Shown here one piece after another: positions 1 through 64,000 of a DNA stretch of 64,000 nucleotides (positions are counted from its first letter, which is position 1; every line of letters begins with the position of its first letter). This DNA comes from Flavobacteriales bacterium (lineage in GTDB: Bacteria > Bacteroidota > Bacteroidia > Flavobacteriales_E > Vicingaceae). The notes below the pieces were generated by a model. That model did not search any database. It was not told where the DNA came from and saw only the letters and a program-made list of their open reading frames with translations. The position numbers were made by a program, and so were the translations under genes. The stretch lies in NCBI GenBank assembly GCA_905339165.1, contig CAJPFH010000006.1:62001-126000 (forward strand). The letters run 5' to 3'.

Positions 1-1
1 C

Positions 2-169
2 GAAGCTATAATAGTTTGCGAAAAAAAGAGGAATACAGTGCAAACAGTAAAAGAAAAGGAAGTACAAATAAAAGTTAAAGAGATTCTTTTCATAGCGGTT
101 TATTTTTTTAAAACAGGTAAATTTAGTAAAGTTTTTAAAACAGAAAATTTATTTGTAAGAGTATTATAA
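2..169 (+). CDS. 3' end of an unidentified gene entering from the left
   Basis: The second forward frame is open from the window edge to a TAA at 167-169, giving 55 residues. They are lysine-rich and then hydrophobic (ILFIAVYFF), ending VFKTENLFVRVL. The gene would converge on the ABC exporter, whose stop lies 50 bases away. A basic, partly hydrophobic tail like this is seen in some family 2 glycosyltransferases, but that is only a guess. Frame 1 is also open to a stop at 76-78, so the frame choice is uncertain. Confidence 0.4.
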   Translation, partial: EAIIVCEKKRNTVQTVKEKEVQIKVKEILFIAVYFFKTGKFSKVFKTENLFVRVL

Positions 170-218
170 CGATCTGAGCCATGACGAAAGATGAACACTC
201 TAAGTTGCACGTACATTT

Positions 219-2039
219 TTAAGCAAAAGTTTGTAAATCATATAACTTTTTATACACTCCGTTTTGTTGAATAAGCTGTGAATGTGTTCCTGTTTCAACA
301 ATATTTCCTTGATGTAAAACAATTATTTTGTCGGCATGCTGTATGGTAGAAAGCCTGTGAGCTACAACCAACGATGTGCGGTTTTGCATTAATTTTTGCA
401 GGGCATCTTGTACCAGTCGTTCGGATTCGGTATCGAGAGCAGAGGTGGCCTCATCTAAAATTAAAATAGGCGGATTTTTAAGTATGGCACGGGCAATAGC
501 AATGCGTTGTTTTTGTCCGCCCGAGAGTTTATCGCCTCGGTCGCCAATGGGGGTGTAATACCCTTCTTCCATTTGCGAAATAAATTCGTGTGCATTGGCT
601 ATTTTTGCAGCTTCAAATACTTTTTCCTGAGTAACGCCAATGCTGCCAAAAGCAATGTTGTTAAAAATGGTATCGTTGAAAAGCACCGATTCTTGAGAAA
701 CAATGCCCATGAGCGAACGTAGGTCTTTTACTTTAATGTTTTTTATGGGAATATCGTCTATAACTATTTCGCCTTCTTGTACATCGTAAAAGCGGGGTAG
801 CAAATCGGCAAAGGTGGTTTTTCCGCTTCCCGATTGACCAACCAATGCAACCATTTCCCCCTTTTTTATCTCAACCTGTATATTTTTCAGAACGCCTTCT
901 TTTTGGTAGGCAAAGGATACGTTTTTATATTCAATTATATTTGTAAAACTTTCTTTGCTTACGGCATTTTTACTATCTCGAATAGGATTTTCTGCTCGTA
1001 AAATTTCTTCAATTCTTTCTACCGAAGCAGCTCCTTTTTGTACGTTGTTGTATGCGGTTGAAAAGGATTTTACGGGATTTAGTAATTGAGAAAAAATAAT
1101 AATATAACCAATAAACTCACTACCATTCAATTCGAAATTATTATTTATAACGAGGCTTCCGCCAAAATACACTAGTGATATCATTACCAATGAACCTAAA
1201 AATTCGCTTATGGGTGAGGCTAAATCTTTTTTTCGGTACATTTTAAGCATTATTAACCGATATTGTTCGTTCACTCTGTCAAATTTATGTTCATTAAATT
1301 TTTCAGCATTAAATGCTTTAATTACCCTTAATCCACCAAGGGTTTCTTCAACATAAGAAAGTAATAGGCTCATTTTGCCCTGCCCTAGCGATGAGGTTTT
1401 TCTTAAACTGCGACCTATTTGTCCAATAATTAAACCGCCAACCGGCAGCAGGAGGAGAGAAAAAAGAGTGAGTTGCGGACTAATAAACAACATGGCCAAT
1501 AGGGAAAATAGAATGGACATAGGGTCGCGAAAGAGCATTTCTAAAGAACTCATAATAGACCATTCTACCTCTTGTACATCAGAAGAGATGCGTGTTATAA
1601 CATCTCCTTTTCTGGTTTCGGAATAGTAAGAAAGTGGCAAGGAAATGATTTTTTCGTATAATTTTTTACGCAGATCTTTAATGACTCCAATGCGTATAAC
1701 GGCAATGTAGTACATAGCCATGTAACGAAAAAAGTTTTTTAAAAAAAACAACACAGCAACCAATATACAAATAAGTACTAATGCCGAGGTGGTTCCGTGT
1801 TCGGAAATATAAATGCTCATTTGGTAATCCGAATAATTTTTTAGCCCTTCTTTAGAAAATACAAAAACAGGCTTTTCGGTAATGGGAGTGGTTTCTCCAA
1901 AAAGCAGGTTTAAAAAAGGAATGAACAAAACAAGCGAGAGTAAATTAAATACTACGGAAAGTACGTTAAACAAAATGTTTAGTATAGCGTAACTTTTGTA
2001 TTCGGTTGCGTAGCGCAGTACTTTGCGAAAGCGGTTCAT
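219..2039 (-). CDS. ABC exporter, fused permease and ATPase (MsbA-like)
   Basis: A half-size exporter that would act as a homodimer in the inner membrane, moving lipid, peptide or drug out of the cytoplasm. The first ~330 residues are a six-helix transmembrane domain. The nucleotide-binding domain follows from about residue 370, with Walker A GQSGSGKTT, signature LSGGQKQR, Walker B ILILDEATSALD and the switch histidine in VVAHRLST. About 606 residues, normal for MsbA-type exporters. I start it at the ATG at 2039 (MNRFRK) because an upstream in-frame ATG at 2048 lies inside a -7 promoter element. The substrate cannot be told from sequence. MsbA-like lipid flipping is possible but not shown. 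Confidence 0.9.
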   Translation of the reverse strand: MNRFRKVLRYATEYKSYAILNILFNVLSVVFNLLSLVLFIPFLNLLFGETTPITEKPVFVFSKEGLKNYSDYQMSIYISEHGTTSALVLICILVAVLFFLKNFFRYMAMYYIAVIRIGVIKDLRKKLYEKIISLPLSYYSETRKGDVITRISSDVQEVEWSIMSSLEMLFRDPMSILFSLLAMLFISPQLTLFSLLLLPVGGLIIGQIGRSLRKTSSLGQGKMSLLLSYVEETLGGLRVIKAFNAEKFNEHKFDRVNEQYRLIMLKMYRKKDLASPISEFLGSLVMISLVYFGGSLVINNNFELNGSEFIGYIIIFSQLLNPVKSFSTAYNNVQKGAASVERIEEILRAENPIRDSKNAVSKESFTNIIEYKNVSFAYQKEGVLKNIQVEIKKGEMVALVGQSGSGKTTFADLLPRFYDVQEGEIVIDDIPIKNIKVKDLRSLMGIVSQESVLFNDTIFNNIAFGSIGVTQEKVFEAAKIANAHEFISQMEEGYYTPIGDRGDKLSGGQKQRIAIARAILKNPPILILDEATSALDTESERLVQDALQKLMQNRTSLVVAHRLSTIQHADKIIVLHQGNIVETGTHSQLIQQNGVYKKLYDLQTFA

Positions 2040-2045
2040 GGAGCA

Positions 2046-2053
2046 CAAAGATA
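2046..2053 (-). promoter_or_regulatory. -7 promoter element of the ABC exporter
   Basis: Reads TATCTTTG on the minus strand, an exact TAnnTTTG. It sits seven bases before the ATG at 2039, so the message would be almost leaderless. It rules out the ATG at 2048 as the start. Confidence 0.55.
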
Positions 2054-2212
2054 CAATATAAATAAAAGGCTAAAAATCTGGAGCCCGTTATATCTATGCA
2101 GGTTGTTCTCGATACGCCCATATTTCACTGCTGTTACATATGACCTATTTGAACGAACATATGCTTTGTTTTTTGCAATGGTCTGTTTGTAATGCAGAGA
2201 AGAAGAGTTTTG

Positions 2213-2773
2213 CTAGTTTAATTTTTTTTCAATAATACCCGGAAAATAAAGGTATTCCAACTCGTGTACTTTTTTTGCAAGAGAATCCGGAGTGTCATTA
2301 TCTAACACAGGGCATTTTGCCTGAAAAATAATACCCCCTTCATCGTACTCTTCATTTACGTAATGAATGGTAATACCACTTTCCTTTTCACCGGCAGCAA
2401 TTACAGCCTCATGTACTTTGTTTCCGTACATACCCTTACCTCCAAATTTAGGCAGCAAAGCCGGGTGAATGTTTATTATTTTATTTGGAAAAGCAGAAAT
2501 AAATTCTTTAGGCATTTTTAAAAGAAAACCCGCCAATACAATAAAACCAATTTTTTTTTCATTCAGTAAATGCAATAATGTTCTATTTTCCAGTTCCGTT
2601 TTTGTAAAAACAAGGGTTTCTACACCTAGTTTTTTTGCCCTCTCCAACACAAAAGCATGGGCATTATTGCTGGCTATTAATTTTACGCAAATGCCCGAAT
2701 GGTTTTTAAAATGAGTTACAATATTTTCGGCATTAGTTCCGCTGCCCGAAGCAAAAATGGCTATATTCGTCAT
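2213..2773 (-). CDS. purN: Phosphoribosylglycinamide formyltransferase
   Basis: Transfers the formyl group of 10-formyltetrahydrofolate to GAR, the third step of purine synthesis in the cytoplasm. The N-terminal phosphate-binding loop FASGSGTN, the catalytic asparagine-histidine pair in INIHPALLPKF and the catalytic aspartate in YDEGGII are all present. At 186 residues it is slightly shorter than E. coli PurN. An ATG six codons upstream (2791) exists, but a -7 element at 2789-2796 covers it, and the ATG at 2773 gives the canonical start MTNIAIFASG. It is a single gene, divergent from the flavoprotein at 2815. Confidence 0.93.
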   Translation of the reverse strand: MTNIAIFASGSGTNAENIVTHFKNHSGICVKLIASNNAHAFVLERAKKLGVETLVFTKTELENRTLLHLLNEKKIGFIVLAGFLLKMPKEFISAFPNKIINIHPALLPKFGGKGMYGNKVHEAVIAAGEKESGITIHYVNEEYDEGGIIFQAKCPVLDNDTPDSLAKKVHELEYLYFPGIIEKKLN

Positions 2774-2788
2774 TTGTAAAATTTTATT

Positions 2789-2796
2789 CAAAACTA
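2789..2796 (-). promoter_or_regulatory. -7 promoter element of purN
   Basis: Reads TAGTTTTG on the minus strand, an exact TAnnTTTG, 15 bases before the chosen purN ATG. It decides the start of purN. Confidence 0.55.
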
Positions 2797-2814
2797 CCTA
2801 AAATAATTCCATAC

Positions 2815-3480
2815 ATGAGCGAGGCTTTTATTCCCTATACCCCACACTTAGAAATAGGCAAAGAAGAAATGCTTATCCGCACTTTACAATTCTATCAGTG
2901 GGCAAATAAACGAAGAACAGTTCGTGAAATTTCGAATCAACCTATTCCAAAAGAAGTAATGGAAAATATTTTGTTAACTGCAGGAACTGCCCCTTCGGGA
3001 GCCAATAAACAACCTTGGACATTTTGCGTAGTAAGCAACCCTTTATTAAAAGAAGAAATAAGAAAAGCTGCCGAAGCCGAAGAATATAAAAGTTATACCG
3101 AAAGAATGAGCAAAGAATGGAAAGAGGATTTGAAACCTTTAAAAACTAATTGGGAAAAGCCTTTTTTAACCCAAGCCCCTTATGTTATAGTTGTTTTTAA
3201 AAGAATTTATGAAATAGAAGAAAACAAAAAGCATCAAAATTATTATGTACAAGAATCGGTTGGCTTAGCCTGTGGTTTGCTGTTGTCAGCTATACATAAT
3301 GCTGGGCTAGTTTCCCTAACATATACCCCCAGCCCAATGAATTTTCTGCTGAAAATACTTAATCGCCCCGAAAACGAACGTCCTTTTATGGTTATTCCGG
3401 TAGGTTTCGCCAACAAAAAAGCCCAAATACCAAATATTAAAAGAAAGAAAATCAATGATATAGCAATATTTTACGAATAA
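2815..3480 (+). CDS. Nitroreductase-fold flavoprotein, iodotyrosine-deiodinase-like
   Basis: An FMN protein of the nitroreductase superfamily, 221 residues. FMN-binding signs are RRTVREIS (residues 33-40) and GTAPSGANKQPWTF (57-70). The middle resembles the active-site lid of iodotyrosine deiodinase. E90, Y94 and K115 have the same spacing (4 and 21 residues) as the Glu-Tyr-Lys triad that clamps the halotyrosine zwitterion in the mammalian enzyme, and the flanking TNW and RM residues also match. Bacterial homologues, including one from a Bacteroidota, reductively dehalogenate iodotyrosine. No membrane anchor is seen, so it is cytosolic. A generic nitroreductase activity remains possible. The divergent neighbour is purN; no operon partner. 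Confidence 0.85.
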   Translation: MSEAFIPYTPHLEIGKEEMLIRTLQFYQWANKRRTVREISNQPIPKEVMENILLTAGTAPSGANKQPWTFCVVSNPLLKEEIRKAAEAEEYKSYTERMSKEWKEDLKPLKTNWEKPFLTQAPYVIVVFKRIYEIEENKKHQNYYVQESVGLACGLLLSAIHNAGLVSLTYTPSPMNFLLKILNRPENERPFMVIPVGFANKKAQIPNIKRKKINDIAIFYE

Positions 3481-3517
3481 AATACAATAAAATACGTATA
3501 TATTTAAGCATTTTTTT

Positions 3518-3525
3518 TTTCTTTG
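3518..3525 (+). promoter_or_regulatory. Possible -7 element of acpP
   Basis: TTTCTTTG differs from TAnnTTTG at one base and lies 33 bases before the acpP ATG, inside an AT-rich spacer. Approximate match only. Confidence 0.3.
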
Positions 3526-3558
3526 CACACTTAAATAAAAACCCAAAAACTTACAAAA

Positions 3559-3795
3559 ATGGCAGATATCGCTTCAAGAGTAAAAGCAATTATCGTTGAC
3601 AAATTAGGCGTTGACGAAAACGAAGTTACACCACAGGCTAGCTTTACAAACGATTTAGGTGCAGATTCATTAGACACCGTAGAGCTAATTATGGAATTCG
3701 AAAAAGAGTTCAATATTGCCATCCCCGATGATCAGGCCGAAAAAATTTCTTCGGTGGGAGATGCAATAAAATACATTGAAGATAACGCTAAGTAA
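3559..3795 (+). CDS. acpP: Acyl carrier protein
   Basis: Carries growing acyl chains on a 4'-phosphopantetheine arm during fatty acid synthesis. At 78 residues it has the standard size and is strongly acidic. The attachment serine is S37 in the [10 protein letters not shown] motif at the start of helix 2. It is followed 15 bases later by fabF, the classic acpP-fabF-rnc order. An A-rich leader precedes the ATG. Confidence 0.97.
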
Positions 3796-3810
3796 TAATA
3801 CGTTTTCCGC

Positions 3811-5061
3811 ATGGCGCTGAAACGTGTTGTTGTTACAGGTATTGGAGCCATTACCCCACTGGGAAATACCAAAGAGGAATTTTGGAGTAACCTGTGCAAT
3901 GGGGTAAGTGGTGCGGGGTCTATTACCAAATTCGATGCATCGAAGTTTAAAACACAGTTTGCTTGTGAGGTAAAAAATTTTGATGTAGGTAATTACTTAG
4001 ACCGAAAAGAAGCACGTAAACTCGACCTTTTTTCGCATTATGCTATTGCAGCCTCCGAAATGGCTGTATTAGATTCCGGTCTTAACCTTGATACCGTAAA
4101 CAAAGATAGGGTAGGTGTTATTTGGGGAGCGGGAATAGGCGGTTTATCTACTTTTCAGGAAGAAGTAACGAACTTCGCCAAAGGCGATGGGACTCCACGC
4201 TTTAATCCCTTTTTTATTCCTAAAATGATTGTAGATATCGCCCCAGGGCACATATCCATTCGCTTTGGTTTTAGGGGGCCTAATTTTACTACTGTTTCTG
4301 CTTGCGCTTCTTCTACAAACTCCCTTATAGATGCTTATCATTACATACAGTTAGGAAAAGCCGATCTATTTGTAGCCGGTGGTTCCGAAGCAGCTGTTAA
4401 CGAAGCCGGAGTAGGTGGATTTAATGCATTACATGCTCTTTCTGTTCGGAACGACTCACCGCAAACCGCTTCTCGCCCTTTTGATAAAGACCGAGACGGC
4501 TTTGTGCTTGGAGAAGGTGGAGTGGGAATGATTTTAGAAGAGTACGAACACGCCATAAATAGAGGAGCTAGAATTTATGCCGAAATGGTGGGTGGGGGTT
4601 TATCGGCCGATGCGTATCATATTACAGCTCCGCATCCTGAAGGATTAGGTGCTTTAGCGGTTATGAAAAATGCATTGCAAGATGCCAATATGAATCCCGA
4701 AGAAATTGATTATATCAACGTACACGGCACCTCTACTCCCTTAGGAGATATTGCTGAATATAAGGCCATTATGAATGTGTTTGGCCAACATGCCTATAAA
4801 TTAAACATCAGCTCTACCAAGTCAATGACAGGCCATTTGCTTGGTGCAGCAGGAGCCATAGAAGCTGCTGCTTGTGTACTTGCGGTGCATAACGATATTG
4901 TCCCTCCTACCATCAATCATTTTACCGATGATGAAGCGTTCGACCCTAAGGTAAATCTTACTTTTAATAAAGCTCAAAAAAGAGAAGTAAGAGCAGCCTT
5001 AAGCAATACCTTTGGTTTTGGGGGGCATAATGCTTCTGTAATTTTCAAAAAATTCAAATAA
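3811..5061 (+). CDS. fabF: 3-oxoacyl-ACP synthase II
   Basis: Elongates acyl-ACP by condensation with malonyl-ACP, in the cytoplasm. The thiolase-fold catalytic triad is visible: C165 in TTVSACASS, H305 in NVHGTSTPLGD and H342 in KSMTGHLLGAAGAIE. The protein is 416 residues, normal for FabF. It lies directly after acpP. Its TAA is followed in the same reading frame, without another stop, by the RNase III coding sequence. Confidence 0.97.
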   Translation: MALKRVVVTGIGAITPLGNTKEEFWSNLCNGVSGAGSITKFDASKFKTQFACEVKNFDVGNYLDRKEARKLDLFSHYAIAASEMAVLDSGLNLDTVNKDRVGVIWGAGIGGLSTFQEEVTNFAKGDGTPRFNPFFIPKMIVDIAPGHISIRFGFRGPNFTTVSACASSTNSLIDAYHYIQLGKADLFVAGGSEAAVNEAGVGGFNALHALSVRNDSPQTASRPFDKDRDGFVLGEGGVGMILEEYEHAINRGARIYAEMVGGGLSADAYHITAPHPEGLGALAVMKNALQDANMNPEEIDYINVHGTSTPLGDIAEYKAIMNVFGQHAYKLNISSTKSMTGHLLGAAGAIEAAACVLAVHNDIVPPTINHFTDDEAFDPKVNLTFNKAQKREVRAALSNTFGFGGHNASVIFKKFK

Positions 5062-5109
5062 ATTTTATTTAAACCTTTCTCATATTGGTTTTTATCTAAA
5101 AACGATAAA

Positions 5110-5784
5110 GTGTTTTCGAATACATTGTATTCGGTTATAGGCATTTTTCCTAAAAATATAAGTTTATATAAACAGGCTTTTCGGCATACTTCGGCAGCCA
5201 AAGAAATTAAAAACGGAGTAAAGGACAGTTATGAAAGATTAGAATTTTTAGGTGATGCCATATTAGGCTCTGTTATTGCACACTATTTTTTCTCAAAATT
5301 TCCGGTCAAAGATGAGGGGTATCTTACTAAAATGCGTTCTCGTATGGTTAGCAGAACCTACCTCAATCAACTTTCTGTAAAAATGGGTATTCACACGTTT
5401 ATAGAATTAAAAGGAGATTTAGGTCGTTCTGTTTATGGCGATGTGTTGGAAGCTTTAATTGGGGCGATATATTTAGACAAGGGATATAAAAAAACCAGAG
5501 GTTTTGTTATCCAACATATCGTTCAAAATTATGTGAATTTAGAAGAACTTATTAATACAGAAACCGATTTTAAAAGTAAATTAATTGAAATTTCACAAAA
5601 AGAAAGAATGGTTTTAGAATTCAAATCGGAAGAAATAGCGGTTAAAAACGGAAATAAAATTTACAATACAACAATGTACCTAAATGGTAAAATAGAATCC
5701 ACTGGAACCGGATTTTCAAAAAAAAATGCAGAACAAGAAGCGGCCAAAATGTATTTTGAAAAAAAAGATAGTATTAAAGCTTAG
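5110..5784 (+). CDS. rnc: Ribonuclease III (start uncertain, no ATG)
   Basis: Cleaves double-stranded RNA during rRNA and mRNA processing. The signature ERLEFLGDA sits at residues 42-50, with acidic catalytic residues also in GDVLEALIGAIYLD. A double-stranded-RNA-binding domain follows from about residue 140, ending in FSKKNAEQEAAKMYF. The start given is the GTG at 5110. The frame is open back to the fabF stop, and the 16 codons after that stop (from the ATT at 5062) read like the N-terminus of Bacteroidota RNase III. There is no ATG in this stretch. The true start may be ATT 5062, immediately after the fabF TAA, giving 240 residues. Confidence 0.9.
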   Translation: MFSNTLYSVIGIFPKNISLYKQAFRHTSAAKEIKNGVKDSYERLEFLGDAILGSVIAHYFFSKFPVKDEGYLTKMRSRMVSRTYLNQLSVKMGIHTFIELKGDLGRSVYGDVLEALIGAIYLDKGYKKTRGFVIQHIVQNYVNLEELINTETDFKSKLIEISQKERMVLEFKSEEIAVKNGNKIYNTTMYLNGKIESTGTGFSKKNAEQEAAKMYFEKKDSIKA

Positions 5785-5816
5785 CATATCATCAAAGGGT
5801 GGGTTCTATTATTTAC

Positions 5817-5824
5817 TAAATTTG
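5817..5824 (+). promoter_or_regulatory. -7 promoter element before the IPExxxVDY gene
   Basis: TAAATTTG, an exact TAnnTTTG, 15 bases before the ATG at 5840. It could drive this gene together with pyk. Confidence 0.5.
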
Positions 5825-5839
5825 CTGTAAACTTTGAGA

Positions 5840-6253
5840 ATGGCAAAACTGGTACTATCGTTAAGCGAAAATGAGTTCGATTTTGGATTATTGGCCATTT
5901 GCTCTCACATTAAAGATTACCGGATTGGCTGGGAAATAAATCGTTATCTAAATCTCGACTTACAAAGAATAGACGATTTAGAGTTGAAAACCCCCCTAGG
6001 GATAACTTCATTTTCTTTTTTCTCTTGTTTTAACGAAGATACCAATGTATCTGTTTACCTTTTGGCAAACCGGTCTGAAGGAGGCCTGTTAATTCCGGAA
6101 AAAAAGCAAGTAGATTTTTTTCTTATTATAAAAGAAGCAGATGAATCTTATCACAACGAGGTATTACTGGAATTAAAAAAAACACCCAATATTTTGGCTG
6201 CTTATGCCATAAATCCCTCGGAATTAAAGTCGAAAAATAATTTACTATTTTAA
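5840..6253 (+). CDS. IPExxxVDY family protein
   Basis: A small cytosolic protein of 137 residues in a family defined by the motif IPExxxVDY, seen here as LIPEKKQVDFFLII (Tyr replaced by Phe). The family is common in Bacteroidota and has no known function. It is typically found directly upstream of pyruvate kinase, as here, with a 3-base gap to pyk. The ATG at 5840 is preferred to a TTG two codons upstream. The linkage suggests co-expression with glycolysis, but the sequence shows no catalytic motif. Confidence 0.8.
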   Translation: MAKLVLSLSENEFDFGLLAICSHIKDYRIGWEINRYLNLDLQRIDDLELKTPLGITSFSFFSCFNEDTNVSVYLLANRSEGGLLIPEKKQVDFFLIIKEADESYHNEVLLELKKTPNILAAYAINPSELKSKNNLLF

Positions 6254-6256
6254 AAA

Positions 6257-7684
6257 ATGAAACCACAAAAAAAAACCAAAATAGTTGCAACCATTGGTCC
6301 GGCAAGCACTTCAAAAGAAATATTGCGAGAAATGATTAAAGCAGGAATGAATGTGTGCCGAGTAAATTTTTCTCATGGAGCTTATGCCGACCATAAGAAA
6401 GTACTCGAAACCATTGCAGAGATTAATGCCGAAGAAAAAACAAATATTGCCGTATTACTTGATTTACAAGGCCCCAAAATAAGAATAGGAGAAGTGGAAA
6501 ATAACGGGGTTGAACTTTGTGATGAAGAAATTTTAACCATAACTACCGATCCCTGCATGGGTACAAGTAAAAGGATTTATATTACGTATCCCGAATTTCC
6601 GAAAGATGTGTGTAAGGGAGAAAAAATATTGTTGGACGATGGAAAACTGGTACTCGAAGTAATAAGCACCAACCAACAAAACGAAGTATTGGCTAAAGTA
6701 ATTAACGGGGGTACATTAAGCTCTAAAAAAGGAGTAAATCTTCCCAATACCAAAGTATCACTCCCTTCTCTAACCAAAAAAGATAGAGAAGATTTAGCCT
6801 TTGCTTTAGAAAATAATGTAGAATGGATAGGTCTTTCGTTTGTACGTTCGGCAACCGATATAAAAGAACTAAAAAAAATAATTATTGAAAAAGGAAAAGA
6901 TTGCCGAGTGGTAGCCAAAATAGAAAAACCGGAGGCCCTTAATGAAATCGATTCAATAATACACGAAACCGATGCTGTAATGGTAGCCCGTGGCGATTTA
7001 GGGGTAGAAATACCCATGCAACAAGTACCCATGATACAAAAAATGTTGGTAAAAAAATGCTTGTATACCGGAAAGCCTGTAATTATTGCTACGCAAATGA
7101 TGGAGAGTATGATACACAATCTTACCCCCTCCAGAGCAGAAGTAAACGATGTGGCCAATGCCGTATTAGACGGAGCTGATGCCGTAATGCTTAGTGCCGA
7201 AACCTCGGTGGGGAAACATCCGGTACAAGTAGTGCAGGCTATGTCTAAAATCATTTGCGAAGCCGAAAAAGAAGAAAGCATTTACCATAAAGAATATCCT
7301 CCCGAATTTAATGAAGACCGATTTATATCCGATTCAGTTTGCTTTAACGCTTGTCGCTTATCCTTAAGAGTAAAAGCCAAAGCCATTGTAACCATGACAC
7401 ACTCCGGCTACACTGCATTAAAAGTAGCCAGTGCCAGGCCCAAAGCCCAAATTTGTGTTTTTACCGGAAACACCAGAATGATGAATATGTTAAGCTTAGT
7501 TTGGGGAGTTCAAACTTTTTATTACGATAAATTTGAAAGTACCGATCAAACCATTGCTGACATTATTTGTATTCTTAAGAAAGAAAAAAATATAAAAACC
7601 AAGGATTTGATTATTAATATTGCCAGCATTCCTATTTCAGAAAAAGGGAAATCAAATATGCTTAAATTAAGTTGTGTAGAATAA
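6257..7684 (+). CDS. pyk: Pyruvate kinase
   Basis: Converts phosphoenolpyruvate and ADP to pyruvate and ATP, the last step of glycolysis. Family motifs occur in order: ATIGPAS at the N-terminus, CRVNFSHG, LLDLQGPKIRIG, the catalytic lysine region VAKIEKPEALNEID, the metal-binding VARGDLGVEIP and IIATQMMESM. The protein is 475 residues, the usual length, with a complete C-terminal allosteric domain. It begins 3 bases after the IPExxxVDY gene and 13 bases before the M42 peptidase, so all three may be co-transcribed. Confidence 0.97.
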   Translation: MKPQKKTKIVATIGPASTSKEILREMIKAGMNVCRVNFSHGAYADHKKVLETIAEINAEEKTNIAVLLDLQGPKIRIGEVENNGVELCDEEILTITTDPCMGTSKRIYITYPEFPKDVCKGEKILLDDGKLVLEVISTNQQNEVLAKVINGGTLSSKKGVNLPNTKVSLPSLTKKDREDLAFALENNVEWIGLSFVRSATDIKELKKIIIEKGKDCRVVAKIEKPEALNEIDSIIHETDAVMVARGDLGVEIPMQQVPMIQKMLVKKCLYTGKPVIIATQMMESMIHNLTPSRAEVNDVANAVLDGADAVMLSAETSVGKHPVQVVQAMSKIICEAEKEESIYHKEYPPEFNEDRFISDSVCFNACRLSLRVKAKAIVTMTHSGYTALKVASARPKAQICVFTGNTRMMNMLSLVWGVQTFYYDKFESTDQTIADIICILKKEKNIKTKDLIINIASIPISEKGKSNMLKLSCVE

Positions 7685-7697
7685 TAAAAAAATAATC

Positions 7698-8747
7698 ATG
7701 AGTATCAACGTAAAACTACTGAAACAAATTTGCGAAATTCCCGGAACTTCCGGATTCGAGCAACCCATACGCGAATTAGTGATGAAAGAAATTAAAAATC
7801 TTGCTGACGATATCAGCATTGACAATATGGGGAATGTAATCGCTTTTAGAAAAGGAAAACAACGTAAAAAAATAATGATTGGGGCTCACATGGACGAGAT
7901 TGGTTTTATTGTAAACCATATCGATGATCAAGGCTTTTTACGTTTTCATACATTAGGTGGATTTGACCCAAAAACCCTAACAGCACAACGAGTAATTGTG
8001 CACGGAAAAAAAGACTTAATAGGCGTAATGGGAAGCAAACCCATACACGTAATGAGTCCTGAAGAAAGAACAAAAATGCCCAAAACCACTGATTTTTTTA
8101 TTGATTTGGGAATGCCCAAAAAAGAAGTAGAAAAATATGTTTCGGTAGGAGACCCTGTTACACGCCAACGAGAACTGATTGAAATGGGAAATTGCGTAAA
8201 CTGCAAGTCGCTCGATAACCGAGTATCTGTTTTTATCCTTATAGAAGTATTACGCGAACTAAAAAAAGAAACTCCTCCCTACGATGTATACGGAGTGTTC
8301 ACTGTTCAGGAAGAAGTGGGCATAAGAGGGGCAAATGTGGCCGCACTTAAGATACAACCCGATTTTGGCTTTGGTTTAGATACTACCATTGCCTACGATG
8401 TTCCCGGTGCTAAACCCGAAGAAAAGATAACTGAATTAGGTAAAGGAGCGGCTATTAAAATTATGGATTCTTCTACTATTGCCGATTATCGCATGGTAGA
8501 ATACATGAAAAAAACAGCGGATAAAAATAAAATAAAATGGCAACCCGAAATTTTACCGGCAGGAGGAACCGATACAGCCGGTATTCAGCGAATGACACCC
8601 GGAGGCTCTATTTCGGGAGCAGTTTCTATTCCTACCCGCCACATTCATCAGGTAATTGAAATGGCCGATAAAAGTGATATAAGAGCTTGTATTAGCCTGC
8701 TTAAAGAGTGTATTAAAGGCATAGATAGAAATAACTGGAAGTTTTAA
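7698..8747 (+). CDS. M42 family metallo-aminopeptidase
   Basis: A cytosolic aminopeptidase of the glutamyl-aminopeptidase/tetrahedral (TET) family, which would trim peptides. Residues expected for the dinuclear metal site and catalysis are visible: H64 and D66 in GAHMDE, D173 in KSLDNRV, E205-E206 in VQEEVG, D228 in GLDTT and a histidine in TRHIHQV near residue 316. The protein is 349 residues, full length. It follows pyk by 13 bases. Substrate preference within M42 cannot be read from the sequence. Confidence 0.92.
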   Translation: MSINVKLLKQICEIPGTSGFEQPIRELVMKEIKNLADDISIDNMGNVIAFRKGKQRKKIMIGAHMDEIGFIVNHIDDQGFLRFHTLGGFDPKTLTAQRVIVHGKKDLIGVMGSKPIHVMSPEERTKMPKTTDFFIDLGMPKKEVEKYVSVGDPVTRQRELIEMGNCVNCKSLDNRVSVFILIEVLRELKKETPPYDVYGVFTVQEEVGIRGANVAALKIQPDFGFGLDTTIAYDVPGAKPEEKITELGKGAAIKIMDSSTIADYRMVEYMKKTADKNKIKWQPEILPAGGTDTAGIQRMTPGGSISGAVSIPTRHIHQVIEMADKSDIRACISLLKECIKGIDRNNWKF

Positions 8748-8751
8748 AACG

Positions 8752-9519
8752 CTATTTAATAAAATTCAAACAAATTTCCAAAAAGGTTTCAGGCGTTTCT
8801 GCGTGTATCCAATGTCCCGCTCCTTGTGCCATTTTAATTTGGGCATTTGGAAAATGTTTGTAAATTAGAGATTCATTTTCTTTATTAATATAGTTCGATT
8901 GTGTGCCACCTATAAACAAGGTTGGTTTTTCGAAAAGAGCTTCATTAAAAAGAGCTTTTCCCACTTCTTCTATATTTTTTGCAATGCTTGGTAAATTAAA
9001 TCTCCACGCAAATTGATATGCATTTTTTCGGTATAAGTTTTTAAGTAAAAATTGCCTTACGCCAAAGTCTTTTATTTTATGCGAAAGTTGCTCTTCGGCT
9101 TCATTACGGTTTTTAATTTCATCGAGGTGCAAGGAAAACAAAGCATCAATTATTTCGTGATGATGTACTGGATAATATGCAGGAGAAATATCTACAACAA
9201 TTAATTTTTCGGTTAACTCGGGATATTTACAAGCAAACTGCATAACCGTTTTTCCTCCCATGGAATGTCCTATTACTATCGGGTTTTTAATAGAATGCTC
9301 GAAAATAAACTCTTTTAAGTCATCGGCCATTAAAGAGTAATTAAAATCCTCACTGTGCGGAGACTGACCGTGGTTACGCTGGTCAATAATGTAAACAATA
9401 AAATGATTTTCGGCTAAAGCCCTGGCTATGCTTATCCAGTTATCTAAAGAGCCAAAAAGCCCGTGAAGAATAAGAACAGGTAGGCCTGTTTCTCCTATTT
9501 TTTTAAAATTCAATTTCAT
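8752..9519 (-). CDS. Alpha/beta hydrolase (YbfF-like esterase)
   Basis: A 255-residue alpha/beta hydrolase without a signal peptide. The oxyanion region is LHGLFGSLDNW. The nucleophile is S86 in GHSMGGK, and the catalytic histidine is in GAGHWIH near residue 236. IDQRNHGQSPHS is typical of the YbfF/ABHD11 type, which acts on acyl esters or thioesters. Its start overlaps the end of pdxJ by 4 bases (ATGA), so the two are translationally coupled. The physiological substrate is unknown. Confidence 0.88.
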   Translation of the reverse strand: MKLNFKKIGETGLPVLILHGLFGSLDNWISIARALAENHFIVYIIDQRNHGQSPHSEDFNYSLMADDLKEFIFEHSIKNPIVIGHSMGGKTVMQFACKYPELTEKLIVVDISPAYYPVHHHEIIDALFSLHLDEIKNRNEAEEQLSHKIKDFGVRQFLLKNLYRKNAYQFAWRFNLPSIAKNIEEVGKALFNEALFEKPTLFIGGTQSNYINKENESLIYKHFPNAQIKMAQGAGHWIHAETPETFLEICLNFIK

Positions 9520-10232
9520 TGCAGGCGTTGCAAATAAAGAGAAATAGTGTTTTGCAGGCCAAAGTATAACGCATCGCTAATAAGAGCATGCCCAATGGAA
9601 ACTTCTTTTAAACCTGGAATATTTTCTTTGAAATAGCGGAGGTTTTCAAGATTTAAATCGTGCCCCGCATTTATTTCAATCCCCAATTCATTGGCTTTGT
9701 GAGCTGCAATAATAAAATTTTCAATGGCTTTTTGTTTGTTTTCTGTGTAATGTTGAGCATAGCTTTCGGTGTATAGTTCTATACGGTCGGCTCCGGTATT
9801 TTTGGCTCCTTCTATCATCTTTTCATCAGGGTTTACAAAAACCGAAGTACGTATGCCTGCCTTTTTAAATACCGAAATAATTTCGCATAAAAAGCGTTGA
9901 TGTTGTATGGTGTCCCAACCATGATTAGACGTAAGTTGTTGGCTTGTATCGGGGACCAAAGTAACTTGTGCCGGCTTTACAGCAAGTACTAATTCTACAA
10001 ACTTTTTTTCGGAGGGGTTTCCTTCAATATTAAATTCGGTGGTTACTATTTTTTTTAAATTATACACATCGGCATATCGGATATGTCTTTGATCGGGGCG
10101 GGGATGAACCGTAATCCCTTGTGCTCCGAATCGTTCACAATCCATAGCTACTTGTAGCAAATCAGGCACATTTCCTCCTCGCGAGTTTCTAAGCCATGCT
10201 ACCTTATTGATATTTACACTAAGCCTAACCAA
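9516..10232 (-). CDS. pdxJ: Pyridoxine 5'-phosphate synthase
   Basis: Condenses 1-deoxyxylulose 5-phosphate with 3-amino-2-oxopropyl phosphate to make pyridoxine 5'-phosphate, the ring-closing step of DXP-dependent vitamin B6 synthesis. It is a TIM-barrel protein of 238 residues. Characteristic stretches are LSVNINKVAWLRNSRGG at the N-terminus and GITVHPRPDQRHI, with the glutamates in INAGHDLNLEN and ELYTE also present. It is divergent from the CBS protein, and the esterase follows with a 4-base overlap. Confidence 0.96.
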   Translation of the reverse strand: MVRLSVNINKVAWLRNSRGGNVPDLLQVAMDCERFGAQGITVHPRPDQRHIRYADVYNLKKIVTTEFNIEGNPSEKKFVELVLAVKPAQVTLVPDTSQQLTSNHGWDTIQHQRFLCEIISVFKKAGIRTSVFVNPDEKMIEGAKNTGADRIELYTESYAQHYTENKQKAIENFIIAAHKANELGIEINAGHDLNLENLRYFKENIPGLKEVSIGHALISDALYFGLQNTISLYLQRLQ

Positions 10233-10249
10233 AATTGAAATATTTGATA

Positions 10250-10257
10250 CAAAAGTA
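10250..10257 (-). promoter_or_regulatory. -7 promoter element of pdxJ
   Basis: TACTTTTG on the minus strand, an exact TAnnTTTG, 17 bases before the pdxJ ATG in the divergent spacer between pdxJ and the CBS gene. Confidence 0.5.
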
Positions 10258-10290
10258 GCGTTTATAATACTAATTTAGCACAAAGTATAG

Positions 10291-10959
10291 ATGCTTATGA
10301 TTGCGATTGATTTAATAACCGATGAGATACCACCGCTTAAAACTTCTGATACCGGATTAAAAGCATTGGCCTGGATGGAAGAATTTAAAGTGGCACAATT
10401 ACCCATTGTAAATAACACAAAATTACTAGGCTTAATTACCGAAGAAGATATTTTAGATTTAAACGAAGCGGAAGAGCCGCTTGGAAATCATAAACTCTCA
10501 CTCGAAAAATCATCGGTGCTTAACACACAGCATTTATTCGATGTATTTTCTATCATGGCACAAAATAAACTTTCGCTTTTGCCGGTGGTAGATGCAGAAA
10601 ATAATTATTTAGGAATTATTACGCTGGGCAATTTGGTTCGTGTTTTTTCAGAAACAGCCTCTTTAAAAGATGCGGGCTCAGTAATTACTCTCGAACTAAA
10701 TATAAACGATTATTCTATCTCAGAAATTGGAAAAATAGTAGAATCAGACGATGCCAAAATATTAAGTTTATATGTTACTTCATCGCCCGATACCACTAAG
10801 ATGGAATTAACCATTAAAATAAATAAAACGGATATATCTCGTATTTTACAAACCTTTTTCAGGTTTAATTATATTGTTACAGCCTCGTACCAGCAAAGCG
10901 ATTACGAGGAGGATATGAAAAAAAGGTACGAAGCATTTATGCGTTACTTGAATACTTAA
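10291..10959 (+). CDS. CBS-domain protein
   Basis: A cytosolic protein of 222 residues with two CBS domains in the first ~120 residues (DLITDEIPPLKTSDT; QLPIVNNTKLLGLITEEDI; LLPVVDAENNYLGIITLGNLV). These pairs usually bind adenine nucleotides. The remaining ~90 residues look like an ACT-type alpha/beta fold (VITLELNINDYSISEIGKIVE). It lies 9 bases before the BamA-like gene and near nadK, a neighbourhood that recurs in Bacteroidota. A link to NAD(P) or nucleotide sensing is a reasonable guess but unproven. A second ATG two codons downstream could also be the start. Confidence 0.82.
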   Translation: MLMIAIDLITDEIPPLKTSDTGLKALAWMEEFKVAQLPIVNNTKLLGLITEEDILDLNEAEEPLGNHKLSLEKSSVLNTQHLFDVFSIMAQNKLSLLPVVDAENNYLGIITLGNLVRVFSETASLKDAGSVITLELNINDYSISEIGKIVESDDAKILSLYVTSSPDTTKMELTIKINKTDISRILQTFFRFNYIVTASYQQSDYEEDMKKRYEAFMRYLNT

Positions 10960-10968
10960 GTATTTTCT

Positions 10969-12366
10969 ATGTCTAAGAGTTTAAATCTCTTTTTTCTTCT
11001 TCTTTTTTTCGTTTCAGAAAATTGTTTGGTTGTTGCTCAGGAAAAACAGCCGCTTATTATTTCCGAAATAAAATTTATTGGAAATAAGGTTACCAAAGAA
11101 CGCATTTTGCTCAGAGAGTTTCCGCACACATTGGGCGATACTCTTGAGAAAGAAAACGTAGAAAAATTTTTGGCACGTGTGCAAAGTAATTTAATGAATA
11201 CCCAATTGTTTAATGTGGTAAATGTAAATTCTTTTTTTTTTGATTCGCTACATATTGGTATTTATGTAGATGTAATAGAACAGTGGTACACTTGGCCAAT
11301 CCCTATTTTTGAAATTGAAGACAATAATTTCAATACTTGGCTGCAAACCACCGACTGGTACAGGCTAAACTATGGAATGTATATAGAACGCGAAAATTTT
11401 AGAGGCCGCAGAGAAGAAGTGATTGCAAAATTTCAGATGGGCTATTCCGAGCAGTTTGCCCTGCAATACAAAATCCCTTTTATAGATAAGAAACAAAAAC
11501 ATGGCTTGGGCTTTACGGTGAGCTACAAGGGCAATCATGAGATAATGTACAATTCGGAAAACAATAAACGATTGCTGTATCGCAATGAAATAGATTATGC
11601 CCGAAAAGAATTTTATGCACGCGTAGGATACCAATACCGAAAAAAACTATACAATACACACTCCCTTCAAGCTTATTATTACAATGTTTCGGTACTCGAT
11701 ACGATAATTAAATTAAATGCAGAATATCTCTGCGAAAAACAAAGAGAGAACACCTTTTTTGTTTTAACCTATCAATTTAAACACGATAAAAGAAATTTTT
11801 CGAACTATCCTGTGAAAGGGCATTATTTCGATATAGAACTTTCTAAATATGGATTGGGCGTTTTTTCTAAAGAACCCGATTTTAGTACCATTCAGGTATG
11901 GGCGAAAAAATATTTCGATTTAGGAAATCATTTTTATTTATCGTTCGGAACCAAATTAAGAGCGAATAGCAAAAAGAATGTAAATTATTTTTTGCTAAAA
12001 GGACTTGGATACGGTAACGATGTAGTACGCTCGTTTGAATATTATGTAATAGACGGACAATATTGGGCATTTCAACGAAATCAGCTTCGATACGCTCTTT
12101 TAGAAAATAAATTGTTCAAAGCCCCCATTATTTCCTCTAAAAAATTTAATACTATACCTGTTTCAATTTATCCGGGAGTATTTTTTGATAATGGCTACGT
12201 AAAAGACGCCTCTCAAAGAATAAGTCCCTTGGCAAATCAATGGGTGTATGGCGGAGGACTTAGTTTAGATTTTGTTACTTTTTACGAAATGGTACTTAGA
12301 ACAGAATATTCTATAAATATGTTGGGCGAATCAGGAATATTTCTTCACTTTGTAGCACCAATTTAA
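10969..12366 (+). CDS. BamA/TamA-family outer membrane protein with one POTRA-like domain
   Basis: 465 residues. An N-terminal signal peptide of about 24 residues ends in VVAQ. One POTRA-like segment follows (SEIKFIGNKVTKERILLREF), and then a C-terminal barrel with alternating aromatic residues. It is far shorter than the BamA encoded at 32-35 kb, which has several POTRA domains. It is more likely an accessory Omp85-type protein than the essential assembly factor. It sits between the CBS protein (9-base gap) and nadK (6-base gap), so it is probably in the same operon. Its cargo or role is unknown. Confidence 0.8.
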   Translation: MSKSLNLFFLLLFFVSENCLVVAQEKQPLIISEIKFIGNKVTKERILLREFPHTLGDTLEKENVEKFLARVQSNLMNTQLFNVVNVNSFFFDSLHIGIYVDVIEQWYTWPIPIFEIEDNNFNTWLQTTDWYRLNYGMYIERENFRGRREEVIAKFQMGYSEQFALQYKIPFIDKKQKHGLGFTVSYKGNHEIMYNSENNKRLLYRNEIDYARKEFYARVGYQYRKKLYNTHSLQAYYYNVSVLDTIIKLNAEYLCEKQRENTFFVLTYQFKHDKRNFSNYPVKGHYFDIELSKYGLGVFSKEPDFSTIQVWAKKYFDLGNHFYLSFGTKLRANSKKNVNYFLLKGLGYGNDVVRSFEYYVIDGQYWAFQRNQLRYALLENKLFKAPIISSKKFNTIPVSIYPGVFFDNGYVKDASQRISPLANQWVYGGGLSLDFVTFYEMVLRTEYSINMLGESGIFLHFVAPI

Positions 12367-12372
12367 GAAATC

Positions 12373-13254
12373 ATGCGTGTAGCAATTTACGGCAGATACA
12401 TTAAAGATTCTCATTATTCTTTTGTAAAAAAGTTATTGCAAAAATTATACGAAGCAGAGGTTTCTAAAATTATTGTGTTCGAAGATATTTCAGAAAAATT
12501 TATTGAGTACGATGAAAAAAAACAAGTAGAAATATTCTCTTCGCACACTCATTTACTTGCACACCATATTGATTTTTTATTTAGTTTGGGCGGAGACGGT
12601 AGTTTGCTCGATACTCTTACGTTGGTTAAAAATAGCGGAATTCCCATCATTGGAATTAACATGGGAAGATTGGGTTTTCTTTCCAGCATTCAAACAGACG
12701 AGATAGAAGAAGCCATTGAAGCCATTAAGCAACAAAAATATTACATAGACGAACGAACATTATTATCTGTATCAACAAAAAATAATGATTTAAAAGATAC
12801 AAACTTTGCATTGAATGAGGTAACTATCAATAATGCACACACCTCTTCCATGCTTACAGTACATGTGTACATCAACAACGAGTTTTTAAACTCCTACTGG
12901 GCCGATGGATTAATTATTTCCACCCCAACCGGTTCTACTGCCTATTCGCTTAGTTGTGGAGGACCCATTATTCTGCCCGATTCAAGCAACTTTATTATAA
13001 ACCCTATTGCTCCCCACAACTTAAATGTGAGGCCATTGGTTATTCCGGATTCTGCCGTACTTAAACTTATTCCCGAAAGCAGGCAAGGTAAGGTGTTTTT
13101 ATCACTCGACTCTAGAAGTGTTATAATAGATAATGCTGAAGAAATTATAATCTCAAAAGAGGAATTTACCATCAAACTACTTCGTCTCAATAAACACAGT
13201 TTTCTTACCACACTCCGCAACAAATTGAAGTGGGGAACCGATTCCAGAAATTAA
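12373..13254 (+). CDS. nadK: NAD kinase
   Basis: Phosphorylates NAD to NADP in the cytoplasm. The GGDGSLLD motif, with catalytic D75, is present, as are LNEVTI and the glycine-rich GSTAYSLSCGGPI. The protein is 293 residues, a typical length. It starts 6 bases after the BamA-like gene and is probably co-transcribed with it and the CBS protein. Confidence 0.96.
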   Translation: MRVAIYGRYIKDSHYSFVKKLLQKLYEAEVSKIIVFEDISEKFIEYDEKKQVEIFSSHTHLLAHHIDFLFSLGGDGSLLDTLTLVKNSGIPIIGINMGRLGFLSSIQTDEIEEAIEAIKQQKYYIDERTLLSVSTKNNDLKDTNFALNEVTINNAHTSSMLTVHVYINNEFLNSYWADGLIISTPTGSTAYSLSCGGPIILPDSSNFIINPIAPHNLNVRPLVIPDSAVLKLIPESRQGKVFLSLDSRSVIIDNAEEIIISKEEFTIKLLRLNKHSFLTTLRNKLKWGTDSRN

Positions 13255-13401
13255 TACAGTTCTACTTAAAAAGCATTTTCAGGCTTCTTATATCCCGCAA
13301 CCCTAAAACTAAAAAGGGAAGCTAATCATCCATTTTTTTGAATTTAATTTGCTACGACACATTTTGGCGTTCCCCCATAATGAAATTTGCCTAAAAAATA
13401 G

Positions 13402-13575
13402 ATGGAAAAAACTCTACATGAACTCGAGGAAGAATTGAAAAAACTCGGAGAAAAAAAATCAGCCCTCATTAAAGAAAAAGCATACGAAGCAGCAGCCATA
13501 ATACGCGATTTACAAGAAGAAATAATGAAAAAAATAAACAAAATAAATACAACTCAACACCCACCAGAAAAATAA
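13402..13575 (+). CDS. Small UvrB/UvrC-motif protein
   Basis: A 57-residue open frame with an ATG at 13402 and TAA at 13573. The product is helical and charged, and carries a clear UVR motif (AYEAAAIIRDLQEEI), the helix-turn-helix segment through which UvrB and UvrC contact each other. No nuclease or helicase part is present. Free-standing UVR-motif peptides occur in Bacteroidota, but their function is not known to me. It is isolated, 147 bases after nadK. It could interact with the nucleotide excision machinery or simply be a coiled hairpin. Confidence 0.65.
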   Translation: MEKTLHELEEELKKLGEKKSALIKEKAYEAAAIIRDLQEEIMKKINKINTTQHPPEK

Positions 13576-13728
13576 TATGCTTTATACTTTTTTAAGTACT
13601 TACAAGTTCAAAAAAATACAGAGCCGACATAAGCCAAAACGAGCATGCATCATTCCCCAAAAGATTTCTGAAATAAAAAATGAAAACAAAGTTTTTCAAC
13701 CCCAACATAGGTCATTAAAGATTTTTCT

Positions 13729-13736
13729 TTACTTTG
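13729..13736 (+). promoter_or_regulatory. Possible -7 element of the VOC gene
   Basis: TTACTTTG differs from TAnnTTTG at one base and lies 18 bases before the ATG at 13755. It overlaps the alternative TTG start at 13734, which makes that start unlikely. Confidence 0.35.
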
Positions 13737-13754
13737 GCGGGTAAAAAAATTTTC

Positions 13755-14153
13755 ATGAATATTAAATTACAAAGCATTACTCCCAATTTAATGGTAGAAA
13801 ATATAGATGAAACCATTGCTTACTACGAAGATGTTTTTGGTTTTACTTTACTGCGAACCGTTCCTGATAAAGGAGACTTAGACTGGGCCATGATGAAAAG
13901 AAACGAAGTAATACTGATGTTTCAAACCAAACGCAGTTTGGCATCGGAAATACCCGCATTACAAAGCCGAAAACCAGGAAGCGGAACAACGCTTTATATT
14001 AAAATGAAGGGCGTTCAAAAACTGTTTGAAGAAATAGAAAGCAAAACAGAAATAGTAGCCGAATTAGAACACACGTTTTACGATACCAAAGAATTTTCTG
14101 TAATGGATTTAAACGGTTATGTAATAACATTTGCCGAAGACATGGAGGAATAA
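13755..14153 (+). CDS. VOC-superfamily protein (glyoxalase/bleomycin-resistance fold)
   Basis: 132 residues from the ATG at 13755. The vicinal-oxygen-chelate fold shows in ITPNLMVENIDETIAYYEDVFGF at the N-terminus and VMDLNGYVITFAED at the C-terminus, typical of paired beta-alpha-beta-beta-beta units. Such proteins are metal-dependent isomerases, dioxygenases or antibiotic-binding proteins, and the substrate here is not apparent. The stop is 3 bases before the crotonase gene, suggesting co-transcription. Confidence 0.82.
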   Translation: MNIKLQSITPNLMVENIDETIAYYEDVFGFTLLRTVPDKGDLDWAMMKRNEVILMFQTKRSLASEIPALQSRKPGSGTTLYIKMKGVQKLFEEIESKTEIVAELEHTFYDTKEFSVMDLNGYVITFAEDMEE

Positions 14154-14156
14154 AAA

Positions 14157-14930
14157 ATGACGGAAGAAATAAAAGATGCAGGCAAAATCAAATCTGAAAT
14201 AAAAGAAGGTGTTGCCACTATTGAGTTCTCTCACCCCTTAAGCAATTCGATGCCCGGCAAATTGCTTACCCAATTAGCCCATACCATAACCCAAATGAGC
14301 AGCGAAAATTCGGTGGTGGTAATTATTCTAAAAAGTGCTGGTGAAAAAGCATTCTGTGCCGGAGCTTCTTTTGATGAGCTCCTCTCTATCAATAACATTG
14401 AAGAAGCGAAACTATTTTTCTCGGGCTTTGCTAACGTAATTAATGCGGCACGCGAATGCCCTAAATTTATTTTAGGCAGGGTGCAAGGCAAAGCGGTTGG
14501 AGGGGGAGTAGGATTAGCAGCAAGTTCCGATTATTGTGTTGCAACTACTGCTGCATCAGTAAAACTTAGCGAACTGGCCGTAGGTATAGGCCCTTTTGTG
14601 GTAGGTCCTGTTATTGAAAGAAAAATAGGACTATCGGCTATGAGCCAACTTGCCATGAATGCTACCGAATGGTATTCTGCCCAATGGGCAAAAGAAAAAG
14701 GGTTATTTGCCGAAGTGTTCAATTCTATCGAAGAAATGGACAAAGCTATTTTCAAATTGGCTCATACCCTTGCTAAATCAAACCCTGAGGCCATGAAAGA
14801 AATGAAAAAAACCTTTTGGCAAGGTACAGAACATTGGAATAAATTGCTTACACAGCGTGCAGCTATTAGCGGAAAACTTGTTCTCTCCGATTTTTCCGTT
14901 AAAGCCATCAGTGCGTTTAAGAAAAAATAA
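14157..14930 (+). CDS. Enoyl-CoA hydratase/isomerase family protein
   Basis: A crotonase-fold protein of 257 residues. The first oxyanion-hole segment is AFCAGASFDEL and the second is VQGKAVGGGVGLAAS. The position of the first catalytic glutamate of classical hydratases (GGGCE) is a glycine here (GGGVG). The second glutamate appears to be kept in LSELAVGIGP. This resembles the Bacteroidota proteins annotated as methylglutaconyl-CoA hydratase-like, so a role in leucine or other acyl-CoA degradation is possible. With one glutamate missing, isomerase or hydrolase chemistry is equally possible. Confidence 0.85.
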   Translation: MTEEIKDAGKIKSEIKEGVATIEFSHPLSNSMPGKLLTQLAHTITQMSSENSVVVIILKSAGEKAFCAGASFDELLSINNIEEAKLFFSGFANVINAARECPKFILGRVQGKAVGGGVGLAASSDYCVATTAASVKLSELAVGIGPFVVGPVIERKIGLSAMSQLAMNATEWYSAQWAKEKGLFAEVFNSIEEMDKAIFKLAHTLAKSNPEAMKEMKKTFWQGTEHWNKLLTQRAAISGKLVLSDFSVKAISAFKKK

Positions 14931-15028
14931 TTTTGTAAAATTTATAATTATTTGTACCTTCATCGCTTTATTAGTTACAACCTTATATGGTAGATTTACG
15001 TCAAAGTAATGGGTTAAAAAAATCAGCT

Positions 15029-17386
15029 ATGGTTCAGAAATATATTATTTTGTTCTTTCTCTTGTTTACAGGAGTATTAATGGTAGAAGCTCAGTCAGGC
15101 TGCCTTAGCATCAACGCAGGAAACGATACCAGCATGAGTTGCGGAGTAAACTGTGTAAATTTAAATGCAACGGTAGTGGCTCCTTCCAGTCAAACCAATA
15201 CCTATACAGTTTCTTCCATACCCTATGCCCCTCCTGTACCTTACAATGTGGGCAACCAAATGTTCATTAACATTGATGATGAATGGAGTACTGCACTAAC
15301 TTTACCTTTTTCATTTTGTTTTTACGGAAACACATACAACCAAATAGTGGTTGGCACAAACGGATTGATTTCGTTCGATATGACTTATGCAGGAGGATAT
15401 TGCCCTTGGAGTTTTTCTGCATTGGTTCCCAATCCGGTTCTTCCTCTAAATGCTGTATTTGGGGTGTATCACGATATAGACCCTTCTATTTGCGGGCAAA
15501 TTCGGTATTCTATTCAAGGTACGGCACCTTGTAGAATGGCTGTCATTAACTTCAATCAGGTTTGCCATTTCGATTGCAATAATTTAATGTCTACTACCCA
15601 AATCATTCTTTATGAAACTACAAATCTTATAGATGTTTACGTACAGAATAAACCCACCTGCAATAATTGGAATAGTGGAAATGCAGTAATTGGTATTCAA
15701 AATGCCACCGGCAATACAGGTCTTTGTCCTCCCGGCAGAAATACCGGTCCTTGGAGCACAAACAATGAAGCATGGAGGTTTACCCCGTCAGGCCCGCCCT
15801 CGTACACCATTAACTGGTACACCGGAGGAAATTTGGTGGGAACGGGAACTCCTATTACTGTGTGTCCGCAAAATACAGTTACCACATATTTAGCCGAGGT
15901 GGTTTATACCACTTGCACAGGGCAAACCGTTAAAGATACAGATGATGTAGTGGTTACAAAACTTTCGGGTGCAGGAGTTAGCATTGTTCCAGGAGATACT
16001 GTTATTTGCCTCGGTCAAAGCGTTACATTTAATGTATTGGTTTGTGATACCGGAACCTTTGTGTGGCAACCCGGAGGAATGACAAGCCCTTCTATTACGG
16101 TTAGCCCCGGAAGTACTACCACTTACGTAGTTTCACACACTTACAACGGTCAAACAGCATACGATTCTGTAAAAGTTACCGTTAGCACTGGTCCGAATAT
16201 AACTTTTACAGGGAATACTTCTATTTGCCCTGGAAGTTCAACCTCCATTACCGCATCGGGTGGAAGTAATTTAAGTTGGTCGCCCGGAGGAATGACAGGA
16301 AGTACCGTAACACTATCTCCCGGAGCTACCACTACTTATACTGTAACCGGGCAAGACCAATACGGATGCACAGGCTCTTCTAACATTACCATAACGGTTT
16401 TTCCCTTACCAACCATTAGCATTATAGGGCCAAGCGATATTTGTTTTGGAGACCAAGTTACACTTACCGCTTCCGGAGGACAGTCTTACTCGTGGATGCC
16501 CGGAGGACAAAGTGGAGGAAGTATTACGCAATCGCCAGCAGGAACTACTACTTATACAGTAACCGGCACTGATGCCAATGGATGCACAAATACAGCCACA
16601 CACACGGTTAATGTAAATCCTTTTCCACAGGCAAGTTTTAATTTTAGTCCTAAAGAAGGCTGTTCTGAACTTTGTGTACAGTTTACAAACACTTCGAGTA
16701 TAAGCAATGGTACGATTGCCTCAACAACATGGTATTTCATGCCCGGAGATTCTCTAGTAGGAAATAATCCCAATCGATGCTTTGTAAACAACACCGGAAG
16801 TGTATGGAAGTTGCAGCCTTCGGTTAAAGTAATTTCAGATAAAGGATGCGTTGCTTTTTTTCAAACTACAGATACACTGAAGGTATATCCACAACCCATT
16901 GCCGATTTTGAAGTGAGTACTCCGCTTCCCCTTCGCCCAAATATTGATATTTCCTTTACAGATAAATCAAGTGGAGCTACAGAATGGAAGTGGACAGCCG
17001 GATCTCAAACTTCAAGCGAACAAAATCCCAAATTCAAATTTGAACAGGGCACTTACGAAGTGTGTTTACAGGTTAAGAACGATTACGGGTGCCTAAATTC
17101 TGTTTGCAAAACCATTGAGGTAAGAAGTGAAATTGTTATTCCAAACGTATTTACTCCCAATGGTGACGGGCAAAATGATTTGTTTGTAATAGAGGGGCTG
17201 TACGGCTCCGATAATTTAATTCTTATCTTTAACCGTTGGGGTAAAAAAATATATGAAAATGCCAATTATCAAAACGAGTGGGATGGAACCATTAATGGCA
17301 AAATTGCTTCAGACGGCACTTATTACTATATTTTCAAAACATTTGATTTAAAAGAGTACTCCGGTTCTTTTTCTTTGTTTAGGTAG
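15029..17386 (+). CDS. Large secreted T9SS type B cargo with Ig-like repeats and gliding-motility C-terminal domain
   Basis: 785 residues from the ATG at 15029, which places a normal signal peptide (MVQKYIILFFLLF, cut near VEAQ) at the N-terminus; an ATG at 14987 is less likely. A lectin-like cysteine-rich region comes first. Three Ig-like repeats of about 70 residues follow (see the repeat entry), then two PKD-like segments (SFNFSPKEGCSELCVQF; DFEVSTPLPLRP). The last ~85 residues are the gliding-motility-associated C-terminal domain (IPNVFTPNGDGQNDLFVI, FNRWGKKIYE, DGTYYYIF), a T9SS type B sorting signal. It is first of three related genes in tandem. Surface adhesin or matrix protein is the likely role; ligand unknown. 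Confidence 0.88.
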   Translation: MVQKYIILFFLLFTGVLMVEAQSGCLSINAGNDTSMSCGVNCVNLNATVVAPSSQTNTYTVSSIPYAPPVPYNVGNQMFINIDDEWSTALTLPFSFCFYGNTYNQIVVGTNGLISFDMTYAGGYCPWSFSALVPNPVLPLNAVFGVYHDIDPSICGQIRYSIQGTAPCRMAVINFNQVCHFDCNNLMSTTQIILYETTNLIDVYVQNKPTCNNWNSGNAVIGIQNATGNTGLCPPGRNTGPWSTNNEAWRFTPSGPPSYTINWYTGGNLVGTGTPITVCPQNTVTTYLAEVVYTTCTGQTVKDTDDVVVTKLSGAGVSIVPGDTVICLGQSVTFNVLVCDTGTFVWQPGGMTSPSITVSPGSTTTYVVSHTYNGQTAYDSVKVTVSTGPNITFTGNTSICPGSSTSITASGGSNLSWSPGGMTGSTVTLSPGATTTYTVTGQDQYGCTGSSNITITVFPLPTISIIGPSDICFGDQVTLTASGGQSYSWMPGGQSGGSITQSPAGTTTYTVTGTDANGCTNTATHTVNVNPFPQASFNFSPKEGCSELCVQFTNTSSISNGTIASTTWYFMPGDSLVGNNPNRCFVNNTGSVWKLQPSVKVISDKGCVAFFQTTDTLKVYPQPIADFEVSTPLPLRPNIDISFTDKSSGATEWKWTAGSQTSSEQNPKFKFEQGTYEVCLQVKNDYGCLNSVCKTIEVRSEIVIPNVFTPNGDGQNDLFVIEGLYGSDNLILIFNRWGKKIYENANYQNEWDGTINGKIASDGTYYYIFKTFDLKEYSGSFSLFR
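15977..16618 (+). repeat. Three tandem Ig-like coding repeats
   Basis: Three successive units of about 70 codons at roughly 15977-16186, 16193-16402 and 16415-16618. Each contains an ICxGxxVT-like start, a W-x-PGG core, SPxxTTTYxV and a terminal VxV strand. They resemble each other more than the flanking domains, consistent with internal duplication within the cargo protein. Confidence 0.75.
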
Positions 17387-17453
17387 TAATTAAATAAATG
17401 CAACCTTTTAATCTTTCACTTAGTCTTACGTGCAAGACATTAGTTTAGATTTT

Positions 17454-19115
17454 ATGATTACTATTTTAAGGATTAAAAGCATAATTAAAATAAACCTTTT
17501 TTCTAAGATTTTTTTTGGAATAGCTTTCTATAGTTTAGCAACTTCATCCTCCTACTCACAGTGTAACTGTGTATGTACAGGAGATAATCTAATTACAAAT
17601 TTTGATTTTAGTGCAGGAGACATGGGGTTTAATTCTTCTTACAATTCTAAACTTCCAAACACCCAACTAATGCCCGGAGATTATACTGTAAATACCAATG
17701 CAAATGGTTCAAACTGTTGTTGGAAATTAGTGCAAGATCACACTTCGGGCAGAGGAAATATGATGTTAGTAGATGGAGCCAATGTACCCAATGAAGTGGT
17801 GTGGAGCCAAACAGTTACTGTAAAACCAAATACCACCTATATATTTGCTATGTGGTTATCGGTGTTTTGGAATGTAAATTCCCCACAATTACAGTTTTCA
17901 ATAAACGGTCAAAATTTCGGACCTATTTTTAATCCGCCACCCCGACAAGGCTCTCCAAGTACATACAGCACCATTCCTCCTACTTGGGAACAATTCTCAG
18001 AGTGCTGGTATTCCGGGCAAGGAGGAACTATTACCATTGAAATTGTAAACAAGAATATACAGTTTGCCGGAAACGATTATGGGATAGATGATATTACACT
18101 TGTTGAATGTCTTAATTCAAACACTCTTAACCTTACCATTAGCAACGATACTACTATTTGCCAAGGAGATAGCATTACATTAACGGTTACACCTAATATC
18201 GGAGGCGGAACGTATGATTGGTTGCCAAGCGGAGATTCAACGCAAACAATTACAGTAAGCCCAAATACCACCACCACATACACCGTAGAATATACCAAAA
18301 ACAACTGTGGAAGTTCGGCTTCTTGTACTGTTTTTGTTCATCCTATTCCAGAAATTTTTTCAGACTTTGGTCCTAAAGAAGGTTGTTCAGAATTATGTGT
18401 ACAATTCAAAGATTCTTCAAGCATAGGTTCAGGTTCAATAACATCAACAACATGGTATTTTTCTAAAAACGATAGTATAGCAGGGAGTAATCCATACAAA
18501 TGTTTTGTAAATAATTCCGATACTGTTTTAACACTTCTTCCAAGCATTAAAGTGCTTACAAACATAGGTTGTGAGAGTGTATACCAAACCTTTGATACCT
18601 TAAAAATTTATCCTTTACCGAAAGCAAATTTTGAGGTAAGTACACTTCCTCCCTATCGCCCTGATGTAAGCATTTCTTTTACAGATAAATCTACAGGTGC
18701 AACCGAGTGGTTTTGGAATGCTGGTTCTTTAACCTCTACCGAACAAAATCCAACATTTGTGTTTAAACAAGAAACCTACGATGTGTGTCTTACCGTTAAA
18801 AATAAATACAGATGTGCTGATTCTGTTTGTAAATCAATAGAAGTAAAAAGCGAAATAATTATTCCGAATATTTTTACACCCAACGAAGATGGGGAGAACG
18901 ACTTTTTTGTGATAAAAGGATTGAGAGGTAGTGGTAATATGTTGCTCATTTTTAATCGTTGGGGCAGGAAAATATATGAAAGTTTTGACTATAAAAATAA
19001 TTGGAACGGAACCATTATAAATACTGAAAAACTTGCGTCAGATGGCACTTATTATTACATTTTTGTAACGCACGAGAAAGCAGAGTATTCCGGCTACATT
19101 ACCCTATTGAAATAA
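17454..19115 (+). CDS. Secreted T9SS type B cargo, paralogue of its left neighbour
   Basis: 553 residues from the ATG at 17454; a GTG at 17430 is the alternative. A signal peptide (IKINLFSKIFFGIAFYSLA) ends near SYSQ. An N-terminal domain (SPAGDMGF-like, with several Cys and Trp) resembles a carbohydrate-binding jelly-roll, but that is a guess. One Ig-like repeat (NDTTICQGDSITLTV) and a PKD pair follow, then the gliding-motility C-terminal domain (IPNIFTPNEDGENDFFVI; FNRWGRKIYE). The last ~240 residues closely follow the same region of the upstream protein (GPKEGCSELCVQF, STEQNP, DYKNNWNGT), so the two derive from duplication. Exported and surface-attached by T9SS. Confidence 0.85.
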   Translation: MITILRIKSIIKINLFSKIFFGIAFYSLATSSSYSQCNCVCTGDNLITNFDFSAGDMGFNSSYNSKLPNTQLMPGDYTVNTNANGSNCCWKLVQDHTSGRGNMMLVDGANVPNEVVWSQTVTVKPNTTYIFAMWLSVFWNVNSPQLQFSINGQNFGPIFNPPPRQGSPSTYSTIPPTWEQFSECWYSGQGGTITIEIVNKNIQFAGNDYGIDDITLVECLNSNTLNLTISNDTTICQGDSITLTVTPNIGGGTYDWLPSGDSTQTITVSPNTTTTYTVEYTKNNCGSSASCTVFVHPIPEIFSDFGPKEGCSELCVQFKDSSSIGSGSITSTTWYFSKNDSIAGSNPYKCFVNNSDTVLTLLPSIKVLTNIGCESVYQTFDTLKIYPLPKANFEVSTLPPYRPDVSISFTDKSTGATEWFWNAGSLTSTEQNPTFVFKQETYDVCLTVKNKYRCADSVCKSIEVKSEIIIPNIFTPNEDGENDFFVIKGLRGSGNMLLIFNRWGRKIYESFDYKNNWNGTIINTEKLASDGTYYYIFVTHEKAEYSGYITLLK

Positions 19116-19216
19116 ATAAATTAGTTTGCCATGCAACTTAAAACAAAAAATTATACGTCAACGCTTGCAGTTTATGTTCATTTTCTATAATTTTCCACCT
19201 CAATAAATTTTGTATT

Positions 19217-21868
19217 ATGAAAAAATTAGTTACACTATTTCTCATTTTCGTTGGTTTTGTTTCTACGCAAAACCTTTTTGCATCGCATATTCCGGGTGCA
19301 GATATAGAGTTTGAATGTGTAGGTCCGAATCAGTACATTATACGTTGCATGTTCTTTGTAAAATGCCCTGCAGGAAACAGTTTACCCAGTTATGCAACCC
19401 GAGTTGTTTCTGCCACCAATACATGTGGATTACCCAACCAAAGTTGGACCTTACCCTGCGTAGAATGTGGAATAGAAGTTTCACAACTTTGTCCACCCCA
19501 ATTGCCTCAAAGTGCTTGTTCAAACGGAGGGTTACCCGGGGTGCGTATGTGGAAATATCAATCATCGGTAGTTACATTGCAACCTTGCGATTTTTGGGAG
19601 TTTTCTACAAATATTTGTTGTCGTAATACCACAGTAAATGTTTCCGGTCAGCCAAGTTTTTACACGTATACAAGAATGTATAGCCAAACCGACCCGTGCA
19701 ATACTTCGCCCAAATGGACAGCACAGCCCATTCCATACTACTGTGCTAATCAGCAGGTAACTCATAACTGGGGAATTATTGAACCCAACGGACATACCAT
19801 ACAATATAGTTTTGTAGATGCTCAACAAGCTCAAAATAGTCCTGTACCTTATAATTTCGGATATTCTGCAGTTCAGCCTTTTGGTCCAAGCTCCACCATT
19901 AATCCACAAACCGGTGAAATTGGATTCAACGTAGGCACTATTGGAGACTACATAGTGGCAGTAAAAGCAACAGAATTCAATGCAAATAATCAAATCGTTT
20001 CAGAGCAGGTACACGATGTTCAATTCACTATCATCAACTGCACTAATCAGCTTCCTCAACCACCACAGGGGGGTATTACAAATGTAACAGGTAGTGGTGT
20101 GTTAACGCCACCAAATAAAATTACACTATGTGAGGGAAGTGCCACTTGTTTTGATTTAGTGTTTACAGATGTCGATCTAGGAGATTCTTTATTTTGTACA
20201 TCGAATGTTACAAATGTGTTATTGGGTTCTTCATTTACTTTTACAGGAAAAAATCCTGTTACAGCTACCATTTGCTGGACGGCTCCTCCCGGTTCGCAAG
20301 GTACTTATACTTTTGATGTGGGGGCAAATGACGGAGCTTGCCCTATTCCTGGACTTACCAGTATGGGCGTGGTGGTAGAAGTTACTCCAGGTATATTGGT
20401 TAATCTCGGCCCTGACATCTTAATACCTTGTAATCAAATGACCACCGTTGTACCCCAAATTTCAGGAGGTTCGGGTGGTTATTCTTATTTGTGGAGTAAT
20501 GGCTCCACAAACCCTATTATAGCCGTTGGTCCGGGTACATACTGGCTAGAAGTAACAGATACTTCAGGTACAGCATGTATTGGAGTAGACTCAATTGTGA
20601 TTACAACCGATAAGCCTACCGCAGATTTTATAGCAGATAATGTGTGCGAAGGAACTCCGGTAAGTTTGCAAGATGCTTCTACTCCTGCTACTAGTGGAAC
20701 GATTATAAACTGGCAATGGGATATAGATAATAACGGCTCTACCGATTACGTTTCGCAAAATGTATTTCATGTTTTTAGCGGAACAGGCCCTCAAAATGTA
20801 AAATTTATAGTAACTGATTCGTACGGCTGTAAAGACACCATTGTAAAACAGGTTTTTGTAAACCCAAAACCTAAAGCAGGGTTTATTGGTACCTCTCTTT
20901 GTGATGGTATTACCATTGTGTTTGCCGATACCTCTAGTATCGTTTCTGGTAGTATTGCTACATGGCAATGGGATGTTGATAATAATGGTACTTTCGAGTA
21001 CTTCACTCAAAACTTCTCACATGGTTATCCGGGTGCCGGAATCTATAATGTAACATTGATTGTAACATCAGACAGTGGGTGTGTGGATAGCATTACTATG
21101 CCTGTAAATGTAAATGTGAAACCCAAAACCGATTTTGTAACTGGGCAAAGTTGTGCAAATGACGGTATGGCCTTTTTAGACCTTACCACGCCAACCCCCG
21201 ATGGTTGGAAATGGGATTTTGGAGATGGTACAGCAAACTCTCCGGTTCAAAACCCAATACATTACTACTACAATCCGGGAGTTTATAGTGTAAAGCTAGT
21301 AACTTGGATTGGCCCATGTTATGATTCACTAACATTAATACATACCGTAAGGCCTGTACCTATTGCAAATTTCGATGCTCCGGCACCTCCTTTGAGACCG
21401 GAAACTGATATTAAATTTACCGATAAATCCGAGGGTGGAAATCCGGGGGGTATTTTAGAAGAATGGTATTGGACATTCAATAGTGAGTTCTTCTCTAACC
21501 AACAAAACCCGATTAAACAATTCGAACAAAACGACTATGAAATATGCCTTACCGTTACTAATCAGTTTACCTGTAGAGCAATTGTGTGCAAAACAATAGA
21601 AGTGCGTTACGAATTTATCATTCCGAATATTATTACACCAAATGGTGATGGAATGAATGACGATTTTGTGGTAAAAGCACTTTTTGGAGAAGGAAACAAA
21701 CTAACCATATACAATCGTTGGGGCGATAAGGTATATGAGAACGAAAGTTATAAAAACGATTGGGGAGGAACCAATGGATCGAGAAATTTGGCAGATGGTA
21801 CATACTATTACATTTTAATTACAAATCTTGGCGAAAAATATACCGGACATGTTACCATACTTCATTAA
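19217..21868 (+). CDS. Large secreted T9SS type B cargo with PKD repeats
   Basis: 883 residues. The signal peptide MKKLVTLFLIFVGF ends near LFAS, just before HIPGADIEFECVGPNQY, the start of an N-terminal domain found in several Bacteroidota gliding-associated proteins. At least four PKD-type domains follow (WQWDIDNNGSTDYVSQNVFHV and its near-copy WQWDVDNNGTFEYFTQNFSHG; WKWDFGDGTANSPVQNP; WYWTFNSEFFSNQQNP). The protein ends in the gliding-motility C-terminal domain (IPNIITPNGDGMNDDFVV; YNRWGDKVYE; DGTYYYILI). It is the third of the tandem set, followed by a strong terminator. Confidence 0.88.
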   Translation: MKKLVTLFLIFVGFVSTQNLFASHIPGADIEFECVGPNQYIIRCMFFVKCPAGNSLPSYATRVVSATNTCGLPNQSWTLPCVECGIEVSQLCPPQLPQSACSNGGLPGVRMWKYQSSVVTLQPCDFWEFSTNICCRNTTVNVSGQPSFYTYTRMYSQTDPCNTSPKWTAQPIPYYCANQQVTHNWGIIEPNGHTIQYSFVDAQQAQNSPVPYNFGYSAVQPFGPSSTINPQTGEIGFNVGTIGDYIVAVKATEFNANNQIVSEQVHDVQFTIINCTNQLPQPPQGGITNVTGSGVLTPPNKITLCEGSATCFDLVFTDVDLGDSLFCTSNVTNVLLGSSFTFTGKNPVTATICWTAPPGSQGTYTFDVGANDGACPIPGLTSMGVVVEVTPGILVNLGPDILIPCNQMTTVVPQISGGSGGYSYLWSNGSTNPIIAVGPGTYWLEVTDTSGTACIGVDSIVITTDKPTADFIADNVCEGTPVSLQDASTPATSGTIINWQWDIDNNGSTDYVSQNVFHVFSGTGPQNVKFIVTDSYGCKDTIVKQVFVNPKPKAGFIGTSLCDGITIVFADTSSIVSGSIATWQWDVDNNGTFEYFTQNFSHGYPGAGIYNVTLIVTSDSGCVDSITMPVNVNVKPKTDFVTGQSCANDGMAFLDLTTPTPDGWKWDFGDGTANSPVQNPIHYYYNPGVYSVKLVTWIGPCYDSLTLIHTVRPVPIANFDAPAPPLRPETDIKFTDKSEGGNPGGILEEWYWTFNSEFFSNQQNPIKQFEQNDYEICLTVTNQFTCRAIVCKTIEVRYEFIIPNIITPNGDGMNDDFVVKALFGEGNKLTIYNRWGDKVYENESYKNDWGGTNGSRNLADGTYYYILITNLGEKYTGHVTILH

Positions 21869-21888
21869 TTAATGAGAATAATAAAAGG

Positions 21889-21918
21889 AAAAGCCCCGAA
21901 TTTTCGGGGCTTTTTCTT
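21889..21918 (+). terminator. Rho-independent terminator after the T9SS cargo array
   Basis: AAGCCCCG and CGGGGCTT (21891-21898 and 21905-21912) form an 8-bp GC-rich stem with a short AT loop, followed by a T-run. It lies 20 bases after the stop of the 883-residue protein and before kbl. Confidence 0.85.
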
Positions 21919-21964
21919 TTATAAAAACCAAAAAAATCTTTCTTTTGTTTCAAACACAAATGTT

Positions 21965-23155
21965 ATGTACGGAGAATTTAAAAAATTTTTACAAACCGAA
22001 TTAACTTCTATCGAAGAAGCCGGATTATTTAAAAAAGAACGAATTATTACAACGGCACAAGATGCAGTTGTTAAGGTAAACGGAAAAGAGGTAATAATTT
22101 TTTGTGCCAATAATTATCTAGGGCTTTCTTCGCACCCAAAAGTGATTAGTGCTGCTAAAAATACATTAGATAAACACGGCTACGGAATGTCGTCTGTACG
22201 TTTTATCTGTGGCACACAAGATATTCATAAAGAGTTGGAAGAAAAAATTGCTCAATTTTTAGGCACAGAAGATACAATACTTTATGCAGCTTGTTTTGAT
22301 GCGAACGGAGGTGTTTTTGAGCCTTTGTTTGGAGAAGAAGATGCCATTATATCTGATGAATTGAATCATGCTTCTATAATAGATGGAGTGAGACTTTGCA
22401 AAGCACAACGCTATCGTTATAAAAATTCCGATATGAACGATTTAGAAGAAAAATTAAAAGAAGCACAATCTCAACGATTTAGGGTAATTGTTACTGACGG
22501 AGTTTTCTCTATGGATGGATACGTTGCACCACTTGATAAAATTTGCGATTTAGCAGATAAATATAATGCTCTTGTAATGGTAGACGAAAGTCATGCTACC
22601 GGTTTTATTGGAAAAACAGGAAGAGGCAGTATTGAGTTAAGAAATGTGATGGGAAGAATAGATATTATAACCGGAACACTAGGAAAAGCTCTTGGCGGAG
22701 CTATGGGAGGTTTTACAACAGGAAAAAAAGAGATTATAGAAATGCTTCGTCAGCGTTCAAGACCCTATTTGTTTTCTAATTCTTTGGCACCTGCTATTGT
22801 AGGAGCTTCTATTGCCGTTTTTGATATGCTTAGCGAAACTACTGAGCTAAGAGACACGTTAGAAAACAATGTGCGTTATTTTAAAGATAAAATAAAACGG
22901 GCAGGTTTTGATATTAAAGATGGAGAGTCTGCCATTATTCCAATCATGCTATACGATGCAAAACTTGCACAAGATTTTGCAGCCAAGCTTTTAAACGAAG
23001 GGATTTATGTTACCGGTTTCTTTTACCCGGTAGTACCGAAGGGGCAGGCAAGAATTCGTGTGCAAATTTCGGCTGCACATAAAATAGAACATATAGATAA
23101 AGCAATAGAAGCGTTTACAAAAATCGGTCGCCAACTTAATGTAATTTCTTCTTGA
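21965..23155 (+). CDS. kbl: Glycine C-acetyltransferase (2-amino-3-ketobutyrate CoA ligase)
   Basis: A PLP enzyme that splits 2-amino-3-ketobutyrate with CoA into glycine and acetyl-CoA, the second step of threonine breakdown. The product is 396 residues from the ATG at 21965. The PLP lysine is in [14 protein letters not shown], and [11 protein letters not shown] and [12 protein letters not shown] are characteristic of the alpha-oxoamine synthase family. A longer open frame reaches back into the terminator and is not credible. The threonine dehydrogenase partner (tdh) is in this window at 48988 but not adjacent. Its stop overlaps the start of the phosphatase gene. Confidence 0.95.
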
Positions 23156-25149
23156 AAAAAATTTGTGTTTATATTTCCTTTTCTATTTTTTCGCTGCTGT
23201 TTGTAAATGCAAACAACTCTATAGACTCGCTTTATAGTGTTATTCATTCTAAACAAAGCAACGATAGCACCAAAATAGGAGCCTACATAGAACTCAGTTT
23301 TATACTACAAAGCAATCCCTTACAAGTACTCATACTAGAAAAAGAATTTCTCAAATTTTGTCAGAATATTCCCAATACAGCTACAAAAGCATATGCTTTC
23401 AGGCAAGCCGGAAATATAAACTACAGAGCCGAATATTACGATAGAGCCATCGATCTCTATTTTCAATCCGTTCGCTTATATGAAAAAATAAATGATCCGG
23501 TAGGGGTTTTACGTACCTATAATAACATTGGGAATGCATATACAGAACAAGGTATTATATCTAATGATAGTACCGCTTTTCTAAAAGCTATAGAAATTTT
23601 AAACAATGCCGTAATCCTTTCAAAAAAGCACGATACACTAAGCATACATAACCTTTACAATAATATTGGAAATGCCTACAAAGAGTTAAAACAGTATAAA
23701 AATGCTCTGAGTTATTACAACCTTTCTTATCCTTATTACTTAAAAAGAAAGGATAATAATGGAATAGAATTTTCTCTAATCAATTTAGGAGAAACCTATT
23801 TATTGTTGGCAAAAGAAACCGACAAGTCCGAGTACTATGCCAAAGCGATGGAATACTTTATGTTTTGGAAAAGTAACTACTTAAATAGTTCTAATAACGA
23901 ACGGCAGGCTTTTATGCTTTGCAATATAGGAGAGGTATTTATGTTGATGAACGATTTACAGGTAGCAGAAAAGTACCTGAATGAGGCTTATTCCATTGCT
24001 GTTAAAACAGGAAAAAAAGACATTAGAAAACTAACGGCTTATCAATTATCAGAAATATATAAGAAAAAAAATAATGTAGCAAAAGCCTATACATATATGA
24101 ATATTTATACTACATTAAAAGATTCACTTCAGGCAATTAGTAGTTATAAAAATATGCAACTCCTTCAGGCTTTTTACGAATCGGAAAGAAAAGACAGAGA
24201 GATTGAAACACTAAAAATTGAAACACTCGAGAAAGATAAAAAAAATGCCGAGTTACGCACATACACTATTGCCGCCTTTGCCGCAGGAACTTTTGTTTTA
24301 TTGATTGCTTTTGCTCTTTTCTATTTATATAGGTTGAAACAAAAAAACAATTTTAAACTTAAACAAGCTTATTCTTTGTTGGAAATCTCAAATAAACGCA
24401 TAAGCGATAGTATTACATACGCTAAAAGAATACAATCTTCCGTATTGCCGGACAGTGAAAAAATAAATAAAATATTCAGCGAATCATTTGTTTATTTTAA
24501 ACCTCGCGATGTGGTAAGCGGGGATTTCTATTGGGTTGGCGAAACCAGCGAGCACAAGTTTATTGTAGTGGCCGATTGTACCGGGCATGGCGTGCCGGGG
24601 GCCATTCTCAGTATGTTGGCATTTTCGATGTTAGAAAATGTTATAAACGTAAAAAAAATAGAACAGCCAGCAAAAATTTTACTTGAATTAGATAAGCAAA
24701 TGATTTCTCTTCTGCAGCAACAAAATGTGAGTAAACAAGATGATGGAATGGATATCTCTATTTGCAGAATAGATAAAAACAATAACAATTTGTGTTTTTC
24801 GGGGGCAAACCAAAATGCCTATTTAATTCATAATAATCAAATACAAACTTTATCGGGCTCTATATTCTCCATTGGGGGATTCAATAAAAACTACATAAAA
24901 GAATTTAAAGAAATAACTGTTTTAATGGAGAAAAATACCATGCTATACCTAAGTACCGATGGATTTGCTGATCAGTTTGGGGGCAAAAAAGGTAATAAAT
25001 TTCTTGTTTCTAATCTAGAAAATCTTTTTGTTGAATTAACAAGGAATCCAGTATCAGAGCAACTGAAAGAAATAGATAGAGCATTTTTAAATTGGAAGGG
25101 TAATCAGCGACAAACAGATGATGTGTTGGTGGTAGGAATAAGAATTTAG
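23152..25149 (+). CDS. TPR-transmembrane-SpoIIE/PP2C phosphatase (SiaA-like)
   Basis: 665 residues in three parts. A signal-like N-terminus and a series of TPR repeats (about residues 80-330) would be periplasmic. A single transmembrane helix lies at 371-393, and a coiled-coil leads into a cytoplasmic PP2C-type domain (440-665). Metal-binding aspartates are visible in SGDFYW (D458), VADCTGHG (D475), STDGFAD (D603) and QTDDVL (D656, D657). It starts with TTG at 23152, overlapping the kbl stop (TTGA). Its stop shares TTAG with the stop of the convergent SiaC gene. By analogy with SiaA it would dephosphorylate SiaC in response to a periplasmic signal. Confidence 0.88.
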
Positions 25150-25517
25150 TTTTCTTTTGTTACTATTACCACTCCTGATAAACGGCTGTATCTTTCGGCT
25201 GCCTGTTGCATATCCTTATCTCCCTTATCATAGAACCAAGTTACAGTAGTAGTACAATGACCAGATATTTGGCGAATTATTTCAAAAAGCTGTAACAATT
25301 GTTTGGCCGATGAGGTATTGAAATATTTTAATTTTATTTCACAGGTAAAACTTTTTGGGGCCATTGCTAAGTAAGACTTTAAAGCCTCTAAAATAGGGGT
25401 ATAAAAACCTGCTGCATCTTCCGGAAATGAACAGTTTTCTAATACAAAAAATCCTTTTTCAATATCTAGGTTTACATAGGGAGTATCATCAGTATGTGGT
25501 ATTACTAGCGATTCCAT
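25146..25517 (-). CDS. SiaC-family regulatory phosphoprotein (DUF1987)
   Basis: 123 residues, full length for the family. The conserved motif KYFNTSSAKQLL is present, and its threonine is residue 68, the same number as the phosphorylated Thr68 of Pseudomonas SiaC. In that system the kinase SiaB phosphorylates and the phosphatase SiaA dephosphorylates SiaC, which then controls a diguanylate cyclase. Here the SiaB-like gene ends immediately upstream and the phosphatase is convergent. No diguanylate cyclase is in view, so the output partner is unknown. Confidence 0.88.
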   Translation of the reverse strand: MESLVIPHTDDTPYVNLDIEKGFFVLENCSFPEDAAGFYTPILEALKSYLAMAPKSFTCEIKLKYFNTSSAKQLLQLFEIIRQISGHCTTTVTWFYDKGDKDMQQAAERYSRLSGVVIVTKEN

Positions 25518-26615
25518 TTACTGTACTATACTTAATTGAACTGTAAAAAAACTGGTAGAGTCATTTATTGGGTCGAAACAATAGTTGATTTTAGAATGGG
25601 TTTTTAAACGCATATCTATAAAACCAAGTCCCGCTCCTTTTATAGATTCTTTGGGTGGATTCAGCAAGGTTTTATCGTATAACTCTTCCAATTCCAAAGA
25701 ATTTAAAGAGTTGGTATAATCAATTTTATTCTTTACAGTATCTATTTTATTGTTTTCAATAAAATTTCCTGTAGTGAATATGCAAATATTTTTATCTCCT
25801 CCTACAGTGTAGATGCCTGGTTTTTCATTTTTATTATTGTTGAGGGATAAGCCGTGTAGGCTAATATTTTGGAGTAACTCAATTAAAATATGAATGTTTT
25901 TCTTTTGAATGGAAAGTTCGGATTTAGAATGTTCTGTGTTTTCAAACATTTTAATAAATTCCAATAAACTTTCCTGAGAAAACAAGCCCTGATACATGAG
26001 TTTAATCTTTGCTTCAGAAATTTTTTCGTGAATTTCTTTTACTTGTGTAATGGTATTCGGGCAAACGCTGTTGTTTACATTGCTACAGATATTAGTTTGA
26101 AAATAGAAATAGTGGTATTCCGGGTTAATCATTACAAAATCGTACACAAGTTTATTTCTCGATTTTCTGGCCATCTCGATTAATCCAAGTCCGGCTCCTC
26201 CCTTATCAGAAAGACTGTTGAGTTGGAGTGTTTCCATGTAATAATTTTTCAGTTCATCGGTGGTGAGCGAATTTATTTTTTCAATCTTTTCTTTTATGGG
26301 GTTTACTTCTTCGGCCGAAATATAGTTTCCTGAAGTTATTACAGTATTTTCATTTAATTTTTGTAGAGCAAAAAAACCCTCTTTATCTTGTTCTTTTTGG
26401 TGGCGAGTAATGTTTTGCAAAGACTCTACCATTATAAAGTACGTTTTCTTATTTACTTTACCTGTTTCTTCGTTTTTTACCAGTTTATTTTCGGCAAAGG
26501 ATAAAATACTTTCAGTAAGGTTTAAAGTAAAATGGCCACAATACAAGTATTCCAAACCCAATTCTTGCATTTGGATATAATTTCTGTAGAGAGATATATT
26601 GTTTTGTTGCTGCAC
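25518..26615 (-). CDS. SiaB-family kinase with two fused copies (DUF6272 x2)
   Basis: 365 residues, about twice the size of a single SiaB. Both halves carry kinase-like ATP-site motifs: ESLQNITRH (E64, Q67, N68) with GGAGLGLIEM (140-147) in the first, and IELLQNISLHG (E246, Q249, N250) with KGAGLGFIDM (326-335) in the second. Both also have a TSGNY/TTGNF strand. This indicates an internal duplication of a GHKL-type fold with both sites apparently intact. The start is a GTG at 26615 preceded by a GGGGG tract. The next in-frame ATG would cut the first copy. The SiaC gene follows directly, with no intergenic bases. Confidence 0.82.
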   Translation of the reverse strand: MQQQNNISLYRNYIQMQELGLEYLYCGHFTLNLTESILSFAENKLVKNEETGKVNKKTYFIMVESLQNITRHQKEQDKEGFFALQKLNENTVITSGNYISAEEVNPIKEKIEKINSLTTDELKNYYMETLQLNSLSDKGGAGLGLIEMARKSRNKLVYDFVMINPEYHYFYFQTNICSNVNNSVCPNTITQVKEIHEKISEAKIKLMYQGLFSQESLLEFIKMFENTEHSKSELSIQKKNIHILIELLQNISLHGLSLNNNKNEKPGIYTVGGDKNICIFTTGNFIENNKIDTVKNKIDYTNSLNSLELEELYDKTLLNPPKESIKGAGLGFIDMRLKTHSKINYCFDPINDSTSFFTVQLSIVQ

Positions 26616-26691
26616 CCCCTTTTATTTAAATAAAGGAATTCAAATGTACAAAAAACAGTAATAAGCTACTCGAATTGAAATATCTAATAGC

Positions 26692-28491
26692 TTATTTTTT
26701 TTGGCCTCTTTTTCGGTCGTTTTCGTTTAATAAAATTTTACGCAAACGAATGCTTTTTGGGGTTACTTCCACATATTCATCTTCCTGAATATATTCAAGA
26801 GCCTCTTCTAAGGTAAAGGTAAGTGGCGGAGCAATTCTCACTTTGTCGTCAGAACCGGAAGCTCGCATATTGGTAAGTTTTTTTGTTTTAGTAATATTAA
26901 TTACTAAATCTCCCGGGCGGTTGTTTTCGCCTACCACCTGACCTTCATACACACTTTCGTTCGGGTCTATAAAAAATATACCTCTATCTTGTAAATTATT
27001 TATTGAGTAGGGTATGGCGGTGCCTGTTTCCATTACGATAAGAGAACCATTTTGACGGCCAGGTATTTCGCCTTTGTAGGGTTGATATTCTATAAAGCGG
27101 TGTGTCATAACGGCTTCACCCGAAGTGGCAGTCATTAAATACGTTTTTAAACCCATTAATCCTCTCGAGGGAATAATAAACTTTAAAATCATTCTATCGG
27201 CTTTGGGGGTCATATTCATCATTTCGCCTTTTCTTACCGATACAGTTTCTATGGCTTTTCCTGCATATTCTTCGGGCAAATCAATCGTTAATTCTTCTAT
27301 GGGTTCGCATTTTCTTCCTTCTATTTCTTTAAAAATAACACGGGGCTGTCCAATTTGTAGTTCGTATCCTTCTCTTCGCATGGTTTCAATTAAAACACTT
27401 AAATGCAAAACCCCTCTTCCTGATACATTAAATGAATCAGCAGAATCTGTAGGTTCTACTCGTAAAGCAAGATTTTTCTCTAGCTCTCTTTCTAATCTTT
27501 CTTTTATATGCCTTGAGGTAACAAATTTCCCTTCTTTACCAAAAAAAGGAGAATTGTTAATGGTAAAGAGCATACTCATGGTAGGTTCTTCTATAGCAAT
27601 GGTGGGTAAAGCTTCCGGATTTTCTGCATCGGCAATAGTTTCGCCAATTTCAAAATTTTCAATTCCTACTATGGCACAAATATCACCGGCTAATACTTGT
27701 TCTACTTTCTTTTTTTCGAACCCTTCAAATACAAATAAATCTTTTATGCGTTGTTTTATTTGTTGTCCGGTTCGTTTTACAAGAGTTATTTGTTGCCCTG
27801 TTTTTAGGCTTCCGCGTTGTAGTTTACCAATAGCAAAACGACCAATATATTTCGAAAAATCTAAAGAGGTAATTAAAAGTTGTGGGGTTCCGTCTGCCAC
27901 ATTGGGAGCAGGAATGTGTTCAATAATTTTTTCGAAAAGGATATCAATATTGTTGGTGGTATTATTCCAGTGACTACTCATCCATCCGTTTTTGGCCGAG
28001 CCGTACACTACCGGAAAGTCAAGTTGATCATCGGTAGCATCAAGGCTCATCATGAGTTCAAAAACGGCTTCGCTCACTTCTTCGGGGGTGCAGTTGGGTT
28101 TGTCTACCTTATTTACCACCAAAATGGGCTTTAGGCCTAATTCCAGTGCTTTTTGAGTAACAAATCGGGTTTGAGGCATAGGACCTTCAAATGCATCAAC
28201 TAAAATTAAAACGCCTTCGGCCATATTCAAAACACGCTCTACCTCCCCTCCAAAGTCGGCATGGCCCGGAGTATCAATTATATTTATCTTATAATCTTTA
28301 TAACGAACCGATACATTTTTTGCCAGAATAGTAATACCTCGCTCTCGCTCCAAATCGTTACTGTCCATAATTAATTCACCGGGGGTTTCATGGTCTTTAA
28401 AGAGTTTGCCGGCAAGCAGCATTTTATCTACCAGTGTGGTTTTTCCGTGGTCAACGTGTGCAATAATTGCAATGTTTCTAATCTTTAGCAT
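26692..28491 (-). CDS. typA: Ribosome-associated GTPase TypA/BipA
   Basis: A translational GTPase of about 599 residues that acts on the ribosome during assembly and stress or cold response. It has [15 protein letters not shown] (G1), the switch region [25 protein letters not shown] (G3) and NKVDK (G4), followed by the EF-G-like domains and the BipA-specific C-terminus. A long forward frame (27125-27973) is antisense to it and is a shadow. Confidence 0.96.
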
Positions 28492-28507
28492 AATTTAAAA
28501 AAGATTG

Positions 28508-28515
28508 CAAAAGTA
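28508..28515 (-). promoter_or_regulatory. -7 promoter element of typA
   Basis: TACTTTTG on the minus strand, an exact TAnnTTTG, 16 bases before the typA ATG. Confidence 0.55.
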
Positions 28516-28575
28516 GTGTTTTGTTGCTTACTGAATACTAAAGGTGTAAATTAGTGCCCCAAGAAAAGGTAAGGT

Positions 28576-28992
28576 ATGAAAGATAAAGCAAAGAAAATAA
28601 TAGATAAAATGTATCTCAATGACCCGTTTACTAAATGGTTGGGTATTGAAAGAGTGGAGGAATCGGTAGGAAAAAGTGTTCTAAGAATGAGAGTTAAAAA
28701 CGAAATGTTAAATGGTTTTGGGATTGCCCATGGTGGAATAACGTACTCATTAGCCGATAGTGCTTTGGCCTTTGCATCGAATGGGCACGGGAAAATGTGT
28801 GTTTCTATAGAAACCTCTATTTCTCATATGGTTGCAGTAAAAGAAAATGATGTACTTACGGCCACTGCGGAGGAAATTAGCATAAAAAATAAATTCGGTG
28901 TTTATTATGTAAAAATAGTGAACCAGCATAATGAAACCGTAGCTTTGTTTAAAGGTACTGTTTACCGTAAAGAGAAAGATTGGGAAATTTAG
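28576..28992 (+). CDS. paaI: Hydroxyphenylacetyl-CoA thioesterase PaaI
   Basis: A hotdog-fold thioesterase, 138 residues, that hydrolyses aryl-CoA esters and is thought to rescue dead-end phenylacetyl-CoA intermediates. The fold motif is NGFGIAHGGITYSLADSA, with the active-site aspartate in the SLADSA helix and asparagine at the turn. DPFTKWLGIE near the N-terminus is typical of PaaI. It stands alone between typA and queG; the rest of the paa pathway, other than paaZ at 38 kb, is not in this window. Generic PaaI-family thioesterases are also possible. Confidence 0.85.
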   Translation: MKDKAKKIIDKMYLNDPFTKWLGIERVEESVGKSVLRMRVKNEMLNGFGIAHGGITYSLADSALAFASNGHGKMCVSIETSISHMVAVKENDVLTATAEEISIKNKFGVYYVKIVNQHNETVALFKGTVYRKEKDWEI

Positions 28993-29007
28993 TTCTTGTC
29001 AATCTTG

Positions 29008-29940
29008 TTATTTACTTTTTAAAATAAATTTCAAGTTTCTTTCTATTCCGCTGTGTTTTGTTCTAAGTAATGGAGAATTTTTAAATTTTTTATTAAAAAA
29101 TTCTTTATTCATTTCTGTCCATTCTTTCATTTTCCATTTTTTTATGGGTTCCAGCATTTCAAATAATGGTTCGTTGTGTGGTTGAGCAAATCGATTCCAA
29201 GGGCAAACCTGCTGACAGATATCGCAACCAAACATATTTTCTTGAATTTTATTTTCAAATAATGGAGGAATTTTTTCATCTTTTAATTCTATGGTAGCGT
29301 ACGAAATGCATTTAGAAGCATCTACCGAAAATGGTTCTATGGCGTGTGTAGGGCAGGCATCAATGCATTGCGTACAAGTTCCGCAATAATTTTCTATAGG
29401 AGTATCGTATTCAAATTTGGCATCGCAAATTATTTCTGCAATAAAAAAATAAGAACCTTTGTTTTTATTAATTAAAAGGGTGTGTTTTCCTATCCAACCT
29501 AATCCACTTTTTGCGGCCCACACTCTTTCCATTACAGGAGCCGAATCGGTAAACACTCGTGCATTTATTTTTCCGGTTTGTTGTTGAAAAATTTCAAGTA
29601 ATAGAAATAATTTATCTTTTATTACTTTATGGTAGTCGTTTCCCCAAGCGTACATAGAAATACGGGGAGCCTCTGCAGGTTGTTTTTCGGTGCTGTAATA
29701 GTTATATAGCAAAGAAATAACAGATACAGCTCCTTCTACCAATAAGGAAGGATTCATTCTTTTTTCGAAATAATTTTCGAGGTATTGCATTTTTCCATGT
29801 TTCCCTTCTTGTAGCCATGTTTTCATTCGAGGGGCTTCTTCTTTCAAATAGCCGACAGCAGAAATTCCGCAACATTCAAAACCCAATTCTTTGGCTAACT
29901 CTTTGAGGATATGTGTTCGCTCGGAAATTGATTTATTCAT
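29008..29940 (-). CDS. queG: Epoxyqueuosine reductase
   Basis: Reduces epoxyqueuosine to queuosine in tRNA, using cobalamin and two [4Fe-4S] clusters. Two cluster motifs are present: [16 protein letters not shown] and [10 protein letters not shown]. The N-terminal half is the reductive-dehalogenase-like fold with the conserved [15 protein letters not shown]. About 310 residues, near family length. The ATG at 29940 is chosen over a TTG three codons upstream. It overlaps the end of ruvB by 8 bases, indicating coupled translation. Confidence 0.93.
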
Positions 29941-30970
29941 TATTGCCAAAAAACAAAGAGCCTTGTTCTTTAGGGGGTATTTTGCCTAAATGGATATAAG
30001 CTTTTTCGGTTACTTCTCTGCCTCTGGGCGTACGCATGATAAAACCTTCTTTTATTAAAAAAGGTTCGTACACTTCTTCAATGGTTCCGGCTTCTTCTGA
30101 AACTGCCGTAGAAATGGTAGTGAGCCCTACAGGTCCTCCTTTAAATTTATCTATAATAGTGGTAAGTATTCGGTTGTCCATTTCATCTAAGCCATATTGA
30201 TCTACATTTAATGCGGCTAGAGAAGAACGTGTAATTTCTAAATGTATGGTACCATCGCCTTTTATTTGAGCAAAATCGCGTACCCTGCGTAACAGTGCAT
30301 TTGTAATACGTGGGGTTCCTCGGCTTCTGCCTGCAATTTCTGCAGCTGCATCGTTGGTAATTTGTATTTTTAGTATTTGAGCCGAGCGTTTAACAATTGA
30401 ACTTAGCAATGTAGATTCATAATACTCTAACCGTGCATTAATTCCAAATCGTGCACGTAAAGGGGCTGTTAGCAATCCTGTGCGGGTTGTAGCTCCAATT
30501 AAAGTAAATGGATTGAGAGATATTTGTACTGAGCGGGCACTTGGGCCGGAATCAATCATAATATCAATTTTATAGTCTTCCATAGCGGAATAAAGATATT
30601 CTTCTACCACCGGACTTAGGCGGTGTATTTCATCAATAAAAAGCACATCTCCTTTTTCTAAATTGGTTAGTAAGCCCGCTAAATCGCCTGGCTTTTCGAG
30701 TACAGGCCCAGAGGTTACTTTTATATTTACTCCCAACTCGTTGGCAATGATATTGGCTAATGTGGTTTTTCCTAATCCGGGAGGGCCGTGCAGCAATACA
30801 TGGTCTAACGCTTCTCCTCGTTGTGCAGCGGCTTCTACAAATACTTTTAAATTTTCTACTACCTGGTTTTGCCCCGTAAAATCATTAAAATTTAAAGGAC
30901 GAAGTACTTTTTCTATTTCTTTTTCGGCCGGATTTAAATTTTCGGAATCGGGGTTAAGATTGGGATTCAT
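29933..30970 (-). CDS. ruvB: Holliday junction branch migration helicase RuvB
   Basis: The AAA+ motor of RuvAB recombination-intermediate processing. Walker [13 protein letters not shown], Walker B LFIDEIHR, sensor 1 GATTRTG and the arginine finger in RARFGI are present, with the winged-helix C-terminus ([12 protein letters not shown]). The protein is 345 residues, full length. A -7 element lies 20 bases upstream. The queG start overlaps its stop. Confidence 0.97.
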
Positions 30971-30989
30971 AGTAAATTCGGAATAGCAG

Positions 30990-30997
30990 CAAAGGTA
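30990..30997 (-). promoter_or_regulatory. -7 promoter element of ruvB
   Basis: TACCTTTG on the minus strand, an exact TAnnTTTG, 19 bases before the ruvB ATG. Confidence 0.55.
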
Positions 30998-31016
30998 GTA
31001 AAATGTTTACACTTGT

Positions 31017-31349
31017 TTAGATTTGCATATAATCGGCAATAGCTTCTTTTATCAATATTTCCTGTTCTTCAGGATTTAAAAAAGGAAGTTTTTTTGTGCG
31101 TTCCCAATGTGGCCATCCCTCTTCATCAAGTCCTTTGTAAGTATAATAACCGAAAGGCTCCAACACTTTACATAATGCAATATGAATAATATCTAATTTC
31201 TGATCCTTTGAAAAAAGTTGGGGAGGTTTTGCCAACTCCTGCAACCCAATAATAAAAAGAAGGGAGGTGGCATCAAGTTTTTCCCCAAAACGATCTACAC
31301 ATATTTTTTCTACTTCTTTCCAACGAAATTCAATATCTTTTTTTACCAT
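31017..31349 (-). CDS. Hypothetical protein, 110 residues
   Basis: No recognised domain. It is a mostly helical, charged cytosolic protein with no signal peptide or membrane segment; VCNR-like metal motifs are absent. It begins MVKKDIEFRWKEVE and ends EAIADYMQI, with an aromatic loop (GYYTYKGLDEEGWPHW). It lies between ruvB and a divergent CvpA-like gene, with an exact -7 element four bases before its ATG. The regular start and high-quality reading frame make it a real gene. I do not assign a function. Confidence 0.6.
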   Translation of the reverse strand: MVKKDIEFRWKEVEKICVDRFGEKLDATSLLFIIGLQELAKPPQLFSKDQKLDIIHIALCKVLEPFGYYTYKGLDEEGWPHWERTKKLPFLNPEEQEILIKEAIADYMQI

Positions 31350-31353
31350 GCTT

Positions 31354-31361
31354 CAAAATTA
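31354..31361 (-). promoter_or_regulatory. -7 promoter element of the 110-residue gene
   Basis: TAATTTTG on the minus strand, exact TAnnTTTG, only four bases before the ATG at 31349, so the transcript would be nearly leaderless. It is close to, and divergent from, the element of the CvpA gene. Confidence 0.5.
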
Positions 31362-31367
31362 GATACT

Positions 31368-31375
31368 TATTTTTG
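31368..31375 (+). promoter_or_regulatory. -7 promoter element of the CvpA-family gene
   Basis: TATTTTTG, exact TAnnTTTG, five bases before the GTG start at 31380. Together with 31354-31361 it makes a compact divergent promoter pair. Confidence 0.5.
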
Positions 31376-31379
31376 ACTT

Positions 31380-31865
31380 GTGAGTTACTTGGATATACTT
31401 CTAATAATTCCCTTACTTTGGGGTGGTTTTAAAGGCTTCCGTAAGGGATTGGTAATGGAGTTGGCCACCATTGCTGCTTTACTTTTGGGCACTTGGGTAA
31501 GTATTAAGTTTTATACTTTATTTTCGGCATGGCTTAAAAATTCACTCAATTGGCAGGGCGAGTGGCTTCCTTTAATGGCTTTTGCCATTCTTTTTATTGG
31601 GGTACTTATTGGGGTTTATGCGGTGGCAGGTCTTGCCGATAAAACCTTAAAAGCGGCAGCACTTGGAGTGTTTAATAAACTGGCTGGGGCTTTTTTGGGA
31701 GCTGGAAAGTTTGCTTTAATACTTGGAATTATTTTATTTTTGGCAGAAAAAATACATACTCATTACCCTTTTATTCCTCAACAAGCAAAAGAAAAATCGT
31801 TGCTTTATAAACCTGTTTTTATGCTTGCAGAAACCGTAATGCCACATATTAAAGAAAGATTATAA
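31380..31865 (+). CDS. CvpA family membrane protein
   Basis: 161 residues with about four hydrophobic segments (LDILLIIPLLWGGFKGFRKG at the N-terminus is typical of the CvpA family, as is ELATIAALLLGTWVSIKF). CvpA is needed for colicin V production in E. coli and its cellular role is unclear. The start is GTG. It ends 3 bases before the tag gene, so the two are co-transcribed. Confidence 0.8.
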   Translation: MSYLDILLIIPLLWGGFKGFRKGLVMELATIAALLLGTWVSIKFYTLFSAWLKNSLNWQGEWLPLMAFAILFIGVLIGVYAVAGLADKTLKAAALGVFNKLAGAFLGAGKFALILGIILFLAEKIHTHYPFIPQQAKEKSLLYKPVFMLAETVMPHIKERL

Positions 31866-31868
31866 ATA

Positions 31869-32432
31869 ATGAAAAAGAAAACACGTTGTGCTTGGTGTGT
31901 GGGTAACGAACTTTACGAAAAATACCATGATGAAGAGTGGGGAACACCCGTACACGATGATAAAAAGTTATTCGAATTCTTAATTCTCGAATCATTTCAG
32001 GCAGGGTTAAGTTGGCTAACGGTACTTAAAAAACGCGAAAATTTTAGAAAAGCGTTTGCCAATTTTGATGTGCAAAAAGTGGCTAAGTTTAATGCTGCAA
32101 AAATTGAAACATTGATCCAAGATGCAGGGATCATTCGCAACAAACTAAAAATTGAAGCGGCAGTAAATAATGCTAAAAAATTTATAGAAATTCAAAAAGA
32201 ATTTGGCTCGTTTGATGCGTATGTATGGGGCTTTACAAAACATAAAACCATTGTTAATAGCCCTAAAATCGTACAAGAAATTCCGGCTAAAACGGCCTTA
32301 TCTGATGCCATGAGCAAGGATATGGGTAAGCGTGGTTTTAAATTTAGAGGTTCTACTATTTGTTATGCTTTTATGCAAGCTGTAGGAATGGTAAACGATC
32401 ATACTACAGATTGCTGGAGAAAAAAATATTAA
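31869..32432 (+). CDS. tag: DNA-3-methyladenine glycosylase I
   Basis: Excises 3-methyladenine from alkylated DNA in base-excision repair. Zinc-snap residues are C7 and H20 near the N-terminus (CAWCVGNELYEKYHDEEWG) with histidine and cysteine in DHTTDCW near the C-terminus. LILESFQAGLSW is the catalytic region. At 187 residues it is the normal length. It is paired with the CvpA-family gene. Confidence 0.95.
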   Translation: MKKKTRCAWCVGNELYEKYHDEEWGTPVHDDKKLFEFLILESFQAGLSWLTVLKKRENFRKAFANFDVQKVAKFNAAKIETLIQDAGIIRNKLKIEAAVNNAKKFIEIQKEFGSFDAYVWGFTKHKTIVNSPKIVQEIPAKTALSDAMSKDMGKRGFKFRGSTICYAFMQAVGMVNDHTTDCWRKKY

Positions 32433-32450
32433 TGTAGAAAGATTGTTGTT

Positions 32451-34979
32451 CTACCATCCATTAAGACTTCCCCCAATAGTAAAATGTATTTCGTTTCGTT
32501 TACTTCCGGGTACGTGTACTCCTGGTACATCATCGAAGCGGTAGCCCCAATCTAAACCCAGCAAACCAAACATGGGCATAAAAATACGAATACCAAAACC
32601 AGCCGATCTTCTTGCTTCGAAGGGTTTGAATTCTCTGAAACGCTGCCATGAATTTCCGGCTTCGGCAAAAGATAATAAGTAAATAGTGGCATTAGGATTT
32701 GGACTTAATAAAAATCTCATTTCCATTGTGTACTTACTGGCAATACCTGCCCCGGTAGTTGGCGAAAGCACTCCATTTCCATATCCCCGCAGGGCAATAA
32801 TTTCTCTGCCATCTAATTGAAAATTGGTTAAACCATCGCCTCCGAGGTAAAATCTTTCAAAGGGAGTAAGCCCCAATGATTTGCTGTAAAAACCTAAAAA
32901 TCCGTATCCCATTTTAGCACTCAAAACTAATTTCTTTGCAAGGGGAGTGTACCATTGGGTTTGAAACCTCCATTTGTGGTATTCAATTAAATTAAATCTT
33001 TTGTTTAAAGGCATGGAGGAGTAGTCGGCTCCGGTACGAAACGCAGAATACGGAGGAGTAACTTGAAGAGAAAATGTGCTTTGTGATCCGGTACGAGGAA
33101 AAATAGGTTGATCGGAAGAATTGCGAGCTAATGAAAAACGATAGCTTAGGTTATTTGCATATCCATTGGTAAAAATAAAAGCTCCAACGTAATTTCTTAA
33201 GTCGTAGTATTGGTAAGATACTTCGTGGTAAACGGTAAAAAAGTCATCGGGCCATTTTAATCTTTTTCCTAACCCAAAAACAATACCGGTAGTTTTCATT
33301 ACCTGTCTGTTTGGATTGCGTACTTTATCGCCATTTACATCAATACTGTCTTTTAAAAATCTGCGTTCTCCGTTTGAAAAAACCGAATGATACACCGAGG
33401 TAGTAAGTGAGGTGGGCTTTTTGCCACCCAACCAGGGTTCTGTAAAAGACAAGTTGTACGATTGGTAAAATAATCCTGTGGTTTGCATACGCACGCTTAA
33501 GCGTTGTCCATCGCCCGATGGGAGAGGGCGCCATGCACTACCTTTAAAGAAATTGCGAGTAGAAAAATTAGTGAATACCACTCCCAGTGTACCTACAATG
33601 CGATTTCCTCCCCAACCACCGGAGAGTTCAATTTGGTCGGAAGGTTTTTCTTCTACGGTGTACTCAATATCTACAGTGCCGTTTTCGGGATCTGGTTTTG
33701 GATTTACCCCTAATGTTTCGGCATTAAAGTACCCTAGTGTTGCTAACTCGCGTTGTGAACGTATAATATCGGAACGGCTGAATAATTGCCCCGGACGTGT
33801 TTTTAGCTCTCGCATTATAACATGGTCGTTGGTTTTGGTGTTTCCACTTACATATACTTTATTAATGCTAGCCTGCCTTCCTTCGTAAATACGTATTTCA
33901 AAATCGATGGAATCATTTTCCACAGCAACTTCAACGGGGGTTACAGAAAAAAACAAGTATCCGTCATCCATATATAAAGAAGTTACATCTCGACCATTAG
34001 GATTCATGTACAATCGGGTATCCATGTATTTCTGATTAAACTCGTCCCCTTTTTTAATGTTCAATATTTTACTTAATTGCTCATCGGTGTACTTTGTATT
34101 CCCAACCCATTTTATATTTCTGAAATAATATTTTGGCCCTTCTTTAAGGGTTATTTCAATGATTAATGTTTTTTCGTTATTCTTATAAACCGTGTCGTGT
34201 ACTATGGCTGCATCTCTGTAGCCTTTTTCATTGTATTTTGAAATTACTTTTTGTTTATCTTCTTCGTAAGTACTTTGTTTAAACTTAGAAATGGTAAATA
34301 GGCTATACCATGTATTTGTTTTCGTTTTTTTCATGGATCTTCGCAATTTCCCATCGCTAATATTTTCGTTGTTTTGAAAAATAATATTCTTGATTTTTAT
34401 ACGGTGGTTTCTTTTAATATGCACCATTAAAATAACGCTGTTTTGAAGTGTTGTGTCCGGAATCTCTTTAATGGTAACTTCAGCGTTTAGAAACCCTTTG
34501 TCTACAAAAAAGGTTTTTACTTTGTTTTTTGAAGTAGTAATTAAATCTTCGGTAACTACACGACCTCTGGCTAAATCTATTTTTTCTCTCAAATCGTTGG
34601 CAATTCCTTTTCTAACACCTGTAAACATAAATTTTGAAAGGCGTGGACGTTCGGTTAATCTTATTTCTAAAAAAATGGTATTATCTGTAATTTTAACAGC
34701 ATAAATACCTATATCGGAAAAAAGTTTTTGCTGCCACAAATTATTAATGGCTTTCGAAATTTTATCACCTGGTATAAGTATTTTATCACCGGGAACAAGC
34801 CCTGTAATTATTTTTAGTGCGTTATGGTCTAAGTGGTTTGCTCCGGAAAAGGTAATTCCTCCTAACTCATATTCAATGGGATTAGAATAGCTTATTTTTT
34901 CATCTTCGCCTACTAATATCTGTGAGAAAACGGTTCCTGTAACAAAAAATCCGATAAGTAGTAAGAGCGTTTTTTTCAT
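32451..34979 (-). CDS. bamA: Outer membrane protein assembly factor BamA
   Basis: Assembles outer membrane beta-barrel proteins. The 842-residue product has a signal peptide (LLLIGFFVTGTVFS), a run of POTRA domains over roughly the first 430 residues, and a C-terminal Omp85 barrel ending EIHFTIGGSLNGW with an aromatic terminus. It is the last gene of the leftward uppS-bamA run, following uppS by 15 bases. This is the canonical BamA of the genome, distinct from the shorter paralogue at 10969. Confidence 0.94.
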   Translation of the reverse strand: MKKTLLLLIGFFVTGTVFSQILVGEDEKISYSNPIEYELGGITFSGANHLDHNALKIITGLVPGDKILIPGDKISKAINNLWQQKLFSDIGIYAVKITDNTIFLEIRLTERPRLSKFMFTGVRKGIANDLREKIDLARGRVVTEDLITTSKNKVKTFFVDKGFLNAEVTIKEIPDTTLQNSVILMVHIKRNHRIKIKNIIFQNNENISDGKLRRSMKKTKTNTWYSLFTISKFKQSTYEEDKQKVISKYNEKGYRDAAIVHDTVYKNNEKTLIIEITLKEGPKYYFRNIKWVGNTKYTDEQLSKILNIKKGDEFNQKYMDTRLYMNPNGRDVTSLYMDDGYLFFSVTPVEVAVENDSIDFEIRIYEGRQASINKVYVSGNTKTNDHVIMRELKTRPGQLFSRSDIIRSQRELATLGYFNAETLGVNPKPDPENGTVDIEYTVEEKPSDQIELSGGWGGNRIVGTLGVVFTNFSTRNFFKGSAWRPLPSGDGQRLSVRMQTTGLFYQSYNLSFTEPWLGGKKPTSLTTSVYHSVFSNGERRFLKDSIDVNGDKVRNPNRQVMKTTGIVFGLGKRLKWPDDFFTVYHEVSYQYYDLRNYVGAFIFTNGYANNLSYRFSLARNSSDQPIFPRTGSQSTFSLQVTPPYSAFRTGADYSSMPLNKRFNLIEYHKWRFQTQWYTPLAKKLVLSAKMGYGFLGFYSKSLGLTPFERFYLGGDGLTNFQLDGREIIALRGYGNGVLSPTTGAGIASKYTMEMRFLLSPNPNATIYLLSFAEAGNSWQRFREFKPFEARRSAGFGIRIFMPMFGLLGLDWGYRFDDVPGVHVPGSKRNEIHFTIGGSLNGW

Positions 34980-34994
34980 GTTTATACTTCTCGA

Positions 34995-35732
34995 TTATAA
35001 TTGTTCGCTGGTTAAACCAAATCTTCGTTCACGATGTTGAAAATCTATGACGGCCTCATAAAAATCTTCTTTTCCAAATTCAGGCCACAACTTTTTTGTA
35101 AAGTAGAATTCGGTATAGGCTATTTGCCAAAGCAAAAAATTGCTAATGCGGTATTCACCGCTAGTGCGTATAAGTAGTTCGGGGTCTGGAATAGAGTGAG
35201 TGCATAAGTATTGGTCTATAGTTGATTCGTTTATGTATTCTTTTGATAAACGGTTGTTTAATACTTCGTCTACCATCAATTTTATGGCGTTGGTTATTTC
35301 CCATTTTGAACTGTAACTAAGGGCTAATACCAAACTTAAGCCGGTATTTGAGGAGGTTTCTTGAATGGCTTTTTGCAATTCAGCATGACAATTTCCGGGT
35401 AAACTTTTTAAGTTTCCTATTGCTTTTAAACTAATGTTGTTTTTTTGAAGTATGCCCACTTCGGCTACAATAGTGTTTACCAGTAACTCCATCAAGGCAT
35501 CTACTTCTTGCTTGGGTCTATTCCAGTTTTCTGTAGAAAAGGCATAAAGGGTAAGAAATTGGACTTTTACTTCTGCTGCAGCTTCTACTACTCTGCGAAC
35601 AGACTCTACACCTGCCTGATGCCCCAAAATTCTTTCTTTGCCTTGTTTTTTGGCCCATCGGCCGTTGCCATCCATAATAATGGCAATGTGTTTAGGAATA
35701 TTATTTTTATCAATTTGATTAAGTAACGACAT
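34995..35732 (-). CDS. uppS: Isoprenyl transferase (undecaprenyl-diphosphate synthase)
   Basis: Makes the polyprenyl lipid carrier for peptidoglycan and other envelope glycans. The substrate-binding motif IAIIMDGNGRWAKK and FSTENWNRP are characteristic, and the catalytic aspartate is in the first. About 245 residues from the ATG at 35732. A frame extends upstream to a TTG at 35765, but a -7-like element (CATATTTG, 35763-35770) lies on it. It is followed by bamA, the usual Bacteroidota arrangement. Confidence 0.94.
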   Translation of the reverse strand: MSLLNQIDKNNIPKHIAIIMDGNGRWAKKQGKERILGHQAGVESVRRVVEAAAEVKVQFLTLYAFSTENWNRPKQEVDALMELLVNTIVAEVGILQKNNISLKAIGNLKSLPGNCHAELQKAIQETSSNTGLSLVLALSYSSKWEITNAIKLMVDEVLNNRLSKEYINESTIDQYLCTHSIPDPELLIRTSGEYRISNFLLWQIAYTEFYFTKKLWPEFGKEDFYEAVIDFQHRERRFGLTSEQL

Positions 35733-35762
35733 ACAATTAGCGAAACAATGCGGTTTGGGGTG

Positions 35763-35770
35763 CAAATATG
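35763..35770 (-). promoter_or_regulatory. Possible -7 element of uppS
   Basis: CATATTTG on the minus strand, one base off TAnnTTTG, 30 bases before the uppS ATG. It supports the shorter start. Confidence 0.35.
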
Positions 35771-35791
35771 AGATTAATCAATAAATTTATT

Positions 35792-36523
35792 TTAAAAAAG
35801 ATGCGGGCAGCGGTCAAAAGCTTTCCGAAACTTGTAGGTTATAATTACTCCCGAAAAATTGTACCAATCGTAATTTTTTGCATTTCCCTTTTGGTAACCT
35901 ATGGCATAAACATTTTCAAGACGGTCTAGTTCATCGGTATAGGTTTTTCGCATACCCCATTCTATCGATGCTCCAAAAGATCCTCCTAAATTAAATTTAT
36001 ATCCTATGCCAAACGGAATAACAACATTGCTCATCCAACTATCGGTAACATTTTCTGAATTGAAAATAGTTTTCTCTTTATTGTTCCCATTGTAGTATAA
36101 GTCTATTTTAGATAGAAATGCACTAACCCCTATAAAAACATAGGGAGTGTGATTTTTTTCTTTTATTCCAATTTGGTATTCTAAAAAGTTAAACTCTAAC
36201 TGCCCTGAAGCCTCGTAAATTGGCCCACTCATGGCGTAATTGCGAAATGAATTAAAGGCAATTTGTGTTGAATAATCCGAAGCTTTTAGTTTTCCGTACA
36301 AGAGTGTGGTTTTTAAAGAGTATCTTTTACTTAAATTTTTTCGGTACACTAACCCGGCTGCTGGCAAATAGCATTGGTTAAAATGTTTGGTGGGATTTAG
36401 TTCTCCAATGTAATAGGAGGCCCCTAAAAATAAACCTAATTCGGAGTGTTGGGCAAAAGAATAGCTGGTAAGGAAAAATACAAAACCGGCACAAAGTGTC
36501 GCTATTTTATTAACAAAAACCAA
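35792..36523 (-). CDS. porG: PorG-type T9SS outer membrane protein (DUF6089)
   Basis: 243 residues. The signal peptide (MVFVNKIATLCAGFVFFLTS) is cut near SFAQ, followed by a small beta-barrel with FLGASYYIGELNPTKHF, the typical PorG/DUF6089 opening, and WGMRKTYTDELDR. PorG is an outer membrane part of the type IX secretion machinery. It starts with TTG at 36523, 4 bases after the stop of the preceding barrel gene, so it is translationally linked. It sits upstream of uppS and bamA, a placement often seen for porG. The porG call rests on family and context. Confidence 0.75.
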   Translation of the reverse strand: MVFVNKIATLCAGFVFFLTSYSFAQHSELGLFLGASYYIGELNPTKHFNQCYLPAAGLVYRKNLSKRYSLKTTLLYGKLKASDYSTQIAFNSFRNYAMSGPIYEASGQLEFNFLEYQIGIKEKNHTPYVFIGVSAFLSKIDLYYNGNNKEKTIFNSENVTDSWMSNVVIPFGIGYKFNLGGSFGASIEWGMRKTYTDELDRLENVYAIGYQKGNAKNYDWYNFSGVIITYKFRKAFDRCPHLF

Positions 36524-36527
36524 TGGT

Positions 36528-37403
36528 TTAAAATTTGGGTAAATTTCTTCTCCGATGTAATAACTTGTAATTAACCGAAATTATTGCAGAGATGTATGCA
36601 TCTTTATCGTTAGGGTCGCCTCGTTGCTCTCCGGCTTGCGTCCAGGGGTGTTTTCCTTGTCCTCCCGGGTCGGAAAAATAGGCGGCAACAGGCCCTCTTT
36701 CTTGTAAAATAGTGTTGTAGTCTTGATAGTCGGTACTTACGTCATCGATGTAATCGGTAAAGGTTTTTCGCATTATCAGTTCAAAGTTCACACTCCACTG
36801 TTTATCAATAGTATGCCTTACGCCAAATCCAAAGGGGATGGCTACATTTATTCTGGAATAGCGGACATTTTCTGTTTGTAGTGGTTGAAGTGCGTACCAT
36901 TTTCCGTTTAAGGGGCCTTTGGGATTAAACCAAAAAATGCCTAAACCGGCAGTAGCGTATATATTCCATTTAAAGCCTTTTCTTCCTTTTACTCCTCGTA
37001 ATTTAAAGAGATGCCCCGATTTTTCTTGCATTAAATAGTACTCTCCCATAGCTGTAAGTTCAATAACAGGAGAACGAAACCTGAGGTTTCTGAAATTTCG
37101 TGCCGGTTCTTTCGTTAAGGCATCATTTCCGTTTAATCGTATGTAAGTTAATTGACCTTTTACACGCAAATCTTTTAACAAGTGATAACGAACACCTCCC
37201 AGAACGGAAGGGCGGGTAAGTGAAATTTCCAAATCACGCAATCCGTTTGTGCCAATTCTGTCGGCTCCGCCTAAATCCCCTAAAAAGTTTGAAATTCCTA
37301 AGCCTGCAGTGTATTCCAAACGGTTTCTTTTCCATTGTTGTGCAAAGGTGTTATGCGAAAAACTTAAAAACAAAAAAAGAAAAGAAAAGAATAATTTGTT
37401 CAT
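36528..37403 (-). CDS. Outer membrane barrel, PorG-like paralogue A
   Basis: About 291 residues with a signal peptide (LFFSFLFLFLSFSHNTFAQ) and a barrel related to PorG/DUF6089 in layout: GLGISNFLGDLGGADRIGTNG near the start and RKTFTDYIDDVSTDY near the end. It starts at the ATG at 37403; a TTG one codon upstream is the alternative. It is the sister of the next gene to the right. A function in T9SS or surface anchoring is suggested by context only. Confidence 0.72.
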   Translation of the reverse strand: MNKLFFSFLFLFLSFSHNTFAQQWKRNRLEYTAGLGISNFLGDLGGADRIGTNGLRDLEISLTRPSVLGGVRYHLLKDLRVKGQLTYIRLNGNDALTKEPARNFRNLRFRSPVIELTAMGEYYLMQEKSGHLFKLRGVKGRKGFKWNIYATAGLGIFWFNPKGPLNGKWYALQPLQTENVRYSRINVAIPFGFGVRHTIDKQWSVNFELIMRKTFTDYIDDVSTDYQDYNTILQERGPVAAYFSDPGGQGKHPWTQAGEQRGDPNDKDAYISAIISVNYKLLHRRRNLPKF

Positions 37404-37435
37404 CAAATTTTTTGGCTACTTTTTTTAAAAACGAA

Positions 37436-37443
37436 CAAATGTA
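37436..37443 (-). promoter_or_regulatory. -7 promoter element of barrel paralogue A
   Basis: TACATTTG on the minus strand, exact TAnnTTTG, 32 bases before the ATG at 37403. It may initiate the run porG-like, porG, uppS, bamA. Confidence 0.45.
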
Positions 37444-37465
37444 ACAAAATTTTTACTACGCCTTT

Positions 37466-38332
37466 CTAGAACTTTGATTGAAAAATCCCCCTCATTCTGT
37501 TGATTTTGTATGAAATACCAAACTGAATGGTCATATAAGCATCTTTATCTTTAGGGTCTCCTCGTTGGAGACCTGTGGCAGTCTGGTACGATTTTCCTTG
37601 TCCTCCCGGGTCGGAAAAATAAGCGGCAATGGGCCCTTTTTCTGCAAGCATAGAATTATAATCGTAATAAACGGTGCTTACATCGTCTATATAATCGGTA
37701 AAGGTTTTTCGCATATTTATTTCAAAATGTAATGCTATTTTACGAGAAATCGTTTTTTTTACCCCCATACCAAAGGGAATAGCAATATTTATTGAGCTAT
37801 ACCTTACTCCTTCGGTTTGGAGTTTCCGCAGTGCATACCAACGGCCGTTTAATGGGCCTTTTGGATTATACCAAAACCCAGCAATTCCTCCAAAAACGTA
37901 AATATTCCAACTTTGTGCTTTTTTCCCCTTTGCCCTTTTTAGTTTGTACAGGTGTCCGGAACTCTCGGTTAAAAGATAAAATTCATAGATAGCAGAAAGT
38001 TCTAGTATAGGTGAACGAAATTTTAGGTTTCTGAAATTTCGGAAATATTCTGTTGTTAACTTGTCATCACCATTTACTCTTAAATAGGTGAGCCCTCCTT
38101 TTATGATATTTGAATTGTTTAAGAAGTATCTGTATCCACCAGATATTGCCGGACGAGTGAGAACCAGCTCTAAATCTTTCAGTCCATTTGTGCCTATTTG
38201 GTTGGCTCCTCCTAAATCGCCTAAAAAGTTACTTGCCCCCACATTTAAAAAATAGGTTCCTTTTTCTTTTTTTGTTTGAGAAAAACCAGTAAAAGCAAGC
38301 AATGTTACAAATATAAACAGGCAAAACTTCAT
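37466..38332 (-). CDS. Outer membrane barrel, PorG-like paralogue B
   Basis: 288 residues with a signal peptide (CLFIFVTLLAFTGFS) cut near SQT. It shares long stretches with paralogue A, including NFLGDLGGANQIGTNGLKDLE and RKTFTDYIDDVSTVYYDYN, plus AYFSDPGGQGK near the C-terminus. The pair therefore arose by tandem duplication. Both keep the PorG-like barrel, so one or both may be alternative T9SS or gliding components. Not individually identifiable. Confidence 0.72.
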   Translation of the reverse strand: MKFCLFIFVTLLAFTGFSQTKKEKGTYFLNVGASNFLGDLGGANQIGTNGLKDLELVLTRPAISGGYRYFLNNSNIIKGGLTYLRVNGDDKLTTEYFRNFRNLKFRSPILELSAIYEFYLLTESSGHLYKLKRAKGKKAQSWNIYVFGGIAGFWYNPKGPLNGRWYALRKLQTEGVRYSSINIAIPFGMGVKKTISRKIALHFEINMRKTFTDYIDDVSTVYYDYNSMLAEKGPIAAYFSDPGGQGKSYQTATGLQRGDPKDKDAYMTIQFGISYKINRMRGIFQSKF

Positions 38333-38336
38333 GCCG

Positions 38337-38344
38337 CAAAGTTA
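38337..38344 (-). promoter_or_regulatory. -7 promoter element of barrel paralogue B
   Basis: TAACTTTG on the minus strand, exact TAnnTTTG, only four bases before the ATG at 38332, so the message would be leaderless or nearly so. Confidence 0.5.
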
Positions 38345-38481
38345 ATCAATTATCTGATAAACCGACTTTTAAGTGCAAAAACGATTGCAAAAACAGATAA
38401 TCTTATGGTGTTGTAAGTTGCTTATATTTAGTCATATATCCTACAAATAAAAACAGTTATCGAAAAAATATCTGTTATTTA

Positions 38482-40530
38482 TTATTCTTGTTTTTTCTTT
38501 TTTACCATAGTAAGAATGGTAGCAATAGCAACTGTTTCGCCTGTTTCGTCATAAATATCAACGAGCCATTTTACTATTCCTTTGGCAATATCATCAGGTG
38601 TTTTTTTCTCTTGGTCAATTTTTTCTTTGCAGGTAAACCTTACTCCAACAGTGCTTCCCGGGTAAACGGGTTTGGTAAAGCGGCATTCGTCTATTCCATA
38701 GTTCAGTAAAACCGGCCCTTTGGGTGGATCTACAAATAAGCCTGCTGCTCTAGAGAGAATATAGTAACCGTGAGCTACCCTTCCGGTAAAGATGGTTTCA
38801 TCTAAGGAGTTTTCGTCCATATGGGCATAAAATTTATCACCACTCAGTTCGGCAAATGCTTCAATGTTTTCGAGTGTAACAGTGTGTTTTTTGGTAATAA
38901 GAGTTTGTCCAATTTCTAGTTCTTCGAAATAATAACGGAAAGGGTGTTTTTCTTTTTCAATATATTTTCCGCCATATTGGTATTGCCCCATAATTTTGCT
39001 TAAGGTGGTGGGTGATCCTTGGATGGCAGTACGTTGAAGATAATGAAAAACTCCGCGTTTTCCACCCATTTCTTCACCTCCGCCTGCACGTCCTGGTCCA
39101 CCATGGGTAAGCAGGGGCATAGGCGAACCGTGTCCGGTACTTTCTTTGGCACAGTCGGCATTTAAAATTAAAATACGTCCGTGCATACAAGCTGCTTCCA
39201 CTACAAATTCTCGGGCAAGAGCATCATTAGCAGTAACAATAGAGCACACTAAAGAGCCTTTTCCCATTTTGGCTAGTTCTATGGCTTCTTCAATGGTTTT
39301 ATAAGGCATTAAGGTACTTACCGGCCCAAAAGCTTCTATGTTATGGCAATCTTGGTACTTAAAGGGGTTTGTGTTTAAAAATAGAATGGGTGAAAGAAAG
39401 GCTCCGCTATTTTTGTTGGCTCCTACTACTTCGAATTTTTCTAAGTCGCCAAAAATAATTTCTTGTGTTTGGGCTAACTGCATTATCTTTTCGGTTACTT
39501 CGGCTTGTTGGGCTTTTCCGGCAAGAGCTCCCATGCGTACGCCTTCGGTATTCGGATTGCCAATAATGGTAGAGGCTAATCGTTTTCCGAGGGCAATTTG
39601 CACATCTTCTATTAAATTATGGGGAACGATAATTCTACGAATGGCTGTGCATTTTTGTCCGGCTTTGGTGGTCATTTCGCGTTGCACTTCTTTTATGAAA
39701 AGGTCAAATTCAGGAGTTCCTGGAATGGCATCTGCTCCAAGAATAGAACAATTAAGCGAGTCGGCCTCCATATTAAAAGGTACCGATTCTTCTATTAAAC
39801 GCGGGTGTGCTTTAAGCATTTTTCCGGTACTTGCGGAGCCTGTAAAGGTTACTACGTCTTGGTTTATAACGTGGTCTAAAATTCCGTTGGCACTTCCACA
39901 AATGAGTTGGAGAGAACCTTCGGGTAAAAGGTTTGAAGCAATGATTTCTTTCACCACAGCTTCGGTTAAAAAAGAGGTAACTGTGGCAGGTTTAACAATA
40001 GCGGGTACTCCAGCCAACAGATTAACGGCAATTTTTTCTAACATCCCCCATACCGGAAAATTAAATGCGTTGATGTGAATGGCAACTCCTTGTTTTGGTA
40101 CACAAATATGATGTCCTATAAAGGTGCCGTTTTTACTCAGTTTGGCGACTTCTCCATCGTAGCAAAAGGTTTCGTCTGGAAATTGTCTTCGTAAGCTGGC
40201 GTAGGCGAAAAGGTTCCCAATACCGCCTTCAATATCAACCCAGCTATCGTTACGGGTAGCTCCGGTGGCCCAACTTATTTTGTAAAAAAGTTCTTTTTTA
40301 TCGAGTAAATGTAATGCCAAGGCTTTTAGCATACGACCTCTTTCCTGAAAAGTTAGTTTACGTAAGGCTTTTCCTCCTACTGTTCGGGCGTAGTGCATCA
40401 TTTCGGCAAAGTCGAGGTCTTTGCTGCTAGCCATTGAAAGGGGTTCTCCGGTAATGGCGTTGTACTGAATTTGACCTTCATCTTCTCCGGAAATCCATTT
40501 TCCCAAGGCGTAATTTTCGAGTTTTTTCAT
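38482..40530 (-). CDS. paaZ: Bifunctional PaaZ: ring-opening aldehyde dehydrogenase and enoyl-CoA hydratase
   Basis: In phenylacetate catabolism, PaaZ opens oxepin-CoA with its hydratase domain and oxidises the aldehyde with its dehydrogenase domain. Residues 1-520 are the ALDH, with E255 (NMEADSLN) and nucleophile C294 (AGQKCTAIRR), matching E256/C295 of E. coli PaaZ. The C-terminal ~140 residues are a MaoC-like hotdog domain with the Asp/His pair in SGDKFYAHMDE. Full length at 682 residues. The other paa genes are not nearby, so the partner monooxygenase must be encoded elsewhere or the enzyme serves another ring-cleaving route. Confidence 0.92.
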   Translation of the reverse strand: MKKLENYALGKWISGEDEGQIQYNAITGEPLSMASSKDLDFAEMMHYARTVGGKALRKLTFQERGRMLKALALHLLDKKELFYKISWATGATRNDSWVDIEGGIGNLFAYASLRRQFPDETFCYDGEVAKLSKNGTFIGHHICVPKQGVAIHINAFNFPVWGMLEKIAVNLLAGVPAIVKPATVTSFLTEAVVKEIIASNLLPEGSLQLICGSANGILDHVINQDVVTFTGSASTGKMLKAHPRLIEESVPFNMEADSLNCSILGADAIPGTPEFDLFIKEVQREMTTKAGQKCTAIRRIIVPHNLIEDVQIALGKRLASTIIGNPNTEGVRMGALAGKAQQAEVTEKIMQLAQTQEIIFGDLEKFEVVGANKNSGAFLSPILFLNTNPFKYQDCHNIEAFGPVSTLMPYKTIEEAIELAKMGKGSLVCSIVTANDALAREFVVEAACMHGRILILNADCAKESTGHGSPMPLLTHGGPGRAGGGEEMGGKRGVFHYLQRTAIQGSPTTLSKIMGQYQYGGKYIEKEKHPFRYYFEELEIGQTLITKKHTVTLENIEAFAELSGDKFYAHMDENSLDETIFTGRVAHGYYILSRAAGLFVDPPKGPVLLNYGIDECRFTKPVYPGSTVGVRFTCKEKIDQEKKTPDDIAKGIVKWLVDIYDETGETVAIATILTMVKKKKQE

Positions 40531-40612
40531 GGAAATAAAATTTGTCTAATTTACTCTCGTGTAACAAATAAAATCTAATTTAGGTTTACAAATTAGTAAA
40601 TAAAAGTAAGGT

Positions 40613-41113
40613 ATGCGAAAATGTAGATGGTTTGTATTTTTCTTGTTGTTGCAAACGGTAGCATTTGCACAGTGTTGCAAAAAAACAACAAATGAAATAG
40701 AGTTAAAAGAAAGTTATAAAACTACTTTTCATGGGGGGCATAGGTATTCGGGTTATTCGGTTACATATCATTTATCTTTTCTGGTGAATAAAAGCACGGT
40801 GTTAACATCTGTTGAAGTTGATACGTTTAATTTGGTATTGAATAGGAAGGTAGAAAAAACAAAGAATCATTTGCTTGAATTGGTATTGATGATAAACCAT
40901 CAACCACAGAATCCCATTTCCGGATTTGAGGGAGGAACAGAATGTACTTTTCAGCAGCTAGTTAGCGGAGAGCCTCAGGGTATTCCTTTTACTTTTTCCA
41001 AACGCACATCTTCGTCCGGTGGAGAAGTGGTCATCTATTTTGGAAAAGGCAAAAGGAAAGGTCTTATTAAAATAAATAAAGTACCTTTAAAAGAGTCTAT
41101 ACAGGCCCCTTAG
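40613..41113 (+). CDS. Secreted protein of unknown function, 166 residues
   Basis: An N-terminal signal peptide (WFVFFLLLQTVAF, cut near AQCC) leads into a beta-rich domain with no family I recognise. The first mature residues are CCKK, but no lipobox is evident. It converges on the next gene, sharing a 4-base TTAG overlap of the two stop codons. A gene between paaZ and the lipoprotein cluster, possibly a small surface or periplasmic protein. Confidence 0.6.
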   Translation: MRKCRWFVFFLLLQTVAFAQCCKKTTNEIELKESYKTTFHGGHRYSGYSVTYHLSFLVNKSTVLTSVEVDTFNLVLNRKVEKTKNHLLELVLMINHQPQNPISGFEGGTECTFQQLVSGEPQGIPFTFSKRTSSSGGEVVIYFGKGKRKGLIKINKVPLKESIQAP

Positions 41114-41538
41114 TGCGTAAAGCCTATTAACACAGAAACACAACCGCTGGGTAAAATATTATTTAGAGGCTTTTTGTAAGGAACATTAATTTGAATGATT
41201 AGTTGTTGCGTATTTTCGACTTTAAAGTCCCAATAATTTTTGTTTTTTCCTTCACTGTTGTAAAGTTCATTTCTTTTTTCATCGAGCACTTTAAAGAAAG
41301 ATTGCCCAATGGTTTCGTGGCTGCATACTAACAGTCGGTATTCTTTTCCCGAAGAGAATGTAATATTCATTTCTGCTACTTCGCCCGGCATAAGTATTGC
41401 ACCATTAAACTGCCCGTTGTGAGTGTATGGAGCTAAAGAAGGGAAGCAGTATTTTTTTGTGTAGCTTTTACACTGGGCCGATACAAACGAAACAAAAAAT
41501 AAAAATGTTGCTGCTGCAACAAAAAAATGTTTACTCAT
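41110..41538 (-). CDS. Secreted protein of unknown function, 142 residues
   Basis: Starts MSKHFFVAAATFLFFVSF with a signal peptide ending near VSAQ. The mature part is a compact beta-rich domain with three or more cysteines, including one in QCKSYTKKYC. No domain is recognised. It follows the lipoprotein gene at 41552 by 13 bases, so it is likely co-transcribed with it. Confidence 0.6.
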   Translation of the reverse strand: MSKHFFVAAATFLFFVSFVSAQCKSYTKKYCFPSLAPYTHNGQFNGAILMPGEVAEMNITFSSGKEYRLLVCSHETIGQSFFKVLDEKRNELYNSEGKNKNYWDFKVENTQQLIIQINVPYKKPLNNILPSGCVSVLIGFTH

Positions 41539-41551
41539 TTACTGTAAAAAT

Positions 41552-42469
41552 TTAAGGTTTAATTAAGGTGTTTCTTATGGCCGATATTTTGTTTTTTATA
41601 GCCATTAAATCTGCATTGGTGTAGTGAAGAGAATTACCTCCTTTTATTGTGGTAACGCCTGTTTTTGAATTGGTTTCGGCTGTTGTTTCTTCTTGTTTGG
41701 AAAGGGTAATTTTTTCAAATAAAGGGGCTAACTCGTTTAGGTAAGGGAGTGCAGGCTTTACTAATTCTTCCTCTTTAAAAGAGTGAAGCAGCTCAAGTAA
41801 ACTTTCGAAAGAGTATTTTTGTTCGGCAATAATTTTTTCCAGTTCGGCATTTTGGGTTGATTTTTCTAACATACTACTGCCTAGGTATAGCCCTTCAATC
41901 CAGCCTCCGCAAATAATAAGAGCCGAAATGCTTTGGCGATTGTTTTCTTTTAGGTACATATCAACAGTCCAGTAGGTTTCGGAAATAATTTGAGAAACAG
42001 AATCTCGGTTATTAATATTTATTTCCATTCGTTCTAGTAATTTTTCATTGAAAACATCAGAGATTCCAAGTCCATCAGAAAGTTTTTGTGCACAATTCAT
42101 GTAAAACATGGATTCTTGGGTTTGGTTAAAAATGCTGGTAAAGGTTAAATCGGCACCATAAATACCCAAGTTTATGGCTTTGGAAAAGTTGGTGGCGTAT
42201 TTTGCCGCATTTTCTATGGGATTTAGTAAATCTTTGTTGTAGTTAAGTCCGGCTTTTTCAAACATTAAAGCGGTTTCGAGGGGAGAAGGTACGGAGTAAA
42301 ATATTTTTTGGGTATTTTTTATTCGATTTTCTAAAGTGCGTTTATCTACTTCGGTGAGGGAGTTGTTGGTATTATTGTCTAGCTTCAGATCGTCATCATT
42401 ATTACAAGAAACAACAGTAAGTAAACCGAAGGCTATCGAAAGAGCAGGTGTTAGATTTATTTTTTTCAT
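41552..42469 (-). CDS. Lipoprotein of unknown function, 305 residues
   Basis: The signal sequence ends in a lipobox-like VVSC, followed by NNDDD, an acidic stretch similar to the lipoprotein surface-export signals described in Bacteroidota. The body is helical with several conserved-looking cysteines and tryptophans (NCAQKL; ALIICGGWIEGLY). No family known to me. An imperfect -7 element (TACCTTTA on the minus strand) lies at 42490-42497. It is co-oriented with the 142-residue gene and downstream of polA. Confidence 0.65.
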   Translation of the reverse strand: MKKINLTPALSIAFGLLTVVSCNNDDDLKLDNNTNNSLTEVDKRTLENRIKNTQKIFYSVPSPLETALMFEKAGLNYNKDLLNPIENAAKYATNFSKAINLGIYGADLTFTSIFNQTQESMFYMNCAQKLSDGLGISDVFNEKLLERMEININNRDSVSQIISETYWTVDMYLKENNRQSISALIICGGWIEGLYLGSSMLEKSTQNAELEKIIAEQKYSFESLLELLHSFKEEELVKPALPYLNELAPLFEKITLSKQEETTAETNSKTGVTTIKGGNSLHYTNADLMAIKNKISAIRNTLIKP

Positions 42470-42518
42470 TTTTAAAAAATTATGAGTGGTAAAGGTAGGT
42501 AAATGATTTTTAAAAAAA

Positions 42519-45311
42519 CTAATGTGCCTCGAGCCAATTGGCTCCTGTATTCATTTCGGTAAGTAAGGGAACTTGAAGTTCTACGGCATTTTCCATTTTT
42601 TGTTTTACCATGTTCATTACAGTTTCTTTTTCGGGAATGTATAAATCGAAAACAAGTTCATCGTGTACCTGTAAAATCATTTTTGTTTTAAGATGTTGTT
42701 GTCGTAGTTGAGCATCAATTTCTATCATAGCTTTTTTTATAATATCGGCAGCGGAGCCTTGAATAGGGGCATTAATGGCATTTCGTTCTGCAAAACCACG
42801 TACAGTGGCATTAGATGAATTGATATCGTTTAAATAGCGTTTTCTTTTCATAATAGTTTCTACATATCCGTTTTCTTTGGCCCGTTTAATATTGTTTTCC
42901 ATGTAGGTTTTAATGCCCGGGTATTTTATAAAGTAGGTATCTATTATTTCTTTGGCTTCTGTTCTAGAAATGCCTATATTTTCGGCAAGTCCGAAGGCGG
43001 TTTGACCGTATATAATGCCAAAGTTTACCGCTTTTGCTTTTGCTCGCAAATCTTTTGTTACTTCATGCAGCGGTACATTAAATACGTTGGCAGCCGTGGC
43101 GGCATGAATATCTTTTCCGGCAACAAAATCGGCTATCATATTTTGTTCTTCACTAAGTGCAGCAATAATGCGAAGTTCTACTTGCGAATAATCGGCCGAA
43201 AGAAGAAGGTAATTTTCGTTTCGTGGAATAAAGGCTTTGCGAATCATACGTCCTTTTTCGGTACGTATAGGTATGTTTTGCAAGTTGGGGTTATTGGAAC
43301 TTAGGCGGCCTGTGGCGGCAACGGTTTGCATAAAAGAGGTGTGTACTCTTTTTGTTTTTTCGTTTACCATTTCAGGAATACTGTCAACATAGGTATTTTT
43401 AAGTTTGCGTAGTTCCCTATAGCTTAAAATGTCATCAATAATAGGATGTTTTTTGGCAAGTTTAGAAAGTATTTCTTCGCCTGTGGCATATTGTCCCGTT
43501 TTTGTTTTTTTTACATTCTCTTCAATTTTTAGTTTTTCAAATAATATTTCACCTAATTGTTTGGGAGAATCTATATTAAACTGTGCTCCGGTTTTTTGAT
43601 AAATACTTTGTTCTAATTCTAAAATTCCGGTTTGTAACTGAAGGGAATAATTTTTTAGAAAATTAACATCTACATTCACTCCTTCGTGTTCCATATTTGC
43701 TAACACTCTGATAAGGGGTGTTTCTATTTGGTAGAATAATTCTTCTGTTTCGTTTTCTTTTAGTAAATCGGCAAAAACAATTTTTAGTTGTAGGGTAATA
43801 TCGGCATCTTCGGCAGCATATTCTTTTATATTTTCTAGGGGTACATTACGCATATTCCCTTGTGCTTTTCCTTTTTTTCCAATAAGTGTTTCAATGGAAA
43901 CAGGGCGATAAAAAAGATAGGTTTCTGCCAAAAAATCCATGTTGTGTTTTTTATCGGGGTGTAATAGGTAGTGAGCCAACATGGTATCGAAAAGTTTCCC
44001 TTTTACTTCTATGCCGTAATTTTTAAGAATATGCAAATCGTACTTAATATTTTGCCCTATTTTTAAAATGTTTTCGTTTTCGAAAAAAGGGCTTAGTATA
44101 GAAAGGATTTTTATGGCTTTTTCTTTTTCAGGAGGAATAGGAATATAAAAGCCTTCCGATTTTTTGAACGAAAAGGCAATGCCCACCAATTCAGCATCGA
44201 TTATAGAAAGAGAAGTGGTTTCAGTATCGAAGCAAACTTCGGATTGTTGCAGCAGAGTCGAAACCAGATGGAATAAATCTTCTTCTTTTTGCACCAAGGT
44301 GTATGTGTGCTGGGTGTTAGTAATGGTTTTCCAATCGGTAGTTTTTATTTCCGGCATTATGTTTTGTTCTATTTCTTGTCCTTGTCCGAAAATATCTAGT
44401 TGTCCAGATATGGTAGCACTTTGTATTTCTTTGCCTAGTATGCGTTTTGAGAGTGTTCGGAATTCCAGTTCCGAAAAAATTTCCAATACTTTTTCTTTAT
44501 CAGGCTCTTCAAGAATTAGTGCGTTTTCATCGAATTCTACCGGAGCATTAAGGAGTATAGTGGCTAGTTTTTTTGAGAGAATGGCTTTTTCTTTGTTTTC
44601 TTCTACCTTTTCCTTTAACTTTCCTTTTAGAGAGCGAGTGTTGTTTAACAGATTTTCGATGCTTCCGAATTCTTTGATAAGTTGTTTTGCCGTTTTTTCA
44701 CCAACTCCAGGAATGCCGGGAATATTGTCAATGGCATCTCCCCATAATCCCAAAATATCAATAACTTGTTGGGGATTTTGCACTTCAAATTTTTCGCATA
44801 CTTCTTTCACGCCTAAAATTTCGGCATCGTTTCCGAAGCGTCCGGGTTTGTAAATAAAAATATTTTCGGAAACGAGTTGTCCGAAGTCTTTATCTGGAGT
44901 CATCATATAAGTAATAAATCCTTTTTTTTCGGCTTTTTTGGCTAGGGTTCCGATTACATCATCGGCTTCGTATCCGTCCGATTCGATAACGGGTATTTTA
45001 AAGGCTTTAATAATTTCTTTTATGTAGGGAATGGCAATGGCAATGGCATTGGGCATTTCTTGGCGATTGGCTTTGTAATCGGTAAAATCTTCATGTCGTG
45101 CAGTAGGTGCGGCTGTGTCGAAAACTACGGCAATGTGTGTAGGTTTTTGTTTAGTTAGTACTTCTACTAAGGTATTTGTAAAGCCTAATATAGCCGATGT
45201 GTCAAGGCCTTTAGAGTTGATTGGATTAAATTTTGTATTGGCATTTAGGGCAAAATATCCTCTGTATATAAGTGCAAATGCATCGAGTAGAAAAAGTTTT
45301 TTTTCGGCCAT
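42519..45311 (-). CDS. polA: DNA polymerase I
   Basis: Repair and Okazaki-fragment polymerase, 930 residues. The N-terminal 5'-3' exonuclease domain (FLLDAFALIYRGYFAL; DKDFGQLV) is complete. The middle 3'-5' exonuclease keeps acidic residues in CFDTETTSL, the NIKYDLHIL block and YAAEDADI, so proofreading appears active. The polymerase domain has LLSADYSQVELR (motif A) and QVHDELVFD (motif C). A TATCTTTA element on the minus strand (45333-45340) precedes it. Confidence 0.96.
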   Translation of the reverse strand: MAEKKLFLLDAFALIYRGYFALNANTKFNPINSKGLDTSAILGFTNTLVEVLTKQKPTHIAVVFDTAAPTARHEDFTDYKANRQEMPNAIAIAIPYIKEIIKAFKIPVIESDGYEADDVIGTLAKKAEKKGFITYMMTPDKDFGQLVSENIFIYKPGRFGNDAEILGVKEVCEKFEVQNPQQVIDILGLWGDAIDNIPGIPGVGEKTAKQLIKEFGSIENLLNNTRSLKGKLKEKVEENKEKAILSKKLATILLNAPVEFDENALILEEPDKEKVLEIFSELEFRTLSKRILGKEIQSATISGQLDIFGQGQEIEQNIMPEIKTTDWKTITNTQHTYTLVQKEEDLFHLVSTLLQQSEVCFDTETTSLSIIDAELVGIAFSFKKSEGFYIPIPPEKEKAIKILSILSPFFENENILKIGQNIKYDLHILKNYGIEVKGKLFDTMLAHYLLHPDKKHNMDFLAETYLFYRPVSIETLIGKKGKAQGNMRNVPLENIKEYAAEDADITLQLKIVFADLLKENETEELFYQIETPLIRVLANMEHEGVNVDVNFLKNYSLQLQTGILELEQSIYQKTGAQFNIDSPKQLGEILFEKLKIEENVKKTKTGQYATGEEILSKLAKKHPIIDDILSYRELRKLKNTYVDSIPEMVNEKTKRVHTSFMQTVAATGRLSSNNPNLQNIPIRTEKGRMIRKAFIPRNENYLLLSADYSQVELRIIAALSEEQNMIADFVAGKDIHAATAANVFNVPLHEVTKDLRAKAKAVNFGIIYGQTAFGLAENIGISRTEAKEIIDTYFIKYPGIKTYMENNIKRAKENGYVETIMKRKRYLNDINSSNATVRGFAERNAINAPIQGSAADIIKKAMIEIDAQLRQQHLKTKMILQVHDELVFDLYIPEKETVMNMVKQKMENAVELQVPLLTEMNTGANWLEAH

Positions 45312-45394
45312 TTTTATTTAATTCGAAGTGCCTAAAGATACATGTTTTTATAAAGAGATAGAGGCTTTTATAAAACAGTTAATATAAAAGGATT

Positions 45395-46414
45395 TTACTT
45401 TTCTTTTTGGATGGTTGCTAAAACCGTTTCGCCCACCGCTTTTAGGGTTTCTTTATCTATAATGTCCATATTGTCGAGATGGGTATGATGAAAATGTCCG
45501 TAGTGTTCAGTAAATGGGTTCATGTGTACAATATTAATACTTGGTATTTTTAAAATACTATTTACATAGAGATGGTCATCGGTAGTCATACCGGTTTGTT
45601 TATTTATAAAATATTTTTGATATCCTAGTGTATGAGCTGTTTTCCAAACTTTTTGTACTATAGCAGAAGCGTAGTGCATAGAAGTACCTTCCATGGGGAA
45701 GGTGGCATCTTTTGCTCCTACCATGTCTAATAAAATTCCAAATTGGGCGTAATATCCGGGCGTATGCGGATTTTTAGCCCAATACTGAGAACCGAGACAC
45801 CATGATTCGGGCACGTGATTTGTCATGGAATTTTCGGGTTGGCCGTAGTCTTCGGCATCAAAAAAAATTATATCCAGTCCAATATTTGGTTTAGTAATAT
45901 TAATTTGTCTGGCAATTTCTAATAATACACCCACGCCACTAGCTCCATCATTGGCTCCGAGTATAGGTTTGTTCTGGTCTTTGGTGTCTTTGTCGGCAAA
46001 GGGGCGTGTATCCCAGTGTGCAAAAAGTAAAATTCTTTTGGCGTGGGTGGGGTTGTAAGATCCGATGATGTTTTTCATATCGAGCACCTTTTTATTGAAG
46101 GTGGTTACTTTTCCTTCTTGAATTTGCACCTCCCAATTAAATCGTTTTAGTTCGGAAGCTAAGTAATTAGCACACTTGCTGTGTGCATTGGAATTTGGAA
46201 CGCGAGGGCCAAAGGCAACCTGCTTTTCTATAAAAAAATAAGCGGTATCGGCATTAAAATCGGGAGCAATTGGTATAGGTTCTTTTTTGGAATAAATAGA
46301 AGTATCAATGAGGATTTTCTGGTTTTGTTTGGTTTCAGGAGGTGTGTTTTCTCCGCAAGAACCTAAAAGCAGAACAGAAATTGCAAAAAGATTAACTTTA
46401 ATTTTATTTCTCAT
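45395..46414 (-). CDS. M28-family peptidase lipoprotein (glutaminyl-cyclase-like)
   Basis: 339 residues. The signal sequence ends in LLLGSC (lipobox), so it is a lipoprotein. The zinc-peptidase core has the histidine in LFAHWDTRP, the aspartate in [11 protein letters not shown], glutamate/aspartate in [11 protein letters not shown] and the histidine in GHFHHTHLD. This set fits M28 peptidases and also glutaminyl-peptide cyclotransferases, which cyclise N-terminal glutamine. The two cannot be separated here. It starts inside the end of cysS, with an 11-base overlap. Confidence 0.85.
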
Positions 46415-47873
46415 ATTCCCATAATGCCCCTTCTTTAGAGTCTTTAATAATGATGTGTAATTTTTTCAATTCATCACGTATAAAATCGGAAGTAGAAAAA
46501 TCTTTATTTTCTCTGGCTTTTTTTCTGATGTTTATAATAATATCCATCATACCGTTTATTTTATCGGAGTTATTATTGGCGGTTTCGGTTTGCAAACCTA
46601 GTATATCGAAGAAAAAAGTTTTAAAAATAGATTTTAGAGTTTCAATTTGTTCTTTGGTGGCGGTATCTTTTTTATCGAACAGTAGGTTTATTGTTTTAGC
46701 TGCATCGAAGAGATGAGCAATTAAAATGGGGGTGTTCAGGTCGTCATGAATGGCATCATAACATTTTTTTTCAATTTCATCAGTATTTATGGAACTCGAT
46801 TCGGAAGGTTGAATGGTTTCTAAAAGTGTTATGGCATTTACCAATCTTCTAAATCCTTTTTCCGATGCTTGAAGGGCTTCATTAGAAAAATCGAGTGTGC
46901 TGGAGTAATGTGATTGCAACATAAAAAAACGCACACTCATGGGTTCGTATGCTTTTTCCAACATAGGATGTGTTCCATTTATTAGTTGGGTTGCAGTAAA
47001 AGAGTTCCCGAGCGATTTGCTCATTTTTTGACCATTTACGGTTAACATGTTTCCATGTATCCAGTATTTGGCGGGCTCTGTATTTTCGGCAGCTACCGAT
47101 TGGGCAATTTCGCATTCATGGTGTGGGAACTTGAGATCCATACCTCCTCCGTGTATATCGAAAGTTTCACCTAAGTATTTTGTGCTCATTACCGAGCATT
47201 CTAAGTGCCATCCAGGAAAACCTATACCCCAAGGGGATTTCCATTTCATGATGTGAGAGGGTTCGGCATTTTTCCACAATGCAAAATCGAGGGGCGATTT
47301 TTTTTCTTCTTGTCCTTCTAAACTTCTAGTGTTGGCAATGAGTTCCTCGGTTATTCTGCCCGATAGTTTTCCGTAATGGTGCATTTGGCTGTATTTTTCT
47401 ACATCAAAATAAACGGAGCCATTTTTGGTGTAGGCATAACCATTTTTTAGAATGGTTTCAATCATTTCTATTTGTTCAATAATATGGCCTGTAGCAGTGG
47501 GTTCTATTGAAGGCGGAAGCGTATTAAAAAGTTGTAATACAAAATGAAAACTGTTTGTATATTGTTGTACCACTTCCATGGGTTCTAAGTTCTCTAAACG
47601 AGCCTTTTTGGCTATTTTATCTTCGCCATGGTCGGCATCGTTTACTAAATGACCTACATCGGTAATGTTTCTAACATAACGTACTTTGTAGCCTGCATGA
47701 AGCAGATAGCGGTATAATACATCGAAAGAAATAAATGTTCTTACGTTGCCAATGTGTACATCGTTATAAACCGTGGGACCGCAAACGTACATGCCCACAA
47801 AAGGCGGGTTGATGGGAATAAATTTTTCTTTTTTTCGGGTTAGGGTATTGAAAATAAACAGGGAACCTTTCAT
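46404..47873 (-). CDS. cysS: Cysteinyl-tRNA synthetase
   Basis: Charges tRNA-Cys. It has the class I signatures [13 protein letters not shown] (HIGH-type) and KMSKSLGN (KMSKS). Zinc ligands are in YVCGPT, WHLECS and HHECE. About 489 residues, normal length. The ATG at 47873 is used in place of a TTG at 47882. The M28 gene overlaps its 3' end by 11 bases. Confidence 0.96.
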
Positions 47874-47878
47874 AGAGA

Positions 47879-47886
47879 GCAAAGGA
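47879..47886 (-). promoter_or_regulatory. Possible -7 element of cysS
   Basis: TTCCTTTG on the minus strand, one base off TAnnTTTG, six bases before the cysS ATG at 47873. Weak; low confidence. Confidence 0.25.
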
Positions 47887-47924
47887 AATAAAAAATTAAG
47901 AAAGAGAAGGAAACGAGGGGGTAC

Positions 47925-48827
47925 TTATTTTTCGTCTATTACACCATCTCCAATATATCGTCCGTCTTTATAAATTTCGATGCGAATAAGTATTCCATTT
48001 TCATCGTACTTGAACCACTTGCCGTCCATTAGTTTATAGCTTTTAAATATACCGTCTTTAGAAACCTGCTTGTTGAGATTAAAGAGTTTTGCATACCCGT
48101 CTCCATTAAACTTAGAGGAAACAGAGGGGTTTGGTTTTTCGTTCTTTTCAACGGTTACGTTGGCTATAGGTGTTTTTGGCTCAACTTTTTCTTTTATTGG
48201 TTTTTTAGGTTCGTAGGTTTTTGTTTTTTCAGGGTCAAGTACACCTCCTTCAAAATTTTTCTCGGCTTTAAGTTCCCCATTTTCGTAGTATTCTTTAACA
48301 ATTCCCGATTCTTTTCCGGCACTCCAGTCGCCCTCAATCATAAGTTGACCATTATCATAGTAATATTTTTGATTACCATCTCTTTTGCCACTTTCGTTAA
48401 AATTGAACTCTTGAGAAACTTGTCCGTTTTCGTAGAATCGTTTAAAGGTGCCAATGTTTCGGTTGTTTTTCCATACACCTTCCTCTTGAACTTGTCCATT
48501 CTCAAAATATGTTTTATAGTATCCGTTAGGGCGGTTATTCGAATATTCTATTTCATCTTGAATATTTCCGTTGGGGAAAAACCTCTTCCAAACTCCAATC
48601 TTACGGCTGTCTTTAAATGAGCCTTCTTCTACAATTTGGTCAGGTTCATAACCTGGTAAGTTTTTGGTGCGATTGAAAATTTTCCAGAGACCTTGTTTAA
48701 GGTTATTTGCATCGATGCGGTTAATGGTGTCTCCTTGGTAAATTTCGTACGACTGACCGTAACCGACTACAGCCAAACTGATATTCCCTATAAAAAACAG
48801 AGCAGATATGTAAATATACTTCTTCAT
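47925..48827 (-). CDS. Secreted MORN-repeat protein
   Basis: 300 residues. A signal peptide (YISALFFIGNISLAVVGYG) is followed by at least six MORN-type units (GLWKIF, GVWKRFF-NG, GYYKTYFENGQ, GTFKRFYENGQ, GNQKYYYDNGQ, GIVKEYYENG), each about 22 residues, up to about residue 185. A proline/lysine-rich linker and a further MORN-like segment follow. MORN_2 repeats of this kind occur in periplasmic or secreted Bacteroidota proteins and in the YwqK family; the role is unknown. An element TACTTTTA on the minus strand lies at 48849-48856. Confidence 0.78.
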   Translation of the reverse strand: MKKYIYISALFFIGNISLAVVGYGQSYEIYQGDTINRIDANNLKQGLWKIFNRTKNLPGYEPDQIVEEGSFKDSRKIGVWKRFFPNGNIQDEIEYSNNRPNGYYKTYFENGQVQEEGVWKNNRNIGTFKRFYENGQVSQEFNFNESGKRDGNQKYYYDNGQLMIEGDWSAGKESGIVKEYYENGELKAEKNFEGGVLDPEKTKTYEPKKPIKEKVEPKTPIANVTVEKNEKPNPSVSSKFNGDGYAKLFNLNKQVSKDGIFKSYKLMDGKWFKYDENGILIRIEIYKDGRYIGDGVIDEK

Positions 48828-48886
48828 AGGTCTTCTTTTCTCAGCTACTAAAAGTAGGTACTTTGTGTTAATTGTTTCTCAATTAT

Positions 48887-48911
48887 TCGATAAAAACATT
48901 TTTTTTATCGA
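48887..48911. terminator. Palindrome that may terminate tdh transcription
   Basis: A perfect 10-base inverted repeat (TCGATAAAAA and its complement) with a 5-base loop. It lies in the spacer after the tdh stop. Low GC and no clean T-run, so it may be a terminator or only an AT-rich palindrome. Confidence 0.35.
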
Positions 48912-48917
48912 CCGATC

Positions 48918-48936
48918 TAGAAAAACAGCTTTTCTA
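48918..48936. terminator. Second short inverted repeat after tdh
   Basis: TAGAAAA and TTTTCTA form a 7-base stem with a 5-base loop, seven bases from the palindrome at 48887. Same caveat; the pair may terminate tdh. Confidence 0.3.
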
Positions 48937-48987
48937 AAATTATTTTTACGTAGCGTTTACGAATAAATTTAAGGGAGGTTTCAGGAA

Positions 48988-49914
48988 TTAGGATAAATTT
49001 TTTATCATGGTTTGAGTAAGTTTTTCCAAATTATAATTGGGTTTCCAGTTCCAGTCGTTTTTAGCTTCCTTATCATCAATGCTTTGGGGCCAACTGTCGG
49101 CAATTTGTTGTCTGTAATCAGGCTTATAAATAATATTAAAATCAGGTATAAATTTTTTTATTTCAGTGCTAATCTCTTTGGGGTTAAAGCTCATACCGGC
49201 CAAATTGTAACTAGACCGAATGCTTAAACAAGTTGGATTTGCCTGCATTAGTTCTATGGTTGCTCTTATAGCATCTTCCATATACATCATGGGCAGTGTT
49301 GTGTTTTCACCTAGAAAACATTCGTACCGTTTTGTTTTTATTGCTTGATGAAATATATCTACGGCATAATCGGTAGTACCCCCACCGGGCATCGATTTCC
49401 AGCCAATTAATCCAGGGTAGCGAAGGCTTCGTACATCAACATTATACTTATTGTAATAGTACTCGCACCATCTTTCTCCGGCTAACTTACTTATTCCGTA
49501 CACTGTACTAGGTTCCATAATGGTATATTGCGGAGTATTAGTTTTTGGAGTAGTAGGGCCAAATACCGCAATAGAACTGGGCCAATATACTTTAGCAATT
49601 TGTTTTTCTTTGGCTAAATCTAAAATGTTAAATAAGCTTTCCATATTTAGTTTCCAACCAAATGCCGGATTCTTTTCGGCAGTGGCAGACAACAAAGCGG
49701 CTAAAAGATATATTTCGTTTACTGCATGTTTTTTTATAACAGAAAATAAATCTTCTTTATTTAATACGTCTAACTTTTCATACATTCCACTTGAGTTATC
49801 ATCTTCTTTTATGTCAGAGGATATTACATTCTCTTCGCCATACATTTTTCTCAGCCTCTCTACCAATTCTCCTCCTATTTGGCCTTTAGAGCCTATTACA
49901 AGTATTTTTTTCAT
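48988..49914 (-). CDS. tdh: L-threonine 3-dehydrogenase (NAD-dependent epimerase-like)
   Basis: A 308-residue short-chain/extended Rossmann protein. The glycine motif GSKGQIGGE binds NAD and the catalytic tyrosine is in YGISK. The UDP-glucose-epimerase-like threonine dehydrogenases oxidise threonine to 2-amino-3-ketobutyrate, the substrate of Kbl, encoded at 21965. SIAVFGP and the GIS motif fit that subgroup. It is divergent from hmgA. Nucleotide-sugar epimerase activity is less likely given kbl. Confidence 0.85.
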   Translation of the reverse strand: MKKILVIGSKGQIGGELVERLRKMYGEENVISSDIKEDDNSSGMYEKLDVLNKEDLFSVIKKHAVNEIYLLAALLSATAEKNPAFGWKLNMESLFNILDLAKEKQIAKVYWPSSIAVFGPTTPKTNTPQYTIMEPSTVYGISKLAGERWCEYYYNKYNVDVRSLRYPGLIGWKSMPGGGTTDYAVDIFHQAIKTKRYECFLGENTTLPMMYMEDAIRATIELMQANPTCLSIRSSYNLAGMSFNPKEISTEIKKFIPDFNIIYKPDYRQQIADSWPQSIDDKEAKNDWNWKPNYNLEKLTQTMIKNLS

Positions 49915-49984
49915 ATTTTTTTGTTTGGCGTAAAAGTAGATTTTTTTTACAATCTAGATGATTTTTGAATTTGGCACAAATGCT

Positions 49985-49992
49985 TACTTTTG
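49985..49992 (+). promoter_or_regulatory. Promoter of hmgA-hppD
   Basis: TACTTTTG, exact TAnnTTTG, 25 bases before the hmgA ATG. A TTTTTG at 49962-49967, 17 bases further upstream, fits the -33 element. One of the best promoters in the window. Confidence 0.6.
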
Positions 49993-50016
49993 CTACAAAT
50001 CATAAAAAATTAAATA

Positions 50017-51174
50017 ATGCCTATCTACCATAAACTGGGAAAAATTCCTCCAAAACGACACACTGTTTTTGGAAATCCCAAAGGAGGGATTTACTACGAA
50101 CAACTTTTCGGAACCGAAGGGTTTAATTCTCACTCGTCTTTATTGTACGAAATTCATCGTCCAACACAGGTTAAAGAAATTCTTGCTTCGCACCATATAC
50201 AGCCCGAAATAGCCATTAGTAAGAATATAAAATCGCTGCTTCTTTCTACATTTAACATAAAACCGGAAAACGATTTTTTAGAAAGTCGGAAAGCACTTTT
50301 TATTAATGCTGACTGCGTGGTTGGTGTGGCTGCTCCAACTAAATCGTTACGAAGTTACTTTTATAAAAATGCCGATGCCGATGAATTGCTTTTTATTCAC
50401 AAAGGAAAAGGAAAACTAAGAACCTTTATGGGAAATATTCCTTTTGAATATGGCGACTATCTCGTTATTCCACGCGGCATGATATATCAAATTGATTTTG
50501 AAACTGAAGAAAACAGAATCTTTTATGTAGAATCATTTGCTCCTTACTACACTCCGAGACGATACAAAAGTTCTTCGGGTCAATTATTAGAGCATTCTCC
50601 GTTTTGTGAACGAGATTTTAAATTGCCCTTAGAGTTGGAAACGTATGATGAAAAAGGGGATTTTCTTGTAAAAATTAAAAAGGAAGGAATACTTCATGAA
50701 TTTATATATGCCACCCATCCCTTTGGAGTAGTAGGTTGGGACGGATATAATTTTCCATATGGTTTTTCCATACACAATTTCGAGCCTATAACAGGCCGTG
50801 TTCATATGCCCCCCCCTATACATCAAACTTTTGAAACTTCGGCAATGGTAGTTTGTTCTTTTTGCCCACGCATGTACGATTACCATCCTAAAGCCATTCC
50901 GGCACCATATAATCATAGCAATATAGATAGTGATGAGCTACTCTATTATGTAGATGGCGATTTTATGAGCAGAAACAATATAAAACAAGGAAATATTACA
51001 CTTCATCCAAAGGGTATTCCGCATGGTCCGGCTCCGGGTGCTTACGAACGTAGCATAGGTCAAAAAGAAACCTTAGAATTAGCTGTTATGGTAGATACGT
51101 TTCGTCCACTGATGGTTACTGCCGAAGCAGTAAAAATTAGCGATGAAAACTACTATAAAAGTTGGGTGGAATAA
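50017..51174 (+). CDS. hmgA: Homogentisate 1,2-dioxygenase
   Basis: Cleaves homogentisate to maleylacetoacetate with an active-site iron in tyrosine and phenylalanine degradation. The product of 385 residues is a double cupin. Iron ligands appear in PPIHQTFE (His and Glu, as H335/E341 of the human enzyme) and HPKGIPHGP. It is shorter than the human enzyme, as expected for the bacterial form. hppD follows 24 bases later. Fumarylacetoacetase, the next step, is not in this window. Confidence 0.92.
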   Translation: MPIYHKLGKIPPKRHTVFGNPKGGIYYEQLFGTEGFNSHSSLLYEIHRPTQVKEILASHHIQPEIAISKNIKSLLLSTFNIKPENDFLESRKALFINADCVVGVAAPTKSLRSYFYKNADADELLFIHKGKGKLRTFMGNIPFEYGDYLVIPRGMIYQIDFETEENRIFYVESFAPYYTPRRYKSSSGQLLEHSPFCERDFKLPLELETYDEKGDFLVKIKKEGILHEFIYATHPFGVVGWDGYNFPYGFSIHNFEPITGRVHMPPPIHQTFETSAMVVCSFCPRMYDYHPKAIPAPYNHSNIDSDELLYYVDGDFMSRNNIKQGNITLHPKGIPHGPAPGAYERSIGQKETLELAVMVDTFRPLMVTAEAVKISDENYYKSWVE

Positions 51175-51198
51175 AAAGTTTAATAAAAAAGAAACAAT

Positions 51199-52359
51199 AT
51201 GGCTAAAGAAGTAAAAAGCGTTGAATACGGATTAGAAAAAATTTTTGAAGGAGCACAAGATTTTCTTCCATTACTAGGAACAGACTATGTAGAATTTTAC
51301 GTGGGAAATGCTAAACAAGCAGCACATTATTATAAAACAGCATTTGGCTTTCAGTCACTAGCTTATTCGGGTTTAGAAACGGGAGTGAGAGATAAGGTTT
51401 CTTATGTACTAAAGCAAGACAAGATAAGACTTGTGCTTACCACTGCATTAAACAGCACTTCGCCTATTGGAGAGCATGTAAAGAAACATGGCGATGGCGT
51501 AAAAGTAATTGCCCTTTGGGTAGAAGATGCAAAAAGAGCTTGGGAAGAAACCACTAAACGAGGAGCCAACTCTTTTATGGAACCTACTTTAGAAAGAGAT
51601 GAAAACGGAGAAGTAGTGCGTTCAGGAATTTACACTTACGGAGAAACCGTGCACATATTTGTGGAAAGAAAAAATTATAAAGGTGTTTTTTTACCTGGAT
51701 TTACAAAATGGAAAAGCGATTATAATCCAAGCCCCGTTGGACTTAAATATATAGATCACATGGTAGGTAATGTAGGGTGGGGAGAAATGAATACCTGGGT
51801 TAAATGGTACGAAAGTGTGATGGGTTTTGTAAACTTTCTTTCATTCGATGACAAAACCATACATACCGAATATTCCGCTTTAATGAGTAAAGTAATGAGC
51901 AATGGCAACGGACGAATAAAATTCCCTATTAATGAGCCGGCCAAAGGCAAGAAAAAATCGCAAATTGAAGAATATCTCGACTTTTATGAAGGTGGAGGTT
52001 GTCAACATATTGCTGTTGCGACCGATAATATTGTAAAAACAGTAAAACAACTTCGTGCCCGCGGGGTAGAATTTTTATCGGCACCACCACATACATACTA
52101 CCAAGAAATTCCTAATCGTTTGGGAGAACACATGAAAATGATGAAAGAAGATATTGTCGAATTAGAAAAATTAGCAATATTAGTAGATGCCGATGAAGAA
52201 GGTTATTTATTGCAAATTTTCACAAAACCCGTTGAAGATCGCCCCACTCTTTTTTACGAAATTATACAACGTATGGGAGCCAAAGGTTTTGGTGCAGGTA
52301 ATTTTAAAGCACTGTTTGAAAGCATAGAAAGAGAGCAAGAGAAAAGAGGAACATTGTAA
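51199..52359 (+). CDS. hppD: 4-Hydroxyphenylpyruvate dioxygenase
   Basis: Converts 4-hydroxyphenylpyruvate to homogentisate, the substrate of HmgA. It is a two-domain VOC protein of 386 residues; the C-terminal metal site draws its two histidines from YIDHMVGNV and QHIAVATDN and its glutamate from the C-terminal strand near GYLLQIFT. It is co-transcribed with hmgA. In Bacteroidota the pair is a common unit. Confidence 0.93.
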   Translation: MAKEVKSVEYGLEKIFEGAQDFLPLLGTDYVEFYVGNAKQAAHYYKTAFGFQSLAYSGLETGVRDKVSYVLKQDKIRLVLTTALNSTSPIGEHVKKHGDGVKVIALWVEDAKRAWEETTKRGANSFMEPTLERDENGEVVRSGIYTYGETVHIFVERKNYKGVFLPGFTKWKSDYNPSPVGLKYIDHMVGNVGWGEMNTWVKWYESVMGFVNFLSFDDKTIHTEYSALMSKVMSNGNGRIKFPINEPAKGKKKSQIEEYLDFYEGGGCQHIAVATDNIVKTVKQLRARGVEFLSAPPHTYYQEIPNRLGEHMKMMKEDIVELEKLAILVDADEEGYLLQIFTKPVEDRPTLFYEIIQRMGAKGFGAGNFKALFESIEREQEKRGTL

Positions 52360-52428
52360 AATCTATCCTTTTTTCTTCAACGAAACTTTATACCTTGAAT
52401 ATGCGTAAGCCATACAAACGCTATAGTT

Positions 52429-52911
52429 ATGAAGAAATTTTTGTTTTTTATTGTTACCTTAAACCTTGCGATTACGTTAGCTGCTCAGGATTATAAAACC
52501 GGAGTAGGCTTACGCCTTGGCTGGGAAAGTGGAATTATTGTCAAACATTTTTTGGACACTGATGCTGCCGTAGAAGGAATTATTGGTACTTCACCATATT
52601 GGGGAGGCTTTTATTTATGTGGTTTATACGAATTACACGCTAAACCATTTGAAGTAGAAGGGTTGAGTTTATTTTACGGGGGAGGGGCACATATTCGTTC
52701 TTGGGCCGGAGGGGGGTGGGGAGTAGGAAATCCACGCAATAAATATTACAACAGTTATTTTGGAATGGGTGTAGATGCTATTGTGGGGTTAGAATATAAG
52801 GTGCCAGAAGCTCCTATCAGCATTTCTTTAGATGTAAAGCCCGCCATCGATGTGATAGAATCTTTTTGGATATATGGAGGAGGGGCTTTAGGTATTCGTT
52901 ATACGTTTTAG
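52429..52911 (+). CDS. Small outer-membrane barrel-like protein
   Basis: 160 residues with a signal peptide (LFFIVTLNLAITLA) ending near AQ. The mature part has alternating hydrophobic and polar residues and many glycines and aromatics, like an 8-strand OmpA/OmpX-type barrel (GVGLRLGWESGIIV; GGGALGIRYTF at the end, with a terminal aromatic). Role unknown. It is 69 bases after hppD, convergent with the glycine-rich gene. Confidence 0.7.
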   Translation: MKKFLFFIVTLNLAITLAAQDYKTGVGLRLGWESGIIVKHFLDTDAAVEGIIGTSPYWGGFYLCGLYELHAKPFEVEGLSLFYGGGAHIRSWAGGGWGVGNPRNKYYNSYFGMGVDAIVGLEYKVPEAPISISLDVKPAIDVIESFWIYGGGALGIRYTF

Positions 52912-53013
52912 AAATGAGAGTATACTAAGTGTACCACTTATGAGAAAAATTACTTCAAAAAGGGCTGTTTTAAAAAGTAAAAAAACAGATGGTAGGCCCT
53001 TCAGTCAATTTTT

Positions 53014-54567
53014 TTAATGCTTAGATAATTTAATAATTCTTTCGCCTTGGTTGTATTTTATTGTAACAAGGTAATTGCCCGTGTTTAATGCCGAAATATC
53101 AAGTTCCGATTTTTTATCATTGGGTTTGTAAGATAATAAAATTTTTCCGTTTAGATCTGCTATTATTATTTCGTTAGGAATAAATTTTTCCGACTCAATC
53201 ATTAATTTGTTTTTTGCCGGATTAGGATACATTTTTACTCCATTGTCACTAAATTGTAAACGATTCATACCTGTGCAGTCTAATATGTAAATACTATCAG
53301 AATCTGTATTTGTACAACCATTTATGTCAGTAAAGGAGTATGTAATAACATTCCAACCAATTTGAGCATTTCCGGGATTAAATGTTCCCGAAGAAACACC
53401 ACTGCCTGAGTATGCTCCACCTCCGGGCACCCCTCCAGACAAGGTGAAGGAAGGAGAAGTATTACATAGTGTATCAGAAGAAACCTGAAAGAAAACCGCG
53501 GGCAATGCATTTACCTCAACGGTTACGTAGGCTGAGTCTATACAGCCATTGTTGTGTGTAGCTATTACTTTGTAAGTAGTGGTAGTGTTTATTGCAAATG
53601 GTACTCCATTTGTAACTCCGTTATTCCACACATAAGAATTGCCTCCGTTTCCGGTTAATGTTGCCAAAGTCCCCTCACAAACCGTATCGTTTGGCAACAC
53701 TGAAACAGTTAAGAAAGAAAAAGAATTTATTTCTGTAATGATTACTTTCCCGTTTCCGCTTTGTACCCCTTTGCTATTTGATGGATTGGTTCCAGAGTTA
53801 TAAGAACCGCCACCCCCTCCTCCGGCACGGCAGGAAGAACCTTCGCCTGCTCCTCCTCCGGAGTAACCGCCACCCCCTCCGCAACCACAAACTGCACCAC
53901 CACCTCCTCCGTAACCTCCATGCCCGTTTGGTCCAAATGTGTTTGAACCATTTCCTCCTGTAAATAAGGGAAAAGTAAGTCCTCCCGTACAACCACCTCC
54001 CCACGTGGAATTTTGCCCGTTAGAAAGCCAGCCTGCCCCACCGGAACCCGTTCCGGAGGGAGCGTTTCCAAAACCTCCGTTACCATTTGTTCCTCCTAAT
54101 GCCGAATTAATACCATTACCCTGTGTACCGGAAGTTAAGGTATCTGCATCTATTCCATTTACGCATGCTCCCGGCCAGTTAGTATTACCACCACCACCAC
54201 CACCGGCAGCTATGAATAACACTTTATTGTTTCCACTTCCTTTCCATACAAAGGAGCCACCACCACCTCCTCCTGATGCACCCGCTCCTCCGCAGCTATT
54301 CACATTTCCTTGTTGACCCACTACAATGAATAGGGTATCTCCAAATGCAACACTAAAATTTCCTTTTATTCTTGCCCCTAAGCCCCCATTTGTGTTTCCT
54401 CCCTGAGCTCCAAAAGCTTCTACGCTGACAGAGTTAATACACGGAGGAACTATATATTGTTGTATGCTTCCGTTTTGCACTACCCCATTTGCGTTGTAAG
54501 TTATTTGTGCAACAAGTAAGGAAGACATTAAAAATGTGGTTAAAGGAAACAATATGGTTTTTTTCAT
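53014..54567 (-). CDS. Glycine-rich T9SS type A cargo
   Basis: 517 residues. Signal peptide FPLTTFLMSSLLVAQ. Residues ~40-290 are a glycine-rich region with long runs of Gly separated by Asn, Ser and Ala (GGGGGS, GGYGGGGG, GSGGAGW), the kind seen in cell-surface fibres. An Ig-like domain follows (about residues 300-440). The last ~75 residues are a Por secretion tail (GVKMYPNPAKNKLMIE, LSKH at the end), a T9SS type A signal. Forward frames antisense to the glycine runs are shadows. Ligand unknown. Confidence 0.85.
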   Translation of the reverse strand: MKKTILFPLTTFLMSSLLVAQITYNANGVVQNGSIQQYIVPPCINSVSVEAFGAQGGNTNGGLGARIKGNFSVAFGDTLFIVVGQQGNVNSCGGAGASGGGGGGSFVWKGSGNNKVLFIAAGGGGGGNTNWPGACVNGIDADTLTSGTQGNGINSALGGTNGNGGFGNAPSGTGSGGAGWLSNGQNSTWGGGCTGGLTFPLFTGGNGSNTFGPNGHGGYGGGGGAVCGCGGGGGYSGGGAGEGSSCRAGGGGGGSYNSGTNPSNSKGVQSGNGKVIITEINSFSFLTVSVLPNDTVCEGTLATLTGNGGNSYVWNNGVTNGVPFAINTTTTYKVIATHNNGCIDSAYVTVEVNALPAVFFQVSSDTLCNTSPSFTLSGGVPGGGAYSGSGVSSGTFNPGNAQIGWNVITYSFTDINGCTNTDSDSIYILDCTGMNRLQFSDNGVKMYPNPAKNKLMIESEKFIPNEIIIADLNGKILLSYKPNDKKSELDISALNTGNYLVTIKYNQGERIIKLSKH

Positions 54568-54593
54568 GGGGAAATTATTTTTGAATTTGAAAG

Positions 54594-54601
54594 CAAGTAT
54601 A
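54594..54601 (-). promoter_or_regulatory. Possible -7 element of the glycine-rich gene
   Basis: TATACTTG on the minus strand, one base off TAnnTTTG, 27 bases before the ATG. Low confidence. Confidence 0.3.
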
Positions 54602-54638
54602 ATAAAAAAAAGGAGTTATCACATAATTAAAAATCCTG

Positions 54639-54646
54639 TATATTTG
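54639..54646 (+). promoter_or_regulatory. -7 promoter element of the histidine operon
   Basis: TATATTTG, exact TAnnTTTG, four bases before the leader-peptide ATG at 54651. The transcript would begin almost at the leader ATG. Confidence 0.55.
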
Positions 54647-54650
54647 CAGC

Positions 54651-54710
54651 ATGAATAAGAAATTTACACAATTACATATACACCATTTTGCCTGTTGCCC
54701 CCAACGGTGA
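54651..54710 (+). CDS. His operon leader peptide
   Basis: A 19-residue open frame reading MNKKFTQLHIHHFACCPQR. Three of its residues are histidine, in a run H-I-H-H, followed by a cysteine pair and proline. It lies directly downstream of the -7 element, and its stop precedes a terminator and hisG. Short of histidine, a ribosome would stall on the CAT-ATA-CAC-CAT codons (54675-54686). The reading and its setting are convincing; expression is not tested. Confidence 0.8.
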   Translation: MNKKFTQLHIHHFACCPQR

Positions 54711-54771
54711 GCGGTGTGTGTATTGTGTAAACAATTTATAACAAGGCTTGCCGCAAATGGTAAGCCTTTTT
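54666..54771 (+). promoter_or_regulatory. Histidine attenuator (protector, antiterminator and terminator stems)
   Basis: Three mutually exclusive pairings can be drawn. Protector: 54666-54672 plus 54676-54684 with 54713-54728 (16 pairs, a 3-base bulge, covering the His codons). Antiterminator: 54705-54712 with 54746-54753 (8 pairs, with two G-U), whose left arm covers the leader stop codon. Terminator: 54743-54752 with 54759-54768 and a T-run. Stalling at the His codons frees 54705-54712 to form the antiterminator. A ribosome reaching the stop masks it and the terminator forms. Structures were drawn by hand. Confidence 0.72.
54743..54771 (+). terminator. Attenuator terminator of the his operon
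   Basis: AAGGCTTGCC and GGTAAGCCTT form a 10-bp stem with one G-U and a six-base loop, then TTT and a further T-run. It ends 13 bases before the hisG ATG. Confidence 0.8.
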
Positions 54772-54783
54772 AATTTTAAAAAA

Positions 54784-55638
54784 ATGAAACTGAAAATTGC
54801 AATTCAAAAATCGGGGAGGCTACATGAAGATTCCATGCAACTGCTGAAAGAATGTGGTGTGGGAATTAATAATGGAGCAAATAAATTAAAAGTTGAAGCA
54901 AGTCATTTTCCGTTGGAAGTATATTTTTTAAGAGATGATGATATTCCACAGTATGTGGCCGATGGTGTGGCTGACATTGGTATTGTAGGCGAAAACGTAC
55001 TAAACGAAAAAGGAAGCAAGGTGCACTGTATTGAAAAAACGGGTTTCGGTAAATGCCGTTTATCTATAGCAATTCCAAAAGATAGCAACATAAAAACACT
55101 AAAACAATTAAACGGAAAAAAAATAGCAACAAGTTATACCCATATTCTTTCTAACTATTTAAAAAAACAAAAAATAAAAGCAGAAATTCATGAAATAAGT
55201 GGCTCGGTTGAAATAGCCCCTAGTATAGGATTATCTGATGCAATCTGTGATTTGGTTAGTTCAGGAAGCACGCTTTTTTCGAATGGACTTAAAGAATTTG
55301 AAACAGTTTTTTATTCCGAAGCGGTGCTTATTGCTAATCCGCATCTTAATGCTGCGAGAAACGCCCTGCTAAATAAATTACTTTTTAGAATACGTGCTGT
55401 AAAAAAGGCCACCAATAACAAATACATCTTACTAAACGCTCCCAATCATAAGCTAAAGGAAATATGTAAACTACTTCCCGGAATGAAAAGCCCTACCATT
55501 TTACCATTAGCCGAAAAAGGATGGAGTTCGGTGCATTCGGTGTTAGATGAAAATGATTTCTGGAACAATATAGAAAAATTAAAAGCAAGTGGAGCACAAG
55601 GTATTTTAGTAGTTCCAATTGAAAAAATGATTGTGTAA
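54784..55638 (+). CDS. hisG: ATP phosphoribosyltransferase, long form
   Basis: The first, committed step of histidine synthesis. Starts at MKLKIAIQKSGRL at 54784; an in-frame ATG at 54748 lies inside the attenuator terminator. About 284 residues, long form with the C-terminal regulatory (ACT-like) domain, so it is the histidine-inhibited type and needs no HisZ. Periplasmic-binding-like core motifs include VADIGIVGENVL and LVSSGSTLFSN. First gene of hisGDCB. Confidence 0.95.
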   Translation: MKLKIAIQKSGRLHEDSMQLLKECGVGINNGANKLKVEASHFPLEVYFLRDDDIPQYVADGVADIGIVGENVLNEKGSKVHCIEKTGFGKCRLSIAIPKDSNIKTLKQLNGKKIATSYTHILSNYLKKQKIKAEIHEISGSVEIAPSIGLSDAICDLVSSGSTLFSNGLKEFETVFYSEAVLIANPHLNAARNALLNKLLFRIRAVKKATNNKYILLNAPNHKLKEICKLLPGMKSPTILPLAEKGWSSVHSVLDENDFWNNIEKLKASGAQGILVVPIEKMIV

Positions 55639-55661
55639 AAATATTAAGGCAAAAAGTAAAG

Positions 55662-56936
55662 ATGATTCCAATTATTGAATATTCGAAACAAAGCAAAAAC
55701 AGATTGTTTCTAAAACGAAAAGTTTTTGAAAACGATGCATTAGAAAAGGCTGTTTCTGAAATTTTAAGAAATATAAAACAAAACGGTGATAAAGCAGTAC
55801 AGAAATATTCAGCTACATTCGATGGCTACAACAGTTCTACGTTTCTTGTTACAACAGCCGAATTTATAGAAGCAGAAAAACAAATTTCTAAAACGCTGAA
55901 ACAAGCCATACAAAATGCATACAACAATATTTATAAATTTCATTTATCGCAGCAGAATAACGAGTCGCCTGTTCTAGTTCACCCCGGGGTAAAGTGTTGG
56001 AGAAAATCGGTACCTATTCAAAAAGTAGGTTTTTACATTCCTGGAGGAACGGCTCCTTTATTTTCCACTGTTCTTATGTTGGCCATTCCCGCTGGTATTG
56101 CCGGTTGTGTCGAAAAAATAATGTGTACTCCTTGTAACAGTGCAGGGGAAATAAATCCGGCTATTTTATATACTGCCAAACTGTGCGGGATAGAGAAAAT
56201 TTTTAAAGTAGGGGGAGCACAAGCTATTGCCGCTATGGCCTACGGCACAGAAACCATTCCGAGGGTATATAAAATTTTTGGTCCAGGAAACCAATATGTT
56301 ACTTGTGCCAAACAACTTGTACAAAAAGAAGGGGTAGCCATTGATATTCCTGCGGGTCCATCGGAAGTAGCTATACTTGCCGACCAATCAGCAAACCCCG
56401 CATTTGTTGCAGCCGACATGCTTTCTCAGACAGAACATGGTATCGATAGTCAGGCGGTTTTAGTAACCAATAGCAAATCAATGACAGAGAGTGTGCAACA
56501 AGAATTAGAAAAGCAACTTGCCCTCTTACCTCGAAAAGATATTGCTTCCAAAGCACTACAAAACAGCTGCATGGTTTTAGTTACAGATCTTACCGAAGGA
56601 ATTGAATTATTGAATGAGTATGCCCCCGAGCATTTAATTCTTTCTGTGGCTGATACCCCCCAATATGCCGATAAAGTAATTAATGCCGGCTCTGTTTTTT
56701 TGGGAAATTATTCGCCAGAAAGTGCGGGTGATTATGCTTCGGGTACCAATCATACCCTGCCTACCAATGCTTTTGCAAAGGCATATAGCGGAGTATCGCT
56801 CGATAGTTTTATAAAAAAAATTACGTTTCAGGAAATTACACTGCAAGGATTGCGGCAATTATCCGTAAGCATCACTGAAATGGCCGAAGCAGAAGGCTTA
56901 CATGCCCATGCGAATGCAGTTAAAATAAGATTGTAA
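55662..56936 (+). CDS. hisD: Histidinol dehydrogenase
   Basis: Oxidises histidinol to histidine in two NAD-dependent steps with a zinc ion. 424 residues. Zinc-site stretches are SQTEHGIDSQAVLV and APEHLIL, and the C-terminal AEGLHAHANAV is typical. It follows hisG by 23 bases. Confidence 0.96.
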   Translation: MIPIIEYSKQSKNRLFLKRKVFENDALEKAVSEILRNIKQNGDKAVQKYSATFDGYNSSTFLVTTAEFIEAEKQISKTLKQAIQNAYNNIYKFHLSQQNNESPVLVHPGVKCWRKSVPIQKVGFYIPGGTAPLFSTVLMLAIPAGIAGCVEKIMCTPCNSAGEINPAILYTAKLCGIEKIFKVGGAQAIAAMAYGTETIPRVYKIFGPGNQYVTCAKQLVQKEGVAIDIPAGPSEVAILADQSANPAFVAADMLSQTEHGIDSQAVLVTNSKSMTESVQQELEKQLALLPRKDIASKALQNSCMVLVTDLTEGIELLNEYAPEHLILSVADTPQYADKVINAGSVFLGNYSPESAGDYASGTNHTLPTNAFAKAYSGVSLDSFIKKITFQEITLQGLRQLSVSITEMAEAEGLHAHANAVKIRL

Positions 56937-56938
56937 AT

Positions 56939-57970
56939 ATGTTTGACCTAAATAATATTATACGAGAAAACATAAAAAAAATGGAGCCGTATTCTACCGC
57001 ACGTGATGAGTACAAAGGTAGCGAAGGTGTTTTTTTAGACGCCAACGAAAGCCCTTTTAATACAGGATTAAATCGTTATCCCGATCCGCACCATACGGAA
57101 CTGAAAAAAATATTTTCTCAATTAAAAAAAGTGCAACCCGAAAATATTTTATTTGGTAATGGCAGCGATGAAATTATTGATTTAATCTATCGGGTTTTTT
57201 GTGAACCCGGTTTACATAATGTCATTATTTTGCCCCCTACATACGGTATGTATAAGGTGGCTGCACAGATAAATAATGTAGAGGTAAAAGAAGTGTGCTT
57301 AAATGAAATTTTTCAACCTGATGCAGAAAAAATATTCTCAGAAATAAACGAAAATACACGTATTGTTTTTTTCTGTTCCCCCAATAATCCCACCGGAAAT
57401 ATAATTAACAAAGAAGCGATTAAAACGGTATTAAAAAAATTTAAAGGAATAGTAGTTGTTGATGAAGCGTATATTGATTTTTGCGAAGAACACTCTTGGT
57501 TAAAAGAGTTAACTAATTACCCTAATTTAATTATAATGCAAACCTTTTCTAAGGCCTGGGGAATGGCCGGAATTCGTTTAGGAGCAATGTTTGCATCTTC
57601 TTCTGTAGTTGAGGTATTGCATAAAATAAAACATCCTTACAACATTAACATATTAACACAACGAGTGGCCCTACAAGCACTGCAAAATAAAAATCAAAAA
57701 GGGGCTTGGGTTAAAGCTATTGTTTCTCAAAAAGAGATAATGCAAAAAGTATTAGAAACATTGCCTTTTACAGAAAAAGTGTATCCTTCCGATGCAAATT
57801 TTTTACTGGTAAAATTTCTCGATTCAGAAAAAATATTTACCCACTTGTTAGAACAAAAAATAATTGTTCGCAATCGCTCAAATGTTCAACTTTGCTCGGG
57901 ATGCTTAAGAATTTCTGTGGGAACTATGGATGAGAATTTAAAACTACTCGAAGTACTTAAAAATTTCTGA
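56939..57970 (+). CDS. hisC: Histidinol-phosphate aminotransferase
   Basis: A PLP enzyme converting imidazole-acetol phosphate to histidinol phosphate. The PLP lysine is in TFSKAWGMAG, and VVDEAYIDF and FCSPNNPTG are present. 343 residues. It begins two bases after the hisD stop and ends one base before hisB, so the operon is very tight. Confidence 0.95.
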   Translation: MFDLNNIIRENIKKMEPYSTARDEYKGSEGVFLDANESPFNTGLNRYPDPHHTELKKIFSQLKKVQPENILFGNGSDEIIDLIYRVFCEPGLHNVIILPPTYGMYKVAAQINNVEVKEVCLNEIFQPDAEKIFSEINENTRIVFFCSPNNPTGNIINKEAIKTVLKKFKGIVVVDEAYIDFCEEHSWLKELTNYPNLIIMQTFSKAWGMAGIRLGAMFASSSVVEVLHKIKHPYNINILTQRVALQALQNKNQKGAWVKAIVSQKEIMQKVLETLPFTEKVYPSDANFLLVKFLDSEKIFTHLLEQKIIVRNRSNVQLCSGCLRISVGTMDENLKLLEVLKNF

Positions 57971-57971
57971 T

Positions 57972-59081
57972 ATGCAAAAAATTTTGTTTATAGACCGAGA
58001 TGGAACACTTATTTGGGAGCCACCTGATAATTTTCAGATTGACCGATTTGAAAAACTAACATTTATACCCGGTGTAATAACCTGGCTCGGAAAAATTGCA
58101 CGCGAAATGAACTATCAGTTGGTTATGGTTACCAACCAAGATGGGTTGGGTACAAAAGCCTTTCCTGAGGAATCTTTTTGGCCGGTTCATCGTTTTATGA
58201 CAGAAACATTAAAAAACGAGGGAATTGTTTTTACAGCAGAATGTATAGACCGAAGTTTTGAACACGAAAATAAATCTACACGAAAACCAAATACAGGGAT
58301 GCTTACTTCGTATCTGCAAGGAAATTACGATTTAAAAAACTCTTTTGTAATTGGCGATAGAATTACCGATGTGAAACTAGCCATCAATTTGGGAGCAAAG
58401 GCTATACTTTTAGAAAATTACGACTCTCCCAAGGGATGGGAAAAAGAAATTAGCTTAGTAGCAAAAAATTGGAAAGAGATTTATTTGTTCCTTTCCAAAC
58501 ACGAGCGAAATTCTATACACATAAGAAAAACAAACGAAACCCAAATAGAAGTAACTATCCATTTAAACGGATTTGGCAATGCAAACATTGAAACCGGAAT
58601 AGGCTTTTTTAACCATATGTTAGAACAAATTGCCAAACATGCCAACATCGATTTACAAATTAATGCAATCGGAGATTTGCATATAGACGAGCACCATACC
58701 ATAGAAGACATCGGTATTGCCTTAGGTGAAGCATTTGCTATTGCTTTAGGGAAAAAAATAGGAATAGAGCGTTACGGATTTTGTTTACCTATGGACGATT
58801 GCCTGGCTCAGGTTGCCATTGATTTTGGTGGCAGGGCATGTTTGGTTTGGAATGCAGAATTTAAACGCGAAAAAATTGGAGAAATGCCAACCGAAATGTT
58901 TTCTCATTTTTTTAAATCGTTTTGCGATGGAGCTAAATGCAATGTAAATATTAAAGCCGAAGGAAACAACGAGCATCATAAAATTGAAGCCATTTTTAAA
59001 GCTTTTGCAAAGGCTATTAAAATGGCCACAACCAAACACGAACACAATTTTAATTTGCCCAGCACCAAAGGGGTTTTATAA
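57972..59081 (+). CDS. hisB: Bifunctional histidinol-phosphatase and imidazoleglycerol-phosphate dehydratase
   Basis: 369 residues. The N-terminal HAD phosphatase has DRDGT (D8, D10). The C-terminal dehydratase (from about residue 177) has NHMLEQIAKHANID, DEHHTIEDIGIALGEA and EHHKIEAIFKAF metal motifs. This two-domain form is known from E. coli and many Bacteroidota. It is the last his gene seen here; hisH, hisA, hisF and hisI do not follow. Confidence 0.96.
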   Translation: MQKILFIDRDGTLIWEPPDNFQIDRFEKLTFIPGVITWLGKIAREMNYQLVMVTNQDGLGTKAFPEESFWPVHRFMTETLKNEGIVFTAECIDRSFEHENKSTRKPNTGMLTSYLQGNYDLKNSFVIGDRITDVKLAINLGAKAILLENYDSPKGWEKEISLVAKNWKEIYLFLSKHERNSIHIRKTNETQIEVTIHLNGFGNANIETGIGFFNHMLEQIAKHANIDLQINAIGDLHIDEHHTIEDIGIALGEAFAIALGKKIGIERYGFCLPMDDCLAQVAIDFGGRACLVWNAEFKREKIGEMPTEMFSHFFKSFCDGAKCNVNIKAEGNNEHHKIEAIFKAFAKAIKMATTKHEHNFNLPSTKGVL

Positions 59082-59086
59082 CCCCG

Positions 59087-59212
59087 CTAATCGAAAAATT
59101 TTTTTAGCCACCGAAATAACAATCGTTGCGAAACGTACACAAACACAAGGGTAAGTAAAACAAATGCAATGTTTACAATTAAATCTTTCAAGGTTAAAAA
59201 TATTTTATGCAA
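59087..59212 (-). CDS. Candidate small membrane protein, 41 residues
   Basis: An open frame on the minus strand in the spacer between hisB and the amidotransferase, with a TTG start at 59212 and TAG at 59087-59089. It would encode one hydrophobic helix (LIVNIAFVLLTLVFVYV) with a basic C-terminus (QRLLFRWLKKFFD), the usual design of small membrane proteins. No ATG is available and no -7 element is evident, so this may be chance. A frame of this hydrophobic character in an intergenic region is worth a note. Confidence 0.28.
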   Translation of the reverse strand: MHKIFLTLKDLIVNIAFVLLTLVFVYVSQRLLFRWLKKFFD

Positions 59213-59317
59213 TTTTATGTGTCCAACGTAACTACATTTTTAAATAGTCATTAAACAATTGTTTCAATAAAAATAATTTTTTGTCTTCGCAAAAAGCTAA
59301 AGCCATATTTCTAAAAA

Positions 59318-59887
59318 ATGAAAATACTTGTTTTAGATAACTATGATTCTTTTACCTACAACCTAGTTCATTACCTCGAAATGTTTACCAATGCCTCCAT
59401 TAAAGTTTATCGAAACAACCAAATAACAATAAAAGAGGTAGGCCAATACGACAAAATAGTACTTTCTCCAGGACCCGGGCTACCCGATGAAGCAGGCATT
59501 TTAAATCCCCTCATAAAAGAATATGCCCATACCAAAAGCATATTAGGTATTTGTTTAGGGCAACAAGCCATAGCTCAGACTTTCGGTGGTACTTTGCATA
59601 ATCTCAAAAAAGTTTATCACGGAGTGAAAACCCCCTTAACCATTATTCAGCCTAACGAACCTCTCTTTAATAATGTTCCCTCTGTGTTTATGGCCGGTCG
59701 CTACCATTCTTGGGTTGTAGATAATCAAACGTTGCCCCAATGCCTGCAAACAACCGTAGTAGATGAAGAGGGACATTGCATGGGTATTTCACATAAAACA
59801 TACAACGTAAAAGCAGTTCAGTTTCATCCCGAATCGATACTAACCGAACACGGAAAAAAAGTGATTGAAAATTGGCTGAAACAATAA
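59318..59887 (+). CDS. Anthranilate/aminodeoxychorismate synthase component II
   Basis: A class I glutamine amidotransferase, 189 residues. The nucleophile cysteine is in GICLGQQ (about residue 79), and the His-Glu pair in QFHPES. It supplies ammonia to a chorismate-converting partner, either TrpE or PabB, neither of which is in the window. TrpG versus PabA cannot be decided from sequence. It stands alone, just before an AIM24-family gene. Confidence 0.88.
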   Translation: MKILVLDNYDSFTYNLVHYLEMFTNASIKVYRNNQITIKEVGQYDKIVLSPGPGLPDEAGILNPLIKEYAHTKSILGICLGQQAIAQTFGGTLHNLKKVYHGVKTPLTIIQPNEPLFNNVPSVFMAGRYHSWVVDNQTLPQCLQTTVVDEEGHCMGISHKTYNVKAVQFHPESILTEHGKKVIENWLKQ

Positions 59888-59925
59888 AAAATCTAAAATT
59901 TGAATTACTTAAAAAAAACGAATAT

Positions 59926-60714
59926 ATGAAATCGAACCATGAAATTGATTACCGTATTATAGGCGAAGAAATGCAATGTGTAGAAATAGAGCTTGATCCA
60001 CAAGAAACCGTAATAGCCGAACCCGGTAGTTTTATGATGATGAACGATCAAATAAAAATGGAAACTCTTTTTGGAGATGGAAGCAATTCCAATACTGGGT
60101 TTATGGGAAAAATTTTATCCGCAGGAAAACGACTGTTAACAGGCGAAAATCTTTTCATGACTTCTTATACCAACATAGGCAACGAAAAGAAACAAGCCTG
60201 TTTCGCATCGCCCTATCCCGGCAAAATTATTCCCATGGATTTACATCTCTTGGGCGGAAAAGTAATTTGCCAAAAAGACGCTTTTCTTTGTGCAGCCAAA
60301 GGCGTTTCTGTTGGCATTGAATTGCAACGCAAATTAGGTACAGGTTTGTTTGGAGGAGAAGGCTTTATAATGCAAAAATTAGAAGGAGACGGGCTGGCCT
60401 TTGTGCATGCAGGCGGAACCATCATTGAAAAAGTACTTCAGCCCGGAGAAGTGATTAAAATAGACACCGGTTGTATAGTGGCTTTTACCAAAACAATTCA
60501 TTACGATATTCAATTTGTAGGCGGAATAAAAAACACTCTTTTTGGAGGCGAAGGAGTTTTCTTTGCCACGCTAACCGGTCCTGGTAATGTGTGGATACAA
60601 AGCCTACCCATTAGTCGTTTGGCTTCGCGTATTTTACAGTACGGAACCACCACCAGAAAAGAAGAAGGTAGCATTTTAGGAGGTTTGGGTAATTTATTAG
60701 ATGGAGATAGATAA
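59926..60714 (+). CDS. TIGR00266/AIM24 family protein
   Basis: 262 residues from the ATG at 59926; a longer frame overlaps the amidotransferase and is less likely. The family is a beta-helix/beta-rich protein with AEPGSFMMMND near the N-terminus and FGGEG repeats (GLFGGEGFI, LFGGEGVF). It is related to yeast Aim24; in bacteria its function is not known. It is 38 bases after the amidotransferase gene. Confidence 0.82.
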   Translation: MKSNHEIDYRIIGEEMQCVEIELDPQETVIAEPGSFMMMNDQIKMETLFGDGSNSNTGFMGKILSAGKRLLTGENLFMTSYTNIGNEKKQACFASPYPGKIIPMDLHLLGGKVICQKDAFLCAAKGVSVGIELQRKLGTGLFGGEGFIMQKLEGDGLAFVHAGGTIIEKVLQPGEVIKIDTGCIVAFTKTIHYDIQFVGGIKNTLFGGEGVFFATLTGPGNVWIQSLPISRLASRILQYGTTTRKEEGSILGGLGNLLDGDR

Positions 60715-60796
60715 ATCCCTTCCTCAATTATTTATTGCTTATTCTTAATTTAGCTTGTATTTAGCTTTTTGCATACTAAAATTGTGGCAAATAAGT

Positions 60797-60804
60797 TAAT
60801 ATTG
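60797..60804 (+). promoter_or_regulatory. Possible -7 element of porW
   Basis: TAATATTG differs from TAnnTTTG at one base and lies 17 bases before the TTG start of porW. Confidence 0.35.
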
Positions 60805-60821
60805 CACTACATTCAAAACCC

Positions 60822-63452
60822 TTGCTGTTGAACAAGTATTTACCCAATAACATATATGTAAAATTAAGTCTGCTGATATTGGTTTCCTTTTGGTTAGATG
60901 CCTGTTCTACCAAAAAAAACACTTTTACAAGCAGAGCTTACCATAACACCACTGCACATTATAATGGCTATTTTAATGCCCGTGAAATAATGCGGGCTGC
61001 CGAACAAAACATATACACGAATCACAAGGAAGATTATTCCGAAATAATACCCTTGTTTTTATACGGAGATGAGGCCATGTCGAAATCGCTTTACCCCGAT
61101 ATGGACAATGTGATTAAAAAATGCTCGAAAGTCATTAGCAGACACTCCATGTTTATAAAGGGAGTGGAGATTAATCGTTGGATGGATGATGCATACATGC
61201 TCGTGGGTAAGGCATATTTTTATAAAAAGGAATACCCAGAAGCGATGGAAACATTTGAGTTTATTGCCCGGAATTTTAAAAATACTCCTGCCCGTATTGA
61301 AGCCCTATTATGGGGAGTGCGAACCCGCGAACAAACCAACGAAACAAGCAAACTGCTTTTATTACTCGATTTAATTGAAAACGAAAAAAAATTAGACCCC
61401 GTACTTAAAGGACAACTACATGCCCTCTACGCACAACACCATATAAAAAAGAAAGATTACGACAAAGCCATAGAGCGTCTCGAAGCCGCCATACCACTTT
61501 CTAAAAATAAAAAACAACGTATCCGCTACACTTTTGTGTTAGCACAACTTTACCAACAAACAGGAAATTTTAAAAATGCAACGGTTCAATATTCCAACGT
61601 AATTCGGCTTAAACCTAAATACGAAATGGAGTTTCAGGCTCGCATAAACCGTGCCCGAGCCTTCGATTTGGAAGGAGGGAACATTGCCGAAGTAAAGAAA
61701 GAACTTCAGAAAATGTTACACGATAAAAAAAATAAAGAATATAGAGATCAAATTTACTTTGCACTTGGCGAGTTGGCTTTCCGCGAAAAAGAGGAAGCCT
61801 TGGGGATCGAATATTTTAACAAGGCTGCGGCAAGTAGCCTGGGGAATAAAAAACTGCTTACCCAAATCTACCTAAAATTAGCCAACTATTATTTTGAAAA
61901 ACCAAAGTATATACCAGCACAAGCCTACTACGACAGCACTTTACAAAACATGGACAAAGAAGATGAAAGATATTTTGAAATAAGTGAAAAAAATAAAAAC
62001 CTCTCTACCCTTGTTGAACAAATTAAAATCATAGAAAAAGAAGATAGCTTACAGAAAGTAGCCAGATTAAGCGATAAAGAGAGAGATAAAATTATAAAAG
62101 AACTAATACAAAAAGCAAAAGACGAAGAAGCAAAAAAACAAAAAGAACAAAACAGCAACGATATTGTAAACGATTACAATCAAAACAAACAACAAGAAAA
62201 TAATGCCGGAGGAGGTTCTGTGAAATGGTATTTTTACAACCCTACTACCCGAGGGTTTGGTTTCAGCGATTTTAAAAAACGATGGGGAAACAGGCCATTA
62301 GAAGACAATTGGAGACGATCTAACAAAGGCTCGGTAGGCGTGTTTGATGAAAATGGAAACCTTATTGTAAAACAAGACTCCGCTAAAAAGGAGAGCGATG
62401 AAAACGAACTTTTTTCCGAAGAATACTATTTAAAAAATCTCCCATTCAATGATTCTTCTTTACTTGCATCACATGGTCGTATTTGCGAGGCTCTATACAC
62501 ACTAGGGGGCATATACAAAGAAAGTTTTAACGATGTTCCTCGTGCCATAGAAACATTCGAACGCCTAGCAGCAACCTACGACACCAGCCAACACATTGCA
62601 TCTACTTACTATCAACTTTTCAGATTACATCAGGCAAATAAAGACAACCAACGTGCCGAGTATTACAAAAATCTGATTCTCGAAAAATTTCCATATTCCG
62701 ATTACGCTCGTTTGGTAAACGATCCAAATTATCTTAAAAACACAAGAGAAAACCAAAAAAGAGTAGAAAACTACTACGATATTGTGTACGACCTTTTTAA
62801 TAAAGAAGATTATAAAACCGTAATTGTGCGCTGCGAAAAATCGAAAGAAATCTTTGGGCCGCATCACATCGAAAATAAATTCGATTTCTTAAAAACCTTG
62901 TCTATAGGATATACCACCCCTGTGGATACATTTAAGAAAGCACTCGAAATTTTTATTGCCAATTATCCGGCCGCTGAAGAAAAACCTTTGGCTCAAAAAA
63001 TATTAGACAACATCAATAAAAAAATAGCAGAAAACAAACCAAACGATGCCAACCCCGATAATAAAAAAGATGAAGATATTCCAGCCTATGTTTTCGATCC
63101 CAACAAAGAACATTACTTTGTTTTACTGATACCTTCGGATAAGGATCTAAACAAAGCCAAAATAGAATTATCTAATTTTAATTCGGCCTATTTTGGACTA
63201 AAAAAACTTCTGCTGAACAGTATGCTGTTAAACGATTTTTATCAAATTATTACAGTAAAAATATTTAAAAATATGGCCGATGCCCAAGATTACTATAAAG
63301 CCATAAGCTTGAATGAAAAAGAACTAAAAGAAATAAAATCGAATGCCTACGAGTATTTTATTTTTTCGTCAGAAAACTTCTCGCTTTTTTACCAAAATAA
63401 AAACACCGATTACTACCGCCAATTTTTTATGATGAATTATGCCGGTAAGTAA
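60822..63452 (+). CDS. porW: T9SS lipoprotein PorW/SprE, with TPR repeats
   Basis: 876 residues. The N-terminal signal sequence ends in a lipobox (VSFWLDAC), so it is a lipoprotein. CSTKKNTFTSRAYHNTTAHYNGYFNA after the lipobox and several TPR units (VGKAYFYKKEYPEAMETFEF; LAQLYQQTGNFKNATVQY) match SprE, which is needed for gliding and type IX secretion. The start is TTG at 60822 or TTG at 60828; there is no upstream ATG. Acidic, lysine-rich middle and C-terminal regions also fit. Confidence 0.85.
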   Translation: MLLNKYLPNNIYVKLSLLILVSFWLDACSTKKNTFTSRAYHNTTAHYNGYFNAREIMRAAEQNIYTNHKEDYSEIIPLFLYGDEAMSKSLYPDMDNVIKKCSKVISRHSMFIKGVEINRWMDDAYMLVGKAYFYKKEYPEAMETFEFIARNFKNTPARIEALLWGVRTREQTNETSKLLLLLDLIENEKKLDPVLKGQLHALYAQHHIKKKDYDKAIERLEAAIPLSKNKKQRIRYTFVLAQLYQQTGNFKNATVQYSNVIRLKPKYEMEFQARINRARAFDLEGGNIAEVKKELQKMLHDKKNKEYRDQIYFALGELAFREKEEALGIEYFNKAAASSLGNKKLLTQIYLKLANYYFEKPKYIPAQAYYDSTLQNMDKEDERYFEISEKNKNLSTLVEQIKIIEKEDSLQKVARLSDKERDKIIKELIQKAKDEEAKKQKEQNSNDIVNDYNQNKQQENNAGGGSVKWYFYNPTTRGFGFSDFKKRWGNRPLEDNWRRSNKGSVGVFDENGNLIVKQDSAKKESDENELFSEEYYLKNLPFNDSSLLASHGRICEALYTLGGIYKESFNDVPRAIETFERLAATYDTSQHIASTYYQLFRLHQANKDNQRAEYYKNLILEKFPYSDYARLVNDPNYLKNTRENQKRVENYYDIVYDLFNKEDYKTVIVRCEKSKEIFGPHHIENKFDFLKTLSIGYTTPVDTFKKALEIFIANYPAAEEKPLAQKILDNINKKIAENKPNDANPDNKKDEDIPAYVFDPNKEHYFVLLIPSDKDLNKAKIELSNFNSAYFGLKKLLLNSMLLNDFYQIITVKIFKNMADAQDYYKAISLNEKELKEIKSNAYEYFIFSSENFSLFYQNKNTDYYRQFFMMNYAGK

Positions 63453-63495
63453 CTTTTTTTGTTTCTCATCACAAACAACTAAATAAAAAATGGCG

Positions 63496-63503
63496 TAGGT
63501 TTG
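63496..63503 (+). promoter_or_regulatory. -7 promoter element of the aminopeptidase P gene
   Basis: TAGGTTTG, exact TAnnTTTG, 11 bases before the ATG at 63515. Confidence 0.5.
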
Positions 63504-63514
63504 TAAAAAAAACC

Positions 63515-64000
63515 ATGCGTTATTTGCCAATACCTGCCGATTTATTTACAGAAAACAGAAAAAAATTTATTCAAAAATTGCTTCCTGCTTCGTTGGCTGT
63601 TTTTAACAGCAATGATATAATGCCTACCAATGCCGATGGAACCATGCCTTTTAGGCAAAATAACGATTTGTTTTGGCTGTCAGGTATCGATCAAGAAGAA
63701 ACCATTTTACTGCTCTTTCCCAATTGTAAAAACGAACAGCATCGTGAAGTATTGTTTGTACGCGAAACCAACGAAACCATAGCTATTTGGGAAGGTGAAA
63801 AATTAACCAAACAAAAAGCCACCGAAGTTTCCGGAATAAAAACGGTTTATTGGCTTTCGCAGTTTCATCAGGTATTTTCGGCATTAATGTTTGAATGTAA
63901 AAATGTGTATTTGAATACCAACGAACATACGAGGGCTGTGGTGGAAGTTGAAACACGCGATGCACGCTTTATTAAATGGTGCAAGGAAAAATTCCCTACA
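63515..64000 (+). CDS. Xaa-Pro aminopeptidase (M24B), 5' part only
   Basis: 162 codons before the window ends. The N-terminal aminopeptidase-P domain (NADGTMPFRQNNDLFWLSGIDQEET, then a VFVRETNETIAIWEGEKL segment) is recognisable. The metal-binding catalytic domain lies beyond the right edge. It would cleave peptides with proline in second position. The ATG at 63515 follows a -7 element. Confidence 0.82.
   Translation, partial: MRYLPIPADLFTENRKKFIQKLLPASLAVFNSNDIMPTNADGTMPFRQNNDLFWLSGIDQEETILLLFPNCKNEQHREVLFVRETNETIAIWEGEKLTKQKATEVSGIKTVYWLSQFHQVFSALMFECKNVYLNTNEHTRAVVEVETRDARFIKWCKEKFPT

Follow-up and report, generated by a model that had tools for sequence, protein, structure and literature searches.

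A probable ribosome-mediated histidine attenuator upstream of hisGDCB in a member of the Bacteroidia and its relatives

A leader peptide and three competing helices upstream of hisG

The region immediately upstream of hisG in the window (the whole stretch of DNA analysed here, 64 kb in length) very probably holds a ribosome-mediated transcription attenuator of the his operon, whose parts, from a short leader ORF to an intrinsic terminator, span positions 54651-54768. Comparison with related genomes supports histidine attenuation as the common regulatory plan for his operons across the sampled class. The features of the locus are as follows.

54639-54646, + strand: Bacteroidota-type -7 box TATATTTG (consensus TAHHTTTG), from the sequence; the exact box is frequent in relatives
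54651-54710, + strand: leader ORF, ATG at 54651 and TGA at 54708-54710, product MNKKFTQLHIHHFACCPQR, read directly from the sequence
54675-54677, 54681-54683 and 54684-54686, + strand: His codons His9, His11 and His12, from the sequence
54663-54731, + strand: leader (1:2, anti-antiterminator) hairpin, from the minimum free energy (MFE) fold and from own versus swapped arms
54705-54712, + strand: antiterminator left arm CGGTGAGC, over the TGA stop and the sense codon before it, from constrained folds and covariation
54715-54743, + strand: predicted extension on the inner side of the antiterminator (54715-54720 and 54722-54726 pairing with 54731-54743), from the MFE fold constrained by a stalled ribosome
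54746-54753, + strand: antiterminator right arm GCTTGCCG, mostly within the terminator 5' arm, from constrained folds and covariation
54743-54779, + strand: intrinsic terminator AAGGCTTGCC-GCAAAT-GGTAAGCCTT (54743-54768) plus U-rich tail, from covariation and presence in relatives
54784-55638, + strand: hisG, first gene of the operon (NCBIfam TIGR00070 and TIGR03455)
54784-59081, + strand: hisG-hisD-hisC-hisB, the operon that the element would regulate (NCBIfam TIGR00070, TIGR03455, TIGR00069, TIGR01141 and NF003937, all above cut-off)

The leader ORF has 19 codons, three of them for His, and direct reading of the sequence bears out the histidine leader peptide that the first-pass annotation had placed upstream of hisG. 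A short ORF rich in His codons thus stands before the operon of the pathway whose product it encodes in its codons, and an intrinsic terminator lies between this leader and the first structural gene, with hisG starting at 54784, 15 nt past the terminator; hisB, at the end of the operon, is bifunctional according to NCBIfam.

The RNA from 54640 to 54783 folds with an MFE of -44.1 kcal/mol, compared to a mean of -27.8 for shuffled sequences (z = -4.3), and none of 200 shuffles equalled it. In this fold the leader hairpin consists of a 19-pair helix (54663-54672 and 54676-54684 with 54713-54731, leaving a 3-nt bulge) capped by 10 further pairs (54687-54692 and 54694-54697 with 54702-54711), and its own arms pair at -21.8 kcal/mol, against -8.7 for swapped arms. 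The 16-pair stem described at first pass (54666-54684 with 54713-54728) is real and forms the core of this larger helix, but the three His codons do not all sit within its left arm: only His11 is wholly inside, His9 beginning in the bulge and His12 contributing a single base. Since the cap takes up most of the antiterminator left arm, the leader hairpin and the antiterminator are mutually exclusive. The antiterminator comprises 8 pairs, 2 of them G-U, and the terminator stem pairs 54743-54752 with 54759-54768 before the U-rich tail; the 8-pair stem had been described as exclusive with the terminator and as covering the TGA with its left arm, and these pairings are as described. At the window locus the antiterminator is distinguished from pairings with swapped terminators (p = 0.016) but is only modestly better than shuffled sequence of equal composition (p = 0.11). 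The exclusion of the helices follows the classical 1:2 / 2:3 / 3:4 plan, in a three-helix, trp-like layout.

Ribosome-constrained folding and proposed mechanism

Co-transcriptional folding was modelled with ribosome footprints at the His codons or at the stop and with several RNA 3' ends. Without a ribosome, the antiterminator has a probability of 0.00 both in RNA reaching 54753 and in the full transcript, where the terminator reaches 0.97. When either His11 or His12 occupies the A site and transcription has reached 54760, the antiterminator rises to a probability of 0.97-0.995 (0.85-0.90 with His9), and with the ribosome at the stop it is again 0.00, the terminator standing at 0.97 on the full transcript. 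These constrained folds reproduce in the model the logic first proposed, by which a ribosome at the stop hides the arm and one stalled on His frees it, and together with the covariation reported below they point to an antiterminator and a terminator that exclude each other, the arm being free at a stall and masked at the stop. With the full transcript at equilibrium the terminator is still favoured (0.88-0.95) despite a stalled ribosome, so antitermination would have to be kinetic; attenuators in general depend on kinetic control.

From the ORF, the helices, their mutual exclusion, and the conservation and covariation that we observe, we infer stalling, termination and a response to histidine in vivo. 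RNA polymerase would start at or beside the leader ATG, and a ribosome would load on the leader ORF immediately. When charged tRNA-His is scarce, this ribosome would stall at His9, His11 or His12, opening the leader hairpin and freeing 54705-54712, which could then pair with 54746-54753 once the latter is made, so that the terminator would be blocked and transcription would proceed into hisGDCB. When histidine is plentiful, the ribosome would reach the stop at 54708 and cover the antiterminator arm, and the terminator at 54743-54768 would form. With no ribosome at all, the leader hairpin would sequester the arm and the terminator would again form, making off the default state.

Conservation and covariation among relatives

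HisG was identified in 16 of the 46 family genomes and in 173 of the 396 class genomes, and upstream regions were recovered for 147 class loci. A His-run leader ORF, defined as a short ORF in which three His codons stand almost side by side, precedes hisG in 134 of these 147, compared to none in the reverse-strand sequence and 0-2 in shuffles; the same was found at 76 of 79 loci from named genomes, many Chitinophaga species included, a set that partly overlaps the class set. Chitinophaga japonensis (L175) and C. skermanii (L202) are culturable relatives whose layout is of this kind. The leaders carry 3-7 His codons and have a median of 18 residues, which puts the window leader, with three His codons and one Ile between them, at the low end together with the other leaders that have three (15 of 134 in all). 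An intrinsic terminator follows the leader in 121 of the 134 relatives but in only 3 of 134 shuffled sequences. Across 116 loci, the antiterminator duplex has a mean energy of -13.5 kcal/mol, compared to -9.5 when terminators are exchanged between dissimilar loci and -8.6 when the arms are shuffled, and the own terminator is preferred over the swapped one in 108 (Wilcoxon p ~2e-19, a nominal value since related genomes are not independent).

Covariation was assessed in an alignment of 41 sequences (A1) built without reference to structure. Antiterminator cells are paired in 88.5% of cases, against 27-47% in slid controls, and five of the eight pairs show two-sided changes; the outermost pair, 54705-54753, is not conserved (unpaired in 23 of 35 relatives), while the other seven are. 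In the terminator 99% of cells are paired and nine of ten pairs have changed on both sides. The leader hairpin, very strongly supported at the window locus, has weaker support across relatives, where its own pairing beats the swapped one in 85 of 116. The antiterminator has been built from unrelated sequences, CGGTGAGC/GCTTGCCG in the window, CTCAGGCG/CGTCTGAG in the family and CGCGGGTGGCT/AGCCCACCCGC in locus L030; what is conserved in the alignment is the His codons, the antiterminator and the terminator, with spacers free to vary. RNAalifold recovered the terminator alone from the same alignment, as expected for helices that are mutually exclusive. The idea as first put forward turned in part on a His run in homologues and on covariation of the antiterminator, and it survived on these two counts. 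The feature that the first-pass annotation had put in its title, an antiterminator arm overlapping the leader stop codon, is indeed present but is no special twist: classical attenuators work by the terminating ribosome masking the antiterminator arm, and the overlap occurs in 77 of 116 loci (66%) compared to 53% with swapped terminators, a mild enrichment that we did not use as evidence.

Two further observations concern the leaders of relatives. At 44 of 102 loci (about 8 expected in shuffles) an arm complementary to the terminator 5' arm plus loop lies beyond the terminator, e.g., GTCTGAGTAAA / TTTACTCAGAC, with examples at L014, L016, L117, L137, L157 and L167, and its end is 12-16 nt from the hisG ATG in the majority of CTCAGGCG-type leaders. 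Such an arm can come into play only once the terminator has been read through, when it might serve as a second gate at the level of translation; the window does not have it, nor is there room for it. There is also a second class of his leaders, ending in HHSS and with TTCCTC..GAGGAA across the stop codon (L072, L075, L087, L089, L091, L097 and L100), in which no strong intrinsic terminator precedes hisG, suggesting a different read-out, translational or Rho-dependent.

Promoter and start of the leader transcript

The box TATATTTG ends 4 nt before the leader ATG. In Flavobacterium johnsoniae the -7 box lies at -12 to -5, and its last letter is followed by a start 4 or 5 nt downstream (PMC6847099); taking G 54646 as -5, this spacing predicts a +1 at 54651, on the first letter of the leader ATG itself. 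For the genus, the sequence thus predicts a leaderless leader mRNA, and both of its members (the window and L008) have the exact box at 4 nt from the ATG even though the spacer letters differ (CAGC and TCGT). As a rule for the whole class this was rejected, the predicted 5' UTR measuring 0-1 nt in just 7 of the 86 relatives with an exact box (median 13 nt). It is plausible, if somewhat short of probable, that the leader ORF is translated from a leaderless mRNA with its transcription start on the ATG, the sensing ribosome initiating at the emerging 5' end, and that the his attenuators of Bacteroidia form an RNA family of their own outside Rfam, in which short 5' UTRs keep the first ribosome near the polymerase without a Shine-Dalgarno sequence. 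Shine-Dalgarno sequences are generally absent in Bacteroidota, and the way in which a ribosome would load without one, yet fast enough to govern termination, can be tested.

The leader ORF could instead have an ordinary 5' UTR from another promoter, the nearness of TATATTTG to the ATG being a coincidence. This alternative, which we consider rather unlikely, competes with the leaderless detail only and leaves the attenuator itself untouched. In Bacteroidota only a small minority of mRNAs are leaderless, 5.5% in F. psychrophilum (PMC9723704), and 5' UTRs under 10 nt make up about 3.7% in Bacteroides thetaiotaomicron (PMC7366714), figures that favour a leadered transcript, as do the several nucleotides of 5' UTR predicted for most relatives. 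Coincidence is harder to reconcile with the constant 4-nt distance in the two genus members, or with the frequency of the exact box in the 60 nt that precede the leader start (86 of 134 relatives, compared to 4 expected in shuffles), around 20 times chance at that position throughout the class.

Operon context and history

The gene upstream (53014-54567) lies on the opposite strand, so the region is a promoter region and not the end of another operon. This bears on a very improbable reading, that of a constitutive intrinsic terminator and hairpin (e.g., a small RNA, or the place where a transcript from upstream ends) next to a short ORF there by chance. Intergenic intrinsic terminators are common, and the MFE state is precisely leader hairpin plus terminator; however, no coding transcript ends here, His-run ORFs before hisG are far more frequent in relatives than the 0-2 expected, and the antiterminator covaries. 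Least likely of all is that a ligand-binding riboswitch, a T-box or a protein-controlled terminator senses histidine or tRNA-His directly and without a ribosome, histidine T-boxes being known to control his genes in Firmicutes and Corynebacterium glutamicum (PMC9413887), but here no Rfam family, T-box included, matches at cut-off in the window or, apart from a single match to SRP RNA, in the hisG leaders of 20 relatives, and conservation falls on the His run and on the antiterminator and terminator helices, the spacers varying freely.

The ribosome-mediated attenuator appears to have travelled with its operon. In a HisG tree the proteins of the window and of its genus mate cluster with Chitinophagales-type sequences in one clade (100/100), and another clade (100/100) holds ten HisG proteins from their own family. 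The antiterminator type tracks HisG, with GGTGAGC/GCTTGCC in the window and CTCAGGCG/CGTCTGAG in the ten family members. This suggests that the his operon and its attenuator were acquired together, horizontally, which is the simplest reading of the tree and of the antiterminator types, the alternative being hidden paralogy. In the family, 30 of 46 genomes gave no HisG match.

The sole other combination of promoter, short ORF and terminator in the window is found at 45612-45710, with another TAHHTTTG box, a short ORF (11 protein letters) and a terminator-like hairpin (45680-45710); it has no codon run and its antiterminator pairing is weak.

Comparison with known systems

The Rfam model for the enterobacterial his leader (RF00514 His_leader, gathering cut-off 49 bits) had no match in the window or in the whole genome (G000), and none of 41 genomes had one above cut-off, weak matches in G022 and G035 lying on contigs other than that of hisG. 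Rfam T-box models likewise gave no match in the window. With curated and relaxed thresholds, Phe_leader (26 bits) and Thr_leader (21 bits) appeared as weak look-alikes and were rejected, reflecting a shared leader-plus-terminator shape and not membership. The element has the sequence-level features of the his-attenuator mechanistic class, yet is outside the RF00514 sequence family, and alignment A1, with its 41 sequences, could seed the missing Rfam family.

Histidine attenuation in Escherichia coli is the textbook leader-peptide case (PMC10989985), and the enterobacterial hisL element (RF00514) resembles the one described here in its short leader peptide with a His run, its terminator with a U-tract before hisG and its alternative structures set by the ribosome (PMC10989985). 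They differ in that E. coli hisL has seven contiguous His in 16 aa and the window leader three interrupted ones in 19 aa. The enterobacterial leader also has a longer chain of alternative stems, compared to three helices in the window.

Within Bacteroidetes, Bacteroid-trp RNA (RF01692) is a cis-regulatory RNA listed by Weinberg et al. 2010 (PMC2864571). It concerns another operon and other codons than our element and has no match in the window. We take it to be a trp leader. Attenuators in Bacteroidetes/Chlorobi are reportedly mentioned by Vitreschak et al. 2004. Candidate his attenuators have been proposed in another phylum, the Firmicutes (the Bacillus cereus group, Clostridioides difficile and others, and Erysipelotrichales), which similarly have 3-5 His codons in leader peptides and a terminator plus antiterminator upstream of his operons (PMC9413887). 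An evolutionary survey from 2021, devoted to his genes in the superphylum of the Bacteroidota, mentions attenuation for enterobacteria only (PMC8305728). Our literature search for a Bacteroidetes histidine attenuator with a leader peptide found nothing, the nearest report being PMC9723704 (2021). It describes a conserved and structured element 5' of hisG, with no Rfam match, in F. psychrophilum and other Flavobacteriaceae, together with strong indications that amino-acid operons of flavobacteria are attenuated through leader peptides. That element shares phylum and gene with ours, and the main text of the paper gives neither hisG arms nor mechanism for it; many relatives analysed here combine the CTCAGGCG/CGTCTGAG antiterminator with the post-terminator arm, the latter absent from the window. 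The mechanism is an ordinary one, classical ribosome-mediated histidine attenuation, and the element belongs to a known kind; what the analysis adds is conservation and covariation traced through the class, the lack of an Rfam family, a leaderless leader predicted for the genus, and an attenuator probably transferred along with its operon.
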